DNA from: an uncultured Bacteroides sp.
GTDB lineage: Bacteria > Bacteroidota > Bacteroidia > Bacteroidales > Bacteroidaceae
Reading direction: 5' to 3'
DNA: 64,000 nucleotides
Assembly: GCF_963666545.1 (NCBI RefSeq)
Contig: NZ_OY762899.1
Location: 4,344,365 to 4,408,364 of the forward strand
The translations under genes were made by a program, and so were the position numbers. The notes below the pieces were generated by a model. That model was not told the origin of the DNA. It saw nothing but the letters and a program-made list of their open reading frames with translations, and did no database searches. Shown here in pieces: positions 1 to 64,000 of the stretch (position 1 is its first letter; each line of letters starts with the position of its first letter).

Positions 1-2811
1 TTTACCCGATATACAAATGATCCGCATCACTCCAATTCTATTAGTGGGAATGAGGTGTACTTTAGTTTTCAGGATAGCAAGGGGCGTATTTGGGTAGGGG
101 TATTAGCCGGTGGACTCAACCTCATTACTCAGGAAAAAGGGCAAACAGTATTTAAGCATAAATATAATGGATTGAAACACTATCCGTCTTACGGACTATA
201 CATGGATGTGCGTAATATGGCTGAGGATAAAGACGGCCGTATCTGGATCGGAACAATGGACGGATTGATGTCTTTTGATAGTAACTTCAAATCTTCCGAT
301 CAGATTGTTTTTGAAACCTACAGGAGCGAAAGTGCAAGTTCAAATATCGCTGATAATGACATCTATGTGCTTTATAAAGATCGGGATGAAAACATCTGGG
401 TGAGTGTGTTCGGTGGAGGTGTGAATAAATTAATCGGTTATGATAAGACTACTCATCGCCCGCTGTTCAAATCTTATGGATTGAAAGAAGGTTTGAACAA
501 CGATGTGGTGGTATCTATCGTAGAGGATAAGGATAAGAATCTTTGGTTTGCTACCGAAAGTGGGCTTTCACTGTTTGACAAGAAGACTGAACGAATAAGG
601 AACTTCGACAAATATGATGGTTTTCTGAGTGTGAAGATGGAGGAAAACTCCGCTTTAAAAACCCTCAATGGTGAGCTCTGGCTCGGCTGTAAGCAGGGGG
701 TGCTGATCTTTTCACCGGATAAGCTGGAAACACTTAATGTGAATTATCAGACTTATATTGTCGATTTTCTCGTATCCAACAGAGATATACGCAGTTTCAA
801 GGACAATCCTATTTTGATGGAGTCCGTTAAGTACGCCGATTCGATCACACTTAAACACAACCAATCGATGTTTACCATCGAATTTGCCGCTTTGAATTAT
901 TACAATCAAAATAGAGTTTCGTATCGCTATATTCTTGAAGGATACGAGAACGAGTGGCACTCAAACGGTAAAAACCGAATAGCCTCTTACACCAATGTTC
1001 CTCCGGGCGATTATGTCTTTCGGGTTCAATCCATTGATGAGGCTAATCCGCAGTTGCTCTCCGAAAAGAGACTTGCCATAACTATTTTGCCTCCATGGTG
1101 GCTTACTTGGTGGGCATATTGTATCTATGCTGTTTTAGTAATAGCATTGTTGTGGGGAGTTCTGAAAGCATCTCTCTTTATGATAAAAATGAAGAACGAA
1201 GTCTACATAGAGCAGCGGTTGTCGGAGTTGAAGATAAAATTCTTCACGAATATTTCTCATGAACTTCGGACTCCACTTACGCTCATTAAGGGGCCCATAC
1301 AGGAGATCAAAGAGAAAGAAGCACTTTCTCCTAAGGGAGTACAGTATGTAGAACTGATGGAGAAGAATACCAATCAGATGCTTCAACTGGTTAATCAGAT
1401 ACTTGATTTCAGAAAGATACAGAGTGGAAAGATGCGTTTACATATCTCTCAGATAAACCTGAACAGTATGGTAAAATCCTTCCAAAAGGAATTCAGGGTA
1501 CTGGCGGAGGAAAATGAAATAAGTTTCTCCTTCCAAGTGCCCGATGAGGCTATCTATCTTTGGGCAGATCAGGAAAAACTAGGTATTGTTATTCGAAACA
1601 TTATCTCGAATGCGTTCAAGTTTACCCCTTCGGGAGGTAGTATCTTTGTCTCTATTGGTTTGGTTGAAGGTGCGGAACGTTGCTATGTGCGTGTAGAAGA
1701 TACGGGAGTGGGCATACCTCAAAACAAATTGTCGGAGATATTCGAACGTTTCTCTCAAGGTGAAAATGCTCGTAATGCCTATTATCAAGGTACAGGAATT
1801 GGTTTGGCTCTCTCCAAAGAAATAATCAACCTGCATCATGGCCTTGTTGCGGCAGAGAGTCAGGAACAGGAAGGTGCTGTCTTTACTGTAGAATTACTGT
1901 TAGGTAAGGATCATTATAAACGATCCGAAGTAGATTTCTATGTAGGCGGAAGTGAATTGGATGCTGAATCCCCGCCTGAAGAACAAACAGATGCTCTTGA
2001 TGAAGAGGAATCTGACAAGGAAGATGAAATGGATTCTTCGTTACCTACTTTGTTGTTGGTGGAAGACAATAAAGACCTGGGTAACCTGCTCAAACTTCAG
2101 TTGGAGGATCGATACAATGTTTACTTAGCCCTAAACGGAGTGGAAGGGTTGAAGAAGGTTCTTTTGTATCATCCGGATATTGTAGTTACGGATCAGATGA
2201 TGCCCGAAATGTCGGGAACAGAGATGTTGCAACGTATCCGCAAAGATTTCCAGATCAGTCATATACCGGTTATCATACTTACGGCTAAGAATGACGACGA
2301 AGCTAAGACAAAAGCCATCAGTATGGGGGCTAATGCATACATTACCAAACCTTTCAGTAAAGAGTATCTGATAGCCAGAATGGAACAATTATTGAGCGAA
2401 CGGAAACTTTTCCGTGAAAGGGTTTGGCAACAGTCCGACGAAAAACAACCGGATAGTTACGAACAATATTTGGTCAAGAAAGATGTTCAATTACTTGATA
2501 AGATCCATCAGGTGATAGAAGAGAATCTTGATAACAGCGACTTTAATATTGACACCATCGCAGCCAATGTAGGTCTCAGTCGTTCAGCCTTCTTCAAGAA
2601 GCTGAAAAGTCTTACCGGATTGGCTCCGGTGGACTTGGTGAAGGAGATACGGTTGAATAAATCGATCGAATTAATTAAGAACTCGGACATGAGCATCTCA
2701 GAAATAGCTTTTGCCGTAGGGTTTAAGGATTCGGGTTACTATGGTAAGTGTTTCCGTAAGAAGTACAATCAAACTCCGAAGGAATACATGAATGAATGGA
2801 GAAAAGTGTAG
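1..2811 (+). CDS. Hybrid two-component system regulator (HTCS), 5' end missing
   Basis: One-protein sensor and transcription factor of the type that switches on polysaccharide utilisation loci in Bacteroides. The frame is open from the first base, so the true start lies outside and the GTG at 55 is not a start. Visible order: repeated Reg_prop beta-propeller units (W-V-G or W-I-G-T-x-D-G, codons about 1-240), a Y_Y_Y domain (about 300-360), one membrane helix (about 364-395), HisKA with phospho-acceptor His at codon 420 (bases 1258-1260, S-H-E-L-R-T-P box), HATPase_c with a G-T-G-I-G-L box, a receiver with phospho-Asp at codon 731 (bases 2191-2193), and a C-terminal AraC-type helix-turn-helix. 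Known for the family: the periplasmic part binds an oligosaccharide. The two following genes attack pectin, so a galacturonan fragment is a plausible ligand (inference). Confidence 0.95.
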   Translation, partial: FTRYTNDPHHSNSISGNEVYFSFQDSKGRIWVGVLAGGLNLITQEKGQTVFKHKYNGLKHYPSYGLYMDVRNMAEDKDGRIWIGTMDGLMSFDSNFKSSDQIVFETYRSESASSNIADNDIYVLYKDRDENIWVSVFGGGVNKLIGYDKTTHRPLFKSYGLKEGLNNDVVVSIVEDKDKNLWFATESGLSLFDKKTERIRNFDKYDGFLSVKMEENSALKTLNGELWLGCKQGVLIFSPDKLETLNVNYQTYIVDFLVSNRDIRSFKDNPILMESVKYADSITLKHNQSMFTIEFAALNYYNQNRVSYRYILEGYENEWHSNGKNRIASYTNVPPGDYVFRVQSIDEANPQLLSEKRLAITILPPWWLTWWAYCIYAVLVIALLWGVLKASLFMIKMKNEVYIEQRLSELKIKFFTNISHELRTPLTLIKGPIQEIKEKEALSPKGVQYVELMEKNTNQMLQLVNQILDFRKIQSGKMRLHISQINLNSMVKSFQKEFRVLAEENEISFSFQVPDEAIYLWADQEKLGIVIRNIISNAFKFTPSGGSIFVSIGLVEGAERCYVRVEDTGVGIPQNKLSEIFERFSQGENARNAYYQGTGIGLALSKEIINLHHGLVAAESQEQEGAVFTVELLLGKDHYKRSEVDFYVGGSELDAESPPEEQTDALDEEESDKEDEMDSSLPTLLLVEDNKDLGNLLKLQLEDRYNVYLALNGVEGLKKVLLYHPDIVVTDQMMPEMSGTEMLQRIRKDFQISHIPVIILTAKNDDEAKTKAISMGANAYITKPFSKEYLIARMEQLLSERKLFRERVWQQSDEKQPDSYEQYLVKKDVQLLDKIHQVIEENLDNSDFNIDTIAANVGLSRSAFFKKLKSLTGLAPVDLVKEIRLNKSIELIKNSDMSISEIAFAVGFKDSGYYGKCFRKKYNQTPKEYMNEWRKV

Positions 2812-2875
2812 GACTACGATTACAATAAGTTTTCTTAATCGTCTTCATAATAATAGAACATAGAGAGTTTATAAT

Positions 2876-4561
2876 ATGAATAACATTAAGAAATTACTAT
2901 CTGTTTTGGTATTAACAACCGCTTGTGCGTCATCGGTTGTTGCACAATATCCCATTATTCCGGATTCGACAAAGGTCAGGGCGGCATGCCAAGAGGCTGA
3001 GTTTGAAAGAAAATCTGATGCGGCTTGGCAAAAAGCTTTGCCAATAGTACTAGAAGAGGCTGCTAAAGGACGTCCGTACAAGCCATGGGCTTCGAAGCCG
3101 GAAGACTTACTGAAAGTGAATATTCCTGTTTTTCCGGGTGCTGAGGGTGGAGGAGCTTATACTCCCGGTGGACGCGGAGGAAAGGTGATCGTTGTAACCT
3201 CTTTGGCTGATGAAGGTTCCGGTACTTTCAGAGAAGCTTGTGAAACAGGTGGCGCACGTATTATCGTGTTCAATGTTTCGGGTGTTATTCGTCTCAATAG
3301 TCCTATCCATTTAAGGGCACCTTATATTACTATTGCCGGACAGACTGCTCCGGGTGATGGCATTTGTGTTACTGGTGCTTCTTTCCTTATTGATACACAT
3401 GATGTGGTGATGCGTCACATGCGCTTCCGTCGGGGAGCGCAAGATGTTGCTTTTCGTGATGATGCAATCGGTGGCAATGCGGTGGGTAATATAATGGTCG
3501 ACCATTGCTCTGCCAGCTGGGGATTGGATGAAAATATGTCTATCTATCGCCACGTTTACAATCGTGACGCAAAAGGATATGGTTTGAAACTCCCTACAGT
3601 AAATATCACGATCCAGAATTCTATTTTTTCTGAAGGGATGGATAGTTACAATCATGGTTTTGGTGCTACTATCGGTGGGCACAACTGCATGTTTGCCCGC
3701 AATCTTTTTGCGTCCAACATCAGCCGTAACTGTTCTGTTGGAATGAATGAAGGATTCAACCTTGTGAATAATGTGATTTACAATTGGTGGAACCGCTCTG
3801 TAGATGGTGGTGATCATACCAGTTCTTTTAATATTATTAATAATTACTATAAACCGGGTCCTATCACACCGCTTGACAAACCGATCTCTTATCGTATTCT
3901 TAAACCTGAAGCAGGTAGAGATCAAACCAAAGCGATATCTTTCGGAAAGGCTTATGTAACCGGCAATATTGTATATGGCAATAAAAAGGTCACAGCCAAT
4001 AATTGGGATGGAGGAGTTCAATTGGCTGACGAAGTAAAATCGGGAGACTTTTTAGGAAAAATAAAGGTAAATGAACCGTTCGCCATGCCACATGTTACTA
4101 TAATGTCTACGCAGAAAGCTTATAACTTTGTGCTGGATAATGTAGGAGCCAACTTTCCTAAACGTGATGCTGTAGATGCGCGCGTGGTTAAGACAGTGCA
4201 AACGGGAAGAGCCATTTATGTGGATAATGCACCGGAGTTTGTTTCTCCTTATGTGAAAAGAAGACTTCCGGCTGACTCTTATAAGAAAGGAATCATTACT
4301 GATATTCGTCAGGTGGGTGGTTTGCCTGAATATAAAGGAACTCCATACGTAGACTCTGACAACGACGGTATGCCCGATGCATGGGAAATCAAAAATGGTT
4401 TGAATCCGAATGACGCTTCGGATGCTGTACTCGATTGTAATGGCGATGGCTATACCAACATAGAGAAGTATATCAATGGAATAGAAACAAAGAAAAAGAT
4501 AGACTGGACGAATGTGAAAAACAATCATGACACATTAGCCGGACGTAAAAGCTTGTTATAA
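2876..4561 (+). CDS. Secreted pectate lyase, PL1-like
   Basis: Cleaves polygalacturonan by beta-elimination outside the cytoplasm. A Sec signal peptide is visible (residues 1-23, ending V-V-A-Q). The parallel beta-helix begins near residue 82 with F-P-G-A-E-G-G-G and the G-G-R-G-G-K-V turn usual in PL1 enzymes of this phylum; a V-D-H-C-S-A-S-W motif (bases near 3500) matches the conserved PL1 core strand. The C terminus carries D-x-D-N-D-G and D-x-N-G-D-G loops, a thrombospondin type 3/dockerin-like calcium-binding segment. The stop codon shares one base with the start of the next gene (TAATG), so the two are translationally coupled. It lies 64 bases after the HTCS gene. No perfect TAnnTTTG promoter was seen upstream. 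Subfamily and exact substrate are inferred. Confidence 0.9.
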   Translation: MNNIKKLLSVLVLTTACASSVVAQYPIIPDSTKVRAACQEAEFERKSDAAWQKALPIVLEEAAKGRPYKPWASKPEDLLKVNIPVFPGAEGGGAYTPGGRGGKVIVVTSLADEGSGTFREACETGGARIIVFNVSGVIRLNSPIHLRAPYITIAGQTAPGDGICVTGASFLIDTHDVVMRHMRFRRGAQDVAFRDDAIGGNAVGNIMVDHCSASWGLDENMSIYRHVYNRDAKGYGLKLPTVNITIQNSIFSEGMDSYNHGFGATIGGHNCMFARNLFASNISRNCSVGMNEGFNLVNNVIYNWWNRSVDGGDHTSSFNIINNYYKPGPITPLDKPISYRILKPEAGRDQTKAISFGKAYVTGNIVYGNKKVTANNWDGGVQLADEVKSGDFLGKIKVNEPFAMPHVTIMSTQKAYNFVLDNVGANFPKRDAVDARVVKTVQTGRAIYVDNAPEFVSPYVKRRLPADSYKKGIITDIRQVGGLPEYKGTPYVDSDNDGMPDAWEIKNGLNPNDASDAVLDCNGDGYTNIEKYINGIETKKKIDWTNVKNNHDTLAGRKSLL

Positions 4562-7500
4562 TGAAAAGATTGAATGTGAAATTTTTCCTCCTGGGATTAC
4601 TAAGTATGGGGTTTGTGCAGGCTGCTGCACAAACCTTTGCTTTGCAGGTAAAGAATGATAAGTTGACTTACTCGAGAGATCCAAAAGGAAATCGAATACT
4701 GGATTTTTCTTTTTGTGGTTATCGAAATTCGGAGCAAGATATACCGGATGTGAATACAGTTGTATTTGTTCCTTGTAAGAAAGGGGATAATTCGGCCGAA
4801 ATACAAAGAGCAATAGATTATGTTTCTTCTCTGGCATCCGATAAAAATGGTTTTCGTGGTGCTGTTTTGCTGGATAAGGGCGTTTATACTCTTTCTAAAG
4901 AGTTACGTATAAGCACTTCGGGCGTAGTGTTGCGTGGAACTGATAAGGAAAAAACGGTCTTACTGAAAACAGGAGTAGATCGTGGTGCACTGATTTATGT
5001 AGAAGGACAGGATAATAAGATCGTTGAAGATACATTGAGCATTAAGTCGGCCTATGTACCGGTGAACGATTGTACCATGGAGGTCTCTTCGGCAGTACAG
5101 TTGAATAAAGGTGACCGTGTGATAGTGTTGAGACCTTCGACTAAAGAATGGATTGCTTCTATTGGTTGCGATATTTTTGGTGGCGGAATCAGTTCACTGG
5201 GTTGGAAGCCTGGCGATACGAACTTATACTGGGACAGAACAGTTACGTCTGTAAGCGGAAACAAAGTAACGCTTGATGTTCCCTTAACAGTAGCACTTGA
5301 CGCCGTTTATGGTGAATCTAAAATGTTACGTTATCGGTGGACGGGACGCATTTCTAATTCCGGTGTCGAGAACATGACTTTGGTGTCCGACTATAACAAG
5401 CAGTATTCAAAAGATGAAGATCATTGTTGGGTGGGAATTTCAATAGAGAACGCAGAAGATTGCTGGGTACGCCGTGTGGACTTCAAACACTTTGCGGGTA
5501 GTGCAGTGGCTGTGCAGCGTACTGCTTCCAGAGTTACAGTGGAAGATTGCATGTCGAAAGAACCCGTCTCAGAAATCGGAGGAATGCGCAGATGTACCTT
5601 CTTCACTATGGGGCAACTCACTCTTTTTCAACGTTGCTATTCTGAACAAGGTATTCATGATTTTTCTGTGGGATTTTCTGCTCCCGGACCTAATGCATTT
5701 GTGCAATGTGACTCGAAAGAATCCTTGGGCTTCAGTGGCTCTATTGATTCTTGGGCGTGCGGTTTGCTATTTGATGTGGTCAACATTGACGGACACAACC
5801 TAACGTATAAGAATTTGGGACAAGGTAAGAATGGTGCAGGTTGGAATACGGCTAATAGTCTTTTCTGGCAGTGTACTGCAGCCGAGATAGAATGTTACAC
5901 TCCTTCCAAAGATGCACCAAACCGTGCTTATGGTTGCTGGGCGCAATTCTCGGGCGATGGAGAATGGGGTGAATCGAATAATCACGTTCAGCCACGTAGC
6001 ATCTTCTACGCACAACTTGCTGAACGGTTGCAAAAAGATTGTTCGCTACGTGCACGTATTTTGCCAAGAAACACAAGTGCTACCAGCAGTCCTGAAGTGG
6101 AAGAAGCGATGAGATTGACCAAAGAAGCCTATACTCCTCGTTTGACTTTGGAAGAATGGATCGGTCAAGGTACTTTTACTGCGTCTGTAAATTCAGATAA
6201 AGTGAAATCGATTGATTATATAAAGTTTAAACAGGCTACTACTACACAAGAGAAGCATTCTATAGGGATAATAGATGGTCGCTTGGTGATGGATGGAGCT
6301 TTGATGGTAGGTGGCAGACAGGAAGTGCCTTGGTGGAATGGTCGATTAAAAACAAACTTCCTTCCTTCTGCCAAACCTCATATTACCCGTTTTGTGCCCG
6401 GAAGAGAGGGTTTGGGACTGACAGACAGAATAGATTCAGTCGTTAGCTATATGAAAACGAACAAATTATTGGTACTCGACCATAATTACGGTTTATGGTA
6501 TGATCGCAGAAGAGACGATCACGAACGTATCCGTCGCCGCAACGGAGATGTTTGGGGACCTTTTTATGAGCAACCTTTTGCTCGTAGTGGTCAGAGTACG
6601 GCATGGGAAGGATTGAGCAAATACGATCTTACTCGTCCTAACGCTTGGTATTGGTCGCGCTTAAAGCAATTTGCTGATAAAGGAGAGCAAGAAGGTTTGT
6701 TGCTGTTTCATCAAAATTACTTCCAGCACAATATCATTGAGGCAGGAGCCCATTGGGTTGATTCCCCGTGGCGCTCGGTTAACAATATAAACAGTACCGG
6801 ATTCCCCGAACCTGTTCCTTTTGCCGGAGATAAACGCCTTTTTATGGCAGATATGTTTTATGATGTGACGAACCCCGCTCGCAGAGAACTGCATCGGCAA
6901 TACATCCGGCAGTGTCTGAATAACTTTGCCGATAACAAGAATGTGATTCAATTGGTCAGCGCCGAATATACAGGACCGTTACATTTCGTGCAGTTCTGGT
7001 TGGATGTGATTGCAGAATGGGAAGAAGAAACAGGTAAGCATCCGCTCATCGCATTGAGTGCAACGAAAGATGTGCAAGATGCTATTCTGAATGATAATAA
7101 ACGTTCTGCAGTGGTTGATATTATCGATATACGCTATTGGCACTATAAGAATGACGGTACGACTTATGCGCCCGAAGGTGGTAAGAACATGGCTCCGCGC
7201 CAACACATGCGTAAGATGAAAGTTGGTAAGATCACATTTGACGAAGCTTATAAAGCGGTGAATGAATATCGCCAATTTTATCCGGGAAAGGCTGTGACGT
7301 TCTATTCTCAGAATTATCCCGATATGGCATGGGCCGTTTTTATGGCAGGAGGATCTTGTCCGCAACTTCCGGTTAGCGACACAACCTTTTTAAAAGATGC
7401 AGCTGCTATGAAAGTGGAAGAAACAGATAGTGCTTCTTATAAGAAAATGGTAAATACTGATATAGGAGCGATCATTTATTCCCAGTCTGAAGCAGACATC

Positions 7501-7656
7501 GACGTTTATTTATCAACAGGCAAATATAGGGTATGTCGCATAAATCTTCGTACAGGAACCATTGAGGATATACATAAATCTTTGAAAATCAAATCATTGT
7601 ATCATCTGAAAGTTCCTTTAGATAAAACCGGAATTTACTGGTTTCATAAATTATAA
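4561..7656 (+). CDS. Two-part secreted pectin-locus protein: beta-helix plus glycosidase-like half
   Basis: Signal peptide at the N terminus (ends about A-A-A-Q). Residues about 60-480 read as a right-handed beta-helix of the pectate-lyase-like superfamily: a pectin-lyase-style opening (A-E-I-Q-R-A-I-D-Y), a G-V-Y-T-L-S cap strand and repeated short Asn/Asp-rich turns. Residues about 590-1000 look like a separate TIM-barrel-like glycosidase half, with D-H-N-Y-G-L-W-Y and S-A-E-Y-T-G-P, whose acidic residues could be catalytic. This resembles the DUF4955/DUF6298 proteins of Bacteroides pectin loci (family names from memory). Its overlap with the pectate lyase gene supports action on the same polymer. 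The exact bond cleaved cannot be read from the sequence. Confidence 0.75.
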   Translation: MKRLNVKFFLLGLLSMGFVQAAAQTFALQVKNDKLTYSRDPKGNRILDFSFCGYRNSEQDIPDVNTVVFVPCKKGDNSAEIQRAIDYVSSLASDKNGFRGAVLLDKGVYTLSKELRISTSGVVLRGTDKEKTVLLKTGVDRGALIYVEGQDNKIVEDTLSIKSAYVPVNDCTMEVSSAVQLNKGDRVIVLRPSTKEWIASIGCDIFGGGISSLGWKPGDTNLYWDRTVTSVSGNKVTLDVPLTVALDAVYGESKMLRYRWTGRISNSGVENMTLVSDYNKQYSKDEDHCWVGISIENAEDCWVRRVDFKHFAGSAVAVQRTASRVTVEDCMSKEPVSEIGGMRRCTFFTMGQLTLFQRCYSEQGIHDFSVGFSAPGPNAFVQCDSKESLGFSGSIDSWACGLLFDVVNIDGHNLTYKNLGQGKNGAGWNTANSLFWQCTAAEIECYTPSKDAPNRAYGCWAQFSGDGEWGESNNHVQPRSIFYAQLAERLQKDCSLRARILPRNTSATSSPEVEEAMRLTKEAYTPRLTLEEWIGQGTFTASVNSDKVKSIDYIKFKQATTTQEKHSIGIIDGRLVMDGALMVGGRQEVPWWNGRLKTNFLPSAKPHITRFVPGREGLGLTDRIDSVVSYMKTNKLLVLDHNYGLWYDRRRDDHERIRRRNGDVWGPFYEQPFARSGQSTAWEGLSKYDLTRPNAWYWSRLKQFADKGEQEGLLLFHQNYFQHNIIEAGAHWVDSPWRSVNNINSTGFPEPVPFAGDKRLFMADMFYDVTNPARRELHRQYIRQCLNNFADNKNVIQLVSAEYTGPLHFVQFWLDVIAEWEEETGKHPLIALSATKDVQDAILNDNKRSAVVDIIDIRYWHYKNDGTTYAPEGGKNMAPRQHMRKMKVGKITFDEAYKAVNEYRQFYPGKAVTFYSQNYPDMAWAVFMAGGSCPQLPVSDTTFLKDAAAMKVEETDSASYKKMVNTDIGAIIYSQSEADIDVYLSTGKYRVCRINLRTGTIEDIHKSLKIKSLYHLKVPLDKTGIYWFHKL

Positions 7657-7661
7657 GTAAT

Positions 7662-7696
7662 AAAAGGCTTGCTAACTGACGTAGCAAGCCTTTTTT
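7662..7696 (+). terminator. Rho-independent terminator of the pectin genes
   Basis: Hairpin with arms AAAGGCTTGCT and AGCAAGCCTTT followed by a T run, directly after the stop of the two-part pectin protein. Confidence 0.9.
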
Positions 7697-7794
7697 GTGT
7701 AAGATGCAATAGAAGCGTATTATGTTATAAAACATAGTACCTATTTTTTCAATTCTATAACCAAATATTCCCTAAATAGAAATGCTTCTATCCA

Positions 7795-7802
7795 TACTTT
7801 TG
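7795..7802 (+). promoter_or_regulatory. -7 promoter element (TACTTTTG) of the ECF sigma gene
   Basis: Exact match to the Bacteroides TAnnTTTG -7 consensus. No clear TTTG -33 box at the usual distance. It lies inside the first codons of the longest reading frame, which argues for the internal ATG at 7827 as the real start. Confidence 0.55.
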
Positions 7803-7826
7803 TATCAAGAAACAACCCAGTATGCC

Positions 7827-8411
7827 ATGATAGAACAAAATTGTAATTCTAATACTATGTTAAATGATTCTTGTGAATTGGATGCACGACTATTTGCCGA
7901 CTTTCAGTCTGGTGATATGAGTGCCTTCTCTCGTATCTATGATTTGCATATTAATATTCTGTTTAATTACGGTTGCAAATTAACTTCGGATAGAGAACTC
8001 TTGAAAGATTGCATTCACGATATTTTTGTGAAGATGTATGTAAGAAGAAGCAATTTGAGCGATATCAGCAATTTCAAATCTTATCTTTTCATTTCCTTAA
8101 AAAACAAATTGTGTGATGAGATGCGGAGAAGGGTTTATATGTCTGATACGCCTGTAGAAGAATTTAGTAATGTTTCGAGCGACGATGATATTGAGGATTC
8201 TTATATCGCTTCAGAATCCAGGAAGAAGGACAAAAGCATCGTTGGTGATATTCTCGGTCAGCTTTCTCCACGCCAACGAGAGGCGCTTACATTATACTAT
8301 ATAGAAGAAAAGAAATACGATGATATTTGTGAAATTATGAATATGAACTATCAATCGGTTCGTAATTTGATGCATCGGGGATTGGTCAAATTGAGGACTT
8401 TGGCCGGTTAA
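7827..8411 (+). CDS. ECF-type RNA polymerase sigma factor (FecI-like)
   Basis: 194-residue sigma-70 family protein of the extracytoplasmic function group. Sigma region 2 is visible early (F-S-R-I-Y-D-L, then D-C-I-H-D-I-F-V-K-M) and region 4 near the C terminus (L-S-P-R-Q-R-E-A-L-T-L-Y-Y-I-E, then the helix-turn-helix with S-V-R-N-L-M-H-R-G). The frame opens at 7782, but a perfect TACTTTTG promoter element lies at 7795-7802, so the start was moved to the ATG at 7827. Such sigma factors in Bacteroides usually sit next to a FecR anti-sigma and a TonB receptor gene; here only a short FecR-like gene follows and no receptor. The target genes are unknown. Confidence 0.88.
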   Translation: MIEQNCNSNTMLNDSCELDARLFADFQSGDMSAFSRIYDLHINILFNYGCKLTSDRELLKDCIHDIFVKMYVRRSNLSDISNFKSYLFISLKNKLCDEMRRRVYMSDTPVEEFSNVSSDDDIEDSYIASESRKKDKSIVGDILGQLSPRQREALTLYYIEEKKYDDICEIMNMNYQSVRNLMHRGLVKLRTLAG

Positions 8412-8483
8412 TGATTTTGTTTTGTTTTTTTTGAGTACATAAGGTTTGGACCTCCGTCTTTATTATAATAGATTTATTTAGAG

Positions 8484-8732
8484 ATGGATAGAAGAACAAA
8501 TTACAATATAGATGATTATCTGAAAGATGATGACTTTATTCTGGCTGTTGTGGGCGACAACCTTGATAAAGCGACTGAACTGGAAGATTTTATGCGGCTG
8601 TGTCCGCAACAAAGGACAGTGATAGAGGCAGCAAAAGAGACTTTGCTCCAATTGCCTGAAATTTCAGATTTAACGGATGAAGAGAGTAAGTCTTTAAAAC
8701 AAAGTATTTTCAAGGTGACAGAACTCTTATGA
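8484..8732 (+). CDS. Small FecR-like anti-sigma N-terminal domain protein
   Basis: An 82-residue soluble acidic protein. Its D-D-Y-L-K-D-D-D-F-I-L opening, a middle segment with C-P-Q-Q-R-T-V-I-E-A-A-K, and a closing E-E-S-K-S-L-K-Q-S-I helix resemble the cytoplasmic sigma-binding domain at the start of FecR anti-sigma factors. There is no membrane helix and no periplasmic domain. It starts 72 bases after the sigma gene and is followed by a terminator, so the two probably form an operon. It could be a natural minimal anti-sigma factor or the remains of a longer FecR gene; I see no coding remnant downstream. Function is inferred from similarity by eye and position. Confidence 0.6.
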   Translation: MDRRTNYNIDDYLKDDDFILAVVGDNLDKATELEDFMRLCPQQRTVIEAAKETLLQLPEISDLTDEESKSLKQSIFKVTELL

Positions 8733-8863
8733 GTCACTTTTAATAAGGATAGTATAGTTAATAATAGTATAGTTTAGTTGATAAAATAAGGATAGGTGTT
8801 TTCAATAGCTTAAGGTTAAGATTGCTTAAGTATAATAATGATTTATAGATTGATTAAGGAAAT

Positions 8864-8909
8864 AAAGGGTTGCTTACTGATGTGATATCAGGGCAGCCCT
8901 TTTTTTTTG
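8864..8909 (+). terminator. Rho-independent terminator after the sigma/FecR-like pair
   Basis: Arms AAAGGGTTGC and GCAGCCCTTT (one G-T pair) around an 18-22 base loop, followed by eight or more T residues. The preceding 130 bases are AT-rich with no gene. Confidence 0.85.
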
Positions 8910-8942
8910 CAGTTAAATGTTTCTACCTATCTAATGTTTTTG

Positions 8943-8950
8943 TAAATTTG
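8943..8950 (+). promoter_or_regulatory. -7 element (TAAATTTG) of ileS
   Basis: TAAATTTG matches the TAnnTTTG consensus, about 40 bases before the ileS ATG. No TTTG -33 box at 19-21 bases. Confidence 0.5.
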
Positions 8951-8989
8951 CACCCTTATAAATAGAATATAGAAAATTAGTATATAGTG

Positions 8990-11900
8990 ATGAGTAAGAG
9001 ATTTGCTGAACATTCCCAGTTGGACCTCTCGCAGGTAAACAAAGAGGTGTTGAAGAAATGGGACGAAAATGGAGTTTTCGCTAAAAGTATGACAGAACGT
9101 GAAGGCTGTCCCTCGTATGTGTTTTATGAAGGACCTCCATCGGCTAACGGAATGCCGGGCATTCACCACGTAATGGCTCGCTCCATTAAGGACATTTTCT
9201 GTCGCTACAAGACGATGAAAGGTTTTCAGGTGAAGCGTAAAGCCGGATGGGATACGCACGGGCTACCTGTGGAACTGGGTGTTGAAAAGAGTCTGGGCAT
9301 TACTAAGGAAGATATTGGCAAAAAGATTACTGTGGCCGAATACAATGCTGCCTGCCGTAAAGATGTGATGAAATTCACCAAAGAATGGGAGGATTTGACA
9401 CACAAAATGGGCTATTGGGTAGATATGAACAATCCTTATATCACTTATGATAATCGTTATATTGAGACCCTTTGGTGGCTACTTAAGCAACTTTACAAGA
9501 AAGGATTGCTATATAAAGGATATACCATTCAACCTTATTCTCCGGCCGCCGGAACGGGACTGAGTTCACACGAACTAAACCAACCCGGTTGTTACCGTGA
9601 TGTAAAAGATACCACTGTGGTAGCTCAATTCCGCATGAAGAACCCTAAACCAGAGATGGCTGCGTGGGGAACTTCTTACTTCATAGCGTGGACTACCACT
9701 CCATGGACGCTGCCTTCGAACACAGCTTTGTGTGTGGGGCCTAAAATAGATTATGTTGCCGTACAATCCTATAATGCTTATACCGGTCAACCCATCACTG
9801 TGATGCTGGCCAAAGCATTGCTCAATACGCATTTTAACCCGAAGGCTGCCGAGTTGGCGTTGGAAGACTATAAGCAAGGCGACAAATTGATCCCTTTCAA
9901 AGTGATTGGCGAATATAAAGGAGCCGAGCTTGTTGGCATGGAATATGAACAACTCATCCCATGGGTGAATCCGGGTGAAGGAGCTTTTCGGGTGATTCCG
10001 GGTGATTACGTTACCACGGAAGATGGTACGGGTATTGTCCATATAGCACCGACTTTTGGTGCGGACGATGCACAGGTGGCTAAAACGGCTGGCGTTCCAC
10101 CGTTACAACTAATCAACAAAAAGGGTGAACTTCGCCCGATGGTAGATTTTACAGGTAAATTTTATCTTTTAAACGAGCTGGACGAATCGTTTGTGAACGA
10201 GCGGGTGAATGTTGAACTATATAAGGAATATGCCGGACGTTTCGTGAAGAACGATTATGATCCTACTTTGACTGAAAAGGATGAAACGCTGGATGTTTCT
10301 ATCTGCATGATGATGAAGGCGGCTAATCAAGCCTTTAAGATAGAGAAACATGTGCATAGTTATCCACATTGTTGGCGTACGGACAAACCAGTGCTCTACT
10401 ATCCGTTGGACAGTTGGTTTATCCGTTCTACTGCTTGCAAGGCGCGTATGATGGAGCTAAACAAAACTATTAACTGGAAGCCTGAATCTACAGGAACAGG
10501 ACGTTTCGGTAAGTGGCTCGAAAATCTGAATGACTGGAACCTGAGCCGCTCGCGCTATTGGGGTACTCCTTTGCCTATCTGGCGTACGGAAGACAATAGT
10601 GAGGAGATCTGTATTGAGTCAATTGAGGAACTCTATAATGAATTAGAAAAATCAGTTGCTGCCGGATTTATGAAGTCGAACCCTTACAAAGATATGGGTT
10701 TTGTTCCGGGAGAATATAACGCTGATAATTACGAAAAGATAGATCTTCATCGTCCTTATGTGGATGATATCATTTTGGTGTCCAATGAAGGGAAACCGAT
10801 GAAGCGTGAAACGGATTTGATTGATGTTTGGTTCGATTCCGGTGCTATGCCTTATGCGCAAATTCACTATCCGTTTGAAAACAAAGAATTACTAGATAGC
10901 CACGAGGTATATCCGGCCGACTTTATTGCTGAAGGTGTGGATCAAACTCGGGGATGGTTCTTTACTTTGCATGCCATTGCAACTATGGTGTTTGATAGCG
11001 TATCTTACAAAGCTGTTATCTCAAACGGGTTGGTACTCGATAAGAATGGTAACAAGATGTCTAAGCGCTTGGGAAATGCTGTCGATCCTTTTTCTACTAT
11101 TGAGAAATACGGTTCTGACCCGCTTCGTTGGTATATGATCACAAATTCATCGCCTTGGGACAACCTGAAATTTGATGTAGAAGGAATTGAAGAAGTTCGT
11201 CGTAAGTTCTTCGGTACCTTATATAATACCTATTCATTCTTTGCTCTTTATGCCAATGTAGATGGGTTTGAATATAAGGAAGATGAGATTCCTATGTCTG
11301 AACGTCCTGAGATTGACAGATGGATTTTGTCTGTACTGAATTCACTGGTGAAGGAAGTAGATACTTGTTACAATGAGTATGAACCGACGAAAGCCGGGCG
11401 TTTGATTTCGGATTTCGTAAACGATAATCTGTCTAACTGGTATGTTCGTTTGAATCGTAAACGCTTCTGGGGTGGTGAATACTCACAAGATAAACTTTCG
11501 GCATACCAAACACTCTATACTTGTTTGGAGACTGTGGCTAAGCTAATGGCTCCTATCGCACCTTTCTATGCCGACCGTTTGTATCTGGATTTGATCTCTG
11601 CTACGGGAAGAGACAATGTTGTTTCTATTCACTTGGCTAAATTTCCCAAATGCAATGCATCGTTGATAGACAAAGAATTGGAGGTTCGCATGCAAATGGC
11701 TCAGGATGTTACTTCCATGGTGTTGGCTTTGCGTCGCAAGGTGAATATCAAAGTGCGTCAACCACTGCAGTGTATTATGATTCCTGTGGCTGACGAAGAA
11801 CAGAAAAGGCATGTTGAAGCGGTGAAAGCACTGATCATGAATGAAGTAAATGTGAAAGAGATAAATTTCGTGGATGGTGCTGCCGGAGTTTTAGTAAAAA

Positions 11901-12418
11901 AAGTAAAATGCGACTTTAAGAAGCTTGGCCCTAAATTTGGCAAACAGATGAAAGCCGTTGCTGCAGGTGTAAACGAATTATCTCAGGAAGCAATTGCTGA
12001 ACTGGAGAAAAACGGGAAATATACGTTGAATCTTGGCGGCGAAGAGGTTGTTCTAGAGGCTGTTGATGTTGAAATATTCAGTGAAGACATACCCGGATGG
12101 CTTGTTGCAAATGAAGGAAAACTTACTGTTGCACTCGAAGTAACGATTACTGAGGAACTTCGACGTGAAGGTATCGCCCGTGAATTAGTGAATCGCATTC
12201 AGAATATTCGTAAGTCGAGTGGCTTTGAAATTACAGACAAAATTAGAATTACGTTATCTAAAAATCAGCAAACGGATGATGCGGTGAATGAATATAATAC
12301 CTATATTTGCAACCAAGTTTTAGGTACGTCACTGAAGTTGACAGATAAAGTCGAAAGTGGAACAGAATTAAGCTTTGACGATTTTTCTTTATATGTCAGT
12401 GTGATTAAGGAACTATAA
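8990..12418 (+). CDS. ileS: Isoleucine--tRNA ligase, long eukaryote-like type
   Basis: Charges tRNA-Ile with isoleucine in the cytoplasm. The class I signature is present as G-M-P-G-I-H-H (HIGH box, near residue 50) and K-M-S-K-R (KMSKS box, bases near 11055). Between them lies the large editing domain with T-T-P-W-T-L-P-S-N, and after them the W-Y-V-R-L-N-R-K-R-F-W anticodon-binding region. At 1142 residues it is longer than the roughly 930-residue proteobacterial enzyme and fits the eukaryote-like IleS2 class usual in Bacteroidota, which as a class tends to be insensitive to mupirocin (family knowledge, not tested here). A GTG lies just before the ATG; the ATG at 8990 was taken as start. 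Confidence 0.97.
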   Translation: MSKRFAEHSQLDLSQVNKEVLKKWDENGVFAKSMTEREGCPSYVFYEGPPSANGMPGIHHVMARSIKDIFCRYKTMKGFQVKRKAGWDTHGLPVELGVEKSLGITKEDIGKKITVAEYNAACRKDVMKFTKEWEDLTHKMGYWVDMNNPYITYDNRYIETLWWLLKQLYKKGLLYKGYTIQPYSPAAGTGLSSHELNQPGCYRDVKDTTVVAQFRMKNPKPEMAAWGTSYFIAWTTTPWTLPSNTALCVGPKIDYVAVQSYNAYTGQPITVMLAKALLNTHFNPKAAELALEDYKQGDKLIPFKVIGEYKGAELVGMEYEQLIPWVNPGEGAFRVIPGDYVTTEDGTGIVHIAPTFGADDAQVAKTAGVPPLQLINKKGELRPMVDFTGKFYLLNELDESFVNERVNVELYKEYAGRFVKNDYDPTLTEKDETLDVSICMMMKAANQAFKIEKHVHSYPHCWRTDKPVLYYPLDSWFIRSTACKARMMELNKTINWKPESTGTGRFGKWLENLNDWNLSRSRYWGTPLPIWRTEDNSEEICIESIEELYNELEKSVAAGFMKSNPYKDMGFVPGEYNADNYEKIDLHRPYVDDIILVSNEGKPMKRETDLIDVWFDSGAMPYAQIHYPFENKELLDSHEVYPADFIAEGVDQTRGWFFTLHAIATMVFDSVSYKAVISNGLVLDKNGNKMSKRLGNAVDPFSTIEKYGSDPLRWYMITNSSPWDNLKFDVEGIEEVRRKFFGTLYNTYSFFALYANVDGFEYKEDEIPMSERPEIDRWILSVLNSLVKEVDTCYNEYEPTKAGRLISDFVNDNLSNWYVRLNRKRFWGGEYSQDKLSAYQTLYTCLETVAKLMAPIAPFYADRLYLDLISATGRDNVVSIHLAKFPKCNASLIDKELEVRMQMAQDVTSMVLALRRKVNIKVRQPLQCIMIPVADEEQKRHVEAVKALIMNEVNVKEINFVDGAAGVLVKKVKCDFKKLGPKFGKQMKAVAAGVNELSQEAIAELEKNGKYTLNLGGEEVVLEAVDVEIFSEDIPGWLVANEGKLTVALEVTITEELRREGIARELVNRIQNIRKSSGFEITDKIRITLSKNQQTDDAVNEYNTYICNQVLGTSLKLTDKVESGTELSFDDFSLYVSVIKEL

Positions 12419-12454
12419 TAAAAAACTACTAACCTTTAAAATTTATCAGAAGTT

Positions 12455-12835
12455 ATGGCAGAAAAGACGAGATACTCAGATACGGAATTAGCAGAATTTC
12501 GTGCGATCATAATGGAAAAATTGGAACTAGCTCAACGAGACTATGACCAATTTAAGCAGAGTATCATGAACAAAGACGGGAATGATACTGACGATACGTC
12601 GCCTACGTATAAAGTCTTTGAAGAGGGAGCCAATACGCTGTCTAAAGAGGAAATAGCCAGACTGGCACAACGTCAGTTGAAATTCATTCAGGGACTACAA
12701 GCTGCTTTGGTGCGTATCGAAAATAAGACTTATGGCATTTGCCGCGAAACCGGAAAGTTAATTCCTGCTGAGCGTTTGCGCGCTGTACCTCATGCTACGC
12801 TGAGTATTGAAGCAAAAAATGACGGAAAGAAATAA
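12455..12835 (+). CDS. TraR/DksA-family protein without the zinc cysteines
   Basis: 126-residue protein with a long helical N-terminal half (R-Y-S-D-T-E-L-A-E-F-R, then an acidic D-G-N-D-T-D-D-T turn like the coiled-coil tip of DksA) and a C-terminal Y-G-I-C-R-E-T-G-K-L-I-P-A-E-R-L fold matching the DksA zinc-finger helix. Only one of the four zinc-binding cysteines remains, as is common in Bacteroidota homologues. DksA-type proteins bind the RNA polymerase secondary channel and modify promoter response; whether this one does is inferred. It lies 36 bases downstream of ileS and 106 bases before lspA, an arrangement often seen in the phylum. Confidence 0.85.
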   Translation: MAEKTRYSDTELAEFRAIIMEKLELAQRDYDQFKQSIMNKDGNDTDDTSPTYKVFEEGANTLSKEEIARLAQRQLKFIQGLQAALVRIENKTYGICRETGKLIPAERLRAVPHATLSIEAKNDGKK

Positions 12836-12857
12836 CGAAACAGAAATTTGAATATTG

Positions 12858-12900
12858 AGGTGTTGAGTCGTTTAATGATTTTATTAATGACTCAACACCT
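12858..12900 (+). terminator. Intergenic hairpin between the TraR-like gene and lspA
   Basis: Perfect 12-base arms AGGTGTTGAGTC and GACTCAACACCT around a 19-base loop that itself holds a TTAAT/ATTAA pair. No long T run follows, so it may be a weak terminator or a processing/attenuation hairpin. Confidence 0.45.
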
Positions 12901-12941
12901 TAATACTTAAGAGACTTAATCTCTCAATTCCATAAATAAGA

Positions 12942-13565
12942 ATGAAAAATATACTAACAAAAGGACGTATATCCTTGCTCATTATTTTTTCGGTACTTCT
13001 CATAGATCAGATGATCAAAGTCGCCGTGAAAACAAATATGTATTTTCACGAAAGTATTCATGTCACCGACTGGTTTTATATCTATTTCACCGAGAATAAT
13101 GGGATGGCTTTCGGTATGGAACTATTTGGAAAACTCTTCTTGACAAGCTTCCGTATTATAGCTGTAGGACTTATTGGTTGGTATTTGATGAAAATCATTA
13201 AACGTGGAGCAAAGACCGGATATATCATTTGCGTATCTCTGATTCTGACAGGAGCGTTGGGTAATATCATTGATAGTGTATTCTACGGTGTTTTATTTAA
13301 TGAAAGTACTCACTCTTCCATTGCCAGTTTCATGCCTGCCGGTGGAGGTTATTCTACCTTGTTTTATGGAAAGGTGGTAGATATGTTTTATTTTCCTATC
13401 ATTGATACTACTTGGCCCACTTGGATGCCTGTGATAGGAGGAGGGCATTTCATTTTTTTTAGTCCTATTTTCAATTTTGCTGATGCAGCTATCAGTTGCG
13501 GAATTATTGCGCTACTTTTGTTTTATAGTAAATATTTGAATGAGACTTATCATTCTCATGAATAA
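12942..13565 (+). CDS. lspA: Lipoprotein signal peptidase (signal peptidase II)
   Basis: Inner-membrane aspartyl protease that removes signal peptides from diacylated prolipoproteins. Four hydrophobic segments are visible. The conserved E-N-N-G-M-A-F-G box lies near residue 52 and the catalytic-Asp box F-N-F-A-D-A-A-I-S near residue 180. At 207 residues it is longer than the 160-residue E. coli enzyme because of an insertion around residues 115-165, a usual feature in Bacteroidota. It is followed after 16 bases by a gene for a lipoprotein, a probable substrate. Confidence 0.95.
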   Translation: MKNILTKGRISLLIIFSVLLIDQMIKVAVKTNMYFHESIHVTDWFYIYFTENNGMAFGMELFGKLFLTSFRIIAVGLIGWYLMKIIKRGAKTGYIICVSLILTGALGNIIDSVFYGVLFNESTHSSIASFMPAGGGYSTLFYGKVVDMFYFPIIDTTWPTWMPVIGGGHFIFFSPIFNFADAAISCGIIALLLFYSKYLNETYHSHE

Positions 13566-13581
13566 ATAGAGAGAGTAATAG

Positions 13582-14529
13582 ATGAAAAACGTATGTTACG
13601 TACTCATATTGTTGTTAGCTCTGGCCGGTTGTAAAATAAAAAGGCCTGATGGTGTGATACCTGAAGCTCAGATGGAAGAACTCCTGTATGACTATCATTT
13701 GGCTAAAGCAATGGGAGAGAATCTCTCTGGCGAAGAGAATTATAAAAAGGCTCTTTATGTAGAATATGTATTTAAAAAATATGGAACTACAGAGGCTGCA
13801 TTTGATTCGTCAATGGTGTGGTATACGCGAAATACAGAGGTATTGGCTAAAATCTACGAGAAAGTAAATGCTCGCTTGAAGTTGCAACAAGATGAAATTA
13901 ATCATCTGGTAGCTATTCGTGATAAGAAACCTCCTGTCTCGACTCCCGGAGATAGTATTGATGTGTGGTTTTTGGAGCGTGTTGCTTGTCTCACAGGTTT
14001 TCCTTTAAGCAATAAAATCACCTTTACGATTCCTGCTGATGCTAATTTTGAAGAAAAAGATGCTTTGGAATGGCAGGCCAATTTTCATTTTTTGAGGCAT
14101 AAAATGCAGACATCTTCTATTAATAGAGCAATTATGGCTATGCAGATCGTATATACGAATGATAGTGTTATTAGTTCTACAAAGAAGATATTGAAACCTG
14201 GTATAGAACGTATTCGCTTGCAAACAGATACATTAGGGGCTATTCGTGAGATAAGAGGTTTTATTTATTTTGAAGGAGAGAGAGAGGCTAACATGTTAGT
14301 AAGCGCAATCTCACTAAAACGCTATCGTACTAAAGCTAAAACTCCAGAGGAACAGGCAAAGGCGGATTCTATAAAGAAGGCTAGGCCATCTGCACCGGTA
14401 AAAGCCGATACGGCTAGAATGATGGAGCCTGCGCAAGCACCTCCTCGAAGACAAAATCCCGAAGAACTCAATCACAGGCGTAATAATATGCAACCTCGCC
14501 CGATGAATAATCAACTTCAGCGGCGATAA
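13582..14529 (+). CDS. DUF4296-type lipoprotein
   Basis: Lipoprotein signal peptide with lipobox L-A-G-C (Cys17). The mature N terminus has the E-A-Q-M-E-E-L-L-Y-D-Y-H-L-A-K-A pattern of DUF4296, a helical domain found after lspA across Bacteroidota. The C-terminal 70 residues are Pro/Arg/Gln-rich and low complexity. Function is unknown; linkage to lspA and the following gene suggests an envelope role. Confidence 0.8.
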   Translation: MKNVCYVLILLLALAGCKIKRPDGVIPEAQMEELLYDYHLAKAMGENLSGEENYKKALYVEYVFKKYGTTEAAFDSSMVWYTRNTEVLAKIYEKVNARLKLQQDEINHLVAIRDKKPPVSTPGDSIDVWFLERVACLTGFPLSNKITFTIPADANFEEKDALEWQANFHFLRHKMQTSSINRAIMAMQIVYTNDSVISSTKKILKPGIERIRLQTDTLGAIREIRGFIYFEGEREANMLVSAISLKRYRTKAKTPEEQAKADSIKKARPSAPVKADTARMMEPAQAPPRRQNPEELNHRRNNMQPRPMNNQLQRR

Positions 14530-14557
14530 AATCTATTTAAATAATTAATATATTTAG

Positions 14558-14926
14558 ATGAAACGATTTGCTTCACATTACTTGCTATTACCCCACTACG
14601 GATTGCTAAAACAATACGTAGTTGAAGTCGATGGAGAATATGCTGTACGTGCATTTTCTTTAAACGAGGAGTCGGAGCGTGTTCAATGGATGCCGGGAGT
14701 CAGTCTTTTATTGCCACAAGAAGAAGGAGAAACACTTTGTAAACATACTCCTCTATTATTGGATCGTATGTGTTCTTTGTTGAAGTATAACAAACAATTA
14801 ACGGAGATCCCTATTGATTTGATAACTGATTTTGCTGCCCGAAAGTTATCGTTGTATCGACTTTATCCGTTTGATTTTGCTACTATGTTGCCTACTAAGT
14901 GGACTAAAATAACCCCTTTGTTATAA
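14558..14926 (+). CDS. Conserved hypothetical protein, 122 residues
   Basis: Not recognised with certainty. It is a soluble protein without signal peptide or membrane helix; it opens R-F-A-S-H-Y-L-L-L-P and has a W-M-P-G-V-S-L-L-L-P segment mid-way. It starts 28 bases after the DUF4296 lipoprotein gene and probably belongs to the lspA operon. Its last six bases overlap the end of the convergent methyltransferase gene. Codon use looks like that of its neighbours, so it is likely a real gene. Confidence 0.7.
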   Translation: MKRFASHYLLLPHYGLLKQYVVEVDGEYAVRAFSLNEESERVQWMPGVSLLLPQEEGETLCKHTPLLLDRMCSLLKYNKQLTEIPIDLITDFAARKLSLYRLYPFDFATMLPTKWTKITPLL

Positions 14927-15691
14927 CTGCTTAGGAGTGATCATTTGTCTGCGAAACTCAGCACACACTACGGCTGTAGCTATTGCAACGTTCAGTGATT
15001 CGGATGTTTGTCTTTCTTGAGGATAATTCGGTATATACAAACGATGGCTTACAAGATTCTCTACTTCCTTGCTAATTCCATTCCCTTCATTTCCCATAAC
15101 AATAAGTCCTGCTTCTGACAGAGGTTTTTGGTATAGATCTTCTCCATCCAGAAAAGTGCCGTATGCAGGAATACCTCGTAGAGAAGCAATTAAATCGGGG
15201 AGTGGCGTGTAGTTTACCTTTACACGAGCAATAGCTCCCATGGTGGCTTGTATCGTTTTAGGGTTATAAACATCTACAGTTCCCGGTGAGCAAAAAATCT
15301 GTTCAATACCAAACCAGTCTGCCAGTCGGATGATTGTACCTAAATTTCCGGGATCTTGAATATCATCCAATGCCAATGAGAGGGATTTTTGTGCTTTCTC
15401 TAGCTCTATTTTGTGCTTTGCTTGTTCAAAGATGGCAAGCACTTGTTGTGGCGCTTTCAGTAGACTGGCGCGCGAAAGTTCTTCTGCAGAGACTTCTGCT
15501 ATTTCGTCGGCAATAATGGAAGGGTGTTCACTTAGCCATTCGTTGGTAGCAGCCAAATAGCGACAAGAAAAATGCCCTAATAGATCGTCTACCAACTTTG
15601 GACCCTCGGCCAAGAAAGCCTTTTCTTCTTTGCGTGTTTTTTTTTGTTCAAGAGAATGAATATATTTTATTTTATTTTTACTTAATGGCAT
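14921..15691 (-). CDS. TrmH/SpoU-family RNA 2'-O-methyltransferase
   Basis: 256-residue SPOUT methyltransferase that would methylate a ribose in rRNA or tRNA using S-adenosylmethionine. The N terminus is a small RNA-binding domain (K-Y-I-H-S-L-E-Q-K-K-T-R). The knotted catalytic domain shows the three SpoU motifs: D-P-G-N-L-G-T-I-I-R, then V-M-G-N-E-G-N-G-I, then I-P-N-Y-P-Q-E-R-Q-T-S-E-S-L-N-V-A-I-A. The specific target base cannot be read from the sequence. It is transcribed towards the lspA operon and overlaps its last gene by six bases. Confidence 0.92.
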   Translation of the reverse strand: MPLSKNKIKYIHSLEQKKTRKEEKAFLAEGPKLVDDLLGHFSCRYLAATNEWLSEHPSIIADEIAEVSAEELSRASLLKAPQQVLAIFEQAKHKIELEKAQKSLSLALDDIQDPGNLGTIIRLADWFGIEQIFCSPGTVDVYNPKTIQATMGAIARVKVNYTPLPDLIASLRGIPAYGTFLDGEDLYQKPLSEAGLIVMGNEGNGISKEVENLVSHRLYIPNYPQERQTSESLNVAIATAVVCAEFRRQMITPKQL

Positions 15692-15795
15692 AGTACTACT
15701 TATTGTTTATATTTTTTTTGCAAATCTATGAAGATATTCTTAATTCATCTCAATACTTCCGGTTCTTTTTCTTTTCTCAAACGGAAAATATGGCT

Positions 15796-15803
15796 TATCT
15801 TTG
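15796..15803 (+). promoter_or_regulatory. -7 element (TATCTTTG) of the tamL-like gene
   Basis: Exact TAnnTTTG match 33 bases before the start codon. The -33 region is T-rich but lacks a clear TTTG at the right distance. Confidence 0.55.
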
Positions 15804-15835
15804 CAAACCATTCCATTAACTTCATATAAAAGTGC

Positions 15836-18145
15836 ATGAGGAGAAGCTTTTTTTACACGATACAGCTTATAGTTATTTTGGCACTTGCTTCATGCTCTGC
15901 CACAAAATTTGTACCCGATGGCTCGTATTTGTTGGATGAAGTTGCCGTGCAAACAGATAATAAGAAAATAAAATCTTCGGAACTTAAAAAATATGTACGT
16001 CAAAATCCTAACACAAAGTGGTTTAGCTTAATTAAGACGCAATTATACATTTATGATCTTTCAGGAAGGGATTCTACTCGATGGTATAATAAATCTTTTC
16101 GGAAGATGGGTGATGCTCCTGTGATATATAGTTCTACTGAGGCTGAGCGTTCTAAAGAAGAATTAACCAAAGTACTGCAAAATATGGGCTATATGGGGGC
16201 GAAGGTTGATTATGTGACAACGACTAAAAAGAAGAAGCTGAAACTTACTTATCAGGTGATTTCTGGAAAACCTTATATTGTACGTCGTCTTAAATATGAC
16301 ATAGAGGATAAAAAAATAGCCCTTTTCATGCAAAGTGATTCGGCAAATTCTTTGCTTAAAGAAGGAATGTTGTTTAATGTGAACGAGTTGGATGCTGAGC
16401 GCCAACGAATTACTAATAATTTGACACAAAGAGGTTATTATAAATTTAACAAGGACTTTATAACTTATACGGCGGATACTGTTAGAAATACTTATCAAGT
16501 TGATCTTACTCTTCATTTGTTACGTTATAAAACATACGTAGCCGATGTACCAAAAGATCATGAACAGTATAAAATAAACAAAGTTAGTTTTATTACTGAT
16601 TATGATGTACTTCAGTCTTCGGCACTGAGTAGTATTGAAATAAATGACTCTTTGCATTACAAAGGATATCCCATCTATTACAAGGATAAGCTCTATTTGC
16701 GTCCCAAAGTCTTGACAGATAATTTGGGGATTCTTCCGGGAAGCTTATATAATGAACGTGATGTGCAACGTACCTATACTTATTTCGGCAGACTTTCAGC
16801 ATTGAAATACACAAATATTCGTTTTTTTGAGACGCAAATAGCTGATAGTGCTATGTTGAATTGCTATGTGATGTTGACCAAAAGCAGACATCAATCTGTA
16901 TCTTTTGAGATAGAGGGTACAAATTCAGCGGGTGATCTTGGTGCAGCTGCTTCTGTTTCTTTTCAACACCGCAATCTATTTCATGGCTCCGAAACTTTTA
17001 TGATTAAGTTTAGAGGTGCATACGAAGCTATTTCAGGATTGCAACAAGAGTATAAGAATAATAACTATACGGAATATGGCGCTGAAACCAGCATTCGTTT
17101 TCCTAATTTTCTTTTCCCATTTCTTTCGTCTGACTTTAAAAAGCGTATCAGGGCTACGACTGAATTTGGATTGCAATATAATTCTCAGTTGCGCCCTGAA
17201 TTTTCCCGTAAAGTAGCCTCAGCATCATGGAGTTATAAATGGTCAAATAATCCACGAGTTCAGCACCGTTTTGATTTACTCGATGTGAGTTTTCTTTATA
17301 TGCCGTGGATGTCAGATACATTTAGAAAAAAATATGAGGACGCCGGCCAAGCTTATATTTTGGAATACAATTACAAAGATCGGCTGATTGTACGGACAGG
17401 ATATATGTATAATTATAATAGTACTGGTGGGGTATTAACAAATAATACAATTGCATCTAATTCATATTCTATTCGTGCGGGGGTAGAATCGGCAGGAAAT
17501 CTTCTTTATGGAATTTCTCGCATTATCAATCAATCAAAAAATAACGATGGTGAATATGCGATTCTTAGTATACCTTATGCTCAATACTTGAAAGGCGATT
17601 TTGATTTTGCGAAAAATATCGTTATTGATGAACGTAATTCCGTGGCTTTTCACACAGGTTTTGGTATTGCAGTTCCTTATGGAAATGCGAAAATTGTTCC
17701 TTTTGAAAAACAATATTTCTCCGGTGGCGCTAATAGTGTACGTGGATGGTCGGTTCGTGGATTAGGTCCGGGTTCGTTTCCCGGAGATGGTAATTTTCTG
17801 AATCAATCAGGAGACATTAAGTTTGATGCAAGCATTGAGTATCGAAGTAAGCTGTTTTGGCGGATGCAAGGAGCTGCATTTGTTGATGCCGGCAATATTT
17901 GGACGATACGCAATTATGAGAATCAGCCGGGAGGGCAATTTCGTTTCGATAAATTCTATAAACAAATCGCATTCGCTTATGGTTTAGGGATTCGATTAGA
18001 TCTTGATTACCTTATCTTTCGTCTTGACGGTGGAATGAAGGCGGTTAATCCAGTATATAGTACGGGTAACGACCGCTATCCAATACTTAGTCCTAGTCTA
18101 AAGCGTGACTTTACGTTTCACCTTGCAGTAGGTTATCCTTTCTGA
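15836..18145 (+). CDS. TamL-like Omp85 outer-membrane protein
   Basis: 769-residue BamA-superfamily protein made as a lipoprotein: signal peptide with lipobox L-A-S-C (Cys20). This feature separates TamL of Bacteroidota from TamA of proteobacteria. Residues about 25-330 form POTRA-like repeats (V-L-Q-N-M-G-Y-M-G-A-K-V, then I-T-N-N-L-T-Q-R-G-Y-Y-K-F). The C-terminal half is a beta-barrel, with the Omp85 V-R-G-W motif (S-V-R-G-W-S-V-R-G, bases near 17740) and a final strand ending in aromatic Phe. It probably works with an inner-membrane TamB in moving lipids or barrel proteins to the outer membrane; no tamB is seen here. Confidence 0.88.
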   Translation: MRRSFFYTIQLIVILALASCSATKFVPDGSYLLDEVAVQTDNKKIKSSELKKYVRQNPNTKWFSLIKTQLYIYDLSGRDSTRWYNKSFRKMGDAPVIYSSTEAERSKEELTKVLQNMGYMGAKVDYVTTTKKKKLKLTYQVISGKPYIVRRLKYDIEDKKIALFMQSDSANSLLKEGMLFNVNELDAERQRITNNLTQRGYYKFNKDFITYTADTVRNTYQVDLTLHLLRYKTYVADVPKDHEQYKINKVSFITDYDVLQSSALSSIEINDSLHYKGYPIYYKDKLYLRPKVLTDNLGILPGSLYNERDVQRTYTYFGRLSALKYTNIRFFETQIADSAMLNCYVMLTKSRHQSVSFEIEGTNSAGDLGAAASVSFQHRNLFHGSETFMIKFRGAYEAISGLQQEYKNNNYTEYGAETSIRFPNFLFPFLSSDFKKRIRATTEFGLQYNSQLRPEFSRKVASASWSYKWSNNPRVQHRFDLLDVSFLYMPWMSDTFRKKYEDAGQAYILEYNYKDRLIVRTGYMYNYNSTGGVLTNNTIASNSYSIRAGVESAGNLLYGISRIINQSKNNDGEYAILSIPYAQYLKGDFDFAKNIVIDERNSVAFHTGFGIAVPYGNAKIVPFEKQYFSGGANSVRGWSVRGLGPGSFPGDGNFLNQSGDIKFDASIEYRSKLFWRMQGAAFVDAGNIWTIRNYENQPGGQFRFDKFYKQIAFAYGLGIRLDLDYLIFRLDGGMKAVNPVYSTGNDRYPILSPSLKRDFTFHLAVGYPF

Positions 18146-18200
18146 TTTTCCGTATGTAATCGTTCTAGAGAGTCAATTAAGCCTCTATCTATAAGAATCT

Positions 18201-18244
18201 AAATCCCCCTTGAGTAGAGCGATAACTCTATGCAAGGGGGATTT
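18201..18244 (+). terminator. Bidirectional terminator between tamL-like and DUF3332 genes
   Basis: Arms AAATCCCCCTTG and CAAGGGGGATTT with an inner AGTAGAG/CTCTA pair. A-rich and T-rich flanks let it serve both converging genes. Confidence 0.85.
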
Positions 18245-18258
18245 CTTAAATATATGGA

Positions 18259-18807
18259 TTATCGCGCAGCGAAGAATACATTATTCATAGCAACTTTTCG
18301 TGCAGCCATCATTCCCTGAGCATCTAGCGTAACATTCATTGTTCCACCATCAGGTAAATATAGTTCTGCTGTTCCATTATTGTTCATTTTCAACAGCTTA
18401 GTGCTATGGCCATCGTAAACTGCATTCCAAGTATTAGCTGTTTTATTATAAATTAAGTTCATCGTTTGGCCATCTTTGCTAATGGTATAACCATCTTCAA
18501 GGGTTTTAACCATATAATCACCATTCTCTCCTTTTACCTTTTTTACATTGCCTACGTTGGCACTTGCAGGGTTGGAACCTGTCCAGAATTCAATAGAATT
18601 AAGTACGATAACATCAACTAGTCCTGCTATCGGATAAATAGGGACAATGTTGCAAGCAATGAAAACAAGTTCGTTAACAAACTTATTACCTATTGTTTGA
18701 TTCCAATCGAGTACCTTATGCCACAAAGTGAAAGACCCAATGCATGAACTGAACAGCAGTGTACCACCCAGCAAATAGGCACAAAGAGATAATTTTTTCC
18801 TTTTCAT
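18259..18807 (-). CDS. DUF3332 lipoprotein
   Basis: 182-residue protein with lipoprotein signal peptide (lipobox F-S-S-C, Cys22). The mature start has S-F-T-L-W-H-K-V-L-D-W-N, then a hydrophobic helix (about 44-70) and E-F-W-T-G-S-N-P, the pattern of DUF3332 proteins. The C-terminal half is a small beta domain with paired G-x-T strands. Function unknown; probably envelope. Ends 15 bases from the shared terminator. Confidence 0.78.
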   Translation of the reverse strand: MKRKKLSLCAYLLGGTLLFSSCIGSFTLWHKVLDWNQTIGNKFVNELVFIACNIVPIYPIAGLVDVIVLNSIEFWTGSNPASANVGNVKKVKGENGDYMVKTLEDGYTISKDGQTMNLIYNKTANTWNAVYDGHSTKLLKMNNNGTAELYLPDGGTMNVTLDAQGMMAARKVAMNNVFFAAR

Positions 18808-18906
18808 AAATACTTTTTTTAAAATTAATAATGAGGCGTAAAGATAACCATATTTCTATGATACGTGTGTATAAATAAGTTTTCTATTTGCTAATAGAAC
18901 ATTGTT

Positions 18907-19338
18907 CTATTTTTTACGATTGAATATTTTAATTAGTAATCTATCAAGGGAAAATTTGCCGGGTCCTACGAAATACATCAGAACAAATACAGTCAAATAG
19001 ATGAAGGCCATCTCTTTAACAGCAAAGACATCATTGCCGTGAATCATAAAGAAAGCTACTAACATCGTGATAATCATTGGAATCATTGATAATCTATATA
19101 AGAGGCCAAAAATGAAAGCTATAGAGCAAACCAGTTCTCCAAAGATTGCTAATGCTAAGGATACGGAACTTCCAACTCCAAGAGGGTCGGGAAAGACTGC
19201 CGACATTTGATCAAAAGCATTCCATTTCTGTATGCCATGATTCATTAGTAGTAACCCAAACACAATTCTCATGGCTAACAGAAATAGTGATACTTTTGTA
19301 TCATCAGGTTTGGCGGGGAATAAAAATTTATAAATCAT
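18907..19338 (-). CDS. DoxX-family membrane protein
   Basis: 143 residues with four membrane helices. The first carries the DoxX pattern L-A-M-R-I-V-F-G-L-L-L-M-N-H-G-I-Q-K-W. DoxX proteins are small inner-membrane proteins, some linked to quinone or thiol redox; a precise role is not readable. It lies between DUF3332 and prs on the same strand, separated from prs by a long hairpin. Confidence 0.85.
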   Translation of the reverse strand: MIYKFLFPAKPDDTKVSLFLLAMRIVFGLLLMNHGIQKWNAFDQMSAVFPDPLGVGSSVSLALAIFGELVCSIAFIFGLLYRLSMIPMIITMLVAFFMIHGNDVFAVKEMAFIYLTVFVLMYFVGPGKFSLDRLLIKIFNRKK

Positions 19339-19434
19339 TACCTTTTCATTTAGTTAATATGAATCTATAACGAAAAGAAGACTGTAATTGTTTGATAGCC
19401 GTTCAGGATATCCAAATAATGCACTTGAAAAATA

Positions 19435-19481
19435 TCCCTGATTATCTTTGAATAAAGATTGTATTCAAAGATAATCAGGGA
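19435..19481 (-). terminator. Perfect 20-bp hairpin after prs
   Basis: Perfect inverted repeat, 20 bases per arm (TCCCTGATTATCTTTGAATA), 7-base loop at 19455-19461. On the minus strand it is followed by a short T run, so it most likely terminates prs. Confidence 0.75.
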
Positions 19482-19520
19482 ATATATTGTATGAAATACT
19501 GTTATATCGAAAGTCTGGAA

Positions 19521-20459
19521 TCAGATAATGTATTGAGAGCTAATAGATTCGTTGTTTACTACTCTCTTTATCGTTTCCGCAAACATTTTGGCTATGCTAA
19601 GTTGTTTTACTTTTGGACTATTTTTGCAGTAGGGTATGCTATCTGTAAAGACCATTTCCGAAAGCGCTGATTCTGTTACTCTTTCTGAAGCCGGATCAGA
19701 CATAACACAATGGCTCGCAATGGCTCTTACCGATTCTGCACCTGCTTCCAGCATTATGTTGGCTGCTTTTGTTATTGTGCCTGCAGTATCTACTATATCG
19801 TCGATTAATACCACATTTTTGCCTTCTACATCACCGATTATCTGCATTGTTGCTACTTCATTCGCTCTCACACGAGATTTATTACAGAGTACCAACGGAA
19901 CGCCCAAATATTTAGAAAAAGTGCTTGCTCTTTTTGAACCTCCAACGTCAGGAGTGGCAATAACAAGATTTTCTAGTTGCAATGATTGAATGTATGGAAG
20001 AAAAACTGCAGAAGCATATAAGTGATCCACTGGAATATTGAAAAATCCCTGAATCTGATCAGCATGCAAATCCATTGTTATTAAGCGGTCAATCCCTGCT
20101 ACTGCAAGCAAATCGGCTACTAATTTGGCACCAATAGAAACACGCGGTTTGTCTTTTCTATCTTGACGGGCCCATCCAAAATATGGAATTACGGCAATGA
20201 CACTTTTAGCAGAAGCTCTTTTGGCTGCATCAACCATCAGCAGAAGTTCCATTAAATTGTCTGAATTGGGATAGGTGGACTGAACCAGAAATACTTGAGA
20301 ACCGCGAATAGACTCTTCATAAGAAACTGCGAATTCACCGTCGGCAAAGTGGGTGATATTCATATTTCCTAAGGGACAATCAAGGCTGGCGCAGATCTTT
20401 TCTGCTAGGTATCTCGATTTAGTGCCCGAGAATACCATAAAGGGTGATTTTTCGCTCAT
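19521..20459 (-). CDS. prs: Ribose-phosphate pyrophosphokinase
   Basis: Makes PRPP from ribose 5-phosphate and ATP for nucleotide, histidine and tryptophan synthesis. 312 residues, the usual length. Visible: the N-terminal F-S-G-T-K-S-R start strand, N-I-T-H-F-A-D-G-E, the ATP/Mg site R-Q-D-R-K-D-K-P-R, D-L-H-A-D-Q-I-Q-G-F-F, and the PRPP-binding loop V-L-I-D-D-I-V-D-T-A-G-T. Single-gene unit with its own -7 element upstream and a hairpin downstream. Confidence 0.97.
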   Translation of the reverse strand: MSEKSPFMVFSGTKSRYLAEKICASLDCPLGNMNITHFADGEFAVSYEESIRGSQVFLVQSTYPNSDNLMELLLMVDAAKRASAKSVIAVIPYFGWARQDRKDKPRVSIGAKLVADLLAVAGIDRLITMDLHADQIQGFFNIPVDHLYASAVFLPYIQSLQLENLVIATPDVGGSKRASTFSKYLGVPLVLCNKSRVRANEVATMQIIGDVEGKNVVLIDDIVDTAGTITKAANIMLEAGAESVRAIASHCVMSDPASERVTESALSEMVFTDSIPYCKNSPKVKQLSIAKMFAETIKRVVNNESISSQYII

Positions 20460-20496
20460 TATTGTAATAGTTGTAACCTATTTGTTAATTTGCTCG

Positions 20497-20504
20497 CAAA
20501 GGTA
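20497..20504 (-). promoter_or_regulatory. -7 element (TACCTTTG) of prs
   Basis: Exact TAnnTTTG match on the minus strand, about 38 bases before the prs start. Confidence 0.55.
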
Positions 20505-20634
20505 TGAATTCTCTTATCAATCTAAAAGACTTATTGTAGAAAAAATATTTTTGCATATAGTTTTCTTGTCTCTATCCTTGTGTTGAATAGATAATAAAAC
20601 TTATTAGAATGAACTGTTTGTATGGAAAAAATAG

Positions 20635-20642
20635 TAGATTTG
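20635..20642 (+). promoter_or_regulatory. -7 element (TAGATTTG) of the double kinase gene
   Basis: TAGATTTG matches the consensus 25 bases before the start codon. A TTTG at 20617-20620 is only 14 bases upstream, closer than usual. Confidence 0.45.
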
Positions 20643-20667
20643 CTTTCTTAAAACAAGATTTGGCAAA

Positions 20668-23600
20668 ATGAATCCCCGCTTATCCATAATCACTTTGTGC
20701 CTGCTGCTTGCGTCAGCCTTCTTTTCATGTGTAGACATGGCACCTACTAAAGAGGTGCGATTCATTGATTCTCTCAATCAACAAGCTTATTTCTTTCGTT
20801 ATAAAAATATTGATTCATCGTTTATGCTCGCTCAACAGGCTTATCGTGGAGTTAGCTTGTATGGTCAGGGTAAGGCGGAAGCTTGCAATAATTTAGCTTT
20901 TTGTGCCTTTATGCGGATGAATTTTGAGATGGCTGAACGGTTGCATAAACAGACGTATAGTATTACCAAAAATGAATTGGAATTGCTTATAGCTGATGTC
21001 GGACTGATGAAAGTTTATCAGCGAACAGCTATGAACAAGGAGTTCTATGATTATCGAAATAGTGCTATCAGGCGGATGAAACGAATAGACGAAGACCGTA
21101 ATCTTTTTGTCGACAGTCATGAAAAAATCCGTTTAAACTATGCTTTTTCAGAATTCTCTATCGTTTCAGCCATTTACTATTATTACCTCCAACAACAACC
21201 CGAAGCTGCGGCTTCACTCAATGAAATCCAATTAGAGCAGGATTTGGTTGCTGATACCAGTCAGATGCTTTATTATCATTATATAAAAGGTTCGGCAGGT
21301 TTGTGTGAAGGTGAAACATCTGAAGCTCGTAAACTAAACGAGTTTGATGAGTTGTATGCCACGTGGCATATCGCTTCTCAACAAAGGTATGTTTACTTTG
21401 AAGGAAATGGCATACAAGGATTGGCTAATCTTATGATTACGCCTGATAACTTTGCTTTGTTTCAAACCAGGCGGCAACATGCATTAAAACAATTTGGAGT
21501 AACTGTTGATACATTGTTACCACTTCGTCTGGCTGAAATCTCATTGAGTAAGTTTCGCCGCTACAATGATCTCTATCAAATAGCAGCGGCTTATGTTACT
21601 ATTGGGAAATATCTCAATACTCATGGCCGCTATGCTGAAGCGCTCGATACACTCACTAAGGCACTTAATTGCGTTAACCGTCATCATCAGCTTTATTATT
21701 CACAACATCATGATTCGTTGCGTGCAGATATCTTAAAGCCTTTTATCGACGGAGATACGCTCTATACAGAGCTTAGCTGGATGGGCAAAGGGAAGATAAA
21801 AACCGTACCTGAGTGGATATCCCGTATTCGTGAGCAATTAAGTGTATCGTATGCAGGCATGGGTCTGAAAATTCCTTCGGACTATAATCGTAATGTCTAT
21901 CTTGCTATATTGGAGTATACCCGACAGGATAAACAGTTTGAGAGTCGTTATCAAGCACTAGAGCTGGAATCAAGACAGCTTAATCTGCTTCTTTTCTTCG
22001 TAATACTAGGATTGCTGTGTGTCTTTGTTTTGTTTTGGATCTTTAATAAACGTTCTAAGAAACGGAACTTGATGCACATATACCGATTAAGACTCACTTT
22101 AGATATTTGCCAGAAAATAACGGCATCCATTCCTGCCACAATTTCTGAAGAGGAGGAAATAGTGCAGGCCATTACTGTGGCTATTCAGCCGGATATGGAG
22201 AAACTGTTCGGAGTCAGAGCTATCCATCTTGAATTGGAAGGGGGCGAACGTATGGATGTAGACGGTCCTATTATCGATGAATTTGTAAAGTCGGATTTTA
22301 GTCTCTATGTGCCAGATAAAGAATTACCTATCGGATTACTAACGCTTCATACTCTTCGTAAACTGACGAAGGATGAACGTGCACTGGTTTGTGTTATCAC
22401 GCCTTACATAGCATGGACTCTGGATAATGGCATGACGTTTATTTCTTTGGGTGATGAACAAAAAAAACTGGAAAAACAACGTTACGTTTATGAGCAGCAC
22501 ATTGCCCGAAATAAACGCCAAAATCTTATAAAAAAGTCGTGTATGGCTATTGTGAATGGCATTAATCCTTATATAGACAGAATTATCAATGAAGTAGATA
22601 AACTCACTAAGAAAGGATTCATCAATAGCGAGACGATTAAAAATGAAAAGATTCAGTATATTGATGAACTAGTAACCACCATCAATGAATATAATGATAT
22701 ACTGGCACTCTGGATAAAAATGAAGCAAGGTACATTAAGTTTGAATATAGAGAACTTCATGCTCAGTGAACTTTTTCTTCTGGTTGGTAAAGGACGCAGA
22801 ACATTCGAAATGAAACATCAGGTACTTGAGATAGAACCTACGGATGCTGTTGTCAAAGCGGATAAAGCACTCACGCTCTTCATGATTAACACATTGACCG
22901 AAAATGCTCGTAAGTATACTGCTGAAGGTGGGCGTATACGGGTCAGCGCACATGTTACGGATGAATATGTGGAGATTTCAATAGAAGATAACGGAAGTGG
23001 ACTTTCGGCTGCTGATGTGACTCGTATTTTGGGCGAGAAGGTATATGACTCTCGCATAATAGGTCTCGATAATACAGTTAATCCCGAAGAGTTGAAACAA
23101 AATAAGGGAAGTGGCTTTGGTTTGATGAACTGCAAAGGAATAATCGAAAAATACAGAAAGACGAATGATCTGTTTCGTGTATGCCAATTTAGTGTAGAGA
23201 GCACTGTAGGCAAAGGGAGCCGCTTTTACTTTCGTTTGCCCCAAGGTGTACGAAAAATGTTAGGTGTTCTATTCTTTTTTCTGTTATCGGCAACTGTTGT
23301 GTCATGTGATAATGAATCTCCTGTGAAAAATTCTGTTTCAGCAGATTCTGTTACTACTGGTTCTGAAAAAGGATACGAAACACTACTTAATGAAGCTTCG
23401 CTCTTTGCTGATACAGCCTATTATTGCAATGTGATAGAAGATTATGCACTAGCTCTCCAATATGCCGATTCGGCCATAAATCGACTTAATATTCATTATA
23501 AAAAATACGCTCACTTTCCACATGCTTACATGAGCTTGTATGGAGATGGAAGAACCCCTGCCGAGGTTGAATGGTGGAATACGATGTTTGATTCTGATTT

Positions 23601-25122
23601 TCATGTTATTCTTGATATTCGCAATGAAGCATCTGTGTCGCTACTTGCCTTAAAGAAGTGGGAAGCTTACAGCTATAACAATGCTGCTTATACTTCTCTG
23701 TATAAGTTGCTGGGGGAAGATCAATCACTCGAGGATTACTGCAAGCAGTTGGAGCGCTCCACAACAAACAAGACGGTAGGGATCATTCTCTGTTTGCTTT
23801 TACTTGTATCGTCACTGATAGGTTACTATATTATATATGTGCGGAAGAGGTTAATTAACAGACTCAATCTTGAACAAGTTTTGGAAGTGAACAAGACGGT
23901 GTTTGCTTCTTCTTTGTTACGCTCACAAGAGACAGCCGAGCTTCTACTGCGTGAAGAAGAAACACTCAAAGAGATTCCTCAACACATTGTTGATGAGTCG
24001 TTTGATTCGGTCAACGAACTCTTGATGATAGACAGTATTGGTATAGCTGTCTACAATGAAACTGCGCATAAGTTAGAATTTGCCTCCAACCCTCGATGTG
24101 AAACGATGCCACTTATTGCGCAACGTTGTTTTGATGAACAAGTTCAGTTGTATGAAGAAAAATTTCAGGCACTTCCATTGATCGTTGATGCAGGAGAGAA
24201 TAGGCTCTGCGTAGGTGTGTTGACTATTGGTAAGCAAAAACTTGCTAATCAAGAAACCGATACTCTGCTTGTTGAGTTAATCACTCGATATATAGCTATT
24301 GTGGTATTTAATGCTGTGGTGAAACTTGCGATGAGATATCGGGACATTGAATCGGCTCAGGAAGAAACCCGTCGCGCATCTTTGGAAGATAACTTGCTAC
24401 ATGTGCAAAACATGGTGTTGGATAATTGTCTTTCCACCATTAAGCACGAAACCATCTATTACCCCAATAAGATAAAACAAATAATAGATAAGATCCAATC
24501 ACGGACTCTTTCACCTGCAGAAGAAAAAGAAAATATAGAAGCAATTGCCGAATTGATAGAATACTATAAAGGCATTTTTACGATACTCAGTTCGTGTGCT
24601 TCGCGGCAGTTAGAAGAGGTCACTTTCCGTCGCTCGATTATAAGAGTCACAGATCTCTTTGAGCATGCCGAAAAATATTTTCGCAAGGTGAGTAAAAATT
24701 ATCCGAATCGGATCTCTCTTTCGTCCCAACCGATGGAAGCCTTGGTGGTAGGAGACCTTCAGCTGTTATGCTTCTTGTTCGAGAACTTGATTGATGAAGC
24801 CCTTTCTGCACCTTATGAGGGAGAGTTGGAAATACAAGCTTGTCCTGATGGGGAATATATACGTTTTTCATTCATAGATAAGCGTCGGCAAAAAACCATA
24901 GAGGAACTCAATCAACTGTTCTATCCCAATCTTAATCGAATGATGGCGGGTGTGCGGGGTGAGTTAACCGGCACGGAATATTTGGTATGTAAACAGATTA
25001 TTCGTGACCATGATGAATTTGCTCTTCGGCGTGGTTGCCGCATCAATGCTGAGCCTGTTGCCGAAGGAGGATTCACCGTTTATTTCACTATTCCTAAACG
25101 AGAAACTAAAGTAATAAAATAA
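20668..25122 (+). CDS. Tandem double sensor histidine kinase, DUF5112/DUF5113-like
   Basis: 1484 residues in two homologous halves. Half 1: signal/lipoprotein-like start (F-F-S-C), periplasmic TPR-type helices, membrane helix about 440-462, then a kinase core with N box (T-E-N-A-R-K-Y), G1 box D774-N-G-S-G and G2 box G814-S-G-F-G-L. At the place expected for the phospho-acceptor His it has Asn630. Half 2: hydrophobic segment with a second lipobox (864-880, V-V-S-C), short periplasmic helical part, membrane helix about 1036-1060, then a core with His1260 (I-K-H-E-T). Its N, G1 and G2 boxes have lost their key residues. The two cores align by eye. Six bases separate it from the response regulator fragment, and the last 249 bases are repeated downstream. 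Family names are from memory. Confidence 0.85.
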   Translation: MNPRLSIITLCLLLASAFFSCVDMAPTKEVRFIDSLNQQAYFFRYKNIDSSFMLAQQAYRGVSLYGQGKAEACNNLAFCAFMRMNFEMAERLHKQTYSITKNELELLIADVGLMKVYQRTAMNKEFYDYRNSAIRRMKRIDEDRNLFVDSHEKIRLNYAFSEFSIVSAIYYYYLQQQPEAAASLNEIQLEQDLVADTSQMLYYHYIKGSAGLCEGETSEARKLNEFDELYATWHIASQQRYVYFEGNGIQGLANLMITPDNFALFQTRRQHALKQFGVTVDTLLPLRLAEISLSKFRRYNDLYQIAAAYVTIGKYLNTHGRYAEALDTLTKALNCVNRHHQLYYSQHHDSLRADILKPFIDGDTLYTELSWMGKGKIKTVPEWISRIREQLSVSYAGMGLKIPSDYNRNVYLAILEYTRQDKQFESRYQALELESRQLNLLLFFVILGLLCVFVLFWIFNKRSKKRNLMHIYRLRLTLDICQKITASIPATISEEEEIVQAITVAIQPDMEKLFGVRAIHLELEGGERMDVDGPIIDEFVKSDFSLYVPDKELPIGLLTLHTLRKLTKDERALVCVITPYIAWTLDNGMTFISLGDEQKKLEKQRYVYEQHIARNKRQNLIKKSCMAIVNGINPYIDRIINEVDKLTKKGFINSETIKNEKIQYIDELVTTINEYNDILALWIKMKQGTLSLNIENFMLSELFLLVGKGRRTFEMKHQVLEIEPTDAVVKADKALTLFMINTLTENARKYTAEGGRIRVSAHVTDEYVEISIEDNGSGLSAADVTRILGEKVYDSRIIGLDNTVNPEELKQNKGSGFGLMNCKGIIEKYRKTNDLFRVCQFSVESTVGKGSRFYFRLPQGVRKMLGVLFFFLLSATVVSCDNESPVKNSVSADSVTTGSEKGYETLLNEASLFADTAYYCNVIEDYALALQYADSAINRLNIHYKKYAHFPHAYMSLYGDGRTPAEVEWWNTMFDSDFHVILDIRNEASVSLLALKKWEAYSYNNAAYTSLYKLLGEDQSLEDYCKQLERSTTNKTVGIILCLLLLVSSLIGYYIIYVRKRLINRLNLEQVLEVNKTVFASSLLRSQETAELLLREEETLKEIPQHIVDESFDSVNELLMIDSIGIAVYNETAHKLEFASNPRCETMPLIAQRCFDEQVQLYEEKFQALPLIVDAGENRLCVGVLTIGKQKLANQETDTLLVELITRYIAIVVFNAVVKLAMRYRDIESAQEETRRASLEDNLLHVQNMVLDNCLSTIKHETIYYPNKIKQIIDKIQSRTLSPAEEKENIEAIAELIEYYKGIFTILSSCASRQLEEVTFRRSIIRVTDLFEHAEKYFRKVSKNYPNRISLSSQPMEALVVGDLQLLCFLFENLIDEALSAPYEGELEIQACPDGEYIRFSFIDKRRQKTIEELNQLFYPNLNRMMAGVRGELTGTEYLVCKQIIRDHDEFALRRGCRINAEPVAEGGFTVYFTIPKRETKVIK

Positions 25123-25128
25123 AGAAAG

Positions 25129-25353
25129 ATGGAAGAAAAGCTGTTTAAAGTAATTATAGTAGAAGACGTTAAACTCGAACTAAAAGGAACCGAAGAAATC
25201 TTTCGCCACGAAATACCCAATGCAGAAGTTATTGGCACGGCTATGACAGAGAAAGAGTTCTGGCCTCTTATTGAAAGTCGGCAGCCCGATATGGTATTGC
25301 TCGATCTTGGCTTGGGTGGCTCTACTACGATAGGCGTCGACATCTATAGATAA
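25129..25353 (+). pseudogene. Truncated first copy of the response regulator gene
   Basis: Identical to the first 72 codons of the intact regulator, then two codons from the joint and a TAA stop. It keeps the acidic pair (E12, D13) and phospho-Asp D59 but lacks the second half of the receiver and the whole output domain. Product of the tandem duplication; it is unlikely to fold. Confidence 0.85.
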
Positions 25354-25594
25354 GCGTCGGCAAAAAACCATAGAGGAACTCAATCAACTGTTCTATCCCA
25401 ATCTTAATCGAATGATGGCGGGTGTGCGGGGTGAGTTAACCGGCACGGAATATTTGGTATGTAAACAGATTATTCGTGACCATGATGAATTTGCTCTTCG
25501 GCGTGGTTGCCGCATCAATGCTGAGCCTGTTGCCGAAGGAGGATTCACCGTTTATTTCACTATTCCTAAACGAGAAACTAAAGTAATAAAATAA
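25346..25594 (+). pseudogene. Duplicated 3' end of the double kinase gene
   Basis: Repeats the last 82 codons and the stop of the kinase. An internal ATG at 25412 gives a 60-residue frame, but no independent start signal is seen. Remnant of the 472-bp duplication. Confidence 0.85.
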
Positions 25595-25600
25595 AGAAAG

Positions 25601-26329
25601 ATGGAAGAAAAGCTGTTTAAAGTAATTATAGTAGAAGACGTTAAACTCGAACTAAAAGGAACCGAAGAAATCTTTCGCCACGAAATACCCAATGCAGAAG
25701 TTATTGGCACGGCTATGACAGAGAAAGAGTTCTGGCCTCTTATTGAAAGTCGGCAGCCCGATATGGTATTGCTCGATCTTGGCTTGGGTGGCTCTACTAC
25801 GATAGGCGTCGACATCTGTCGCAACATCTGTAAACGATATCCGGGTGTGCGAGTGCTCATTTTTACAGGCGAAATCTTGAACGAGAAACTTTGGGTAGAT
25901 GTGCTAGATGCAGGAGCCGATGGCATCATTTTGAAAACAGGCGAGCTACTTACTAAAACAGATGTACAAGCCGTAATGGATGGAAAGAAACTTGTTTTTA
26001 ATTATCCAATTCTTGAGAAGATAGTAGACCGATTCAAGAAATCTGTTGCCAACGATGCGCGCAGACAAGAAGCTGTTATCGGTTATGACATCGATGAATA
26101 CGACGAACGCTTTCTGCGTCATTTGGCTTTGGGATATACCAAAGATATGATCGCAGCACTCAAAGGTATGCCGTTTGGGGTGAAATCCCTTGAGAAACGA
26201 CAGAACGATCTTGTAGGTCGGCTTTTTGCAGAAGGTGAGAGGGTAGGAGTGAATGCTACCCGGCTTGTTGTACGGGCTTTAGAACTTCGTGTCATTGATC
26301 TTGATAATCTTGAGGCCGATGAAGAATAG
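25601..26329 (+). CDS. Response regulator paired with the double kinase
   Basis: 242 residues. Receiver domain at 1-125 with acidic pair E12/D13, phospho-Asp D59 (V-L-L-D-L-G-L-G-G) and a conserved Lys in I-I-L-K-T-G. The C-terminal region (about 145-235) is helical, with L-A-L-G-Y-T-K-D-M-I-A-A-L and a V-K-S-L-E-K-R-Q-N-D-L helix, like a LuxR-type or DUF5932-like helix-turn-helix; DNA binding is therefore likely but inferred. It follows the kinase tail by six bases and overlaps the transporter gene by 11 bases, so the regulator and transporter are co-translated. Confidence 0.88.
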   Translation: MEEKLFKVIIVEDVKLELKGTEEIFRHEIPNAEVIGTAMTEKEFWPLIESRQPDMVLLDLGLGGSTTIGVDICRNICKRYPGVRVLIFTGEILNEKLWVDVLDAGADGIILKTGELLTKTDVQAVMDGKKLVFNYPILEKIVDRFKKSVANDARRQEAVIGYDIDEYDERFLRHLALGYTKDMIAALKGMPFGVKSLEKRQNDLVGRLFAEGERVGVNATRLVVRALELRVIDLDNLEADEE

Positions 26330-27773
26330 ATGGCACATGCCTCACCCCGCCACGATGTTTTTCCTGCTTACGATGGTCATCGTGTTCCTCTCGTGGATAT
26401 TTGATATCTACGGGTTAAACGTTGTTCATCCTCAGACAGGACATGAAATTCGTGTGCAAAGCCTGCTTAGTCCCGAAAGTATCCGTTGGTTGCTACGTAG
26501 TGTAGTCACAAATTTCACAGGTTTTGTTCCCTTGGGGTTAGTCATTGTTGCTCTCTTTGGCGTAGGTGTGGCTCAACACTCAGGCTTCATTGGAGCTTGC
26601 ATTCGCCGTGGATTAAAGAAACACCGTAATCCTCGTCGCATCATTCTTTGGGTTATCTTTTTGGGAGTGCTTTCCAATGTAGTGGGTGATGCGGGATATA
26701 TTATCTTGTTACCTATAGCAGCGACACTTTTCCATTCCGTGGGACTTCACCCCATAGCCGGTATCATTACTGCTTATGTTTCTGTGGCTTGCGGTTATAG
26801 TGCTAACTTGGTGCTTACCACACTTGATCCTCTGATAGCATCTACTACACAAGATGCAGTTTTAAACCTTTCGCCTTTCAGTGGGAATGTTGGTCCCCTG
26901 TCCAACTATTATTTTATGTTCGTTTCCACTTTCCTCATTGCCGGCATCATTTACTTTATAACGCGTAGGAATTTACTTCCTGCTTTGGGAAGCTACCACG
27001 GTGAAGTAACTCCTGAAGGGTATAAACAACTCTCGCATAAAGAACGCAGAGCACTTGTTATTTCTTTTCTGATAGGCACACTCTATTTAGTCGCAATTCT
27101 TCTGGCTACTTTCTCTCCTTGGGGCATACTACGTGGTGTAAATGGAGGACTCATCCGTTCTCCTTTCATTATGGGCATTCTATTTCTGATATCCTTTGGT
27201 GTAGGCCTTATGGGAATGGTTTACGGTTTCGCTTCCGGGCGTTATCGTAGTGATGTTGATGTCATCGATGGTTTAACCCAGCCGATGCAAATGTTAGGCA
27301 TTTATCTGGTGATCGCCTTCTTTGCAGCCCAAATGTTTGCTTGCCTGGAATATTCTCATTTAGATAAGTGTCTGGCTATTGGTGGTGCAGATCTTCTCTT
27401 GTCGCTCAATATAAGCAACATGGGTATTCTTCTTCTATTTATCTTGTTCACGGCTGTGATCAATCTTATTATGGTATCATCTACCACCAAATGGGCTTTT
27501 ATGGCTTTTATTTTTGTTCCTGTGTTCCAGCAACTGGGTATAGTCCCCGAACTAACGCAGTGTGCTTATCGAATAGGCGACAGTTCAACCAACGCTCTTA
27601 CGCCTTTTCTGTTCTACATGCCTTTGGTGCTTACCTACATGCAGCATTACGACCGACAAATCACTTACGGATCTTTGCTGAAGTACACTTGGCGATACTC
27701 TGTTTACATTCTTTTGGCATGGATACTTCTTCTTTTTATTTGGTATGTAACAGGTTTACCCTTAGGACTATAG
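26319..27773 (+). CDS. AbgT-family transporter
   Basis: Inner-membrane transporter of the AbgT family (p-aminobenzoyl-glutamate uptake in E. coli; MtrF-type drug efflux in Neisseria). About 12 hydrophobic segments. The N-terminal P-H-P-A-T-M-F matches the family's conserved start. Also seen are G-D-A-G-Y-I-I-L-L-P, the N-L-V-L-T-T-L-D-P-L reentrant region and G-D-S-S-T-N-A-L-T-P-F near the C terminus. The frame opens at 26289, but the ATG at 26319 lies just before the family start motif and gives an 11-base overlap with the regulator gene. Substrate and direction are unknown. Confidence 0.9.
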   Translation: MKNRWHMPHPATMFFLLTMVIVFLSWIFDIYGLNVVHPQTGHEIRVQSLLSPESIRWLLRSVVTNFTGFVPLGLVIVALFGVGVAQHSGFIGACIRRGLKKHRNPRRIILWVIFLGVLSNVVGDAGYIILLPIAATLFHSVGLHPIAGIITAYVSVACGYSANLVLTTLDPLIASTTQDAVLNLSPFSGNVGPLSNYYFMFVSTFLIAGIIYFITRRNLLPALGSYHGEVTPEGYKQLSHKERRALVISFLIGTLYLVAILLATFSPWGILRGVNGGLIRSPFIMGILFLISFGVGLMGMVYGFASGRYRSDVDVIDGLTQPMQMLGIYLVIAFFAAQMFACLEYSHLDKCLAIGGADLLLSLNISNMGILLLFILFTAVINLIMVSSTTKWAFMAFIFVPVFQQLGIVPELTQCAYRIGDSSTNALTPFLFYMPLVLTYMQHYDRQITYGSLLKYTWRYSVYILLAWILLLFIWYVTGLPLGL

Positions 27774-27817
27774 CTCCTATTAGCAGGATAAGCAGATGAA
27801 AAAAGTAATAGAATCAT

Positions 27818-27847
27818 TTTGAAATATGATAAAAAGCACTACCTTTG
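27818..27847 (+). promoter_or_regulatory. Promoter of tRNA-Arg
   Basis: TTTG at 27818-27821, 18 bases, TACCTTTG at 27840-27847: a good match to the Bacteroides -33/-7 promoter. The tRNA starts 26 bases later. Confidence 0.8.
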
Positions 27848-27872
27848 CACCGCATTTAAGGCGTTTAAGGCC

Positions 27873-27946
<74 letters not shown>

Positions 27947-27954
27947 CATCAACT

Positions 27955-27990
27955 AACGAGCTGTAAGTCAATGATTTACAGCTCGTTTTC
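27955..27990 (+). terminator. Terminator of tRNA-Arg
   Basis: Perfect arms AACGAGCTGTAA and TTACAGCTCGTT, loop of 9 bases, then TTTCTT. Confidence 0.85.
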
Positions 27991-28089
27991 TTATACTCAA
28001 AATGTTGAAATGTTTTCTCGGGAAATAGCTAATTTACCCATATATAAGCAAACTGCTTGTCGAAATGTTTGTCGAAAAATACTAAAATT

Positions 28090-28316
28090 ATGGCAGTACT
28101 TCATTTAGCAATCTTGAAGTCAATACAAAATTCAAATGGAAAATCCCCGTACTTATCGCAGTTACACAGCGTAGAGAGGTTCGTTGCATTAAAACCGGTT
28201 ATGTAGTAGATGAGCTCTATCAGCTCGATAATGGGCTGATTGCTTGTCGAAAAGACGCAAAAGCGATGAATCAGCGTCTAAAGTATGTTCTTTCAGGGTA
28301 TCATGGAGAAGCTTGA
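28090..28316 (+). pseudogene. Decayed tyrosine-recombinase (integrase) N-terminal fragment
   Basis: From an ATG at 28090 the first 14 codons (M-A-V-L-H-L-A-I-L-K) are in one frame. The continuation is in the next frame from 28131 to a TGA at 28314, reading F-K-W-K-I-P-V-L-I-A-V-T, then K-T-G-Y-V-V-D-E-L-Y, N-G-L-I-A-C-R-K-D-A, M-N-Q-R-L-K-Y-V-L. This is the pattern of the arm-type DNA-binding domain at the start of Bacteroidales phage/transposon integrases. The core and catalytic domains are absent. It lies 144 bases after a tRNA gene, a usual integration target. Remainder of the 27991-28346 gap: no other gene seen. Confidence 0.7.
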
Positions 28317-28346
28317 TAGCATTCCGGATCAGTATGTATACAAATA

Positions 28347-29339
28347 TCACAAACCAATAGCATCATGAAGTATTGAAAATGACTTCAACTTCGCATCCCT
28401 ATCGTAAATGTTGCTCGAAACCATCAGTTCATCAATTCCGGTTTCAGAAATAAATTGAAACAGCTTATTTCTTAAGGTGTCCTTTCCTCCTGTAAAAGTG
28501 CAAGCCATCATACTATTTACTGCTGAACGCACTGCTGAAATTCGATAAGCTTCTGGTAATTTCCCCGGCGGCTGTATGGGTTTGCGTGAATTAGTAACCA
28601 GCCCAAGAAATAGCATTATTAAGCTTGTTGACAGAAATTCTGCTTCTTCATCGGTTTCACCGGCAAACACATTAACACATGCCATTACATAGGGCTGCTT
28701 TAACTGTTTGGAGGGCTTAAAGTTATTACGGTATATATCGATTGCCATACGGAATTGTGCAGGGGCAAAATGAGCGGCAAACGCATAAGGCAATCCCATT
28801 TCTGCTGCAAGGTAAGCACTGTCAGTACTTGAACCTAGAATCCAAAGCGGTATGTCTAGCCCTTCGCCCGGGAAAGCTCGTACCTTTGAGGAACTGTTCT
28901 CTTTGCTAAAATAAGCCTGCAATTGCTTAATATCGCTAGGAAAATCATAGGTTGTAGCCATATTGTTTCGCCTTAATGCCATAGCTGTTAACTGGTCTGT
29001 TCCTGGCGCACGACCCAACCCGAGATCAATCCTTCCCGGATAAATTGTGTCCAAAGTTCCAAATTGTTCCGCAATCACTAATGGGCTGTGGTTCGGTAAC
29101 ATAATCCCCCCTGACCCAACACGAATGCTACTCGTTTTAGAGGCAACCTGGCCTATTAATACCGCTGTAGCAGAACTAGCGATATATTCAATATTGTGAT
29201 GTTCTGCCATCCAAATACGTTTGTATCCTAGGGATTCAGTGTGTTTAGCTACTTCAACAGTCCGCTCGATGGCACTGCGCAGATTTCCTCCTTCAACAAC
29301 TGTTGCCAATTCAAGGACGGATAAGGGTACTTGATTCAT
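28347..29339 (-). CDS. LLM-class flavin-dependent oxidoreductase
   Basis: 330-residue bacterial luciferase-like monooxygenase-fold protein, cytoplasmic, probably using FMN. Visible: M-A-E-H-H-N (near residue 45), [33 protein letters not shown], and the I-L-G-S-S-T-D-S-A strand. These match the YhbW/luxA-like group without the long substrate loops of true luciferases. Substrate unknown. It stands alone; the 255 bases between it and the HigA gene show nothing recognisable. Confidence 0.88.
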
Positions 29340-29594
29340 TTTTAGTGCTTTTAATGGGAAATGTATATTATATGAAATGGATTTCTAACTGTTAGTCGGT
29401 TAGGAAAGTTAGAACAGTTGTAGACTTGAATAGTTCGATTTTCTCACTAGTAAAAACAGACAAATGGAGGAGCAACTGGAAGAGATTGTTTCTTTGAGTG
29501 GCTAGTTCTAAATTTTAGCCTCCCTATTTCAGAAATTACCAACTTTCTCGTCTGGGTGGTACAAAGTAATTATCAGTAAAATTCTAGCTTAAAG

Positions 29595-29918
29595 CTACAG
29601 AGCTACCGAAGCGCATCGTTTTCTGATGGTCTCCAACTTTCCTGTATTGTCTTTGTTTCGACGTGCCATTTCTAAGTTATAACGACTTTGCATATTGTTC
29701 CAAAGCGATGCATTGATGCCTAGAGCGGCCTCTAACACCAAAGCCATTTCGGCACTGACAGGACGTTTACAGTTTATTATTTCATTCAGCATCGTGTATG
29801 ATACAGATATAATTTCTGCGAATCGTTTTTGGCTGACTCCACGTGTTTGTAATTCATCTTTCAGCACATCGCCGGGATGTGTGGGTACGTATGGTTTTAA
29901 CTTGTTGCTCATAGTCAT
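29595..29918 (-). CDS. higA: HigA-type XRE antitoxin, no HigB partner
   Basis: 107-residue helix-turn-helix protein with the HigA opening P-T-H-P-G-D-V-L-K-D-E-L, then G-V-S-Q-K-R-F-A-E-I-I and N-E-I-I-N-C-K-R-P-V-S-A-E-M-A (recognition helix region), and W-N-N-M-Q-S-R-Y-N-L. HigA neutralises HigB, an mRNA-cutting toxin, and represses its own operon. Normally higB lies immediately upstream; here about 200 bases upstream to tRNA-Pro hold no recognisable toxin frame. An ATG three codons in is an alternative start. Confidence 0.85.
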   Translation of the reverse strand: MTMSNKLKPYVPTHPGDVLKDELQTRGVSQKRFAEIISVSYTMLNEIINCKRPVSAEMALVLEAALGINASLWNNMQSRYNLEMARRNKDNTGKLETIRKRCASVAL

Positions 29919-30043
29919 TTTGTATTGCTCTTTAATCAGTTATTAATGCCGTTGAACAACTTGGCCAAAATCACTTCAAAGATAGTTCAAAGAATTATCC
30001 CTTTTATATGCCCCGTAGAGGGGGCAAATAGCGTCTTTTTAAC

Positions 30044-30090
30044 ATAAAAAAGAAGAGCCGGCACAAATTGTACCAGCTCAACACTCTTCT
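30044..30090 (-). terminator. Terminator of tRNA-Pro
   Basis: On the minus strand AGAAGAG and CTCTTCT with an inner GAGCTGGTAC/GTGCCGGCTC pairing (some G-T pairs), followed by TTTTTT. About 30 bases past the tRNA end. Confidence 0.7.
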
Positions 30091-30121
30091 AAATCATTGT
30101 ATGTCAGGCTTTTAAGCCTTG

Positions 30122-30196
30122 TCGGGGTAGCGGGATTCGAACCCACGACCCCCTGCTCCCAAAGCAGGTGCGCTAACCGGACTGCGCTACACCCCG
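30122..30196 (-). tRNA. tRNA-Pro (anticodon TGG)
   Basis: 75 nt. Acceptor CGGGGTG/TACCCCG, D stem GCGC/GCGC, anticodon stem CCTGC/GCAGG around TTTGGGA (anticodon TGG), T stem GTGGG/CCCGC with TTCGAAT loop, discriminator A. Confidence 0.97.
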
Positions 30197-30231
30197 AATA
30201 CTTTATTTGATTACCATCTCAAAAGCGAGTG

Positions 30232-30262
30232 CAAAGGTAAGCTTATTTTTTAAACTTGCAAA
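30232..30262 (-). promoter_or_regulatory. Promoter of tRNA-Pro
   Basis: Minus strand: TTTG at 30262-30259, 19 bases, TACCTTTG at 30239-30232. Textbook Bacteroides -33/-7 spacing. Confidence 0.82.
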
Positions 30263-30373
30263 TTATTGGCTAAAAAAAGAACTTATTAATTTGACTTTTT
30301 TTTAGCCAATTTCATAAGTCGCTGATTAACAATGCTTTCCAATTTGGCTTGATATTCCTCAATATAGAAAGCA

Positions 30374-30427
30374 TTATTGCTCTTTTTCGATATGCGGGGT
30401 GCAGTCGTAACAACTTATGGGATGATA
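30374..30427 (-). pseudogene. Remnant of a sigma-factor C-terminal tail
   Basis: The minus strand from 30427 to a TAA at 30376-30374 reads Y-H-P-I-S-C-Y-D-C-T-P-H-I-E-K-E-Q. This closely matches the last residues of the SigZ-like gene 1.2 kb downstream (Y-H-P-I-S-C-C-C-C-T-E-H-T-A-K-E), and the DNA is also similar. No other part of a sigma gene is visible. Rest of the 30197-30538 gap: the tRNA-Pro promoter and AT-rich sequence, no gene. Confidence 0.55.
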
Positions 30428-30538
30428 AGAGGAAATTAACTGCAAACTATCAGGCAAAAATTTGATTCATTCAATCCTTTTGGTAATTTTGAAAATAATT
30501 TTGTTCCGGTTGGTTTATCCTCTTTATTTCGGAAAAGA

Positions 30539-31576
30539 ATGGGCTTATACAAAACACTTGTCATCTATTATTTCTCAGGGACGGGTAACTCCAGAAATGT
30601 TGCGTCTTGGGTCTCTGATGTTGCATCACAAAGTGGCATTGCAGCAAAGATTATTAATATTGCAAATGTTGATAGACGCAATATCGAAACTCCGCCTTCT
30701 GGTTCGCTGATTGTTTTTATATCGCCTATCCATGGATTCAACTATCCACCTGTTATGCTTTCGTTCATTACGCATTTTCCCCGAGGTAATAATGATGTTT
30801 TGTTGATGAATACCAGGGCCGGAATGTTGATCGGGAAATTTGTTACACCCGGATTAACAGGTCTCGCTTTTTATCTCTCTGCTTTCATTTTAAGAATTAA
30901 AGGATATCCTATTAGAGGAATGGTGCCGGTTGATTTACCTTCCAATTGGATTTCTATTCATCCCGGATTGAATGACAGGACAATTAAATATCTTCATCAA
31001 AAGAATAAAGAAAGAGTTGCCAGGCATGCTGAAAAGATCCTTTCGGGGCAAAAAGATTTTATTGCTTTGCGTGAGATAATTCAAGATATAGCTGTTGCTC
31101 CCATTTCTCTCGGATACTTTCTTATCGGTCGTTTTTTTCTGGCTAAAACATTTTATGCGTCAGGTGATTGTGACAATTGCGGTGCTTGCATAAATAATTG
31201 TCCTGTCAAAGCTATTATTTTGAAGAATGATAGACCTTATTGGACTTTCAAATGTGAAAGTTGTATGAGATGCATGAGCAACTGCCCGAAACGAGCGATT
31301 GAAACTGCTCATGGATTTGTAATTGCTTTCTTGTTAATAGAATCTTTAATCTTGGCGCCATTGATATATAGATACTTTGATATTGTGGCTTTTACGTCTC
31401 AGTCTACGATCTTAGATTATATAGTCAAGTATTCGATATTGTTTTTATTTCTTGCTTTATCCTACCGCTTCGTTCATTATTGTCTGCGTTTTCACTTTGT
31501 AGAAAGATGCATGGTTTATACTTCACTCACTTGGTATAAATGGTGGGGGCGACGTTACAAAGCTCTGAAGAAGTGA
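30539..31576 (+). CDS. EFR1-family flavodoxin/ferredoxin fusion
   Basis: 345-residue electron-transfer protein. Residues 1-170 are a flavodoxin-like domain with FMN phosphate loop S-G-T-G-N-S. Residues about 205-260 hold two 4Fe-4S ferredoxin motifs (C-D-N-C-G-A-C-I-N-N-C-P and C-E-S-C-M-R-C-M-S-N-C-P). The C terminus has two hydrophobic segments (about 262-280 and 300-320), suggesting membrane attachment. Such proteins (EFR1 group) are thought to shuttle electrons; partners are unknown. It converges with the SigZ-like gene, 16 bases apart with no terminator between. Confidence 0.87.
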   Translation: MGLYKTLVIYYFSGTGNSRNVASWVSDVASQSGIAAKIINIANVDRRNIETPPSGSLIVFISPIHGFNYPPVMLSFITHFPRGNNDVLLMNTRAGMLIGKFVTPGLTGLAFYLSAFILRIKGYPIRGMVPVDLPSNWISIHPGLNDRTIKYLHQKNKERVARHAEKILSGQKDFIALREIIQDIAVAPISLGYFLIGRFFLAKTFYASGDCDNCGACINNCPVKAIILKNDRPYWTFKCESCMRCMSNCPKRAIETAHGFVIAFLLIESLILAPLIYRYFDIVAFTSQSTILDYIVKYSILFLFLALSYRFVHYCLRFHFVERCMVYTSLTWYKWWGRRYKALKK

Positions 31577-31592
31577 ATTTGCAAGAGAATTC

Positions 31593-32183
31593 TTATTCTT
31601 TTGCTGTATGCTCGGTGCAGCAACAGCAACTGATGGGATGATAAGAAATAATAGTGCCATATTTATCAAACTCGTAGTGACAACAATTCATTAGGGCATC
31701 TTTCAGCATTTGCCTTCCACGCTGAACGCGCGATTTTGCACCAGATACTGAGATGTTCAACTCTTTGGCTAATTGTGTCTGGGATAACCCCTGAAGTTCC
31801 ACCATCTTTATTGCCTGAGCATATTTCTCCGGTAGAGAGTTGATCATTCTCTGTAGACCGGATGCTATTTGTTCTATTTGATTCTCTTCCGTTTGGCTCT
31901 CCGCTCCATCACTAGCATTTAATTCTTCTTCGGAAACCACTTCAATATCCGAAAGTTGAATCTTTTGTTTTCGATAGTAATCATTAATGGTGTTTTTGGC
32001 TATCTGATAGACCCAGATACAGATCTTTGTGTCGTCTTTTATCGAATGAATATTTTCGTGTATTTTGATGAAGACTTCTTGTAGAATATCATCAGCAAGT
32101 GAGGCTTCCGGCATTCGCTTTACTATATAAACTCTTAGTTGGTCCGAGCATGCCCGCCAAATTGATTCAGTATTATGATCCAT
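31593..32183 (-). CDS. sigZ: SigZ-like RNA polymerase sigma factor with Cys-rich tail
   Basis: 196-residue sigma-70 family protein. Region 2 is near residues 10-75 (D-D-I-L-Q-E-V-F-I-K-I-H, then W-V-Y-Q-I-A-K-N-T-I-N-D-Y-Y-R) and region 4 near 115-165 (L-P-E-K-Y-A-Q-A-I, then Q-T-Q-L-A-K-E-L-N-I-S with a recognition helix). Beyond region 4 lies an unusual tail with C167-C168-H169, H182, C186 to C189 and H192, able to bind metal or form disulfides (inference). No anti-sigma gene is adjacent. Divergent from the MATE/gshAB operon, with phased repeats between them. Confidence 0.82.
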   Translation of the reverse strand: MDHNTESIWRACSDQLRVYIVKRMPEASLADDILQEVFIKIHENIHSIKDDTKICIWVYQIAKNTINDYYRKQKIQLSDIEVVSEEELNASDGAESQTEENQIEQIASGLQRMINSLPEKYAQAIKMVELQGLSQTQLAKELNISVSGAKSRVQRGRQMLKDALMNCCHYEFDKYGTIISYHPISCCCCTEHTAKE

Positions 32184-32215
32184 AAATTTATTCTTTACTG
32201 TGTTTATCCCATCTG

Positions 32216-32223
32216 CAAAAGTA
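32216..32223 (-). promoter_or_regulatory. -7 element (TACTTTTG) of the SigZ-like gene
   Basis: Exact TAnnTTTG match on the minus strand, 33 bases before the start codon. Confidence 0.55.
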
Positions 32224-32267
32224 TAATAAAGAATGCATCTTCAGAAATATTTGACCGCAAAATCTGC

Positions 32268-32345
32268 ACGGTGCAGTTGGCTCAACTGAACCGTTCTCTT
32301 TCATCAACTGAACCGTTCTGTTGAAGCAACTGAACCGTGCAGTTG
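32268..32345. repeat. Phased 12-bp repeats between sigZ and the MATE gene
   Basis: CAACTGAACCGT occurs at 32283, 32305 and 32327, exactly 22 bases apart (about two helical turns). An inverted near-copy (ACGGTGCAGTTG) is at 32268-32279, and the third direct copy runs into GCAGTTG, making a CAACTG/CAGTTG palindrome. Looks like a multi-site operator. The rest of 32184-32501 shows no gene. Confidence 0.65.
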
Positions 32346-32501
32346 GAACAAGATGAAATATTATCAATTATCCGAAACCTCTGTTGAAACACTTTGTAGA
32401 TGTGTGTGTTCTTGTTAGATAAAACATTTCCAGTCCGATTTTTGCGTCTTTTTCAAGAAACCGGCGTCTATATAATTAAAAGAGAATCAGTAACAACAGA
32501 T

Positions 32502-33866
32502 ATGGCATTACATAGCAAAGACTTTTCAGTGGCAGCAAACAGAGCTCGACCTAATCTGATTACCATTCAATTAGTGCGGCTGGCATTGCCCGTCATTGCG
32601 TCTTCCTTTATGACTATGGCCTATAATTCTATCAATATAATCTTTGTTGGCAAGTTTGGTAGTGAGGCCGTCGCTGCGGTGGGTTCAGCCGGATTTTATA
32701 TGAATTTAAGTTGGGGAGTATCTTCTCTACTGACAGTTGGTGCGGGAATAAAAGTATCCCATGCTATTGGTGAAGGCAATATATACCTTGCGAAGAGCTA
32801 TGTCAAGAATGGCATCTGGGCCGTTATCCTGCTGGCTTTGCTTTGTGCTGTTTCGTTGATTATTAGCAGAACCTATTTGATTGGTTTGATTCAATTGAAT
32901 AATCCCGCAATTGAAAAGGCGGCAGCGGGCTATTTGCTTTTGATTGCTATGAGCATTCCTTTCTTGTTTCAGAATTTGTTTTTCACCAGCGTATTCATTG
33001 GTTACGGAGATAGTCGATCCCCATTTCGTATTAATGCAACTGCATTGATGATGAATATCTTGCTAGATTATATTTTTATATTTCAGATTGGTTTAGGCAT
33101 CAGAGGAGCGGCTATTGCCACTATTCTATCTCAGGCAACTGCTACTTTGCTATTCTACCGAAAATTGAATAAGACAGACGATTTGAAGCCCATGGGCACC
33201 ACATATCAATATGCATTGCTGAAAGATATTCTAAAGTTGGGGTTGAGTCCCACTATTCAGCGCATTTCTTTCACCGCTGTGGCTATTATGATGGCTCGTA
33301 TCATTAGTGATTGGGGTGCCACAGCCATCGCTGTTCAAAAGGTGGGGATACAGATTGAAGCAATTTCGTTTATGACGGCAGGTGGATTTGTTTCGGCTTT
33401 GTCCACCATTTCAGGGCAGGCCTACGGAGCAAAGGATTATCGGAAACAATGGACAGCTTTTCGTTCCGGAATGTTTCTTGCTTTTGTAATTGGTAGTATT
33501 ACCTCCGTTTTGTTGATCACTTTTCCCGGTTTTTTGTTCTCAATATTTTTAAGTGATGCTCAGAGCATAGCTATGGGACGGGAGTATCTAACGATTTTAG
33601 GTTTTTCTCAACTTTTTATGTGCATGGAGTTAATGGCTACCGGAGCTTTCTTTGGTTGGGGTCGGACGAATATTCCTGCAATTACAGGAATCCTGTTTAC
33701 AGTACTCCGAATTCCCATGGCTCTTATTTTTATTGACTTTTGGCAACATTCGCTCTCGTCTGTTTGGTGGAGCATCAGCATAAGCAGCATTGCAAAAGGG
33801 GTGGTACTGGTGACACTGTACATCATTCTTTTTAAACTATTTATTAAAAAACATCATTCAAATTAA
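32502..33866 (+). CDS. MATE-family efflux transporter
   Basis: Inner-membrane multidrug and toxin exporter driven by Na+ or H+. Twelve hydrophobic helices fit. Family pattern seen: R-L-A-L-P-V-I-A-S-S-F, then V-G-K-F-G-S-E-A-V-A-A-V-G in helix 2, and A-G-G-F-V-S-A-L-S-T-I-S-G-Q-A-Y-G-A in the second half. The frame opens at 32400, but the ATG at 32502 gives the usual 454-residue length. Only three bases separate it from gshAB, so the two are one operon; export of a glutathione-linked compound is possible but only an inference. Confidence 0.9.
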   Translation: MALHSKDFSVAANRARPNLITIQLVRLALPVIASSFMTMAYNSINIIFVGKFGSEAVAAVGSAGFYMNLSWGVSSLLTVGAGIKVSHAIGEGNIYLAKSYVKNGIWAVILLALLCAVSLIISRTYLIGLIQLNNPAIEKAAAGYLLLIAMSIPFLFQNLFFTSVFIGYGDSRSPFRINATALMMNILLDYIFIFQIGLGIRGAAIATILSQATATLLFYRKLNKTDDLKPMGTTYQYALLKDILKLGLSPTIQRISFTAVAIMMARIISDWGATAIAVQKVGIQIEAISFMTAGGFVSALSTISGQAYGAKDYRKQWTAFRSGMFLAFVIGSITSVLLITFPGFLFSIFLSDAQSIAMGREYLTILGFSQLFMCMELMATGAFFGWGRTNIPAITGILFTVLRIPMALIFIDFWQHSLSSVWWSISISSIAKGVVLVTLYIILFKLFIKKHHSN

Positions 33867-33869
33867 GAT

Positions 33870-36176
33870 ATGAAAGAGGAACTATTTAAATCGGCAGATC
33901 AGTTATTAAAAGGAAATATCTGGGTAGACGCATTATTTGGTCTTGAGAAAGAGAATATTCGTGTGGATAAGGATGGGAAGTTGGCTCAAACTCCTCACCC
34001 AAAGGTCTTTGGTAGCAAACTGAAACACCCTTATATCACAACTGATTTTTCAGAAAGTCAGGTCGAAATGATTACTCCTCCATTGCCGGAAATCAAGCAA
34101 ACAATCGGTTTTGTGGAGACCATTCATGACATTGTTAGTCTGGAGTTGATCGATGAATACTTGTGGCCCCAAAGCATTCCACCTATCTTGCCGGACGATG
34201 AGCAGATACCTATTGCCCAATATGACGAAGAGGGAAAGGCGGCGCAGCATTACAGGGAATTTCTTGCCAAGAAATATGGATCGAGAACTCAATTAATCTC
34301 CGGCATTCATTTTAATCTCTCTTATAGTGAGAAGCTATTGGAAATGCTTTATCGTAAAATCAACCCTTCATTATCGTACGAAGAATTTAAAGATGAAGTC
34401 TATCTGAAAACAGTTCGGCAAATGCTTCGCTTTCGCTGGTTATATGTCTTGCTTTATGGCAATAGCCCCGTGGTCGATTCTTCGTTGGAACTTAAATGCA
34501 AACTTGCACCATATACCATCAATAGGCATGTAGTGGCCCTCTCCATTCGGAATAGTTGCTACGGGTATCGAAATATTAGTGATCTGTATCCGGATTACAG
34601 CTCGGTCACGAGTTTCAGAAGCAGTGTTGAGCAAATGATAAAAGAGCAACAAATAGCCTCCTTCAAGGAATTGTATTCTCCGGTGCGACCTAAATTCGTG
34701 AAAGGTCCGGAGCATATCTCTTATGTTGAACTTCGATTTATTGATATTGACCCATTGAGTAAAGCCGGGATAACCGAAGACGAACTCTCTTTCTTACATG
34801 CGTTGGCTCTATATGGATTGTTGAGCGAGGAACCGGATTGCTTTGATGCGGAGGCTCAGGCAAAAGCCAATAAATATTACGGATGCGTGGCCCTGTATGG
34901 GTTGGATGAAGTGCCCTGCATGTTTGAGGAGAAGGGCGAACAGATAAATATTTGGCACAAAGCTAAAACACAGATTCAGGAGATAATCGCTTTATTCGAG
35001 AAACTCGAAATAAGCAAGAGTGAATACCTCGATTCATTGTCGCACGCAATGCAGTTGGTTGAACATCCTGAAAAACGCAAAGTTTACGAGGTACTCAATG
35101 GAGTTCATGCAGTGGGTTATATCCCCTATCATATCGAAAAGGCTGCCAATTACCTTCGCGAAAGTCAACAGAAAAACTATAACTTTATTGGCTTGGAAGA
35201 TATGGAACTCTCCACTCAACTACTGCTACGTGAAGCCATAAGAAGGGGTGTCTCTTTCGATATTATGGATCGAAAAGAAAACTTTATCCGACTCGAAAAG
35301 AATGATAATATCCAGTATGTGAAACAGGCTACTAAGACTTCGTTGGATAATTACGCCAGCATATTGGCTATGGAAAATAAACTGGTTACTAAGAAAATAC
35401 TAGAGGAGCACGACATCCGAGTTCCGAAAGGAGAGGAGTACACCCGGGCAGAAGTGGCGAAGGCCGATTTCTTACGTCTCCAGGGTCTGCCTGTAGTTAT
35501 TAAACCCAATCAAACCAACTTTGGAACCGGAATAACCATACTAAAAGAGAATATGGATGAGGCTACTTTTCAGCGGGCTATCGACATTGCATTTCAACAC
35601 GATTCTACCATCCTGATCGAAGAGTTTGTTGCAGGGAAAGAATATCGTTTTTTTGTGTTGAAAGGTGAGGTTGTAGGCATTCTGCATCGTGTACCTGCCA
35701 ATGTAACCGGTGATGGCATGCGCTCTATTAGAGAGTTGGTGGAGATTAAAAATCAAGATCCATTGCGTGGTAAAGGTTATCGTACTCCGTTAGAGAAGAT
35801 TCAGTTGGGTGAAGCCGAAGCCATCTTCTTGCAAGCGCAAAGCAAGACTTTTGACTCTATACCTGTGTCCGGCGAAACCGTTTATTTGCGAGAGAATTCA
35901 AACATAAGTACCGGCGGCGATAGCATTGACTTTACAGACGACATACCCGATTCTTATAAGCAAATAGCCATACAAGCCGCACAAGCTTTAAATGTTTCCA
36001 TTACGGGTCTTGATATGATGATACCCGATTATACAAAAGAAGCATCAAAGAGTAACTATGCAATCATTGAACTGAATTTCAATCCGGCTATTCATATCCA
36101 CTGCCATCCATTCAGGGGAAAGAATCGGAAATTGAATGAGAAACTAATGGAAGTCTTAGGATATCAATTGTTTTAG
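33870..36176 (+). CDS. gshAB: Bifunctional glutamate-cysteine ligase / glutathione synthetase
   Basis: Makes glutathione from Glu, Cys and Gly in two ATP-dependent steps. 768 residues, the usual GshAB (GshF) length. The N-terminal part (1-450) is the gamma-glutamylcysteine ligase domain, with F-G-L-E-K-E-N-I-R, T-T-D-F-S-E-S-Q-V-E-M and Y-V-E-L-R-F-I-D-I-D-P. The C-terminal part (about 480-765) is an ATP-grasp domain, with V-V-I-K-P-N-Q-T-N-F-G-T-G-I-T, E-E-F-V-A-G-K-E-Y-R and E-L-N-F-N-P-A-I-H. Cytoplasmic. Follows the MATE gene by three bases and ends in a hairpin terminator. Confidence 0.96.
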   Translation: MKEELFKSADQLLKGNIWVDALFGLEKENIRVDKDGKLAQTPHPKVFGSKLKHPYITTDFSESQVEMITPPLPEIKQTIGFVETIHDIVSLELIDEYLWPQSIPPILPDDEQIPIAQYDEEGKAAQHYREFLAKKYGSRTQLISGIHFNLSYSEKLLEMLYRKINPSLSYEEFKDEVYLKTVRQMLRFRWLYVLLYGNSPVVDSSLELKCKLAPYTINRHVVALSIRNSCYGYRNISDLYPDYSSVTSFRSSVEQMIKEQQIASFKELYSPVRPKFVKGPEHISYVELRFIDIDPLSKAGITEDELSFLHALALYGLLSEEPDCFDAEAQAKANKYYGCVALYGLDEVPCMFEEKGEQINIWHKAKTQIQEIIALFEKLEISKSEYLDSLSHAMQLVEHPEKRKVYEVLNGVHAVGYIPYHIEKAANYLRESQQKNYNFIGLEDMELSTQLLLREAIRRGVSFDIMDRKENFIRLEKNDNIQYVKQATKTSLDNYASILAMENKLVTKKILEEHDIRVPKGEEYTRAEVAKADFLRLQGLPVVIKPNQTNFGTGITILKENMDEATFQRAIDIAFQHDSTILIEEFVAGKEYRFFVLKGEVVGILHRVPANVTGDGMRSIRELVEIKNQDPLRGKGYRTPLEKIQLGEAEAIFLQAQSKTFDSIPVSGETVYLRENSNISTGGDSIDFTDDIPDSYKQIAIQAAQALNVSITGLDMMIPDYTKEASKSNYAIIELNFNPAIHIHCHPFRGKNRKLNEKLMEVLGYQLF

Positions 36177-36194
36177 GCTATAGATTACAGATAG

Positions 36195-36277
36195 AACATC
36201 CCCATGTTGTCCATAAAAACATCCTCATGTTGTAATATTCAACATGGGGATGTTTTTGTATATAACATGGGGATGTT
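36195..36277. repeat. Four AACAT-N4-ATGTT sites after gshAB
   Basis: Sites at 36195-36208 and 36218-36231 read AACATCCCCATGTT and AACATCCTCATGTT. Sites at 36241-36254 and 36264-36277 read AACATGGGGATGTT. Two copies lie in each orientation, spaced 23 bases start to start. The middle two form the gshAB terminator stem. The remaining gap to 36532 is very AT-rich with no gene. Confidence 0.75.
36215..36257 (+). terminator. Terminator of the MATE-gshAB operon
   Basis: AAAAACATCCTCATGTTG pairs with CAACATGGGGATGTTTTT (one G-T pair) around a 7-base loop; the right arm ends in a T run. Confidence 0.75.
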
Positions 36278-36532
36278 GTAATATATCAATAACTGTTTTC
36301 TATAGATAAAGGAGCTGTTTTCTGAAGAATGAATAAGGATATAGTAATGTGATTTGATTATATAATATCAACTAAAATTCTTATTTTTTATTGATATATA
36401 TGGACGTTTTGTACTTTTAAATATTTGATTATCAAATATTTATTTTATAGATATATAAACTATTAGTTGGTTATATGTGTTCTAATTTTATCTAATTCTA
36501 TAAAAAAAGACTACACATAAACTAAATGTGAA

Positions 36533-37375
36533 ATGAAAATTAATATTCCTGTGTCAAAAGCGAAAGAAATAGCACGGCTTCAAGCTCTGAGGCTTAGTGA
36601 AACTACTCTTTCTAAAGCAGTAATTGCCAACAACTTCTTAACTGATTTTGCTGATGCTGTTTTGTTCATAACAAAATTTGTGAGAGAGACGTTTTCCCGT
36701 AAATTCGAAGTCCGGGAATTCTTTCATCAATGTTTTGCAATCGGTTATAAATCCTTGTCTCTCATATCAGTTACCGGCTTTATTATGGGCTTTGTACTTA
36801 CCATCCAGTCGCGTCCGGCACTGGTGAGCTTTGGTGCTGAAACCATGCTTCCGGGGATGGTGGCCATTTCGCTGATTCGTGAAATGGGACCTGTAATAAC
36901 GGCACTCATTTGCGCCGGTAAGGTTGCGTCCGGCATAGGTGCTGAATTGGGTAGCATGAAAGTAACCGAACAAATTGAGGCGATGGAAGTGTCTTCTACT
37001 CATCCAATGCGTTTTTTGGTTGTGACTAGGGTTTGGGCTGCTACGATCATGATTCCTCTGTTAGTGCTTTATGCTGATGGACTTGGAATCATCGGTAGTT
37101 GGTTTGGTGCTAATATAAAAGGAGATGTATCACTCGTCTTATTCTTTTCGCAAGCATTTAAGAATGTAGGTTTTGTTGATTTATTGCCCGCAGTGATAAA
37201 AACTTTCTTCTTTGGAGCGGTCATCGGATTGGTAGGCTGTTATAAAGGATATAACGCAGGGAGAGGAACGGAAAGCGTGGGTAGAGCGGCAAATTCGGCT
37301 GTAGTGTTGGCTTCTCTTTTGATCTTGATCGTTGATATGATCGCAGTACAAATCACTGATATGCTAGCATTATGA
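36533..37375 (+). CDS. MlaE-family ABC transporter permease
   Basis: 280-residue inner-membrane permease of the Mla-type phospholipid transport system. Family features: an N-terminal amphipathic segment, then F-I-M-G-F-V-L-T-I-Q-S, R-E-M-G-P-V-I-T-A-L-I-C-A-G-K-V-A-S-G-I-G-A-E-L-G-S-M-K-V-T-E-Q-I-E-A-M in pieces across helices 2-3, and a last helix with D-M-I-A-V-Q-I. Its stop overlaps the ATPase start by four bases (ATGA). The operon has only E, F and D parts here; MlaB, MlaC and MlaA are not adjacent. Confidence 0.93.
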   Translation: MKINIPVSKAKEIARLQALRLSETTLSKAVIANNFLTDFADAVLFITKFVRETFSRKFEVREFFHQCFAIGYKSLSLISVTGFIMGFVLTIQSRPALVSFGAETMLPGMVAISLIREMGPVITALICAGKVASGIGAELGSMKVTEQIEAMEVSSTHPMRFLVVTRVWAATIMIPLLVLYADGLGIIGSWFGANIKGDVSLVLFFSQAFKNVGFVDLLPAVIKTFFFGAVIGLVGCYKGYNAGRGTESVGRAANSAVVLASLLILIVDMIAVQITDMLAL

Positions 37376-38154
37376 AAACAGAACAAACAGATGTGTTATT
37401 GCAAGATTCGCCCGGAGTTGAATCTAAAGATGTGGTTGTAGAAATTACAAATCTGACAAAGTCATTCGGACCACTTGAAGTACTTAAAGACTTCTCTTTG
37501 AACCTATATGAGGGCGAAAACTTAGTAGTGTTAGGCAAGTCGGGAAGTGGAAAATCAGTACTAATAAAATGTATAGTTGGTCTGCTCAGGGCAGATGGGG
37601 GAACAATTAAAGTGTTTGATCGTGATGTAACCGCATTATCTGACCGAGAGATGGACGAAGTGCGTCAAGACATCGGCTTTCTATTTCAGAGTGGAGCATT
37701 GTACGACTCCATGACTGTGAAGGAGAATTTGGAGTTTCCATTGCGGAGAATTAGAGGACACCTTAAGCAAAAAGAGATTGATGCTAAAATTGAGGAGGTG
37801 TTGGATAATGTTGGTCTGTTGAGTGCCTTGAATAAAATGCCTGCGCAATTATCAGGTGGGATGCGGAAACGAATAAGTCTGGCACGAACCATTGTCGTTG
37901 ATCCTAAAATCATTTTATATGATGAACCCACAACAGGTCTGGACCCGGTAACATCTGATGAGATAAGTCTATTAATTAATGATGTTCAGAAGAAATATAA
38001 AGCATCATCAATAATTATCACTCATGATATAGAATGTGCTCGTATGACAGCCAACAGGCTTATTATGTTGCAAGATGGCAAGTCATATAAAGAAGGTACT
38101 CTAGCTCAATTTGAGAAGTCGACCGATAGCACTATTAAATTATTCTTCAAATAA
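37372..38154 (+). CDS. MlaF-type ABC transporter ATP-binding protein
   Basis: 260 residues. Walker A G-K-S-G-S-G-K-S (near residue 56), Q-loop F-L-F-Q-S-G-A-L-Y-D-S-M, signature L-S-G-G-M-R-K-R (the M-R variant typical of MlaF), Walker B I-I-L-Y-D-E-P-T-T-G-L-D-P, and the switch His in I-I-T-H-D. Powers the MlaE permease for lipid movement between membranes. Four-base overlap with mlaE and eight bases to the MCE gene. Confidence 0.94.
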   Translation: MKTEQTDVLLQDSPGVESKDVVVEITNLTKSFGPLEVLKDFSLNLYEGENLVVLGKSGSGKSVLIKCIVGLLRADGGTIKVFDRDVTALSDREMDEVRQDIGFLFQSGALYDSMTVKENLEFPLRRIRGHLKQKEIDAKIEEVLDNVGLLSALNKMPAQLSGGMRKRISLARTIVVDPKIILYDEPTTGLDPVTSDEISLLINDVQKKYKASSIIITHDIECARMTANRLIMLQDGKSYKEGTLAQFEKSTDSTIKLFFK

Positions 38155-38162
38155 ATAACAGA

Positions 38163-38954
38163 ATGGATATGCATACTCAAAAATTTAAAATTCGTTTAGG
38201 ACTCTTTGTTGCCGGAGGTTTGACACTGTTTGTACTCGCCATATTTATTATTGGTAAGCAAAAGAATTTGTTTAATCCGGTCTTTCAACTTTCTTCCAAC
38301 TTTTATAATGTTGGTGGACTTCAGGTAGGAAATAATGTCCGTTTTTCCGGTATAAATGTTGGCACAGTAGACAATATACAAATCGTTAATGACTCAACGG
38401 TGCGAGTGAGTATGTTTGTTAAGAAGGACGTATGGCAGTTTATCAAATCAGATTGTAAAGTTGCTATTGGCTCTGAAGGTATTATTGGTGATAAAATGGT
38501 CAATATATTGCAAGGAACATCTGAAGCTCCTTTGGCTCGTGAAGGTCAATTACTCGAATCTAATGAGCCCGTGGAAACAGATGCTATCATCGCCAGTTTG
38601 AGTGTTACTGCGAGCAATGCAGAAGTTGTTACCCAGCAATTGGCTGAGATAATGATAAAAATAAATGGAGGAGAAGGGACTCTTGGACGGTTGATTCAGG
38701 ATACCGCACTTGCTGAAAATCTGAGTCGAACCGTTGTAAATCTTAGGAGGGGCTCCAAGAGCTTAGATGAAAACATGACGGCTGCAAAACATAATTTCTT
38801 ATTAAAAGGATATTTTAATAAGAAAGAAAAGGCAGCAGAGAAAAAGAAAAAAGACGCAAAGGAAGCAGTTGAGAAAGCAGCTGAGAAGAAGGCAAAAGCA
38901 GTTAAAAAAGCAGCAGAGAAGAGAGAGAAAGAAATGAAGAAGAATAAGGACTAA
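38163..38954 (+). CDS. MlaD-family (MCE domain) protein
   Basis: One N-terminal membrane anchor (about 11-31) followed by an MCE domain (about 40-115; F-Y-N-V-G-G-L-Q-V-G-N-N-V-R-F-S-G and G-T-V-D-N-I). Known for the family: it forms a periplasmic hexamer that binds phospholipid for the MlaE-F transporter. The last 45 residues are almost only Lys, Glu and Ala, a highly charged helix longer than in the E. coli protein; its role is unknown. Ends 55 bases before a strong terminator. Confidence 0.92.
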   Translation: MDMHTQKFKIRLGLFVAGGLTLFVLAIFIIGKQKNLFNPVFQLSSNFYNVGGLQVGNNVRFSGINVGTVDNIQIVNDSTVRVSMFVKKDVWQFIKSDCKVAIGSEGIIGDKMVNILQGTSEAPLAREGQLLESNEPVETDAIIASLSVTASNAEVVTQQLAEIMIKINGGEGTLGRLIQDTALAENLSRTVVNLRRGSKSLDENMTAAKHNFLLKGYFNKKEKAAEKKKKDAKEAVEKAAEKKAKAVKKAAEKREKEMKKNKD

Positions 38955-39009
38955 CACTTCTTTGAATGATTCTTGAATAAACGATATTTCAATTATTTAT
39001 AGCAAGTAT

Positions 39010-39051
39010 AAAGGATTTAATTATGAACATTAGTTCATAATTAAATCCTTT
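39010..39051 (+). terminator. Terminator of the Mla operon
   Basis: Perfect 19-base arms (AAAGGATTTAATTATGAAC) with an ATTA loop, then TTT. Confidence 0.88.
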
Positions 39052-39055
39052 TTTG

Positions 39056-39063
39056 TAGCTTTG
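39056..39063 (+). promoter_or_regulatory. -7 element (TAGCTTTG) of the DUF134 operon
   Basis: Exact TAnnTTTG match 17 bases before the DUF134 start codon, right after the Mla terminator. Confidence 0.55.
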
Positions 39064-39079
39064 CAGAAACATTAGCAAC

Positions 39080-39475
39080 ATGGCACGTACAAAGAAAAAC
39101 CGGCTTATACAGATGGCTCCTCATTTTAATGGGTTTAAGCCGCAAGGATTGCAGCATAAACAGAGTGCAGAAGTCTTGATTAATTTTGAAGAGTACGAAG
39201 CATTAAAACTTTGCGACTATGAATTACTTACGCAAGCAGAGGCGGCAGATTTAATGCTTGTTTCCCGACCCACATTTACACGAATCTATGAAAGTGTACG
39301 TCGAAAAATAGCAAAGGCTTTTATAGAAGGTGCTTCTATTGTTTTTGAGGGAGGAAATGTAGATGTGGTTCACTGGTATAGATGTGCAAAATGCGAGATC
39401 GTATTTACTTTGGTAGATGATTCTGCTCAATGTTGCCCGCTGTGCAAAAGTCTCGAGATAAAATTAAATAATTAG
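39080..39475 (+). CDS. DUF134 family putative DNA-binding protein
   Basis: 131 residues. N-terminal helix-turn-helix region with E-A-L-K-L-C-D-Y-E-L-L-T-Q-A-E-A-A-D-L-M-like helices and V-S-R-P-T-F-T-R-I-Y. The C terminus has a C-x-x-C ... C-C-x-x-C pattern (C-A-K-C, C-C-P-L-C), probably binding a metal or FeS cluster. DUF134 proteins usually precede NifX/NifB-like genes, as here; a metal or redox-sensing regulator of them is the likely role (inference). Confidence 0.85.
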   Translation: MARTKKNRLIQMAPHFNGFKPQGLQHKQSAEVLINFEEYEALKLCDYELLTQAEAADLMLVSRPTFTRIYESVRRKIAKAFIEGASIVFEGGNVDVVHWYRCAKCEIVFTLVDDSAQCCPLCKSLEIKLNN

Positions 39476-39479
39476 CACG

Positions 39480-39797
39480 ATGGTTATCGCTATTTCCACA
39501 GATAATAATAATGTGAAAGCACCTGTTGCTTCTCATTTTGGCCGATGCAAATGGTTTTGCTTGTTTGATACAGAGAAAAAAGAATGCCGCTTTGTTGAGA
39601 ATATGTTTTTAGCTCAATCCGAACAAGCGGGCTCTGATGTCGCAGACTTTTTGATGAAACAAGGCGTTGGGATTGTTATAGCGGGTCGTTTTGGTTCAAA
39701 AGTAATAAATCTCTTTATGAAGCATAATATCCAGATGGTTATTCCGGAATCTGTTAAAACACTAACGAAGATTATTAATCAATTAAATATAGAATAA
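39480..39797 (+). CDS. NifX/NifB-like dinitrogenase cofactor-domain protein 1
   Basis: 105 residues forming one NifX/NifB C-terminal-type domain: opening V-I-A-I-S-T-D-N-N, the V-A-S-H-F-G-R-C metal-site strand, then G-I-V-I-A-G-R-F-G-S-K. In nitrogen fixers the domain carries FeMo-cofactor precursors; no nitrogenase genes are seen here, so a general iron-sulfur or molybdenum cluster-carrying role is more likely. Begins four bases after DUF134 and ends one base before its paralogue. Confidence 0.85.
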   Translation: MVIAISTDNNNVKAPVASHFGRCKWFCLFDTEKKECRFVENMFLAQSEQAGSDVADFLMKQGVGIVIAGRFGSKVINLFMKHNIQMVIPESVKTLTKIINQLNIE

Positions 39798-39798
39798 A

Positions 39799-40173
39799 AT
39801 GAAAATTGCTGTACCTACAAGAGCGCATGCTGTTGATGACCACTTTGGTCATTGCGAAGCCTATTCTGTTTTCACAATAGGCGAGAATAAAGTGATCGAG
39901 AAAATGGAAATTTTACCTTCTCCTCAAGGTTGTGGATGCAAAAGTAATATCGCATCGGTTTTGCAAGAACAAGGAGTAGATGTAATGCTTGCCGGTAGTA
40001 TGGGAGACGGGGCGCTGAATGTCTTGACCAATCATGGCATAAAGGTTTATAGAGGATGTACCGGAAATGTTGCAGAACTTGTGAATCAATTTTTAGTTAC
40101 CGGACTGAAGGATTCAGGAGAGAGTTGTCATCATCATGATGATGCAGATGGCGAACATCAATGCCATTCTTAG
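39799..40173 (+). CDS. NifX/NifB-like dinitrogenase cofactor-domain protein 2, His-rich tail
   Basis: 124 residues, same domain as the preceding gene (A-V-D-D-H-F-G-H-C-E-A-Y, then V-D-V-M-L-A-G-S-M-G-D-G-A). It adds a C-x-C in the middle (G-C-G-C-K) and a metal-binding C-terminal tail C-H-H-H-D-D-A-D-G-E-H-Q-C-H. The tail suggests metal storage or delivery. Third gene of the DUF134 operon. Confidence 0.87.
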   Translation: MKIAVPTRAHAVDDHFGHCEAYSVFTIGENKVIEKMEILPSPQGCGCKSNIASVLQEQGVDVMLAGSMGDGALNVLTNHGIKVYRGCTGNVAELVNQFLVTGLKDSGESCHHHDDADGEHQCHS

Positions 40174-40269
40174 TGGGTTATGATTGTTTCTATATAACGA
40201 CTTAATGCAAGCAGAAATACATTTTATTTGGAATGGATATTATATCTTTGTTCCCAAACAATTGTATTT

Positions 40270-42687
40270 ATGAAGAAAGTCTTATATTTTATTGCCTTAT
40301 TTATAGTGGTTGTTTTTGCTGGCGTACCTGCGAAGGCGCAAGTCTCGTTTGGTGATGCTAAAAGGTTTAATGACCCATGGCTGTTTAGCTTAACCGATGA
40401 TTCAACGTTTGTTCAATCCTCTTTTGATGATAGTCAATGGCGAAAGCTGACGTTGCCACACGATTGGTCTATTGAAGGACAACTATCTCCCTCTTTGGCT
40501 AGCTGTACCGGTTATCTGCCGGGAGGAATAGCCTGGTATCGCAAACATTTCAATATAACGGATAAAGCTGCACGTCATTATATTTACTTTGAAGGGATAT
40601 ATAATCGCAGTGAAGTTTATTTGAACGGACACCTTTTAGGCAAACGTCCCAATGGATATATTTCTTTCTTATACGACATGACATCCTATCTGAAAGAGGG
40701 GGATAATGTATTATCCGTTCGGGTCGATCATAGCCGTTATGCAGACTCGCGTTGGTACACCGGATCGGGTATTTATCGTGATGTATGGATGATTGCTGCT
40801 CCGAATACGCACTTTGCTCAGTGGGGAGTTGCCTGGCATGCAACTTCTTTGACTGATAAGATGGCTACGATTGCTGTAGATATGGATATAGAGAAACATG
40901 TAGATGCTGCCGGTAAACTGGAATTGCAAGCCACACTCTTTGATGCCGAAGGAAAACAAGTAGCTAAACGAAGCGTCCGTGTTTCTGACGGGAAAAAAGG
41001 AACAACCAAAGAAACACTTTCACTGAAGTTGTTGAAACCGCAGCGTTGGGATTTGGACTCTCCCTATCTTTATACATTGAAAACAGAATTGTTAAGCAAT
41101 GGCAAGCGTATTGATGGTAGTGAGACAAAAGTGGGCTTACGCACTCTGAAGTTTGATGCAAATAAAGGTTTTGCGCTGAATGGCGAATGGATGAAAGTAA
41201 AAGGCGTGTGTTTGCATCATGATGCCGGTGTACTTGGTGCGGTAGTGCCTCGTGACGTGTGGAAACGTCGTTTGAAAAATCTCAAAGAGATAGGGGTGAA
41301 TGCTATCCGCATGAGCCACAATCCTCAAGCTCCGGTTGTTTATGATCTTTGCGACCAGTTGGGATTACTTGTTATGGATGAGGCTTCTGATGAGTGGGAA
41401 TTCCCCAAACGTAAGTGGATAAAAGGTTGGAATGTAGGCGAACCCGGTTTTGAGGGCTCTTTTGATTTCTTTGAGGAGTGGATAGAGCGAGATGTGACTG
41501 ATATGGTACGTAGAGACCGTAATCATCCATGTATCTTTTTATGGAGCATAGGTAACGAGGTGGATTATCCGAATGATCCTTATTCTCATCCTATTTTGAA
41601 TGGTTCCACTATCAGTCAACCTATGTTTGGTGGATATAATCCCGATGCTCCGAATGCAAAAAGAATAGGAACTATTGCTAAGCGATTGGCAGCTTGTGTG
41701 CGTGCCGTCGACACTTCACGAGCTGTAACCGGAGCACTTGCCGGTGTTGTCATGTCTAATCAGACTGAATACCCTCAGGCAATAGATGTTGTGGGATATA
41801 ATTATACGGAGGATCGCTACGATTTAGATCATGCAACTTATCCTAACCGCGTCATCTATGGCAGTGAGACCCGTTCTGACTATGATGCTTGGTGCTCTGT
41901 ACGTGATAAAGAATTCATCTTCGGTCAATTCATCTGGACGGGTACAGATTATCTTGGTGAATCAGGTCGTTGGCCTTCTCGTGGACTTTATACGGGGTTA
42001 CTTGATTTGGGCAGTTTCACCAAACCTCGCGGGTATTTCCGTGCTTCATTGTGGAGTGACAATCCGGTTACTTACATAGGAACGTATCCTAAACACAATA
42101 ATCTATCTATTGATGCTTGGGATAGCTGGAACTATGAAGCAGGTCAAGAAATTCGCGTAGTATGCTATACCAATGCTCCCCAAGCTCGCCTATTGTTGGA
42201 TGGGAAAGTAGTGGGAGAGATGAAGCCTTATGATATGAAGACCGGAATAATCTATTGGGATATTCCTTATCAGCCTGGAGAGTTGAAAGCAGAAGGTTGC
42301 AATAAAGAAGGTAAAGCTTTGTTCAGCTATTCGATAAAAACATCCGGACGTCCGTATGCATTAAAAGTGAGTGCTGATCGTCAGATACTTTCCGCTGAAG
42401 GCTCTACTGCTCATATTACTATAGAAGTGGTTGATGAGAATGGTATCGTAGTGAAACTTGCCGACAACAATATTACATGCGAGATCGAAGGCCCTGCTCG
42501 TCTTTTAGGGCTTGAAGGCTCTGACAATTATGATATGGGCGATTATACCGACCACCGTCAACGTGTTTTCCGCGGTCGTTTGCTGGCTTATGTACAAACT
42601 ATTGGAAAGGAAGGACAAGTGCGGGTTAAGTTTTCGTCACCATTATTGCAAGGAACTGAAACCGTTTTACAAGTTGAGAATAAGTAA
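40270..42687 (+). CDS. Secreted glycoside hydrolase family 2 protein (beta-galactosidase-like)
   Basis: 805 residues from the ATG at 40270. The longer frame from 40228 was rejected because a TATCTTTG promoter-like element lies at 40243-40250 and the signal peptide begins at 40270 (K-K-V-L-Y-F, ending A-K-A-Q). Order: sugar-binding jelly roll (about 25-190), immunoglobulin-like domain, TIM barrel with acid/base Glu430 in S-I-G-N-E-V and likely nucleophile Glu533 in Y-G-S-E-T, then C-terminal DUF4982-like and GH2 beta domains. Releases a terminal beta-linked sugar in the periplasm; galactose is the usual but unproven call. Stands alone with no PUL genes beside it. Confidence 0.88.
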   Translation: MKKVLYFIALFIVVVFAGVPAKAQVSFGDAKRFNDPWLFSLTDDSTFVQSSFDDSQWRKLTLPHDWSIEGQLSPSLASCTGYLPGGIAWYRKHFNITDKAARHYIYFEGIYNRSEVYLNGHLLGKRPNGYISFLYDMTSYLKEGDNVLSVRVDHSRYADSRWYTGSGIYRDVWMIAAPNTHFAQWGVAWHATSLTDKMATIAVDMDIEKHVDAAGKLELQATLFDAEGKQVAKRSVRVSDGKKGTTKETLSLKLLKPQRWDLDSPYLYTLKTELLSNGKRIDGSETKVGLRTLKFDANKGFALNGEWMKVKGVCLHHDAGVLGAVVPRDVWKRRLKNLKEIGVNAIRMSHNPQAPVVYDLCDQLGLLVMDEASDEWEFPKRKWIKGWNVGEPGFEGSFDFFEEWIERDVTDMVRRDRNHPCIFLWSIGNEVDYPNDPYSHPILNGSTISQPMFGGYNPDAPNAKRIGTIAKRLAACVRAVDTSRAVTGALAGVVMSNQTEYPQAIDVVGYNYTEDRYDLDHATYPNRVIYGSETRSDYDAWCSVRDKEFIFGQFIWTGTDYLGESGRWPSRGLYTGLLDLGSFTKPRGYFRASLWSDNPVTYIGTYPKHNNLSIDAWDSWNYEAGQEIRVVCYTNAPQARLLLDGKVVGEMKPYDMKTGIIYWDIPYQPGELKAEGCNKEGKALFSYSIKTSGRPYALKVSADRQILSAEGSTAHITIEVVDENGIVVKLADNNITCEIEGPARLLGLEGSDNYDMGDYTDHRQRVFRGRLLAYVQTIGKEGQVRVKFSSPLLQGTETVLQVENK

Positions 42688-42785
42688 TAATGGATACAAT
42701 TGTCTATTAAAACTTAGAATTAGAAAAGGCGCTAACGTATGCTTTTAGGTTTAGTTATTAATGTTTTATCAGTGAACGATGTTAA

Positions 42786-42819
42786 GAAAAAGGCTTGGGG
42801 ATTATCTCCAAGCATTTTT
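42786..42819 (+). terminator. Terminator after the GH2 gene, copy of the tRNA-Lys terminator
   Basis: AAAAAGGCTTGG and CCAAGCATTTTT around GGATTATCT. The stem, and even the loop ATTATCTCCAAGC, match the tRNA-Lys terminator 1.5 kb away in the same orientation. Confidence 0.7.
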
Positions 42820-42960
42820 CTTAGAGTAGCAGATGATAAGAATTATCATTCAGAGATTGAGAGAAATATGCTTTATGTGGCTGTGACAAGAGCTATGCAC
42901 CGTTTGAGTTTGATGTATTGCGGAGATTTGACTCAGTTTGTTGTTAGTTACCCAAATTAT
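42820..42960 (+). pseudogene. Fragment of a UvrD/Rep-type helicase C terminus
   Basis: In frame it reads E-I-E-R-N-M-L-Y-V-A-V-T-R-A-M-H-R-L-S-L-M-Y, which is helicase motif VI of superfamily 1 enzymes (R-N-L-L-Y-V-A-x-T-R-A). Nothing else of a helicase is present, and the start of the enclosing frame (42739) lies across a terminator. Stop at 43009-43011 on the opposite strand of the DUF3791 gene. Decayed remnant. Confidence 0.65.
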
Positions 42961-43181
42961 TCAGTTATTTTTCCCATCTTCAATTCTGTTTTAAGAATCT
43001 CGTATAAGTAGGCTGAACTCTCAATATATAGTCCGGTAGACTCATCCGAGAGCTTTTCAAATGTTTCCGAATTATGGAATAGACTTATTGCCGTAGGGAG
43101 ATCCATATCATTTTCCTGCATCAGGTAGGCAACGATATCCTTGGTAATTCCCTCTATAAGATATTGCACTTTCTTGTTCAT
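42957..43181 (-). CDS. DUF3791 small protein
   Basis: 74 residues, helical: Y-L-I-E-G-I-T-K-D-I-V-A-Y-L, M-D-L-P-T-A-I-S-L-F-H-N-S-E-T-F-E-K-L, then Y-I-E-S-S-A-Y-L-Y-E-I-L. This is the DUF3791 pattern. Last of three genes overlapping by four bases each (ATGA). The C-terminal part of the XRE protein in the same operon has a similar layout, so this may be a second copy of the toxin-binding domain. Function inferred from context. Confidence 0.8.
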   Translation of the reverse strand: MNKKVQYLIEGITKDIVAYLMQENDMDLPTAISLFHNSETFEKLSDESTGLYIESSAYLYEILKTELKMGKITE

Positions 43182-43654
43182 AGTTTTTTCAGATATGCAG
43201 TCGCTTTCTGCGTGTGAAAGAAATACTGAGATGATATTTTCTTGTACTTGAGTCCGTTTACCAACATAGCCAAATCAATAATACCATCCTCGAAATTACG
43301 AAATAGCGTAGCAATAGTATCATCAGCTACCGGACCAATAACAATGTCGTATTCATGAGTTGAATGTTTTTGTTTTTTGCTTCGATTATCCATCACAAAT
43401 AATGCCCACTCCTCATTGGGTTCGTCAAAATGCTTAATCGACAGCGAAGTGTCGTTCAATGCACCTTCTTCGTCAAACTCAAAACAGGAAACGAGAGGAT
43501 CTCCACCGTAAATTGATGCTGTACGCCGAGCCATAAGTGTTGCTTGTTCCTTCATTTCTGTCAGATAGAAACCCTGTCCGAAATCCTTGTAGGGTTTGCA
43601 TTTGGCAAAGTCGATGACTTTGATGTCCGTATTTGATCCGTGATATAACCTCAT
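43178..43654 (-). CDS. DUF3990 protein, candidate ADP-ribosyltransferase-like toxin
   Basis: 158 residues, no signal peptide. Opens with R-L-Y-H-G-S-N, followed by D-F-A-K-C-K-P-Y-K-D-F-G-Q-G-F-Y-L-T and a later D-E-E-G-A-L-N. In DUF3990 these match the NAD-binding start (H-G), aromatic strand and acidic residue of ADP-ribosyltransferase folds (family knowledge; the catalytic assignment is inference). Middle gene of the cassette, overlapping both neighbours by four bases, the layout of a toxin between antitoxin parts. Confidence 0.82.
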   Translation of the reverse strand: MRLYHGSNTDIKVIDFAKCKPYKDFGQGFYLTEMKEQATLMARRTASIYGGDPLVSCFEFDEEGALNDTSLSIKHFDEPNEEWALFVMDNRSKKQKHSTHEYDIVIGPVADDTIATLFRNFEDGIIDLAMLVNGLKYKKISSQYFFHTQKATAYLKKL

Positions 43655-44079
43655 AATATTCCCCCTCCATTATTATAGCAAACACGAACCAAATCCTGTA
43701 CACTATCATCCATAGACAGTAGATGCTCTGCTTCGTAATGTTCGGTAAGAAAATCAAGTCCTTTGTGGCGATTCAGGTAGTTGCTTGCCTCTCGGATAGT
43801 CATATTATGTGCTTTAGCAAACTCGCTAATAATGGCAATGACGTAACCAATAATGTGTTTTTCAATATTGCGAGAGCCAACCAAGCGGATGGTTGCCGAC
43901 ATATTCAAAGCCTCCAATACTTTGGTTACTGTTTTTATGGTTAAGCCTTTACCGCTCTCAATTTTTGATATCTGAGCTTTGCCCACGCCGACTCTTATGC
44001 CGAGCTCCTCCTGTGTCAGACCACGTCGGATTCTCTCTTCACAAATCAATGCTCCGATTTTATTAATGTCTACATTCAT
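43651..44079 (-). CDS. XRE helix-turn-helix protein with DUF3791-like C terminus
   Basis: 142 residues from the ATG at 44079. Helix-turn-helix at about 8-60 (R-R-G-L-T-Q-E-E-L-G-I-R, V-G-K-A-Q-I-S-K-I-E-S-G-K-G). The C-terminal half (about 75-135) has F-A-K-A-H-N-M-T-I-R-E-A-S-N-Y-L and F-L-T-E-H-Y-E-A-E-H-L-L, the DUF3791 layout. Probable antitoxin and operon repressor. An ATG at 44091 lies almost on the transcription start expected from the TATCTTTG at 44098-44105, so the downstream ATG was preferred. Confidence 0.85.
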   Translation of the reverse strand: MNVDINKIGALICEERIRRGLTQEELGIRVGVGKAQISKIESGKGLTIKTVTKVLEALNMSATIRLVGSRNIEKHIIGYVIAIISEFAKAHNMTIREASNYLNRHKGLDFLTEHYEAEHLLSMDDSVQDLVRVCYNNGGGIL

Positions 44080-44097
44080 ATACGCCCCCATTTTCTA

Positions 44098-44105
44098 CAA
44101 AGATA
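44098..44105 (-). promoter_or_regulatory. -7 element (TATCTTTG) of the XRE/DUF3990 operon
   Basis: Exact TAnnTTTG match on the minus strand just before the XRE gene. Imperfect palindromic sequence around it could hold the XRE operator. Confidence 0.55.
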
Positions 44106-44286
44106 TATAAATGTTTCCGATTTAGGAAACTTGAAAGAGATAATTTTACTATAGATGGTTCAATCTGTTGTTCAAACTGGGACGAAATTTCAATAGAACA
44201 TAGTAACCGCTCTGGGTGAATATCTAATTTTAGTGGAAAAGTGGACACTTAGTCATGGGTCGTTATTGTTTAATGTCGTAGTAACA

Positions 44287-44320
44287 AAAAAAGGCTTAGA
44301 GAAATTATCTCCAAGCCTTT
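44287..44320 (-). terminator. Terminator of tRNA-Lys
   Basis: Minus strand: AAAAAAGGCTTGGAGA pairs with TCTCTAAGCCTTTTTT, then a T run. Begins about 10 bases after the tRNA. Confidence 0.85.
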
Positions 44321-44329
44321 TTTCTTCAG

Positions 44330-44402
44330 TGATCCGCCTGGGGCTCGAACCCAGGACCCCAACATTAAAAGTGTTGTGCTCTACCTGCTGAGCTAGCGAA
44401 TC
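44330..44402 (-). tRNA. tRNA-Lys (anticodon TTT)
   Basis: 73 nt. Acceptor GATTCGC/GCGGATC, D stem GCTC/GAGC, anticodon stem CAACA/TGTTG around CTTTTAA (anticodon TTT), T stem CTGGG/CCCAG with TTCGAGC loop, discriminator A. Confidence 0.97.
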
Positions 44403-44428
44403 AATCCTTTATTGCTGTTAAGCGGGTG

Positions 44429-44460
44429 CAAAGGTAAATCGAATTATCGGAACAGCCAAA
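44429..44460 (-). promoter_or_regulatory. Promoter of tRNA-Lys
   Basis: Minus strand: TTTG at 44460-44457, 20 bases, TACCTTTG at 44436-44429. Good Bacteroides promoter. Confidence 0.82.
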
Positions 44461-44606
44461 TAATTCCATCTTTTTTCTTATCTTTGTCCCGGAGATCATA
44501 AGCTTTATCTATCGGCTGTTAATGGCTACTTGCTTGATTATCAACTTTGAATAAAGCTTATTCAATGAATCGTTTTTATACCTAAAATTATTTATATTAC
44601 TTATTT

Positions 44607-46295
44607 ATGGCTGACGATAAAAAGATTATTTTCTCGATGGTTGGGGTGAGCAAAGCTTTTCAACCAAACAAAAATGTATTGAAAGACATCTATCTCTCAT
44701 TCTTCTATGGCGCCAAGATTGGTATCATAGGTCTCAATGGTTCGGGTAAGTCTACTGTGCTAAAAATTATTGCCGGTCTGGAGAAGTCATACCAGGGAGA
44801 GGTCGTTTTTTCTCCCGGTTATTCAGTTGGCTATCTGGCACAGGAACCCCATCTCGACGATAACAAAACGGTGAAAGAAGTGGTGATGGAAGGCGTGCAA
44901 CCTATTGTGGATGCACTTGCGGAATATGAAGCAATCAACCTGAAGTTTGGCGAACCGGAGTATTATGAGGATGCTGATAAGATGGAAAAACTCTTTGCCC
45001 GCCAGGCAGAGTTGCAAGATATTATCGATGCTACTGATGCGTGGAATCTGGATAGCATGCTAGAGCGTGCGATGGATGCTTTGCGTTGTCCGCCCGAAGA
45101 CCAGCCGGTGAAGAACCTTTCAGGAGGAGAGCGTCGTCGAGTGGCACTGTGTCGCTTACTTCTGCAGAAACCCGATATCTTGTTGCTCGATGAGCCTACC
45201 AACCACCTTGACGCAGAGTCTATCGACTGGTTAGAGCAACATCTGCAACAATATGAAGGTACGGTTATTGCCGTGACCCATGACCGCTACTTCCTCGATC
45301 ATGTAGCCGGATGGATTTTGGAACTTGATCGTGGCGAGGGCATTCCATGGAAAGGAAACTACTCTTCTTGGTTGGAACAGAAAACCAAACGCATGGAGAT
45401 GGAAGAAAAAACAGTAAGCAAACGTCGCAAGACACTTGAACGTGAGCTCGACTGGGTACGCATGGCTCCCAAAGCTCGTCAGGCAAAAGGTAAGGCTCGT
45501 CTGAACTCTTACGACAAATTGCTCAATGAAGATCAGAAAGAGAAAGAAGAGAAATTGGAAATCTTTATTCCCAACGGACCACGTTTGGGGAATAAAGTCA
45601 TTGAAGCCAAAGCTGTAGCCAAGGCGTATGGCGATAAGTTACTGTTCGATGACCTGAACTTCATGCTTCCTCCCAATGGCATTGTAGGTATAATAGGACC
45701 CAATGGTGCCGGTAAAACGACTCTTTTCAGACTCATTATGGGTATGGAGAAGGCTGATAAAGGTGAATTTGAGGTAGGAGAGACTGTAAAAGTAGCCTAC
45801 GTAGACCAACAGCATAAAGATATTGATGCCAATAAGAGTGTTTATCAAGTTATCTCAGGTGGCAATGAGTTGATGCGATTGGGTGGACGAGACATCAATG
45901 CCCGTGCATATCTCTCGCGCTTTAATTTCGCAGGAGGTGACCAAGAGAAACTTTGCGGAGTTCTCTCGGGTGGTGAGCGAAATCGTCTTCATCTGGCCAT
46001 GGCTCTTAAAGAGGAAGGTAACGTGCTTTTACTCGATGAGCCAACCAATGATATTGATGTGAATACCTTGCGTGCGCTCGAAGAAGGTCTCGAAGACTTT
46101 GCCGGTTGTGCTGTGGTAATTTCCCACGACCGTTGGTTCCTTGATCGTATTTGCACACATATTCTTGCCTTCGAAGGTGATTCTAACGTCTTCTATTTTG
46201 AAGGATCTTATTCAGAGTATGAAGAGAACAAAATGAAACGTTTAGGCAATGAAGAACCCAAACGTGTGAGATATAGAAAGCTGATACAAGGATAA
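44607..46295 (+). CDS. ettA: Energy-dependent translational throttle protein EttA (ABC-F)
   Basis: 562-residue cytoplasmic ABC-F ATPase that binds the ribosomal E site and gates early elongation according to ATP/ADP. Two nucleotide-binding domains: Walker A G-L-N-G-S-G-K-S (near residue 45) and G-P-N-G-A-G-K-T (near 363), signatures L-S-G-G-E-R-R-R and L-S-G-G-E-R-N-R, and two Walker B L-L-L-D-E-P-T-N motifs. Between them lies the charged linker (about 250-325; K-R-M-E-M-E-E-K, then R-Q-A-K-G-K-A-R) with the arm expected of EttA. No membrane part. A decayed copy of its 3' end lies 200 bases downstream. Confidence 0.95.
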   Translation: MADDKKIIFSMVGVSKAFQPNKNVLKDIYLSFFYGAKIGIIGLNGSGKSTVLKIIAGLEKSYQGEVVFSPGYSVGYLAQEPHLDDNKTVKEVVMEGVQPIVDALAEYEAINLKFGEPEYYEDADKMEKLFARQAELQDIIDATDAWNLDSMLERAMDALRCPPEDQPVKNLSGGERRRVALCRLLLQKPDILLLDEPTNHLDAESIDWLEQHLQQYEGTVIAVTHDRYFLDHVAGWILELDRGEGIPWKGNYSSWLEQKTKRMEMEEKTVSKRRKTLERELDWVRMAPKARQAKGKARLNSYDKLLNEDQKEKEEKLEIFIPNGPRLGNKVIEAKAVAKAYGDKLLFDDLNFMLPPNGIVGIIGPNGAGKTTLFRLIMGMEKADKGEFEVGETVKVAYVDQQHKDIDANKSVYQVISGGNELMRLGGRDINARAYLSRFNFAGGDQEKLCGVLSGGERNRLHLAMALKEEGNVLLLDEPTNDIDVNTLRALEEGLEDFAGCAVVISHDRWFLDRICTHILAFEGDSNVFYFEGSYSEYEENKMKRLGNEEPKRVRYRKLIQG

Positions 46296-46353
46296 CTCGG
46301 TTTTCAATCATGTTATTCTAGGTCGATAACTTCGATTCTTATTTTATAAAGTT

Positions 46354-46384
46354 AGGGCTGAACTTATGCGAGTTCAGCCCTTTT
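46354..46384 (+). terminator. Terminator of ettA
   Basis: AGGGCTGAAC and GTTCAGCCCT around TTATGCGA, then TTT. Confidence 0.88.
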
Positions 46385-46498
46385 GATGAGTATGCTTTTC
46401 GTTGATAATATTTGCTTTTTGGATAGGCTTTTTCTGAAAAAATAATTTGTTTGGAAGCGTAATTTATAGAACAGAGTCATATTTCGTTTTAATTTCAT

Positions 46499-46640
46499 TT
46501 GCATGCATTTGCCTTTGAAGGTGATTTTAACGTATTCTATTTTGAAGGATCTTATTTTGGAATATGAAGAGAATAAAATAAAACGTTTAGTCTATAGAGA
46601 ATCCAAGTTTGTGAGATATAGAAAGCTGATACAAGGATAG
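46499..46640 (+). pseudogene. Decayed copy of the 3' end of ettA
   Basis: About 140 bases clearly similar to ettA positions near 46151-46295, including F-E-G-D and Y-F-E-G-S-Y codons and a nearly identical last stretch (GATATAGAAAGCTGATACAA) to the stop. A one-base insertion after the S-Y codons shifts the frame, and there is no start. In the 46296-46845 gap the only other items are two terminators and a promoter element. Confidence 0.85.
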
Positions 46641-46653
46641 TTATATGTTTTAT

Positions 46654-46712
46654 AAAATTAACGGAGGCGTAAAATTATGTTGAACTGGTTTTGTCGTTTC
46701 CGTTAATTTTTT
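46654..46712 (+). terminator. Hairpin after the ettA tail copy
   Basis: Perfect arms AAAATTAACGGA and TCCGTTAATTTT with a 33-base loop, followed by T-rich sequence. Long loop lowers certainty. Confidence 0.55.
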
Positions 46713-46778
46713 GTTTTTTCTGCTTTGAACCCTTAAAAAATGAAACATAAATGTAATGTACATATAAAGTATATTAAT

Positions 46779-46786
46779 TACCTTTG
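46779..46786 (+). promoter_or_regulatory. -7 element (TACCTTTG) of the TonB receptor operon
   Basis: Exact TAnnTTTG match 59 bases before the receptor start codon. No TTTG at the usual -33 distance. Confidence 0.6.
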
Positions 46787-46845
46787 TATCCTATATAGAA
46801 ATAAGATTATTTAATTAACAAATCAATTACTTAACAAGAAGAATT

Positions 46846-49557
46846 ATGAGAAAACATCTAATTCATTTCCTGCTGGTTGCGTTGCTGTCGGTATGCTCTG
46901 CTGCTACGGTTTTTGCCCAGACAACAGTGAAAGGTCAAGTCGTGGATGCAGAAAGCAGTGAACCTATGATTGGCGCTGCTGTTACGGCCGTTGGTACTAC
47001 TCAGGGTACTGTTACCGATGTAGACGGTAAGTTTACTCTAAATGTAGCTTCCAATGCAACTTTGTCCATTAAGTATCTCGGATACAAGGAATTTAAGAAG
47101 AAAATTCTTCAGAAGGGACAGATTGATCTTGGCGTTGTTTCTTTAGAAATAGATGCTGTAGCATTAGCCGATGTAACTATTACATCTTCTATTGCAATTG
47201 CACGTAAAACTCCGGTGGCTCTTTCTACTATTGATCCTGTGTTTATTGCAGAAAAGCTGGGAACTCAAGAATTTCCTGAGATATTGAAGTCTACTCCTGG
47301 TGTTTATGCTACCAAGCAAGGTGGTGGTTATGGCGATTCTGACATAACTATGCGCGGTTTTGAAACTGCTAACATAGCTATTATGATTAATGGCGTCCCC
47401 ATGAATGATATGGAATGGGGTGGTGTATATTGGAGTAACTGGGCTGGTCTGTCTGATGTAACCCGTAGTATGCAAACGCAACGTGGTTTGGGAGCTTCTA
47501 AAGTTTCCGCTCCTTCTGTTGGAGGTTCTATTAATATTGTAACTAATGGCATTGAAGCTAAAAGAGGTGGGACCGTGTCTTACGGAATGGGTAACGACGG
47601 AATGAATAAGGTTCTTTTCTCTGTATCTACAGGACTAACAAAGTCAGGTTGGGCTATGACTGTTATGGGTGGTAAAACTTGGGGCGATGGATATATTCAG
47701 GGGACAGATTTCGTTGGATACAATTATTTCCTAAATATTGCTAAACGCATTAATAATAATCACCAGATATCATTGACGGCTTTTGGGGCACCTCAAATTC
47801 ACAATCAACGTAATTCTAATGACGGTCTTAGCATTCAAGGGTGGCAAGAAGTAAAAAACTATATGCAACCAGGTGATGAATATAAGTATAATGCTACTTA
47901 TGGATTCGGAAAGAATGGTGAACGTAAAACTTCCGCTAAGAATAAATACCACAAGCCTCAGATTTCTTTAAACCACATGTGGCAAATAGATAATACTTCT
48001 TCATTGAGCACTGCACTCTATTTATCCATTGGCGACGGCTGGGGATATAGCGGCCAAGGAAATGGCGCATATTCTAATTCATCATGGTATGGCTCTTCCA
48101 ATGGTTCTTTGAATATGACTTTTCGCAATGCTGACGGAACCTTTGCTTATGATAAAGTTCAGGAGATAAATGAAAATAGTTCTACTGGTTCACAGATGAT
48201 AATGTCTGTTTCAAAGAATCAACATAAATGGTATGGTTTACTTTCTACTTACACTAAAGAGCTTAATGATAACTTAAATTTCTATGCAGGTATTGATGGG
48301 CGTTACTATATTGGTACTCATACCAATGAAATTAATGACCTTTATAATGGTGCGTATTACATAGATGCTTCTCGTGCAACCGTGTCGGCTGCTAATAATT
48401 CTGCTGCTGCTGATCCTTCTTTTGCAAAAAAGAAACTTGGTGTAGGTGATGTTGTTTATCGTGATTATGATGGTTATGTAGTTCAAGAAGGTGCGTTTGC
48501 TCAAGCAGAATATAACACAGACAAGCTTACTTCTTTCTTGGCGGGTTCTATTAACAACACAAGTCAGTGGCGTTACGATCGTTATTATTATGATAAGGCA
48601 CATGCCAAATCAGAAAAAGTGAATTCTATCGGGTTCACTGTTAAAGGTGGAGCAAATTATAATCTCAATGAATATCATAATGTATTTGCTAATATAGGTT
48701 ATATTAGTCGTGCTCCATTCTTCTCAGGAGGCGCTTTTCTTTCATCAGTTTCGAGCAATATGGTGAATAAGAATGCTGTTAACGAAAAAATATTTAGTGC
48801 AGAAATCGGTTATGGATTCCGTTCTAAGTTCTTGACGGCTAATTTGAATATCTATCATACAGAATGGAAGGATAAGTCAATGGCTCGCTCGATGGACTAT
48901 AAAGATGCTACCGGAAAAAGTGACCGTGCAATGATTAACATGACAGGAGTTAATGCTACCCATGAAGGTATTGAACTTGATCTTAAAGCAAAAGCTCTGA
49001 GTTGGTTAGATATTACTGGTATGTTTTCTATTGGAGACTGGCGTTGGACGAATAACCCGACTGGTTATTTTTATAATTCGCTTGGTCAACCTCTTACTGG
49101 AGCTAAAACTGTTGCGTCCGGAATTGGTGCTGCAGATCATGCAAAAATGATACTTCTTATGGATGGTGTAAAGGTTGGTGGTGCTGCTCAGACTACAGCT
49201 GCATTGGGTGCAAAGATTAAATTGAGTAAAGATCTTCATTTTGGAGTTGATTGGAATCTTTTTGCTCGCAATTATGCTGATTGGGCAATGGCTAGTAATG
49301 ATCTTTCTCTTGGTGGTTCTAAAACTTTTGAAACCCCATGGCGCATCCCTTCTGCTAACACATTCGACTTAGATGCCAGTTATTCATTTAAAATTGGCAC
49401 TCTTCCGGCTGTTTTATCTGGTAATGTGAATAATTTGTTCGACCAAGAATATATTTCAAGTGCTTACGATGGTGGCGACCATAATGCGAAAAGTGCATAT
49501 CGCGTATTCTATGGCTTTGGACGTACCATGTCTATGAGACTTAAAGTTAATTTCTAA
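46846..49557 (+). CDS. TonB-dependent outer-membrane receptor with carboxypeptidase-regulatory-like domain
   Basis: 903 residues. Signal peptide (ends V-F-A-Q), then a CarboxypepD_reg-like beta-sandwich (about 27-110; V-K-G-Q-V-V-D-A, G-A-A-V-T-A-V-G-T-T-Q-G), a plug domain (about 120-240; I-L-K-S-T-P-G-V-Y-A and I-T-M-R-G-F) and a long beta-barrel ending in aromatic-rich strands with terminal Phe. Imports an unknown ligand across the outer membrane using TonB energy. It lacks the full SusC/RagA signature and has no SusD neighbour; instead a lipoprotein gene follows after 21 bases, probably the surface partner. Confidence 0.92.
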   Translation: MRKHLIHFLLVALLSVCSAATVFAQTTVKGQVVDAESSEPMIGAAVTAVGTTQGTVTDVDGKFTLNVASNATLSIKYLGYKEFKKKILQKGQIDLGVVSLEIDAVALADVTITSSIAIARKTPVALSTIDPVFIAEKLGTQEFPEILKSTPGVYATKQGGGYGDSDITMRGFETANIAIMINGVPMNDMEWGGVYWSNWAGLSDVTRSMQTQRGLGASKVSAPSVGGSINIVTNGIEAKRGGTVSYGMGNDGMNKVLFSVSTGLTKSGWAMTVMGGKTWGDGYIQGTDFVGYNYFLNIAKRINNNHQISLTAFGAPQIHNQRNSNDGLSIQGWQEVKNYMQPGDEYKYNATYGFGKNGERKTSAKNKYHKPQISLNHMWQIDNTSSLSTALYLSIGDGWGYSGQGNGAYSNSSWYGSSNGSLNMTFRNADGTFAYDKVQEINENSSTGSQMIMSVSKNQHKWYGLLSTYTKELNDNLNFYAGIDGRYYIGTHTNEINDLYNGAYYIDASRATVSAANNSAAADPSFAKKKLGVGDVVYRDYDGYVVQEGAFAQAEYNTDKLTSFLAGSINNTSQWRYDRYYYDKAHAKSEKVNSIGFTVKGGANYNLNEYHNVFANIGYISRAPFFSGGAFLSSVSSNMVNKNAVNEKIFSAEIGYGFRSKFLTANLNIYHTEWKDKSMARSMDYKDATGKSDRAMINMTGVNATHEGIELDLKAKALSWLDITGMFSIGDWRWTNNPTGYFYNSLGQPLTGAKTVASGIGAADHAKMILLMDGVKVGGAAQTTAALGAKIKLSKDLHFGVDWNLFARNYADWAMASNDLSLGGSKTFETPWRIPSANTFDLDASYSFKIGTLPAVLSGNVNNLFDQEYISSAYDGGDHNAKSAYRVFYGFGRTMSMRLKVNF

Positions 49558-49578
49558 ACTATCAAAGAACGTTTGATT

Positions 49579-50967
49579 ATGAATAAAAGTAAAATTTTCA
49601 GTTTATTAGTTGCATTGCTACTTTTGGCAAGTTGTGATTATAATGATAAGTATTTTGATTGGTTAGACGAATCGACCGTCCTGACTGATATAAAGAAAAT
49701 AGATTATACTCTTGTCGCTGCAGATTATTCTACTATTTCCAAGAACGCTACAAATATGGCCTTGGCTAAGGCTTCTGGGGATAGTGCCGCTTTGAGTGCA
49801 ATAAAAACGAATCTTTATCTCACGAATGCAATATCAGCAGAGAAATATGTTCCTGCATTTTTAGCTGTCACATGGCCTACGGCTGATAATGGCTCTTCGG
49901 TTAAGGTTACCTACGAAAAAGCAGTTTCTCTACCAGCTTATGTTTCATCTCTTAATACTGCTACAATCTATAAAGTAACTAATGCTAATTATGAATCTGT
50001 TTGGGGAGTAGGTTCTACTGTGCGTTTTTTCACTCCTGTTGTTACTGCAGCTAAGAATGTTCCTACTATTTTGAAAACTGCATTACCTAATGCTGTTTCT
50101 GGAGCTATCGTAGCTGTAGACTATAATAAATCAGATAGTGAACCTACCGGTGGAACAGATGTCTATACTGCTACTACAGCATTGTACTCTTTCAATGGTA
50201 CTACGTGGGCCGTGTATTCAGCAAATACTAGTGCCTACATGTTAACAAAGGCCGATTTTACGATGATGAATAGTAACTATGATAACTTTAGTGCAACGAT
50301 GAGTCCAGATGCATATCTGCCTGCGTTTCTGAAACTAAAATATCCTTTTGCTCAAAAAGGAGCAATATCGGCACCTACTTACAAGTTTTATAATTCTACG
50401 ACCAAAGTTACTTCAATCCGTGCTGATGAATATTCTTATTCTGGTACTGAATGGGTTAAGAATGATGCAATTGAAACATTCACTGATCAATTTGTTTTGA
50501 GTAACGGGAAATGGATTTATAACCCAAGTATAGTAATCACATTAGTTGCCGTTAAGGGTCAAGCTGAAACTGCAGCTTTCTATCAGGCTATTACGGATTC
50601 TGTAAAAGTTCTTAAAGGAGCTGGATATGTAACTAGTTACGGCAACAATGATTATTATTATGGTGGTTCTGCTTTTAATAATAATTTTGATTTCCGTCCG
50701 TCTGCATGGAAAACTCAGACTACTGTTTATAAGGATATGACTGATGCCAATTTGACCGCTTTGATGTATCAACGTTTACCGGAGTCATTTATTTATGCAC
50801 TTCATAAATTTTATTCTGACGCAGCTCCTGTTGTTGGAGTAGATGTGACATGTACGATTAACTTTTCTATTTATGATGGTACAACAACTGTAGCTTATGT
50901 TATAGTGTACGATGTCGTAGGTAAAGGACAGTTTAAGTATGTGGAAGGTTCTTTAAAGAAGAAATAA
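49579..50967 (+). CDS. Lipoprotein with three internal repeats, partner of the TonB receptor
   Basis: 462 residues, lipobox L-A-S-C (Cys19), followed by D-Y-N-D, an acidic +2 start suited to surface export. Family not recognised. Three repeated units of about 75-100 residues are visible: Y-T-L-V-A-A-D-Y-S ... Y-V-P-A-F-L ... S-S-V-K-V-T-Y; Y-K-V-T-N-A-N-Y-E ... V-P-T-I-L ... G-A-I-V-A-V-D-Y; and Y-M-L-T-K-A-D-F ... Y-L-P-A-F-L ... A-I-S-A-P-T-Y. A different C-terminal domain follows. The upstream TTG at 49573 was not used. Likely a ligand-capturing lid for the receptor (inference). Confidence 0.75.
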   Translation: MNKSKIFSLLVALLLLASCDYNDKYFDWLDESTVLTDIKKIDYTLVAADYSTISKNATNMALAKASGDSAALSAIKTNLYLTNAISAEKYVPAFLAVTWPTADNGSSVKVTYEKAVSLPAYVSSLNTATIYKVTNANYESVWGVGSTVRFFTPVVTAAKNVPTILKTALPNAVSGAIVAVDYNKSDSEPTGGTDVYTATTALYSFNGTTWAVYSANTSAYMLTKADFTMMNSNYDNFSATMSPDAYLPAFLKLKYPFAQKGAISAPTYKFYNSTTKVTSIRADEYSYSGTEWVKNDAIETFTDQFVLSNGKWIYNPSIVITLVAVKGQAETAAFYQAITDSVKVLKGAGYVTSYGNNDYYYGGSAFNNNFDFRPSAWKTQTTVYKDMTDANLTALMYQRLPESFIYALHKFYSDAAPVVGVDVTCTINFSIYDGTTTVAYVIVYDVVGKGQFKYVEGSLKKK

Positions 50968-50985
50968 TAATTACCATAGAGTAAG

Positions 50986-51020
50986 AAAGGGCATCCCAAG
51001 AAATTGTGGATGCCCTTTTT
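50986..51020. terminator. Bidirectional terminator after the receptor operon
   Basis: AAAGGGCATCC and GGATGCCCTTT around an 11-base loop, with A and T runs on both sides; sits between convergent genes. Confidence 0.88.
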
Positions 51021-51041
51021 AGTTACTCACATCGTAAAAAG

Positions 51042-52118
51042 CTATATTCCCACTTCCATAATCACCGGATTATGGTCGCTACACAAATCCAAATTTGGAG
51101 AGAAGTACCGGATGCCTTGTAGTTCGGCGGAGTGGAAGATGTAATCGATGCGTAGCATACGTTTGTAATAGCGGAAAGTATACGCATACCCATGTCCGCA
51201 AGTTTTAAAACCATCCTTTAGATTGCCCTTCATCGCACGATATGCGTACGAGGAGGAAATTGAGTTGAGATCACTACAGAGCAATACGGGATAGGGGCTT
51301 TGAAGGGTAAATTTGTGTACCGTCTCTACTTGCTGTTCCCGTTTTATGAAATTCTCCTTCGTGAGCCTCATTATATCATACATCAGATATACGATGCCCC
51401 CATTTCCCGTTTTCAACTCTTCCTGTAACCTTTGTCTGTTTTGCGATAGGTTGGTGGTTTGCAGATGGTTATTAAATATACGAACTTTCTTCTTATTGAT
51501 GGAGATGTCGCACCACAAGCTGCAGTTGTTGCTGTTAGAGTACGTGGTTACTTCACTATTGCTGATGGGATATTTGCTGAATATGGCCAAATGGAGCAAG
51601 TCTAAATTGACAGGGGTCATCACGCTGTATTTCCATGCCGAGAAAGCTTTTTTGATGCTATCTACCGTGAATTCGTTATTTGCCATAAACTCCTGGAAGC
51701 AGATCACGTCAACCTTCTGTTCAGCCATGTATCGGGCTATCTCTTTGCAAGAGTATCCATCAGCCTCCTTACCGAAACTATGTACGTTGTAGGTTGCCAC
51801 TGTCAGACTTTGATGGTTGGGAGCTAGCGTCTTTTCTCTTAATTGAAACTGAAAGGTACTGCTCAGAAAGCCTGAGTTGGCAATAATGGCAACAACAGGA
51901 ATCCACACCCAAAAACGCCGGCGTATGGCCCAATAGATGACAAAAGGAATATTTAATAGAATTAATACAGGCAAGAGTAGCCCCAAAAAAGCGAAGAATG
52001 TCGATTGCGTGGGGGGTACATAACTCGCAAGTGCTCCGAGTATGGTTATACCGCCTAAGCTGAGAGTGGCTAATCTGAATAGAATATGCAAGAACTTGCG
52101 AACAGTTATTCGTTCCAT
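51042..52118 (-). CDS. Membrane-anchored endonuclease/exonuclease/phosphatase family protein
   Basis: 358 residues. Three hydrophobic segments at the N terminus (about 10-100), then an EEP (DNase I-like) domain: V-A-T-Y-N-V-H-S-F, I-C-F-Q-E-F-M, L-L-C-S-D-L-N-S, and C-S-D-H-N-P-V-I-M near the end, which carry the Asn, Glu, Asp and His of the active site. The substrate may be a phospholipid or nucleic acid phosphate; not readable. The start at 52118 shares one base with the stop of the upstream kinase gene (TAATG); a longer frame from 52133 would overlap it by 16 bases. Confidence 0.88.
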   Translation of the reverse strand: MERITVRKFLHILFRLATLSLGGITILGALASYVPPTQSTFFAFLGLLLPVLILLNIPFVIYWAIRRRFWVWIPVVAIIANSGFLSSTFQFQLREKTLAPNHQSLTVATYNVHSFGKEADGYSCKEIARYMAEQKVDVICFQEFMANNEFTVDSIKKAFSAWKYSVMTPVNLDLLHLAIFSKYPISNSEVTTYSNSNNCSLWCDISINKKKVRIFNNHLQTTNLSQNRQRLQEELKTGNGGIVYLMYDIMRLTKENFIKREQQVETVHKFTLQSPYPVLLCSDLNSISSSYAYRAMKGNLKDGFKTCGHGYAYTFRYYKRMLRIDYIFHSAELQGIRYFSPNLDLCSDHNPVIMEVGI

Positions 52119-54748
52119 TAGATGCTCAACCATCTGTTTAGTGTTTCTTTGAGTATTGTTTGCGAAAGAGGTTTTGTGAGGAACTCATTGCATCCGGCTT
52201 CATTGGCGGCTTCCCGATCATAGGCATACGCATAAGCGCTTAATGCTATGATTGGAATATCGATAGATGACTTGCGAATTTCTTTGGTGGCACTTAGCCC
52301 ATCCATGTTAGGCATTTTGATATCCATCAATATCAGATCCGGCATTGCTTCACTGTACATTCTAACTGCTTCAACACCATCTTTGGCTCGTAGCAGATTA
52401 TATGTTTTTCCTAAGATGGCATTCAGTAGGTCGAAGTTGCTGTCAGTATCTTCAGCTACTAATATGGTGGCAGTTGTTTTTTCTTTATCCGAACGATCGG
52501 TTTTTGTCACTGCTATTCCTCCCATTTCTAATTCTTTTTTGTCCTTTTCATCATCTGTTTCAGGTGCCTTGCAAGGTATGCTGAAGGTAAAAGTTGACCC
52601 CTCACCAACTTCTGATTTTACCGAGATAGTTCCGCCCAGTCGTTCCACAATCGTTCGGCATATTGCCAACCCCAGTCCGGTGCCTTGGGCGAAATTATTC
52701 ACTTTTACAAATCGGTCGAAAACCTGTCCTACTTTATCTTCCGCTATGCCTATTCCGGTATCCTTTACATGGAAAAGGACATATTCTCCTACTTTTTTAT
52801 ATCCGTAATGAACGCTACCCTCTTTCACAAACTTAAAGGCATTGCCGATAAGGTTGGATAATACCTGAAATATGCGATTCTTATCCGAAGTTATTTCCAA
52901 TCCCGGATCCGATTCATCAAAGATCAGTGTAACAGCTTTCGGGCAGCGGAACACATGTGCGTCGTATGTTTCGCGGCATAGTATGTGTAGATTGACATTG
53001 TCTAATGTAAATTCCACAATTCCCGACTCAATCTTCGATAAATCTAGAATTTCATTGATCAATTGTAGCAGTCTTTCATTGTTTGCTTCAACGATGTTAT
53101 AGTATTCCATTCTTTCATCGGTGTTGTCACTGTCAGCTATAATTCGGGAGAATCCCACGATGGCGTTGAGCGGAGTTCGTATTTCGTGGCTCATGTTTGC
53201 CAGAAAAGCCGACTTCAGCCTATCGGATATTTCCGCTTTTTCTTTTGAAGCCAGAATTTCCCGCTTCATCATTTCCTGTTGTGTGATGTCCCATTCTATA
53301 TTGATGATGATGGGCGAGAAGCCCTTATTTTCAATAAGGATTTTCCGTCTGTCCAAGATGATTGGCATCCCATGTTCATCTACCTTCTCAATGATATCAT
53401 GAATTTCATTTTTGCTTCTGACCACCTCCATATCAGCTATTCTTTTTTGTCGAGCTATTTCGAAGGGGTGGTAGTCAAAGTCACTTTTTCCTATGGCGGA
53501 GTTGTAATCCTCAATTGTTTTATAATTAGCTTCTTTATTCCGATAGATGTATTTGAAGCCATTATTAACGTCTTTCACAACAATGCTGGCCGGCAGATTC
53601 TTCATCGTTATGTCCATTATCATGTTGAGCCTTTTCACCTGCGCCTCATACTTGATTCTTTCGGAGATATCATGTCCGAACACCCAAATACTCTTTTCTC
53701 CGGCATCGCTGTTAACGCAGTATACTGTTTCTTCAAAAGCTAGTATTTTTTTGTTTCCAGGGAAAGGATCATGAGTAATAAAATTCTTGCTGCTTCCGTT
53801 TTGGGTACAGGCAAACACTTTATTCCATTTTTCCATGTCTATGCTGCCACATGGCATCTGCTCTACTTTAATCTCAGATAAACTTTTATAATCAGGAATT
53901 CTATGATGTTGCTTAAACTTACGATTGGCAAAGATTAGCGTTCCATCTATTTTTGCTGCGAAGATGTCTTCGGTGGCATTGTTAATGGCACGGGTGAGTA
54001 TGTTTATATTATGCTCTTGCTTCTTAATGTCAGTAATGTTTTGTGAGTACCCCTCAACTGTATCGATTGTTCCATCATCATTCAATTTAACACTGATTTT
54101 CTTTGCTTTCAGGTAGTGCACTTGTCCATTGTGATACGTTCTAAATTCAAAGCTATTCTCCTCAGAAACCTCAGAGCCATTGCATAACCATCCTTGTAAA
54201 TTTACTCTATCTTCTTCAACTACGGTGTCAATGTATTCTTTAAATGTAATTTCCTGCATTTGTTCGGTAGACAGAATCTTAGTGTATCCTTGGTATCTTA
54301 GCATAGCATCTTTCTTGGTGTATACCCATTGCCCTATAAGTGATGATTTCTGTATAGCTTTGAGCTTCTGGTTGGCTTTTTCCAGCTCCAATCTAACGTT
54401 GCATCGTTGGGTAATGTCTCTATATTGACAGAGCACCATGTCATCAAACGGGTACATGACGCATTTGAAGTAGAAGGTGTCTTTCTCCAGTGGTAGTTTG
54501 TAATTCTTGGCGACAGTAACTCTTTCGTCTAGTACACGTTTAAATTCAGGATATATTTTATCATACGTATGTCTAGGCAATATTTCAAATATATTTCTAC
54601 CCAATAACGCCTCTTCTTGTAGAAATGATAAATTACTATGCGTCGTTACATCTTGACATATCCCCCTTGAATCGATCAAAAGCATCGTGTCAGCAGTCAT
54701 TTGCAATATCCTGTCGGAATAAGTTGCATCGTGTAATATTCTTTTCAT
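52118..54748 (-). CDS. Multi-PAS hybrid sensor histidine kinase
   Basis: 876 residues, no membrane helix, so cytoplasmic. Four PAS-like domains fill the first 500 residues (one includes I-F-E-I-L-P-R-H, another L-I-F-A-N-R-K-F). Then HisKA (A-N-M-S-H-E-I-R-T-P-L-N-A-I), HATPase_c (G-T-G-L-G-L-A-I box, V-K-D-T-G-I-G-I) and a C-terminal receiver (V-A-E-D-T-D-S-N-F, phospho-Asp in L-I-L-M-D-I-K-M-P). The frame opens at 54787 with TTG, but a TAATTTTG promoter element lies at 54785-54792, so the ATG at 54748 is the likely start. Output partner unknown; co-transcribed with the EEP gene. Confidence 0.92.
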   Translation of the reverse strand: MKRILHDATYSDRILQMTADTMLLIDSRGICQDVTTHSNLSFLQEEALLGRNIFEILPRHTYDKIYPEFKRVLDERVTVAKNYKLPLEKDTFYFKCVMYPFDDMVLCQYRDITQRCNVRLELEKANQKLKAIQKSSLIGQWVYTKKDAMLRYQGYTKILSTEQMQEITFKEYIDTVVEEDRVNLQGWLCNGSEVSEENSFEFRTYHNGQVHYLKAKKISVKLNDDGTIDTVEGYSQNITDIKKQEHNINILTRAINNATEDIFAAKIDGTLIFANRKFKQHHRIPDYKSLSEIKVEQMPCGSIDMEKWNKVFACTQNGSSKNFITHDPFPGNKKILAFEETVYCVNSDAGEKSIWVFGHDISERIKYEAQVKRLNMIMDITMKNLPASIVVKDVNNGFKYIYRNKEANYKTIEDYNSAIGKSDFDYHPFEIARQKRIADMEVVRSKNEIHDIIEKVDEHGMPIILDRRKILIENKGFSPIIINIEWDITQQEMMKREILASKEKAEISDRLKSAFLANMSHEIRTPLNAIVGFSRIIADSDNTDERMEYYNIVEANNERLLQLINEILDLSKIESGIVEFTLDNVNLHILCRETYDAHVFRCPKAVTLIFDESDPGLEITSDKNRIFQVLSNLIGNAFKFVKEGSVHYGYKKVGEYVLFHVKDTGIGIAEDKVGQVFDRFVKVNNFAQGTGLGLAICRTIVERLGGTISVKSEVGEGSTFTFSIPCKAPETDDEKDKKELEMGGIAVTKTDRSDKEKTTATILVAEDTDSNFDLLNAILGKTYNLLRAKDGVEAVRMYSEAMPDLILMDIKMPNMDGLSATKEIRKSSIDIPIIALSAYAYAYDREAANEAGCNEFLTKPLSQTILKETLNRWLSI

Positions 54749-54784
54749 ACCGTATTTTAGATCTGACGAAACATAGAAACGCCA

Positions 54785-54792
54785 CAAAATTA
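54785..54792 (-). promoter_or_regulatory. -7 element (TAATTTTG) of the PAS kinase gene
   Basis: Exact TAnnTTTG on the minus strand 36 bases before the ATG at 54748. Confidence 0.55.
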
Positions 54793-54832
54793 CATAAAAT
54801 AATTTATGTTTTCTTCCATTAAATGTTAAATA

Positions 54833-56029
54833 TTAGCGTTTACTATTTGATCTTCTTGCTTTTTCCCATGCACCAATGCCTCTCTGTGCGTACAAATAAG
54901 CAATACCTTTGAATACGCTGATGTTCATAAAGAAGAAGTAGTAAGGTATGAAAAGAATTTTAGCTTTTATTTTTTTAGCAGATAAATACTGTCCGTAGAT
55001 TGCCGTCATATAAAATAATATCTGCAGAATCATTATTATTCCGTACAGTAGGCACGATTCTCCGTATGAAAGCAAAATTACATTCAGCGGTAATAGCAGA
55101 AACAATAATACCGGAGTGAGTGACCAGCGCAATACCCGGTGAGAGACAAATTGGAAGCTCAGCATGCCATATTTAAAAGGATTGAGCAGTGCTCGTAGTC
55201 GCCAGATAGCTTGCAAGCCTCCGGCTGAAATACGTACTTTCCGTTTTTCCTCTTCTTTCATATCCGCCGATCCGCTTTCGATGGCATAAGCCTCACTGCA
55301 ATAATCAATCTTGTAACCCTGCATGGCGATGCGCAGAGAAAGCACAAAATCGTCCAAAAGCGTGTCTGGCTCCATCTCGAGGAACAGTTCCCTGCGTACG
55401 GCAAAGAGTTCACCCGCTGCCCCCACAGCCGAGTAGAGGCGAGCATCGAGTGCTTTCAGCGTCGATTCATATTTCCAATAGATTCCTTCACCACCCGCCG
55501 CCGCTCCATCCTTTGTTTGCGCGGCGATACGTTTCTCACCCGCCACACAGCCCACTTTCGGGTCAGCAAAAGCCTGCACAATGTTGAGTATCGCTTCACT
55601 GTTTATCATAGTGTTAGCATCCGTAAACACTACTATCGGCGTTTTTGCTAACTTCATCCCCCGGTTCATGGCAGCCGTTTTGCCTTGTCGTTGTGGTTGA
55701 AACAGCACCTTCGCTTCCGGCCATTTCTTCAATCGTTCGTTGGTAGCGTCGTTGCTGCCATCCGTCACCCATACGATGCGTAACTTCTCTTCCGGATAGT
55801 TTAGTTCCAGCGAGTTGCGCATTTTCTCGTCCACCACATCCTCTTCATTATAAGCAGTGATGAAAAGCATCACCTCCGGCAGTTCTTCGTCTTTCAACCG
55901 TATGGGGCTTTTGGGCTTAACGAAAACTTCTTTTATCTTTACCATCGCATACAGTAGCATGCCGTATCCCAAGTAAGTGTAGAACACGATGAACAGGGCT
56001 ATCCAGAAGATTATTTCAAGAGTTTTCAT
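54833..56029 (-). CDS. Membrane glycosyltransferase family 2 protein
   Basis: 398 residues. N-terminal membrane helix (about 5-30), GT-A domain with I-T-A-Y-N-E-E-D, W-V-T-D-G-S-N-D, V-F-T-D-A-N (the D-x-D-like metal site) and L-L-D-D-F-V-L-S-L-R, then three C-terminal hydrophobic segments (about 298-370). The layout is like processive membrane GT2 enzymes. Probably adds sugars to a surface polysaccharide; no specific sugar can be assigned. Confidence 0.88.
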   Translation of the reverse strand: MKTLEIIFWIALFIVFYTYLGYGMLLYAMVKIKEVFVKPKSPIRLKDEELPEVMLFITAYNEEDVVDEKMRNSLELNYPEEKLRIVWVTDGSNDATNERLKKWPEAKVLFQPQRQGKTAAMNRGMKLAKTPIVVFTDANTMINSEAILNIVQAFADPKVGCVAGEKRIAAQTKDGAAAGGEGIYWKYESTLKALDARLYSAVGAAGELFAVRRELFLEMEPDTLLDDFVLSLRIAMQGYKIDYCSEAYAIESGSADMKEEEKRKVRISAGGLQAIWRLRALLNPFKYGMLSFQFVSHRVLRWSLTPVLLFLLLPLNVILLSYGESCLLYGIIMILQILFYMTAIYGQYLSAKKIKAKILFIPYYFFFMNISVFKGIAYLYAQRGIGAWEKARRSNSKR

Positions 56030-56068
56030 TGATTGAATTTATTAGTGAGACCTACGATAAGTTTATAT

Positions 56069-56572
56069 CTATACAATTTCCACTACGTTTTCAATTCGAA
56101 GTATATAACCTGTATCTGAGAAGAAATTCTCCATTCTTTCAGTTTGCGCACTCCTGAAATGAGGCTTTTCACTATTGGCTATATAAGCTTTCTTTGTAGA
56201 GAATAACTCGGACTGAGGTGTTTTTTCAAAATGTCCAATCGTAACACGGAGTTGATGTTCTGCGTCTTTAATCCATTGATTGCCCCTTGTTTTTCTTTGC
56301 TTAAGTTCTATGAATAGTATGGTCTGTTCATAATAAAGACATCCGTCGCAGCGATTATCCATTGTATTGTCAGGCCTCCTGATTTCAATACAATTATCAA
56401 TTGGAATAAAGTTCACCATAACGCTGTAGTAGTTGTCGACAATAGCTATCCATTCGCTTCCGTTACTTTCATCTATATAAGCTTTTTTAGCGGGGGGAGG
56501 AGGGGTATCACAAACCCCAAAACGTTGTCTGTTTGATGAGCTTTTATGCTCGTCAGGAAAAAAATCTATCAT
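56069..56572 (-). CDS. PD-(D/E)XK-like small protein paired with an AAA ATPase
   Basis: 167 residues, family not recognised. The centre reads R-C-D76-G-C, then 12 residues later I-E89-L-K91, then Q107 in an A-E-H-Q-L helix: the D, E-x-K and Q pattern of PD-(D/E)XK nucleases. The C-terminal part (A-Y-I-A-N-S, G-Y-I-L-R-I) is beta-rich. Its start overlaps the ATPase stop by four bases (ATGA), so the two proteins are made together. A nuclease effector of an anti-phage or similar system is the best guess, but catalysis is not proven. Confidence 0.7.
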   Translation of the reverse strand: MIDFFPDEHKSSSNRQRFGVCDTPPPPAKKAYIDESNGSEWIAIVDNYYSVMVNFIPIDNCIEIRRPDNTMDNRCDGCLYYEQTILFIELKQRKTRGNQWIKDAEHQLRVTIGHFEKTPQSELFSTKKAYIANSEKPHFRSAQTERMENFFSDTGYILRIENVVEIV

Positions 56573-57801
56573 AATGATTGCTGAATTTCTAATAAGTTTG
56601 CAAATACGTCATTAGTTTCTTCAAGCATTCTATTCAAATAATTATCATCAGAGGGTAATCCATGATAGTTTTCCAACAAGGTAATTATTCCCTTATTTTC
56701 ATCCAATTCGTAAATTGCCATATCTTCAGGAATAATGGTAGAATCTATAGGGTAGACCTCATTTATTCTTTGTCGAAGTTCCTCCGACAAGTTAGGCTCT
56801 CTTTTCAATATCCCGGCTTTAATCGCAACTGTAAAACAATTTATTAGGTAAGGACTATGAGTTGTGATGATAAGCTTATTAGCATCCAGCGAATTATTGA
56901 AAGCCAACAAACTCTGCATGATCTTCCATTGCGAAGACGGGAATAGATTTTGTTCCGGCTCCTCCACTATATTAATAAATGCCGATTTGTTAAACTTCGA
57001 TGATAAAGCAGACAATGCAATTCTTCTTTGTGCATCTGTAAAATCCGGATTATTCCAAATATTGGTTACTTGTTCTTCAAAACGCTTCATCTCATCGCTA
57101 CTCATTTTAGTTGCATTGTTTGCTTGATCTTTTACCGATTCAGACAAATACAACGATACAAGATATAATGGCACAATTGACTGAAAGCCACTGGAAGCTT
57201 CTGTTAATTTCACTTTATAATCTTCCCCTTTCACACTTACAGTGTCATTGGTTTTTGTATACTCCAGCAGAGCATTGTTGATCGGTAACTTAAACACTCC
57301 CTTAATTTTACTTTTCGCATTGTCATATTCTGTCAAAAAAGTAAGAAGAGCATCCGGCAATTGTTTAATCAAGTTCGGCTTATTGACCATGCTGATGAAA
57401 TTTCTCTCTGCCGGAACATACATTATCTGAGGTAATGGATAAAAATTGCCCCCATTATCTATTTTCCTAATTAAAAAATCCCCTTCTCGGGTATAAGTGA
57501 ACTTATAAGATTCACCCTCATAGAAGATTTCAGTCCTATCCTTTATAAAATAATTGCTTATTCGATGAAAGCCACAAAACTGATTCCGGAATTTAACAGC
57601 CGTAAATTCTTTCTCTTTAAAGTCACCCCGAGTTAATACTTTTTCAATCCATATAAGGGTAGAGATTAACTTTGCAACAGTACTTTTACCGCTTCCTTGA
57701 TTACCGATAAAAACTGTGACCTTCTTGATCTCAACCCAACCGCTGCTAGAAGAAAAATCTCCCTTTATTGGTCCAAAATTTATTATTTTAATTCTACTCA
57801 T
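56569..57801 (-). CDS. AAA (ABC-type/OLD-like) ATPase of a two-gene cassette
   Basis: 410 residues. Walker A at 33-41 (G-N-Q-G-S-G-K-S-T), ABC-like signature S-S-G-F-Q at 203-207, Walker B with double Glu E280/E281 (I-V-E-E-P-E-Q-N-L-F-P), and switch His315 in T-T-H-S-P-Y-L. This is the AAA_15/AAA_21 type seen in OLD nucleases and many phage defence ATPases. Unlike OLD it has no C-terminal Toprim domain; the nuclease-like part is the separate downstream gene. Sits within a glycosyltransferase cluster, with its own start after a 64-base gap. Likely sensor or activator of the cassette (inference). Confidence 0.85.
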   Translation of the reverse strand: MSRIKIINFGPIKGDFSSSSGWVEIKKVTVFIGNQGSGKSTVAKLISTLIWIEKVLTRGDFKEKEFTAVKFRNQFCGFHRISNYFIKDRTEIFYEGESYKFTYTREGDFLIRKIDNGGNFYPLPQIMYVPAERNFISMVNKPNLIKQLPDALLTFLTEYDNAKSKIKGVFKLPINNALLEYTKTNDTVSVKGEDYKVKLTEASSGFQSIVPLYLVSLYLSESVKDQANNATKMSSDEMKRFEEQVTNIWNNPDFTDAQRRIALSALSSKFNKSAFINIVEEPEQNLFPSSQWKIMQSLLAFNNSLDANKLIITTHSPYLINCFTVAIKAGILKREPNLSEELRQRINEVYPIDSTIIPEDMAIYELDENKGIITLLENYHGLPSDDNYLNRMLEETNDVFANLLEIQQSL

Positions 57802-57865
57802 GCACCTTCTATCTTTTAAGTATTTACAACAAAGGTAATAATCTTTTTTTTCTGTCCATTAAAAA

Positions 57866-58714
57866 TCATTTAATTAAATTCTCTTCTTCATCTTTGTACT
57901 GTTCTTTGCGAGTAAACAGTCCGCTAATGCTTTTCACGGCTCTTATGAACCTCTTACCAAAACTTTTGAGTAGAGATCCGTCAGCTCCCACAGTGCCATA
58001 TCCTGTTATGGCGCGTGCTTTTCTGCTTGTAATCAGTTTTAGCTTGCCATACGGCTTCATTCCTAATGCCAGTGAACCATCTTCTCCACGTATTATGTCC
58101 GTTCGAAATCCTATTCGGCGGGCATATTCGGTCTTGAATCCGAACACCATGCCCCGTACACAAAGTTCGGGACGATTAATCGATTGCAACCCCAAGTACA
58201 TATCCCTTAAAGCCTCGTAGAAGAAAAGTCCGATGCGTGATTTACCTTCTATTGGGATGAAGCTCCATAAGCTGAATGTACATGCCACTTCGGGTTTCAT
58301 TAATTGTCTTACATGCGTCTGGATATAGAGTGGTGGATACATCGTGTCAGCATCTATGCAGATATGATATACACCTTTCGCATGATCCAGCCCACATTGA
58401 CGAGCATGCCCGGGACCTTTCTTTTTCTCGTCGAACCAAGTTACTCCAAGTTCATTCAGTACTTCCGTTGTTCCATCTGTAGAGCAATTGTTTACTGCCA
58501 ATATTTCAATTGGTAGGTCACACTTGTTGTTACATAGTGACCATAGACAGGCGAGAAGCCTTTTTTCTTCGTTGTGTGCGATGAGTACCACGGATATCAG
58601 TGGCTCTTCACTCTGTCTTTCTTTCAGTTTGCTTTGCACTTCTGCAATAATCGTTTGCGGCACTGATGAAAGTGGCTTTTCGTATACTTCTATGTAGTTA
58701 GTGTACCAGGGCAT
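57866..58714 (-). CDS. Glycosyltransferase family 2
   Basis: 282 residues, GT-A fold: L-I-A-H-N-E-E-K-R-L, N-N-C-S-T-D-G-T, and the metal site I-D-A-D-T-M-Y. A later D-G-S-L-A-L segment could carry the catalytic base. No clear membrane helix. First cluster gene downstream of the six-base-spaced GT4 gene. Sugar unknown. Confidence 0.88.
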   Translation of the reverse strand: MPWYTNYIEVYEKPLSSVPQTIIAEVQSKLKERQSEEPLISVVLIAHNEEKRLLACLWSLCNNKCDLPIEILAVNNCSTDGTTEVLNELGVTWFDEKKKGPGHARQCGLDHAKGVYHICIDADTMYPPLYIQTHVRQLMKPEVACTFSLWSFIPIEGKSRIGLFFYEALRDMYLGLQSINRPELCVRGMVFGFKTEYARRIGFRTDIIRGEDGSLALGMKPYGKLKLITSRKARAITGYGTVGADGSLLKSFGKRFIRAVKSISGLFTRKEQYKDEEENLIK

Positions 58715-58720
58715 AGCTAT

Positions 58721-59860
58721 TTATAGTTTTCTGAATAATTCATCCCATTGTTTGGCGATATTTTCCATCTTAAATCGTTCTACATTGATGCGTGCCTTGC
58801 GTCCCATCTCTTTGCGAATATCTTCATTTTCGATAAGGTAGCAAATCTTTTCAGCAAGTTGCTCTATGTTACCATTCTCTACCAATAGTCCGTCTTCTCC
58901 GTCATTAATAATTTCTTTCGGTCCATTAGGACAATTGAATGAAACAGGAGGTAGACCACATGCCATGGCTTCAATTATAGCCATGCCAAAACCTTCATGC
59001 CGTGAGGATAAGACAAATATAGAACTTTCGCAATATTTGTCTATAATATTTTCTGTAGCATCTTCTAGATATAGAGTAGCAACATTATATTTGTTTTTTA
59101 GCTTGATAAATTGAGTTTTGTCACCTCCACCGTAAATATGTAAGCACCAGTTATTATGTTTTGTTTCCACAATTTCCCATGCTTCGATTAACAAGTCAAA
59201 TCCTTTTTCCATAGCATATCTACCCACAGCTATCACTTGCTTTGTTTCACAAATTGATGTTTTCTCTGGGAAGAAAGGTAGTGGATTATGAATAACACAA
59301 GTGTTGGATAAATATCCCCACTTTTTTTGATCCGCTGCTGTTAGTATTACAAATTTATTCAGTTGTTTTAATTTTCTATTCAGTTGCCACATCCAGACAG
59401 TCGATATTATTTTTTCTATAAAATTGATTCCTTTCTCTTCGGATAATTTCCTGAAATTTTCTCTATTAATATGAATTTCGCCTATTTTAAAGCTACCATC
59501 CTTTATGGATGTAATGAAGTTTATCTCTCTTCTGAGCATTGAAACAGTGATGTCCGGGCGTATGCGCATAAGGCAATCACTTAGGCGTTTTTTGTATAGT
59601 ATTTGTTTTTTTAGATAGATGAGTATTTTTTTATGCAGTGGCTTGTCCCACAACTCGTTGTAGTTTACGTCCAGATGTTCTATGTGAATTTTGGGAGACA
59701 ATTCGTAGAAGGGCTTTTCGTTCATTCCGTCTGTGAGGATGATCGTAATATCATAGCCCACTTTTTCAGCAAAGTAGTTTGCTTTGATGGTCAGCACACG
59801 CTCCATTCCTCCGGCAATGTAGAGTGAGGGTAGGCAATAGGCTATTTTCATTTGTTTCAT
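58721..59860 (-). CDS. Glycosyltransferase family 4
   Basis: 379 residues, GT-B fold. N-terminal Y-C-L-P-S-L-Y-I-A-G-G-M-E-R-V acceptor half; nucleotide-sugar half with A-V-G-R-Y-A-M-E-K-G-F-D-L-L, S-S-R-H-E-G-F-G-M-A-I-I-E-A-M-A-C-G-L-P and the C-terminal E-N-E-D-I-R-K-E-M helix. Closely related by eye to the gene at 62081 in the same cluster, so one probably arose by duplication. Donor and acceptor unknown. Confidence 0.9.
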   Translation of the reverse strand: MKQMKIAYCLPSLYIAGGMERVLTIKANYFAEKVGYDITIILTDGMNEKPFYELSPKIHIEHLDVNYNELWDKPLHKKILIYLKKQILYKKRLSDCLMRIRPDITVSMLRREINFITSIKDGSFKIGEIHINRENFRKLSEEKGINFIEKIISTVWMWQLNRKLKQLNKFVILTAADQKKWGYLSNTCVIHNPLPFFPEKTSICETKQVIAVGRYAMEKGFDLLIEAWEIVETKHNNWCLHIYGGGDKTQFIKLKNKYNVATLYLEDATENIIDKYCESSIFVLSSRHEGFGMAIIEAMACGLPPVSFNCPNGPKEIINDGEDGLLVENGNIEQLAEKICYLIENEDIRKEMGRKARINVERFKMENIAKQWDELFRKL

Positions 59861-59881
59861 TTGTTTTATTTGACTATTTTC

Positions 59882-60922
59882 CTATAATTGTTCGATGATT
59901 TGTTGTAGCTGTCTTCCAAATACTTTTATATCATTTTTTTCTCCGAAATCGTATGCGTTTTTTCCGTATTCACTTATAAGTTCCGGATTAGTGTTGAATA
60001 GATTCATCGTATTTTTTAGTTCTTCCAAATTTCCGGCCTGAAAAACAAATCCCAGTTGTTTTTCTTTTACGATATCAGCAAAAACGGTGTTGCTTGCTGT
60101 GATGATAGGCATGCCTAGTGCTACAGCATCGAGAAAACTTGTCAGTCCTATAGGCCCAAGTAGCCTGGAGCTATTGGCAGTTGGTATTACAAGTACTGAA
60201 CAGCGATTGAGTAATTCGATCATTTTCCTGTCATCCGGTTTGTTTTGGTAGTATATTTCGGCATAGACACAATCCTCATTATAGTTTGAAGGCAGACTCC
60301 ATTCATCACTAACGATGATTGTTTTATTTTTTGTTTCCTCGGCTGCTGTAATTAGCGTCTCGTGATCACGATGTGTTTTTCCGTTGCTGATAAATATTAA
60401 TTCTTTTTGTTCTTTCTGGTAATTGAGTACCGAAATATTATTACTGTAAAAAGCTTTGTCAGGTCCCCATTGCATAAATACCATGGACGCAGAGGATTGT
60501 GGAAATTTGGTTGACATCTCTTTTTGAGCGTATTGACTTAGAAAAATTATTTTATCAAACCGTTCTACACTAAGTCTCTGTTCAAAAGGAGGATGGTGAA
60601 AGATTGCAATTAGTTTCGGACGGAATAGTCTTACTTTCTTTGCCATACCCAGAAAATCAACTGTGAAGTCAGCTGCTCCATATACGATGTCGTATTTTCG
60701 GGCTTTTCTATATATTCTTATCCAAGCAGGTATGAGCGATAGAAGTTTGAAAATTCGATTTTTGTAAGCTTTTGGAGCAGCAAGCATATAATCTACTGTG
60801 TATTTTCCCGTATCTATCAACTCGCTTGTACCAAACTGATGATGACTGGGAGAATTTCCCTGAAGATAAAGCTTTCTGGACTGGCTCATATCATAGTTGT
60901 TCAGAAACAGAATTGTTTTCAT
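59882..60922 (-). CDS. Glycosyltransferase (GT-B type)
   Basis: 346 residues. Divergent GT4-like protein: A-I-F-H-H-P-P-F in the first half, F-I-S-N-G-K-T-H-R-D-H-E-T-L, L-V-I-P-T-A-N-S-S-R-L-L-G-P and A-L-G-M-P-I-I-T-A-S in the second half. It lacks the full E-x7-E motif of standard GT4 enzymes. Part of the surface polysaccharide cluster. Confidence 0.8.
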   Translation of the reverse strand: MKTILFLNNYDMSQSRKLYLQGNSPSHHQFGTSELIDTGKYTVDYMLAAPKAYKNRIFKLLSLIPAWIRIYRKARKYDIVYGAADFTVDFLGMAKKVRLFRPKLIAIFHHPPFEQRLSVERFDKIIFLSQYAQKEMSTKFPQSSASMVFMQWGPDKAFYSNNISVLNYQKEQKELIFISNGKTHRDHETLITAAEETKNKTIIVSDEWSLPSNYNEDCVYAEIYYQNKPDDRKMIELLNRCSVLVIPTANSSRLLGPIGLTSFLDAVALGMPIITASNTVFADIVKEKQLGFVFQAGNLEELKNTMNLFNTNPELISEYGKNAYDFGEKNDIKVFGRQLQQIIEQL

Positions 60923-60940
60923 CGATTATATTCTTGATTA

Positions 60941-62080
60941 TTATAGTTGTTCTGATTTATTAAAAGGAAATACAGCATCGAGTACTTTTTTCATCTGCTT
61001 CTGCCATGAAAGCTCTTTTACTGAGTCTCTTATTTCCTGGGGTTGCCATTGCCGGCTTTGATAAAAATTGATAATCTTCGTTATGTTTACTGTTGATTCG
61101 TCGGCCGGTACTTTCAATACGTAGGGTTGAGAATCAAAATCACTATCTGTTTCAGAATACACAAAAGGAATACCACGGGCGGCGTATTCTCTGTTTTTTA
61201 GTGTTTTGATGTTGGTAATTCCGCTGCGATGACGTCCCAGACTTCCAATTCCCATATCCGTTTTATCAAAGAAAGCATCAAGTTCTTCTCCATGCATTGC
61301 TCCGTGAAAGAGAACATAACTTTCGATCTTTCCCGCACTGATAATTTCTTGCATCACTTTTCTGTCTTTTTCTCCCGTGTTACCTATGATGTGGAAGTAG
61401 ACTTTGTACGAATAATTTGTACGGTAATATTCAGTTAATCCGCTCATGATGCGGTCAAAGCCGTGCCAATAATGCACTTCGGCTACACCGATGAGGTGAA
61501 GTTCCTTATCGGCTGTATTGAATTGTTTCTTTAGCTTAATACTCGAAAAATCGATTCCGTTAGACAATTGAATTGTAGGCTTTCCCCAAATGGTTTTATG
61601 GTTGGAGAAGGTAACAATTCTATCTACATAATGCGCCATTTGTCTACGAAAATATTTATCTATCAACAGATAAAAGCGGTCGGAGAGAGGGAAGCCTCTA
61701 TATTCCTGATCGTAAGGGTAAGTTGGAATTTCCAACACTATCTTTGCTCCGGTCGCTTGAAGCTGTTTCAGCAGATGTATGGTGAATGGGTTAGCATTGT
61801 GATCGTGTCGCACATACACCATTGAAATGTTTTCCTGACGTACATATTTTACGATATCTCCAAAAGCTGTGCGCTTTAATATTTTAGCTTTAAAACCTTG
61901 CCCATAGTCATTTAATATATCATTATCCATCCACCTGCATTTGCGTCCTGCTTGGTCGGTGAAGTAGCATAAGTGTACTTCAGCGTTACATTCTTTGAAC
62001 GCTTCCATTTGGTAATGTATTTTCTTACTTATTCCATTGTGTTTTTCGAAACCATGGAATATGAGGAATAGGATTTTCAT
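60941..62080 (-). CDS. Glycosyltransferase, GT4-like
   Basis: 379 residues, GT-B fold. Start M-K-I-L-F-L-I-F-H-G-F-E-K-H-N-G-I-S-K; second half with L-I-G-V-A-E-V-H-Y-W-H-G and G-I-G-S-L-G-R-H-R-S-G. The last gene of the visible cluster before the paired GT4 gene, whose stop and its start are adjacent. Specific sugar unknown. Confidence 0.82.
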   Translation of the reverse strand: MKILFLIFHGFEKHNGISKKIHYQMEAFKECNAEVHLCYFTDQAGRKCRWMDNDILNDYGQGFKAKILKRTAFGDIVKYVRQENISMVYVRHDHNANPFTIHLLKQLQATGAKIVLEIPTYPYDQEYRGFPLSDRFYLLIDKYFRRQMAHYVDRIVTFSNHKTIWGKPTIQLSNGIDFSSIKLKKQFNTADKELHLIGVAEVHYWHGFDRIMSGLTEYYRTNYSYKVYFHIIGNTGEKDRKVMQEIISAGKIESYVLFHGAMHGEELDAFFDKTDMGIGSLGRHRSGITNIKTLKNREYAARGIPFVYSETDSDFDSQPYVLKVPADESTVNITKIINFYQSRQWQPQEIRDSVKELSWQKQMKKVLDAVFPFNKSEQL

Positions 62081-63232
62081 TTATTCTACCGTTTTTTTCA
62101 ATTCTGAGAACAAGTCTGTCCAATGTTTCATGACGATATCCGGTTTATAGCGGCTGATGTTGCTTTTGGCTCTGTTGCCCATTTCTCTTCTGACATCTTC
62201 GTTCTCTATGAGATAACATATCTTTTCGGCCATTTCGGTCGTATTGCTATTTTCTACTAATAATCCGTCATTGCCATCACTGATGATGTCTGCAGGGCCG
62301 TATGGACAATTAAATGACACACAAGGCACTCCGCACGCCATCGCCTCTGCTAGCACCATTCCGAATCCTTCAAAGCGAGAACTCATTACGTAAATAGAAC
62401 TTGCCAGATATTTATTCATGATATTAATGACAGGTTCGTTCAATCTAAAAGTCTCTTCAAATTTCCTTTCTCTTATTTTATAGACCAAAGCAGTCTTTAG
62501 TATCCCATTCCCATAAATGTCAATACTCCAATCTGGATGTCTTTTATTTACGATACTCCAAGAGTCTATTAAGAGGTCATATCCCTTCTGTTCATCTAGT
62601 CGGCCTACACTAATTATTTTTTTTTCTTTGCAATCACTACCTTCTTCAGGATAAAATGGTAGTGAATTGGGTATAATAGTGGCCTTTTTTACATGCTTCC
62701 ATTGCTCAGCATCATGCGATGTTAGGACTACAAGTGCATCAAAATGAGCAATTGAATTTTCTAACTTTCGTGTCCAAATTTTTGCTACAATTCTATAGGG
62801 TAACCCCCTTGTTTTTAATAAATGTAGGTTCCGTACAAAAGGTTTCGCTATGTGCGCTTCAGCTATTTTTAAACTTCCATCTTTAAGTTTATGAAGAAAG
62901 TCTATATCACGACTGATAGTTGTTATGGTAAAATCCACTTTTAATTCGTTAAGTTTTTGGGATAGTAACTTTTTATATTGCCGTAGAAGTTTTAAATAAA
63001 TAAATGCGCGGATAATAAATGAGTGTTTATACTGTTCGTCAAAATTTACACTAAGATCAATATGTTTAATTTTCTTTGAAAGAGGAAAATATATTGGAGC
63101 ATTGTTCTGGTGAGCAGTGATTATATAAATTTCATATTCACAAATATCTGCTAGATAATTTGCTTTTTCAGTAATTACTCTATCGGCACCACCAACAGTA
63201 TTTAAGGCTGGATATATATATGCTATTTTCAT
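62081..63232 (-). CDS. Glycosyltransferase family 4 (paralogue of the gene at 58721)
   Basis: 383 residues. I-Y-P-A-L-N-T-V-G-G-A-D-R-V-I at the start, S-V-G-R-L-D-E-Q-K-G-Y-D-L-L, S-S-R-F-E-G-F-G-M-V-L-A-E-A-M-A-C-G-V-P, and a C-terminal helix nearly the same as the paralogue's. Directly adjacent (no gap) to its downstream neighbour and one base from the flippase, so tightly co-transcribed. Confidence 0.9.
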   Translation of the reverse strand: MKIAYIYPALNTVGGADRVITEKANYLADICEYEIYIITAHQNNAPIYFPLSKKIKHIDLSVNFDEQYKHSFIIRAFIYLKLLRQYKKLLSQKLNELKVDFTITTISRDIDFLHKLKDGSLKIAEAHIAKPFVRNLHLLKTRGLPYRIVAKIWTRKLENSIAHFDALVVLTSHDAEQWKHVKKATIIPNSLPFYPEEGSDCKEKKIISVGRLDEQKGYDLLIDSWSIVNKRHPDWSIDIYGNGILKTALVYKIRERKFEETFRLNEPVINIMNKYLASSIYVMSSRFEGFGMVLAEAMACGVPCVSFNCPYGPADIISDGNDGLLVENSNTTEMAEKICYLIENEDVRREMGNRAKSNISRYKPDIVMKHWTDLFSELKKTVE

Positions 63233-63233
63233 T

Positions 63234-64000
63234 TTAGGATTTCTTTTTTATCACTCCTTTTATTTTTCCTACTATGTCATACTCTTTGGTGAACTGTATG
63301 TAACATCCAAATATAATAAGAAAAAGAAGACCTTTTACACAAAGGGTGAAAAATATATTCATTCCGTTTACAATTTGGCTGACGGGTAGCAATAGTGCCA
63401 TAAGTAGCAGGCTAATTAAGAGTGGTGAGCGCAGCTGACTGACAAAGGGGATCAGGCTGCGACGCTTGAAGGTGACATGATACATCTGCCAGTAGCACTG
63501 CACGAAGTTGATGGCAAAGGTGATGCAGATGCATGCGGCTAGAGCTTCTAGTGTGCCGAAGAAAAAAATACCGACTAGCATTCCGGCTACGTTGAGTATG
63601 GATGAGAAGAGCCCGCAAATGAAGAGGCTACGCGTGTCTCCGGCGGCCTGAAAGATGGATCCGGAGGAGGATAGCATGATCTGTATGCCCACCGAGAGGC
63701 TGAGTATACGAAATACCGGAACGGATGGCATCCATTGATCACCAAAAATGAGAAGGGTAACCTCTTGGGCGGTGAAGAAGAGCACTACACTTAGCGGCAG
63801 GCCAATGAAGGCGAGGAAGCGGACAATTTTTTCGTAAGATGATGATAGTCGCTCGAGGTCATTCTGGAAGTCGCTCAACACGGGGTGCATCACGGGAGTG
63901 ATCACATATGTGATGTTTTGCAAAGGAAGCATCATCAGGCGATAGGATTTTTCGTAGTATCCCAACGGACTCATGCCCATATATTTACCTATAAGTAGTT
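63234..64000 (-). CDS. Polysaccharide flippase (Wzx/MOP family), 5' part outside window
   Basis: The frame stays open to the window edge (L-L-I-G-K-Y before M-G-M-S-P-L-G-Y-Y), so the gene is cut. Visible part is about 255 residues with repeated membrane helices. The L-G-Y-Y-E-K-S-Y-R-L-M and N-I-T-Y-V-I-T-P-V-M-H-P motifs belong to the MOP-type oligosaccharide flippases that move lipid-linked units across the inner membrane. Supports assignment of the cluster to surface polysaccharide or capsule synthesis. Confidence 0.88.
   Translation of the reverse strand, partial: LLIGKYMGMSPLGYYEKSYRLMMLPLQNITYVITPVMHPVLSDFQNDLERLSSSYEKIVRFLAFIGLPLSVVLFFTAQEVTLLIFGDQWMPSVPVFRILSLSVGIQIMLSSSGSIFQAAGDTRSLFICGLFSSILNVAGMLVGIFFFGTLEALAACICITFAINFVQCYWQMYHVTFKRRSLIPFVSQLRSPLLISLLLMALLLPVSQIVNGMNIFFTLCVKGLLFLIIFGCYIQFTKEYDIVGKIKGVIKKKS

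Follow-up and report, generated by a model that had tools for sequence, protein, structure and literature searches.

The 64,000-nucleotide stretch analyzed here (the window), part of contig NZ_OY762899.1 from an uncultured Bacteroides sp., contains an open reading frame (ORF) for a 1484-residue protein in which two sensor histidine kinases follow one another (positions 20668–25122, plus strand; Table 1). The locus raises the question of why two kinases should share one gene when each appears to lack what the other retains, and whether they operate as one chain. An earlier note on this DNA, made from the letters alone, had recognized two related kinase cores and proposed that they are complementary halves of a single polypeptide. 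The kinship of the cores is borne out by profile comparison (residues 600–862 against 1225–1480: probability 98.6%, E 5.5e-16), and both halves are, by this comparison and by matches to solved kinases, relatives of histidine kinases. An artifact of chance or of alignment by eye is ruled out by the profile comparison together with conservation in 116 distinct proteins.

Table 1. Features of the double kinase locus; positions are those of the window.
Feature	Position	Strand	Basis
Double sensor kinase precursor gene, 1484 aa	20668..25122	+	One ORF spans both halves in 47/47 and 79/80 loci
N-terminal signal peptide, lipobox-like FFSC end (Cys21)	20668..20730	+	Sequence; [SAG]C in 98/116 homologs
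Half 1 periplasmic sensor DUF5112, residues 33–297	20764..21558	+	Pfam, 315.1 bits
Half 1 DUF5113, TM1 at its end (start residue 438, end ~460 by eye)	21562..22053	+	Pfam; profile comparison
Half 1 cytoplasmic linker domain	22063..22482	+	hhalign against half 2 equivalent: probability 90%, E 1.7e-6
DHp-like helices of half 1; Asn630 (22555–22557) at the acceptor position, no conserved His	22483..22737	+	Homolog conservation
Half 1 catalytic ATP-binding domain, N/G1/G2 boxes intact	22738..23253	+	HATPase_c best stretch 739–859; box residues (nearly) invariant
Junction signal-peptide-like segment M864–C880, lipobox VVSC	23257..23307	+	Homolog motif, core-length and conservation comparisons
Half 2 periplasmic DUF5113 (residues 903–1059), TM2 (start residue 1036, end ~1056 by eye)	23374..23844	+	Pfam; profile comparison
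Half 2 DHp helices, invariant His1260 (24445–24447)	24373..24621	+	Homolog conservation
Half 2 degenerate catalytic domain (putative pseudokinase)	24622..25107	+	HATPase_c 30.9 bits, boxes degenerate
Response regulator, receiver + DUF5932, 242 aa	25601..26329	+	Pfam; D13, D59, T89, K112 conserved
Exact 472-bp tandem duplication, copy 1 (kinase 3' end + regulator 5' end)	24874..25345	+	
Exact 472-bp tandem duplication, copy 2	25346..25817	+	

The protein matches both DUF5112 and DUF5113 in Pfam (315.1 and 329.5 bits; cut-offs 29.4 and 27.1), and DUF5113 is found in each half. HATPase_c is matched by the whole protein at 84.7 bits and by half 2 alone at 30.9 (cut-off 26.4); the catalytic domain of half 2 is therefore degenerate, not absent. 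No HisKA-family Pfam match to a dimerization domain was found in the protein at E ≤ 1, and the DHp regions are assigned from the half-against-half profile alignment and from matches to solved kinases, which cover mainly the catalytic part. The linker domain of half 1 has no Pfam match; we take it to be GAF-like.

In the profile comparison of the halves, the catalytic parts pair N746 with E1377, G776 with R1406, G778 with Q1408, and G818 with E1437 (half 1 and half 2, respectively), and N630 lies opposite H1260 with a one-residue gap alongside. The longer stretch of DHp and catalytic domain aligns, but the DHp stretches by themselves give no significant alignment between the halves (probability 5%). 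The Asn/His register is therefore uncertain by one residue, and H1260 could face G631 instead.

Residue counts over the 116 distinct homologs, which are mutually related and so do not give independent counts, follow a different pattern in each half. In half 1, N746, D774, G776, G778, G816, and G818 are each present in 116/116 and G814 in 113/116, in agreement with the claim that the N, G1, and G2 boxes are intact in this half; an ATP-binding role is predicted for it. No acceptor His is conserved there: column 630 is variable (N in 47 homologs, T in 33, Y in 11, and others), with His in 3/116 (L069, L073, L081). Half 2 has H1260, K1259, and E1261 in every homolog, H1260 being the sole His column invariant at 116/116, while its N-box equivalent (column 1377) holds Asn in 1/116, column 1406 Gly in 5/116, and column 1437, opposite G818, Gly in 2/116. 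Other box residues of half 2 are often retained, namely Asp at D1404, opposite D774 (102/116), and Gly at G1435, opposite G816 (94/116); half 2 may therefore bind some nucleotide. The earlier note had described the boxes of half 2 as broken and had set Asn630 against His1260. The degeneracy and the invariant His stand, but the boxes are not wholly lost, column 630 is not fixed as Asn, and the register holds only to within one residue. The comparison of homologs that the note had proposed as a check came out in its favor, with neither a conserved His in half 1 nor complete ATP boxes in half 2. As read from sequence, the gene is a tandem of halves with complementary losses, half 1 keeping the ATP boxes and half 2 the acceptor His.

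Both halves lie in a single ORF in 126/127 loci examined, the lone exception being interrupted by a contig end; these loci comprise 47/47 chosen family loci and 79/80 of a further set (the best 80 of 582 confirmed), with some genomes duplicated under two names. That count rules out that the two halves were joined only recently in this genome, by chance or by a frameshift. DUF5113 is matched in 313/399 sampled genomes of the family, with no match in 86/399. A single complete kinase with a related regulator occurs in another family (L105, L106); this kinase can be aligned with either half, along half 1 at E 9e-36 and to half 2 at E 4e-16. A tree of 53 rows groups the first halves in one clade and the second halves in another (100/100). 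The existence of this single kinase suggests that a complete kinase was duplicated to give the double kinase and that the two copies then underwent opposite losses. Seven weak matches outside the family (L091–L097) were dropped, none matching the window protein at 1e-3; G120, among these seven, exceeds the DUF5113 cut-off.

The adjacent regulator to which the earlier note had appealed is present, with a complete receiver site encoded alongside the kinase. Its ORF follows directly after the kinase on the same strand in 47/47 loci, and of the 134 loci scanned, 127 carry the kinase and 126 showed a regulator. The receiver residues are retained across 111 distinct regulators.

Whether the two halves stay joined depends on the segment between them. 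Residues 864–880 look like an internal signal peptide, not a membrane helix. In the window protein the segment ends in a lipobox (VVSC, 877–880), with the Cys placed after a short hydrophobic core. Among homologs, the junction carries [SAG]C in 82/116, an AxA-like site in 31/116, and neither in 3/116, counts that vary with the rule applied (lipobox/AxA/neither 74/26/16, or 81/32/2 with n = 115, or 82/31/3 with n = 116); [SAG]C is found at TM1 in only 3/116 and at TM2 in 8/116. Non-redundant control segments give a lipobox-like match in 19/144 and the AxA pattern in 82/144, the latter pattern thus being permissive. Median hydrophobic length is 13 at the junction and 16 in the N-terminal signal, as against 20 at TM1 and 19 at TM2. 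Conservation points the same way, the junction (0.223) and the N-terminal signal (0.234) both falling below TM1 (0.321) and TM2 (0.366). One homolog (L180) is without the segment.

It is possible, if unlikely, that the chain is never cut, in which case the junction would be a transmembrane helix and half 1 would phosphorylate His1260 within or between copies of the protein. The near-universal integrity of the reading frame is in keeping with this, as are the basic residues preceding the junction, which suit a membrane helix equally with a signal peptide. The dimensions of the segment argue against it: the hydrophobic core is 15 residues or shorter in 88/115 junctions, compared with 2/115 for TM1 and 29/115 for TM2, and a [SAG]C or AxA-like site is present in 113/116, the AxA share of these being weak evidence. 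The complementarity that the earlier note had seen holds up, but its placing of both halves in the same chain is doubtful because the junction resembles a signal peptide that could be cleaved within the protein; to judge from these features, a single precursor may be cut into the two chains that make up the active enzyme. Conceivably, too, the lipobox at the junction is a vestige left by the duplicated gene. That the second half is made also or mainly from an internal start codon, leaving the fusion of little importance, seems very improbable: there is an ATG at 23257, and 62/116 homologs have one within 14 codons of the junction, but 44/116 have only GTG or TTG in that stretch and 10/116 have no start codon in it, and their frame is open nonetheless.

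A different division of labor has been considered as well, in which half 2, a phosphotransfer or phosphatase module, would receive its phosphate from some other kinase, and half 1 would either regulate in an ATP-dependent way or act as kinase on a different protein. A pseudokinase form of histidine kinase is described in published work on ChrS, and half 1 does have a His at position 611 in 99/116 homologs. This His is not invariant, however, and is found where the DHp region begins, while the fusion and the complementary conservation in the homologs examined are hard to square with such a division. Further, the +4 residue after H1260 (H1260-E-T-I-Y) is Tyr in 114/116 homologs (Trp in one, Phe in one), a misfit to the phosphatase motif HE/DxxN/T as given in PMC3591291, and that motif is absent after H1260. 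We regard this alternative as improbable.

We think it reasonably likely that the gene encodes a polyprotein precursor of two kinases with opposite losses, probably cut to yield a heterodimer in which phosphate passes from half 1 to His1260 and then to Asp59 of the regulator. One gene, descended from a duplicated complete kinase, would specify the precursor of two tandem sensor kinases: half 1 (DUF5112/DUF5113 sensor, TM1, linker, His-less DHp, and working ATP-binding domain) would be the kinase, and half 2 (DUF5113 sensor, TM2, linker, DHp with His1260, and degenerate ATP-binding domain) the substrate and phosphodonor. Residues 864–880, acting as an internal signal peptide, would carry the second sensor across the membrane and would probably be cut by signal peptidase II in the lipobox forms or I in the AxA forms, so that one message would give two membrane proteins at a constant ratio of 1:1. 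Their DHp domains would then form an obligate heterodimer, and, both sensors permitting, half 1 would phosphorylate His1260, from which the phosphate would move to Asp59. We infer this direction of flow as the best reading of the complementary residues. A coevolution run covering DHp1, DHp2, and, as a control, the half 2 periplasmic domain gave no enrichment among the top couplings, either of DHp1–DHp2 pairs (0.71 and 0.75 times expectation) or of pairs within DHp1 or DHp2 (about 1.0 times or none); at an effective sequence number of 75, it lacked the power to tell for or against the pairing.

We put forward more tentatively, as a quite possible generalization, a polyprotein histidine kinase: a gene, carried by most of the family's sampled genomes, for an obligate kinase/substrate pair cut by signal peptidase at a lipobox in some lineages and at an AxA-like site in others, with 1:1 stoichiometry and two-sensor-dependent phosphorylation. 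Cytochrome bc1 (fbcH of Bradyrhizobium) is a precedent for a polyprotein. No two-component polyprotein was found in the open-access literature searched, nor was a one-gene split histidine kinase, the split or pseudokinase cases found there being separate genes.

Among known systems, TodS-type kinases resemble the double kinase in that a single chain holds two histidine kinase modules, but both modules keep their His and a receiver lies between them. The split histidine kinase of Rhodobacter sphaeroides comprises two proteins, CheA3 and CheA4, of which CheA3 is without dimerization and kinase domains and neither autophosphorylates alone (PMC3591291). Here, too, ATP-binding activity and phosphorylatable His appear, as read from sequence, to reside on different partners; unlike in the CheA-type pair, DHp-like and ATPase-like regions are retained in each partner, and one ORF encodes the two, which look like membrane sensors (PMC3591291). 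For FasB/FasC of group A Streptococcus, the published account reports data consistent with a heterodimer, with FasC as a proposed pseudokinase whose kinase domain is dispensable and FasB as the proposed partner phosphorylating FasC His246 (PMC12675982). The likeness lies in the proposed heterodimer and in the proposed pseudokinase partner bearing the putative acceptor His; the Fas system differs in having two genes, a FasB DHp that retains His (H241, H284), and a regulator that binds a ComE-like site (PMC12675982). Hik36/Hik43 of Synechocystis likewise divide a histidine kinase over two proteins with one common regulator, but their genes are widely separated, an HPt domain serves as the phosphorylatable part, and no fusion is described (PMC7656254).

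The double kinase is itself a member of the DUF5112/DUF5113 proteins (PF17139, PF17140), domains that have a name but no assigned function, and no paper with the names DUF5113, DUF5112, DUF5932, PF17139, PF17140, or PF19355 was found in the open-access literature searched. The roles of DUF5112, DUF5113, and DUF5932, names without function, would become testable. A single modeling study, backed in vitro, predicts that switch-like or bistable responses are possible with split histidine kinases (PMC3591291). With a family-wide, one-gene version, the logic of heterodimeric kinases could be tested in gut bacteria on a natural example that is easy to mutate; if the precursor is cut, it would also be a two-component polyprotein. 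The cut, if true, would fix the stoichiometry at 1:1 and make phosphorylation dependent on two periplasmic sensors simultaneously.

Within the window, the 472-bp duplication listed in Table 1, which may be either real or an assembly error, gives a 74-aa truncated regulator ORF, read by eye at 25129–25353.

Removing identical entries from 127 sequences, the window protein among them, leaves 116 distinct proteins. In these, the two halves of the double sensor kinase retain different parts of a histidine kinase, much as the earlier note had claimed for the window protein. H1260 of half 2 is His in 116/116, within the motif K-H-E; column 630, the half 1 acceptor position, holds N in 47, T in 33, Y in 11 and His in 3 of the 116. 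Those His residues are limited to loci L069, L073 and L081, of which L069 and L073 share one genus; their contexts are VHS, VHS and AHN, respectively, with no acidic residue next. Half 1 keeps N746, D774, G776, G778, G816 and G818 in 116/116 each and G814 in 113/116. The half 2 counterpart of the N box (1377) has Glu in 86/116 and Asn in 1/116; Gly occurs in 5/116 at column 1406, opposite G776, and in 2/116 at column 1437, opposite G818. The loss of boxes from half 2 is incomplete: D1404, opposite D774, is Asp in 102/116, and G1435, opposite G816, is Gly in 94/116.

Profiles of the 116 proteins align residues 600-862 with 1225-1480 over 229 columns (hhalign; probability 98.6%, E 5.5e-16). Half 2 alone matches HATPase_c (E 4e-7, 30.9 bits vs a cut-off of 26.4), and profiles of 21 sequences per half each hit histidine kinases of solved structure, with best E-values of 6.1e-10 (half 1) and 1.1e-5 (half 2). 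The Asn630/His1260 register carries an uncertainty of one residue: the alignment is gapped there, and the DHp (dimerisation/phosphoacceptor helix) pieces of the two halves, aligned alone, give no significant alignment. Conservation scores are 0.621 for the half 1 catalytic domain, 0.336-0.337 for two linker domains and 0.449 for the degenerate domain of half 2, a level at which the latter does not have the look of free decay.

Features of the double kinase and related loci (window positions unless stated)
Feature	Position	Remark
Double kinase ORF	20668-25122	1484 residues
DUF5112	residues 33-297	Pfam
DUF5113, one per half	21562-22053 and 23374-23844	Pfam
HATPase_c	double kinase	Pfam
N-terminal signal	ends at Cys21	hydrophobic segment
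TM1 (membrane helix, half 1)	from residue 438	hydrophobic segment
Junction of the halves	residues 864-880	hydrophobic segment
TM2 (membrane helix, half 2)	from residue 1036	hydrophobic segment
Single complete kinase, another family of the order	L105:7897-10862 and L106:3757-6725	beside DUF5932-like regulator
Exact 472-bp tandem duplication	24874-25345 and 25346-25817	spans kinase 3' end and regulator 5' end

In the scheme that appears most likely from sequence, half 1 would bind ATP and, across a mixed DHp bundle, phosphorylate His1260 in half 2, from which phosphate would move to D59 of the adjacent response regulator. The split kinase principle is already known: PMC3591291 describes such a scheme as shown in vitro for CheA3/CheA4, and PMC12675982 reports two-hybrid and mutant data consistent with one for FasB/FasC, there encoded by separate genes, whereas both halves lie in one ORF here. 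Since HETIY of half 2 fails the phosphatase motif HE/DxxN/T (as given in PMC3591291), a HisKA-type phosphatase is not predicted in half 2. The presence of two sensors in one putative obligate unit suggests two-signal gating. No biochemical work on the DUF5112/DUF5113 kinase family was found in the open-access literature.

The regulator homologue adjoins the kinase on the same strand in 47 loci of the family Bacteroidaceae. Taken at the first start codon, its ORF begins between -112 and +222 bases relative to the stop codon of the kinase at 45 of these loci, and at 366 and 373 bases in the other two. In a wider search, the regulator was found in 126 and the kinase in 127 of 134 loci scanned. 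Of 111 distinct regulators, all have T89 and K112, and 110 have D13 and D59 (the remaining one has a gap). The output domain is DUF5932 (Pfam, 197.4 bits); in the window regulator (25601-26329), a stretch within this domain resembles a LuxR-type helix-turn-helix by eye, with no Pfam call for one.

Among 54 regions compared, each of the 47 from the family has one ORF matching the window protein, with motifs of both halves present; the seven from other families have no match at 1e-3. Both halves share an ORF in 79/80 named loci (the best 80 of 582 confirmed), including Bacteroides fragilis (L107), B. finegoldii (L113) and Phocaeicola vulgatus (L182); the exception, L163, begins at a contig end. 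In one sampled genome, G758, the halves lie on two contigs. DUF5113 was found in 313/399 sampled family genomes (25/30 genera) and had no match in 86/399, two of those listed belonging to the window's genus. An order-wide sample gave 14/393 matches at E 0.001, seven of them above the cut-off, six of these in the family.

DUF5932 occurs in 6/295 genomes of the order, four in the family and two (G101 and G286) in one genus outside it. The kinase of that genus, 710 aa with an N-terminal lipobox, a sensor and a TM, adjoins the regulator gene and combines a complete set of N, G1 and G2 boxes with a His (in FRHDMSPY). Its alignment spans 622 columns with half 1 (E 9e-36) and 199 with half 2 (E 4e-16). 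Pfam detects neither DUF5112 nor DUF5113 in this kinase, and the adjoining regulator is barely above the DUF5932 cut-off (26.2 vs 23.7 bits). This single kinase, at loci L105 and L106, likely pictures the pre-duplication state. The simplest history, based on one outside genus, would be that one complete kinase was duplicated and its copies went on to lose opposite parts. In a 53-row tree, the 22 rows from half 1 and the 22 from half 2 fall into two clades (100/100); given its long-branch warning, the only conclusion drawn is that the halves are old and separate.

Positive charges follow TM1 and TM2 and precede the junction in the window protein, and because of this placement the sensors are assigned to the periplasm and the kinase parts to the cytoplasm. 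The half 1 catalytic domain passes directly into K-M-L-G-V-L-F-F-F-L-L-S-A-T-V-V-S-C. Among homologues, the junction ends in [SAG]C in 82/116, AxA-like in 31/116 and neither in 3/116; [SAG]C is found at TM1 in 3/116 and at TM2 in 8/116. In the 33 homologues less than 45% identical to the window protein, the counts are 8, 23 and 2. Of 144 non-redundant internal hydrophobic segments from other ORFs, in the same charge orientation, 19 are lipobox-like and 82 AxA-like, against 81/115 and 32/115 at the junction by the same rule; judged by this control, the lipobox evidence is strong, whereas that from AxA-like sites is weak. The median hydrophobic core is 13 residues at the junction (15 or fewer in 88/115), 16 at the N-terminus, 20 in TM1 and 19 in TM2 (L180 left out), and conservation is equally low at the junction (0.223) and the N-terminal signal (0.234). 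On these features together, the junction is read as an internal signal peptide, which is probably cut. Internal signal peptides are cut in bacterial polyproteins, cytochrome b/c1 being a precedent.

An internal start codon, as an alternative, is not conserved: near the junction ATG is present in 62/116, only GTG or TTG in 44/116 and none in 10/116. L180:5974-10383 is without the junction stretch, with both halves in frame; it comes from a metagenome-assembled genome and is possibly an error. A one-gene split kinase with an internal signal peptide, kept across a bacterial family, was not found in the open-access literature searched (coverage of subscription journals was thin).

The 472-bp duplication must be of very recent origin or else an artefact of assembly. 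By eye, it leaves a truncated 74-aa regulator ORF (25129-25353) ahead of the intact gene; the best-scoring relative among the 54 regions, L051, has a regulator that begins 7 bases past the kinase stop.
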